From Deltaproteobacteria bacterium RBG_13_61_14 (GTDB lineage: Bacteria; RBG-13-61-14), in contig MGQK01000090.1 in NCBI GenBank assembly GCA_001797815.1, positions 7,104-12,401 of the forward strand: DNA of 5,298 bases, read 5' to 3'. This document shows, in pieces, positions 1 through 5,298 of this stretch (the first letter of the stretch is position 1; each line of letters starts with the position of its first letter). The notes beneath the pieces were generated by a model. It had not been told where the DNA came from. It was given only the letters and a program-made list of their open reading frames with translations, and searched no databases. The position numbers and the translations under genes were made by a program.

Positions 1-730
1 TGGGTTCATAGCCGATGGCGCTGGCCCCTTCCTTGGAGAGCAGGGGCTGGATGGTCCCGGTCACGTCCTTGGCGCTGATGTATTCCAGCGGGATGAACCG
101 GGTGACGAAACTGTCGGTGACTGATGGCCGGGTTCCCCCGAAATAGGTCGGGATATTCGAGCGCAGAACTTCGGCGTTACGCACCACCCGATACAGGTTG
201 GGCACCGCGGTCTGGACGATGTTGTAACCGTTCAAGTTGAGAATGACCAGGAAGATTTTTTCCGCCTGGCTCTGGGGAATCTTGGTCGGCGAAATAATGG
301 TGATCTTGCCCTTGGGCACATCTTCCAGGATAAAGTTCTTGCCCAGGATTTCACTGAAGTTCTTGATGACTTCCTGCAACTCCACGTCCTGAAAGTTAAT
401 GCTCAAGCCTTCCTCGGCCGCCTCCGGTTTGGTCTCTTTCCCGGCCGGCCGGCGCGGGGCGGCGGCTTCCGGCTGGCTGGGAGGCGCGGCCGGCGCTTCG
501 GCCGAGGGTGCTGGCGCCGGGGGGGGCGGTGGCGGGGGCGGAACTTCGGCCGGCACTGGCGCGACGGTCTGGGCTGGCGCTGCCGCCGGCGGTCTTCGAC
601 CCTGAGGCTCAGACCCGAAGGGCACGGGCTCCGCTCCGGGTTCTTGTGCGATCACCGCCGGCCCCAGGCTCAGGCCGATCAATCCCGCCCCCATCAGCCA
701 GGCTCCTGGCCGCCATCTCCGGGTTTCCAC
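1..730 (-). CDS. gspD: Type II secretion secretin GspD, N-terminal part (cut by window edge)
   Basis: Outer-membrane secretin that forms the exit channel of the T2SS. The 243 visible codons begin at a GTG at 730, chosen because AGGAGG lies 9 bases upstream and because a signal peptide follows at once: basic RRWR, hydrophobic core around residues 11-23, likely cleavage after A28 (VIA/QE). Residues 29-108 form a Pro/Ala-rich linker with eight consecutive prolines (64-71). From residue 109 (LSINFQDVELQEVIKNFSEI, then KGKITIISP) comes the secretin N0 domain. An N1-type segment starts near FVTRFIPLEYISAKDVT. The remaining N domains and the membrane-embedded secretin core lie beyond position 1. The gene starts 31 bp after the gspC stop, so it is very probably in the same operon. 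Family assignment is firm; the long linker before N0 is seen directly, and its role is unknown. Confidence 0.93.
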   Translation of the reverse strand, partial: METRRWRPGAWLMGAGLIGLSLGPAVIAQEPGAEPVPFGSEPQGRRPPAAAPAQTVAPVPAEVPPPPPPPPAPAPSAEAPAAPPSQPEAAAPRRPAGKETKPEAAEEGLSINFQDVELQEVIKNFSEILGKNFILEDVPKGKITIISPTKIPQSQAEKIFLVILNLNGYNIVQTAVPNLYRVVRNAEVLRSNIPTYFGGTRPSVTDSFVTRFIPLEYISAKDVTGTIQPLLSKEGASAIGYEP

Positions 731-739
731 CGATTGTTG

Positions 740-745
740 CCTCCT
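740..745 (-). promoter_or_regulatory. Shine-Dalgarno site that fixes the gspD GTG start
   Basis: On the minus strand AAAGGAGG ends 9 bases before the GTG at 730. It is the only strong ribosome-binding sequence between the gspC stop (762) and the secretin N0 domain. It favours the GTG, which is followed by a signal peptide, over an in-frame ATG 12 codons downstream that would cut into the hydrophobic core. Confidence 0.8.
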
Positions 746-761
746 TTAGTCCTGACCCGTG

Positions 762-1730
762 CTATTGCACGTTGTAAACGAAGTTCACGCTTTGCTCTTG
801 GCGGTCAATATCAATGGTGAAATGCTTTTCAAAGCGAAGCTGCTGCAGCAGCTCGAACCCCCGCTCGATATTATCCATCTTGACCCCGTTGATCGCCTTG
901 ATCACGTCCCCGTTGCGCATCCCCAGCTTGTTGAAGAGGCTGTTGTCGCGGATCCGGAAAATGCGAAAGCCGTCGGCGACTTTCTGCTCGCCTTCTCCCA
1001 CCAGGTTCGGGACCAGCCGGGCGTCCTGGAGCAGGCTGTTGAGGTTCTGCAGCGACTCGTTGATCACCGCCTGCTCGATCACGAATTCATGGTCCGAAAC
1101 CTGCCGGATCCGGTTGTCAATCCCCATCGCCTTCCGATACTCCGCCAGTTTGCGCTCCCGCTCGCTCTCCGGAACCTTCGCAATATCGGGCCGGTAAGCA
1201 TCCCCGGGGGTTCCCCCCAGCTTGGTGAAATCTTCTTCCTCCAAGGAGAACTCTTCTTCCCGCCCGCTCGCATAGCGCACTCGCGCCTTCTTCTCTTCAA
1301 TCGCCGCCATCACCACCCCGGGCTTGACCTCAGCCCCCACCTTGAAAACTTCGCTCCGGTTTTCCTCCAGCATCTTCATCGTCGCCCGGTTCCAACTGGA
1401 ATCCCGGCCAAAATAAATGATCCCCAGGAGTTTGGCCCGGAGCGAGGCTTCAGTGGCGGCCACGTTCTCGCCCGCGCCTGGGGTGGCGGAAGGGATCACC
1501 ACTGCGAACAGGTTTCGCTGGACAATCGCCTCCCGGTTCGGAATATAGCCCCCGCCCGTCAAACTGGAGGCCGAAACACTCACCCTGGGCGCGGGAATGG
1601 AGCCGATGAGATACTTGGAGGCCAGGTAGGCGTTCAGGGTCCCGGCGGCAAAATAGCACACCCCGAAAATCAGGACCAAGGTGACCACCCAGAGGTATTT
1701 GAAGAAAAACTCTTTTAGATTCATGGTCAT
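762..1730 (-). CDS. gspC: Type II secretion inner-membrane protein GspC with PDZ domain
   Basis: Bitopic inner-membrane T2SS component that links the inner-membrane platform to the N0 domain of secretin GspD. Numbered from the ATG at 1724: one membrane anchor (about 11-30, YLWVVTLVLIFGVCYFAAG); the homology region (about 65-160), with RNLFAVV and then LRAKLLGIIYF; a charged linker (about 160-235); and a C-terminal PDZ domain (about 245-320) containing FRIFRIRDNSLFNKLGMRNG and DVIKAINGVKM. Length (320-322 aa) is normal for GspC. Two ATGs, at 1730 and 1724, are possible starts and neither has a good Shine-Dalgarno site. The frame stays open back to a TTG at 1802, but that TTG and an ATG at 1775 lie inside the -35 and -10 boxes of a promoter, so they are unlikely starts. 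gspD follows after 31 bp. Identity rests on domain order plus the adjacent secretin. Confidence 0.9.
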   Translation of the reverse strand: MTMNLKEFFFKYLWVVTLVLIFGVCYFAAGTLNAYLASKYLIGSIPAPRVSVSASSLTGGGYIPNREAIVQRNLFAVVIPSATPGAGENVAATEASLRAKLLGIIYFGRDSSWNRATMKMLEENRSEVFKVGAEVKPGVVMAAIEEKKARVRYASGREEEFSLEEEDFTKLGGTPGDAYRPDIAKVPESERERKLAEYRKAMGIDNRIRQVSDHEFVIEQAVINESLQNLNSLLQDARLVPNLVGEGEQKVADGFRIFRIRDNSLFNKLGMRNGDVIKAINGVKMDNIERGFELLQQLRFEKHFTIDIDRQEQSVNFVYNVQ

Positions 1731-1746
1731 AGTGATCGGACCCGGT

Positions 1747-1763
1747 TTAAGTAAATTACTTAA
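1747..1763. promoter_or_regulatory. Perfect 17-bp palindrome, candidate operator of gspC
   Basis: TTAAGTAAATTACTTAA has two perfect 8-bp arms around a central A at 1755. It lies about 5-20 bases downstream of the predicted gspC transcription start, a position typical of repressor sites. A near copy (15 of 17 bases) lies at 1874-1890 beside the divergent XRE gene. XRE-family repressors commonly bind such palindromes as dimers, so the neighbouring regulator is the natural candidate ligand. Binding is inferred. Confidence 0.6.
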
Positions 1764-1773
1764 TTTTAGCTCC

Positions 1774-1802
1774 ATCCTAAAGTAAGAACCCGAAATTGTC
1801 AA
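1774..1802 (-). promoter_or_regulatory. Sigma70-type promoter for gspC-gspD
   Basis: Read on the minus strand: TTGACA (1802-1797), a 17-base spacer, then TAGGAT (1779-1774). This is a consensus -35 with a 4/6 match to the -10. The start is expected near 1767, giving a leader of about 37-43 bases before the gspC ATGs. The location, directly upstream of a T2SS operon in AT-rich DNA, supports it. Confidence 0.65.
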
Positions 1803-1824
1803 GCTAAATCTCGACTTTTAACTT
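1801..1824. promoter_or_regulatory. Imperfect dyad overlapping both divergent -35 boxes
   Basis: The segment AAGCTAAATCTC / GACTTTTAACTT pairs at 9 of 12 positions around a centre at 1812.5. It touches the -35 boxes of both divergent promoters. Its arms (AAG-n-TAAA) loosely resemble the arms of the 17-bp palindromes on either side (AAGTAAA). It could be a third, weaker binding site that acts on both promoters together, or chance symmetry in AT-rich DNA. Confidence 0.3.
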
Positions 1825-1850
1825 GACATTCTCCCTATATTGTGTAATAA
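1823..1850 (+). promoter_or_regulatory. Likely promoter of the XRE / membrane protein / REC-PilZ operon
   Basis: TTGACA (1823-1828), a 16-base spacer, then TAATAA (1845-1850). The -35 is perfect; the -10 matches only 3 of 6 positions, so this promoter should be weaker or activator-dependent. The start is expected near 1857, about 50 bases before the GTG at 1906. It lies back to back with the gspC promoter, with 20 bp between the two -35 boxes. Confidence 0.5.
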
Positions 1851-1873
1851 ACAAAGTAAAAAGTTTCAAGAAA

Positions 1874-1890
1874 TTAACTAAATAACTTAA
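1874..1890. promoter_or_regulatory. Second copy of the palindrome, candidate operator of the XRE operon
   Basis: TTAACTAAATAACTTAA matches the perfect palindrome at 1747-1763 in 15 of 17 bases and keeps 6 of 8 symmetric pairs. It ends 15 bases before the GTG start of the XRE gene and lies just downstream of the predicted transcription start. Its centre (1882) is 127 bp from the other centre (1755), about 12 helical turns, so one protein could occupy both sites on the same face. Autoregulation is inferred. Confidence 0.5.
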
Positions 1891-1905
1891 TCGAGGGGGT
1901 GGCGC

Positions 1906-2352
1906 GTGAACCGGTTTGGCGAATACCTCAAGCAAAAGCGCAAGGAAGCCGACCTGACCCAAGAAGACCTGGCGCGGGCACTCAAAGTTTCCAATACCTA
2001 TATTCATCAGTTGGAAACCAGCAAGATTGATGCGCCCACCGAGCGCCGTTGCCGGCAACTGGCCGCGGTCTTGAAGGTGCCTTCCCGCGAGCTCGACGCC
2101 ATGGCCAAGCAGGAGCGGCTCAAGCGTTTTGCCGAGCGCGTGGGCCTCGGCCCGATCCTCGAGCTCGAGCGCGGTCAAAATAGCGACGAGCTTTCTCCCC
2201 TCAGCCCCGCCGAGCGGGCTTTGCTCAAGCTCTACCGCAAACTCGACCTCGAGACGCGCCGGGAGTTTAACGGGTTGATCGCCATGCTCTTCCGGCATTA
2301 CCCGGAAGAAGAGATCCAGGCCAACCTGCGCGAGTACCTGCGCATCGCCTAG
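1906..2352 (+). CDS. XRE-family helix-turn-helix transcriptional regulator
   Basis: Cytoplasmic DNA-binding protein of 148 aa. An N-terminal HTH_3/XRE domain spans about residues 4-60: helix 1 FGEYLKQKRKEADL, then TQEDLARALKVSNTYIHQLE (18-37) as the helix-turn-helix, then a closing helix with LAAVLKVPSRELD. Residues 65-148 are predicted mostly helical and charged, with no enzymatic or ligand-binding motif that I recognise; they could serve in dimerisation. The GTG start is supported by GAGGGGG about 6 bases upstream and by the HTH fold beginning within five residues. It is first in a three-gene operon (14 bp before the next gene) and divergent from gspC, with matching palindromes beside both genes. 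That suggests autoregulation and control of the secretion operon. XRE assignment is firm; the targets are inferred. Confidence 0.88.
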   Translation: MNRFGEYLKQKRKEADLTQEDLARALKVSNTYIHQLETSKIDAPTERRCRQLAAVLKVPSRELDAMAKQERLKRFAERVGLGPILELERGQNSDELSPLSPAERALLKLYRKLDLETRREFNGLIAMLFRHYPEEEIQANLREYLRIA

Positions 2353-2366
2353 GAGACGGGTGGGGA

Positions 2367-3122
2367 ATGGCACGGCTGAAAACCCTCGGCGTGATCCTCC
2401 TGGCCCAGGTCATCCTGGCCGCGGCCCTGGGCACGCTCTTCCGCTTCCAGGTCCTCAACGAAAAACGCCAGTTGATCCTCAACTCCAGCGTGGTCGTGCA
2501 ATTCTATTCCTATCAGCCCAACCCCTACCTCACCTCCTACAGCCGTTACTTCTACAACTTCGGCTACCCCTCCCTCACCTCCCTGTTTGAAGACCCCATG
2601 CGGCCCCGCCAAAACCGGAGCATGGACGAGGCCAACTTCAGCCGCTTCTCCATCCTCCTCGAAGACGAGATCCAGAAGTCCACCGACCCCAAGGTCAAGG
2701 AAGCCTACCTGCATCCGCCCGGAAACCGCATCCAGGAATTCGGCGACACCCTCGCCATCAACGCGCTCCTCACCCGCGACTCCGACCGCAAACCCTACGG
2801 CCTCGTCCGCATCAGCCATAATATCAAAAACCTGCCCCGCGACGTCTTCTTCAAAAACGCGCTCCTCTACTTCATCATCATCTTCCTCTACAACTCCCAG
2901 ATCGCCCTCATCTACCTCTACCTCACCCGCCGCAAGCGCCCGGTGGTCATGGACCTCGACCGCGGCTACCTAAAGGAGCACGCCATCGGCGCCCTTAAGC
3001 TCCAGCACCGCATCCTGGGCGATATCATCGCCGACCACGAGACCCTGCCGACCGCGCCCCGCGCGCCGTTGCCCCCCGACGATAACATCGTGCCCTTCGA
3101 GGCCCCCAAGAAAAAAACCTGA
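2367..3122 (+). CDS. Two-span membrane protein of unknown function, sensor-like topology
   Basis: I do not recognise this 251-aa protein. Visible parts: an N-terminal membrane helix (about 6-26, TLGVILLAQVILAAALGTLF); an extracytoplasmic region of about 135 residues (27-162); a second membrane helix (about 163-186) ended by the positively charged RRKRP; and a cytoplasmic tail of about 60 residues finishing in a Pro-rich, then Lys-rich end. The layout copies the sensing half of histidine kinases and chemoreceptors, but no kinase, HAMP, GGDEF or EAL domain follows. Residues 46-67 are rich in aromatics, with seven Tyr and three Phe in 22 positions. The start is the ATG at 2367, with AGGAGA overlapping the upstream stop codon and 10 bases of spacing. 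Gaps of 14 bp before and 8 bp after indicate co-transcription with the XRE and REC-PilZ genes, so a signalling role is plausible but unproven. Confidence 0.8.
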   Translation: MARLKTLGVILLAQVILAAALGTLFRFQVLNEKRQLILNSSVVVQFYSYQPNPYLTSYSRYFYNFGYPSLTSLFEDPMRPRQNRSMDEANFSRFSILLEDEIQKSTDPKVKEAYLHPPGNRIQEFGDTLAINALLTRDSDRKPYGLVRISHNIKNLPRDVFFKNALLYFIIIFLYNSQIALIYLYLTRRKRPVVMDLDRGYLKEHAIGALKLQHRILGDIIADHETLPTAPRAPLPPDDNIVPFEAPKKKT

Positions 3123-3130
3123 GGTCCGCC

Positions 3131-3826
3131 ATGGTCGCCAAGGAAAAGATCCTGATCGTGGACGACATGGAGACCTTCCTCAAACTGGAGAAAATGCTGC
3201 TCGAGCGCTCCGGCTACGAGATCATCACCGCCCGCACCGGCATCGAAGCCCTCAAGAAAGTCCAGACCGAAAAACCCCGCCTGGTCTTCCTCGACCTGGT
3301 CATGCCCGAGATGACCGGCGACGCCGTCTGCCGCTTCATCAAGACCAACAAAAACTTGAAGCACATCCCCGTGGTCATGGTCACCACCAAGGCCGACGAA
3401 TTCAGCCGCGACCGCTGCCACCAGGCCGGCTGCGACGATTACATGACCAAGCCCGTCACCCAGCGCGACTTCTTCGACAAGATCAAGAAGTTCATCAACC
3501 TCGAAAAACGCCGACACCCGCGCGCGCCCATCCGCATCTCCGCCGATTGCATGGAAGGCGAAGTCAGCTACCAATACTACACGGTGGACGTGAGCCAGAG
3601 CGGCATGTTCATTGATACCTTCAAACCCCTGCCGCTCGGCACCGAGATCACCATCAAGTTCTCCCTGCCCCGCCAGGGCGCCCCGGTCCTGGTCAAGGGC
3701 ACCGTTGTCCGCACCGTGCCCCCCTCCCACGCGCCTGAAGGCGCCCGCTCCGGCATGGGCGTCCGCTTCACCAACCTCTCCTCCGAAGACTCCGAAAAAA
3801 TCCGGGCCTACGTGGCCAAAGCCTGA
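3131..3826 (+). CDS. Response regulator: receiver domain fused to a c-di-GMP-binding PilZ domain
   Basis: Cytoplasmic 231-aa signalling protein. The receiver domain (about 5-122) has every expected active-site residue: acidic pair D11-D12, phospho-acceptor D55 in LVFLDLVMPEMTG, T85 in VVMVTT, and K107 in YMTKP. A PilZ domain (about 125-231) follows directly, with the RxxxR motif at R127-R131 (RRHPR) and DxSxxG at D153-G158 (DVSQSG), the two motifs that contact c-di-GMP in known PilZ proteins. It ends with the usual GMGVRFTNLSSED strand and helix. The protein therefore should read both phosphorylation and c-di-GMP; its output is probably a protein-protein contact, since no DNA-binding or enzyme domain is present. 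The start is the ATG at 3131, with GAGG overlapping the previous stop. It is last in the operon. No cognate histidine kinase is visible in the window. Confidence 0.92.
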   Translation: MVAKEKILIVDDMETFLKLEKMLLERSGYEIITARTGIEALKKVQTEKPRLVFLDLVMPEMTGDAVCRFIKTNKNLKHIPVVMVTTKADEFSRDRCHQAGCDDYMTKPVTQRDFFDKIKKFINLEKRRHPRAPIRISADCMEGEVSYQYYTVDVSQSGMFIDTFKPLPLGTEITIKFSLPRQGAPVLVKGTVVRTVPPSHAPEGARSGMGVRFTNLSSEDSEKIRAYVAKA

Positions 3827-3928
3827 TCCCTCCGCCCCGCGTCCGAGCGGGATGAAGGTGGATGTAGACGTGAACGAATAGTAAATGGTAGATGTAATGA
3901 CTCATGAACTTGTCATACAAATCCACCA

Positions 3929-3948
3929 GGCACGAATCCAATCGTGCC
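3929..3948. repeat. Small hairpin inside the left half of the foldback element
   Basis: GGCACGA (3929-3935) and TCGTGCC (3942-3948) form a perfect 7-bp stem around a 6-base loop, ATCCAA. The right half of the element has no equivalent hairpin, so this cruciform competes with the long foldback pairing and partly breaks the overall symmetry. It may be an insertion or a remnant of a second repeat unit. Confidence 0.5.
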
Positions 3949-3959
3949 CTACCAATTTT

Positions 3960-4003
3960 CCCTCACCCTGCCCTCTCCCTGGGGGAGAGGGTTGGGGTGA
4001 GGG
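3960..4003. repeat. GC-rich double-stem hairpin, dispersed intergenic repeat core
   Basis: Outer stem CCCTCACCC (3960-3968) with GGGTGAGGG (3995-4003), inner stem CCCTCTCCC (3971-3979) with GGGAGAGGG (3983-3991), a 3-base loop, and a small internal bulge (TG opposite TTG). That gives 18 base pairs. Translated on the plus strand it reads PHPALSLGERVGVRG, a peptide I know as a recurrent spurious translation of this repeat in many bacterial genomes; that recollection is from general knowledge, not a search. No T-tract follows, so it is not a standard terminator, though such a stem could still impede polymerase or protect RNA ends. Confidence 0.75.
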
Positions 4004-4131
4004 GTAGGGTTTGGATACCTGCCCGAAGCCAAGGTTCGTATGACAAGATATTGAGTCATTACATCTTACCATTTTTCATAAAAGCGAGCCGAGCGACCTG
4101 GCGCCTCTGTTTGCGACTCACCCGCGCCCCG

Positions 4132-4156
4132 GTTTCGGAAATTGCATTTCCTGAAC
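4132..4156. promoter_or_regulatory. Imperfect inverted repeat upstream of the acyl-CoA synthetase promoter
   Basis: The arms GTT-tc-GGAAAT (4132-4142) and ATTTCC-tg-AAC (4146-4156) pair at 9 of 11 positions around the TGC centre at 4144. The dyad ends 10 bases before the -35 box, so its centre lies near -57 from the predicted start, a common place for activator binding. The cognate regulator is unknown. No U-tract follows, which argues against an intrinsic terminator. Confidence 0.4.
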
Positions 4157-4166
4157 TTTGAAGCAA

Positions 4167-4194
4167 TTGACAAGCCTCGATCCTATGCTATGAT
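4167..4194 (+). promoter_or_regulatory. Strong extended -10 promoter of the acyl-CoA synthetase gene
   Basis: TTGACA (4167-4172), a 16-base spacer, then TATGAT (4189-4194, 5/6 match) preceded by TGC, the extended -10 motif. The start is expected near 4201, giving a leader of about 50 bases to the ATG at 4252. This makes the synthetase an independent transcription unit from the upstream operon. Confidence 0.7.
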
Positions 4195-4251
4195 GGCCGG
4201 GATCGGCGCCGGTGGTATGGCCTGCCATTCCCGATTCGCGGAGGTAAACCG

Positions 4252-5298
4252 ATGAAGGATGTAATCTGGGAACCCGATGGCGATTACCTGACCAAGAGCA
4301 ACATTGCCCGCTTCATGAAGAAGCATAAGATCAAGGACTATAACCATCTGATCCAGCGCTCGACCGCGGACGTGGAGTGGTTCTGGAAGGCCGCGCTCAA
4401 GGACCTGGGGGTGGAGTGGTTCACGCCCTACACCCGGATCCTGGATATGTCCAAGGGCTTCCCCTGGGCCAAGTGGTTCGTGGCCGGCAAGATCAACATC
4501 GTCCACAACATCCTCGACCGCCACCTCAAGAAGCGCGGCCGGCAGACCATGATCCTCTGGGAGGGCGACGACGGCAAGACCCGCTCGCTCACCTACGCGG
4601 AGGTCAACGCCGAGGTCTGCCGGGTGGCGAACGGGCTCAAGAAGCTGGGGGTGAAGAAGGGCGACACCGTCGGGATCTACATGCCCATGGTGCCCGAGAT
4701 CTGCATCGCGCTCTATGCCTGCCTCAAGATCGGGGCCGCGGTGATCCCGGTCTTTTCCGGTTTTGGCGGCATGGCGCTGGCCACGCGCCTGGAAGACGGA
4801 GAGGCCAAGGTGCTGTTTACCTCGGACGGCGCGGTGCGCCGGGGCAAGGCGGTGCCGACCAAGGAAGAGGCGGACAAGGCGCTGGCGATGGCCAAGTGCG
4901 TGAAGCACGTGGTGGTCTATCGCCGGACCGGGGCCAATGTGCCGATGAAGAAGGGCCGGGATATTTTCTGGGAAGACCTGGTGGCCGGGCAGAAGACCGC
5001 CTGCCCCACGGCCAAGCTTCCGGCCGAGCATACCTCGATGATCATCTACACTTCCGGCACCACCGGCAAGCCCAAGGGCACGGTGCACACGCACGCCGGC
5101 GCGCTCGCGCAAATGGCCAAGGAGTTGGGCTATTACTTTGACGTGAAGCCGGAGGACGTCTTCTTCTGGGTGACCGATATCGGCTGGATGATGGGCCCCT
5201 GGATGATGATCGGGGTGCCGTTCCACGGGGGCCGGTTCTTAGTTTACGAGGGCGTGCCCAACTGGCCGGGCCAGGACCGGCTGTGGGAGGTGGTCGAG
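4252..5298 (+). CDS. Acetyl-CoA-synthetase-like AMP-forming acyl-CoA synthetase, N-terminal half (cut by window edge)
   Basis: Cytoplasmic ANL-superfamily enzyme that activates a carboxylic acid with ATP to an acyl-adenylate and then transfers it to CoA. The 349 visible residues begin at the ATG at 4252, with GGAGGT about 6 bases upstream. An Acs-type N-terminal domain (about 30-100, YNHLIQRSTADVEWFWKAAL and later KINIVHNILDRHLKKRG) precedes the AMP-binding core. The core shows IYMPMVPE, the P-loop-like YTSGTTGKPKG (266-276) and the later motif TDIGWMMGP (308-316). Canonical Acs proteins usually have a YTSGSTGKPKG loop and a TADVGWVTGH motif, so this belongs to a side branch and its acid (acetate, propionate or another short chain) cannot be named. 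The substrate-pocket tryptophan region, hinge and catalytic lysine lie beyond the window; about 300 residues are missing relative to a typical 630-660. It has its own promoter. Confidence 0.88.
   Translation, partial: MKDVIWEPDGDYLTKSNIARFMKKHKIKDYNHLIQRSTADVEWFWKAALKDLGVEWFTPYTRILDMSKGFPWAKWFVAGKINIVHNILDRHLKKRGRQTMILWEGDDGKTRSLTYAEVNAEVCRVANGLKKLGVKKGDTVGIYMPMVPEICIALYACLKIGAAVIPVFSGFGGMALATRLEDGEAKVLFTSDGAVRRGKAVPTKEEADKALAMAKCVKHVVVYRRTGANVPMKKGRDIFWEDLVAGQKTACPTAKLPAEHTSMIIYTSGTTGKPKGTVHTHAGALAQMAKELGYYFDVKPEDVFFWVTDIGWMMGPWMMIGVPFHGGRFLVYEGVPNWPGQDRLWEVVE

Follow-up and report, generated by a model that had tools for sequence, protein, structure and literature searches.

The closest described relatives of the regulator treated here are the autoregulating repressors of the XRE/Cro-cI type, such as SinR, P22 c2, C.BclI, HigA and DdrO. 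They have the N-terminal HTH fold in common with it, and the predicted arrangement resembles theirs in the short palindromic operators placed in core promoters, the presence of the regulator's own gene in the regulon and the target in the local neighbourhood. The regulator differs from all of them in its C-terminal domain, in the secretion system that would be its target and in the conserved membrane protein whose gene adjoins its own.

The controls of T2SS genes found in the literature are global regulators. In Escherichia coli, the gspC-O genes are silenced by H-NS and activated by SlyA (PMC5797941). The likeness to the present locus lies in the transcriptional control being located in a divergent intergenic region, there between gspA and gspC (PMC5797941), whereas H-NS and SlyA act on numerous other genes as well and have no palindromic site restricted to those of the T2SS. 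The out genes of Pectobacterium are reported to be controlled by quorum sensing along with many other genes (PMC2413422). This control also reaches T2SS genes, but it is pathway-wide or global rather than exercised by a local repressor dedicated to the T2SS. An earlier reading of the locus, made from the sequence only, knew of no dedicated XRE repressor of a T2SS, and none was found in the open-access full-text literature searched. XRE repressors that control themselves and a divergent target are already known; one with sites limited to T2SS operons throughout a genome was not encountered in that literature.

The locus lies in a stretch of 5,298 nucleotides, which is referred to as the window. 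The sites described below, their positions and the conservation of the gene pair led us to propose that the 148-aa XRE protein very likely represses its own gene and a small regulon of T2SS genes to which it is dedicated.

The gspC-xre intergenic region

The features of the window are collected in Table 1. The gene assignments of the sequence-only reading hold, as GspC scores above the cut-off of its NCBIfam model, GspD carries an N0 domain and XRE an HTH_3 domain (PF01381, 48.3 bits vs a cut-off of 23). The genes gspD, gspE, gspF and gspG and further pseudopilin genes follow gspC in the same direction.

Table 1. Genes, promoters and predicted operators of the window
Feature	Position	Strand	Remarks
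gspD, truncated by window edge	2..730	-	PF21305
gspC, first in gspC-D-E-F-G-... operon	765..1724	-	NCBIfam GspC_delta
Operator O2 of gspC promoter, predicted	1747..1763	.	TTAAGTAAATTACTTAA, perfect 8+1+8 palindrome
gspC promoter	1774..1802	-	TTGACA 1802-1797, 17 nt, TAGGAT 1779-1774; good
Degenerate operator O1, putative	1778..1794	-	TTCGGGTTCTTACTTTA, within gspC -35/-10 spacer, 10/16
xre promoter	1823..1850	+	TTGACA 1823-1828, 16 nt, TAATAA 1845-1850; read from sequence
Operator of xre promoter, predicted	1874..1890	+	TTAACTAAATAACTTAA; 14/16 vs palindromic consensus; 5′ of xre Shine-Dalgarno
xre, 148-aa XRE-family regulator, proposed repressor	1906..2352	+	N-terminal HTH and conserved helical C-terminal domain
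Membrane protein, proposed signal partner of XRE	2367..3122	+	conserved cytoplasmic tail; directly after xre
REC-PilZ protein, third gene of xre operon	3131..3826	+	PF00072, PF07238; in G002 too

The two palindromes reported earlier are confirmed. In the one at 1747-1763, all 8 outer pairs are complementary around an unpaired centre base. The copy at 1874-1890 is identical to it at 15 of 17 positions, and 6 of its 8 arm pairs are still complementary. Each is located downstream of its -10 box, and both promoters have a TTGACA box, which is present at the xre promoters of the related genomes G002 and G001 as well. The -10 box of xre was rated as the weaker one because the promoter scanner left it unlisted. 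O2 begins 39 nt from where the gspC -35 box starts. O1 is weak when taken alone, and its right half, TTACTTTA, is intact.

The intergenic region is 181 bp long and has 35% GC, the window as a whole 60%. When this region was put through 5000 dinucleotide shuffles, a perfect 17-mer palindrome with 8-bp arms arose in 39 of them, and such a palindrome together with a second copy matching at 15 or more of 17 positions in none; the expectation across the whole window is 0.00.

Distribution of the motif among genomes

The palindromic motif at 1747-1763, TTAAGTAAnTTACTTAA, was taken from the window as the search pattern. With at most 2 mismatches it occurs in only three places of the 4.7-Mb window genome (G000), which are the two window sites and a site at C35:9856, so that the scan with the 17-bp motif, proposed as a check in the earlier reading, finds such matches confined to gspC, xre and gspL. 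The C35:9856 site has 1 mismatch and fills the spacer of a TTGACA-17-TATAAG promoter ahead of gspL-gspM-gspN, an operon whose products match PilM/GspL, GspM and GspN and which represents the other half of the T2SS. The chance expectation at this level (at most 1 mismatch) is about 0.03 matches per genome, as extrapolated from the backward control of the motif in proportion to the number of sequences possible. Sites with three mismatches, of which there are 9 against 11 matches at up to 3 mismatches in the backward control, were taken as chance; the one examined, on C71, falls within the coding sequence of an aminoacyl-tRNA-synthetase-like gene. A search with relaxed patterns gave 17/15 matches against 11/10 in the control and no convincing additional target. 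Model R1 (E<=10) returned T2SS promoters only in the three genomes searched, a result which speaks for specificity rather than independent discovery, as R1 was trained on those same sites.

The comparison within the phylum covers three genomes, G000, G001 and G002; like the other relatives named here, they are metagenome-assembled genomes of uncultured organisms. G002 is the nearer to the window (XRE 80% and GspC 62% identical), and its sole site with at most 2 mismatches is a perfect palindrome in the gspC promoter, in the same position as in the window (L002 2091-2107). G001 (XRE 59%, GspC 38%) has two such sites, one at xre and one at gspL. The counterpart of 1874-1890 at its xre gene, the frame of which is broken by a frameshift in the assembly, is TCAAGTAACTTGCTTAA (14/16; L004 1745-1761). 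The gspL promoter of G002 carries two degenerate copies (12/16 each), and decayed copies (10/16) are found on the xre side in G002 and on the gspC side in G001. The palindromes are conserved in orthologous gspC-xre regions, the point on which the sequence-only reading had made its proposal depend. A second gspC locus of G002 (G002:C72, L018/L106) retains xre as a 3′ remnant only and has no operator; it looks as if a deletion had removed most of xre together with its promoter, or as if the contig were a contaminant from a G001-like organism.

A search with GspC over 386 genomes led to G289, which is outside the phylum of the window, and G151 is its class mate. In both, xre is divergent from gspC and is followed by the gene for the same membrane protein. 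The gspC site of G289 is a perfect palindrome, TTAAGTAAGTTACTTAA, with a centre base other than that of the window (L099 1428-1444). At up to 3 mismatches, the window motif has five sites in the two genomes. Each genome has one at gspC and one at an orthologous lipoprotein gene, and G151 has another at gspL; none was found at gspL of G289 at this threshold. The backward control gave 3 and 1 for the two genomes, which makes the counts unremarkable, but not the locations. The lipoprotein gene is the exception to the confinement of the sites to T2SS genes, and here the operator overlaps the start codon, so its conservation could be partly coding. The predicted sites, which extend to gspL and in the second lineage to the lipoprotein gene, mark a regulon that goes beyond the divergent genes. 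The lipoprotein genes themselves, L121 686-1522 (-) in G289 and L120 713-1549 (-) in G151, are 29% identical, have a weak AgmX/PglI C-terminal-like domain and may encode an extra T2SS component or client.

Among the 386 genomes, orthologs of XRE at E<=1e-20 occur in three lineages only: the phylum of the window, the class of G289 and G151, and Dadabacteria. In the 29 other gspC loci, which are without an xre ortholog, the best match near gspC reaches 13/16 in one locus and 11/16 or less in the rest. The Dadabacterial ortholog (about 46% identity) has no adjoining gspC, and the motif is absent upstream of its gene. In genomes with the motif, the recognition helix has the sequence SNTYIHQLE or SNAYIHQLE; in Dadabacteria it is mostly SSVYIHQLE. 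The Dadabacterial genome G072 has 11 sites with at most 3 mismatches vs 7 in the control; the best adjoins groEL, not a T2SS gene, and there is no clear site near gspC or the PilM-like gene. Shortly upstream of Dadabacterial xre lies a conserved block, TTGTTTTGTTATATACATTAGGTTAAACTTAGC (L028-L036). It contains the imperfect palindrome TTAGGTTAAACTTAG, which has similar half-sites at a shorter distance from each other and is possibly the operator of this branch.

Position of the sites in the promoters

In six gsp promoters, O1 starts at +8 from the start of the -35 box. These are the gspC promoters of G000, G002 and G289 (O1 matching at 10, 11 and 12 of 16 positions, respectively) and the gspL promoters of G000, G001 and G002 (15, 14 and 12 of 16). 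O2 starts at +37 to +39 in five promoters, those of gspC in G000, G002 and G289 and of gspL in G001 and G002. The two are spaced by 29-31 bp, about three helical turns, a fixed distance suggestive of two dimers bound on the same side of the helix. For the single clear sites of G151 and of the lipoprotein genes, the start falls at about +28 to +42. Every clear site is located between the -35 box and the early transcribed region, overlapping the promoter core or the transcription start, and none was found upstream of a -35 box. Since O1 occupies the -35/-10 spacer and O2 the early transcript, the sites are at positions expected of a repressor.

The earlier reading saw in the window an arrangement typical of a repressor that controls itself and a neighbouring operon, possibly by looping. 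Its first part is borne out by the positions and the conservation of the sites, which point to a repressor-type operator governing gspC and xre itself. At the xre promoter, the site reaches 14/16 in G000 and G001, but only 10/16 in G002, and no clear own site is present in G002, G151 or G289; autoregulation would accordingly not be uniformly conserved. The looping part is not supported. The centres of the window sites are 127 bp apart, close to 12 turns, but one member of the pair is degenerate in G001 and one in G002, the clear sites of G151 and G289 are on the gspC side only and gspL has no divergent partner site. Looping is not favoured because the 127-bp spacing fails to recur and the recurrent spacing is that of 29-31 bp, and it is held to be very improbable.

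The XRE protein, its proposed membrane partner and rival readings

The gene xre is the neighbour of gspC in each of the five genomes that have the motif, and for this reason its product is the obvious candidate for the binder. For most of the N-terminal half of XRE, the predicted structure has a pLDDT above 90, and its HTH is closest to those of SinR, C.BclI and phage repressors (P22 c2). SinR, C.BclI and P22 c2 bind palindromic operators. An antitoxin of a toxin-antitoxin system (HipB/HigA-like) was considered and rejected, as the neighbours are GspC and the membrane protein, with no toxin gene, and NCBIfam antitoxin models score far under their cut-offs.

The gene for the membrane protein follows xre in three lineages (the window genome and G002, G151 and G289, and Dadabacteria), and in G001 it is not adjacent to xre. 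The protein has no match in Pfam or NCBIfam. Its tail, GYLxEHAxGALKLQxxILxxIIxDH, is strongly conserved and its middle part variable, and we infer that it is an inner-membrane sensor whose cytoplasmic tail would act on XRE.

In the proposed mechanism, a dimer of XRE would bind the palindrome. O1 would fill the -35/-10 spacer of gsp promoters and O2, 29-31 bp further on, would lie at the start of the transcript, where bound XRE would block RNA polymerase; the pairing of the sites may allow cooperative binding. The regulon would consist of gspCDEFG..., gspLMN and the xre operon, with the lipoprotein gene added in the second lineage. The membrane protein probably senses the state of the envelope and would signal to XRE via its tail, leading to the relief of repression.

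Alternatively, the palindromes could serve another regulator encoded elsewhere, with the neighbouring XRE being incidental. Binding by XRE is itself a deduction, and in G002, G151 and G289 the xre side has either a weak site or none. Against this, the motif goes together with the xre-gspC pair in two lineages and is not seen near gspC genes without xre, and Dadabacteria, which are without the motif, have a different recognition helix. At G002:C72 most of xre is gone and there is no site, though one deletion could explain both. Such a regulator is considered unlikely. Less likely still is that XRE acts as an activator or dual regulator of T2SS promoters: some controller XRE proteins (relatives of C.BclI) can activate from upstream sites, but no clear site here lies 5′ of a -35 box, and the T2SS promoters have good -35 boxes. 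The AT-rich composition of the intergenic region could be thought to produce palindromes by chance, or the repeats could be RNA hairpins or terminators. The shuffles never gave the pair, however, and the motif is conserved across lineages, while the hairpin or terminator reading is contradicted by the copies in the gspL -35/-10 spacers, which are not transcribed; the probability of this explanation is close to nil.

With repression by XRE as the preferred reading, it may further be suggested, tentatively and at somewhat less than an even chance, that XRE and the membrane sensor form an undescribed pair which monitors the condition of the envelope or of the secretion machine and switches the T2SS regulon as a whole. 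The pair would be conserved across candidate phyla and related to the Dadabacterial XRE-membrane protein pair, located two genes from a PilM homologue. A T2SS-only regulon with its own repressor, operator and membrane partner would offer direct access to the timing of secretion in uncultured lineages and to the reasons for its onset, and it makes testable whether the secretion machine reports back on its own synthesis.

Two further observations concern the surroundings of the operon. The GspE protein of the window T2SS (L065 3278-4990 (-)) has an N-terminal MshEN domain with a match to the c-di-GMP motif, which, together with the REC-PilZ gene ending the xre operon, gives a hint of c-di-GMP control. 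Between the REC-PilZ gene and an acetyl-CoA synthetase gene, at 3890-4066 of the window, a 32-nt inverted repeat (88% complementary, copies 113 nt apart) encloses a G+C-rich hairpin and resembles a MITE or another repeat element.
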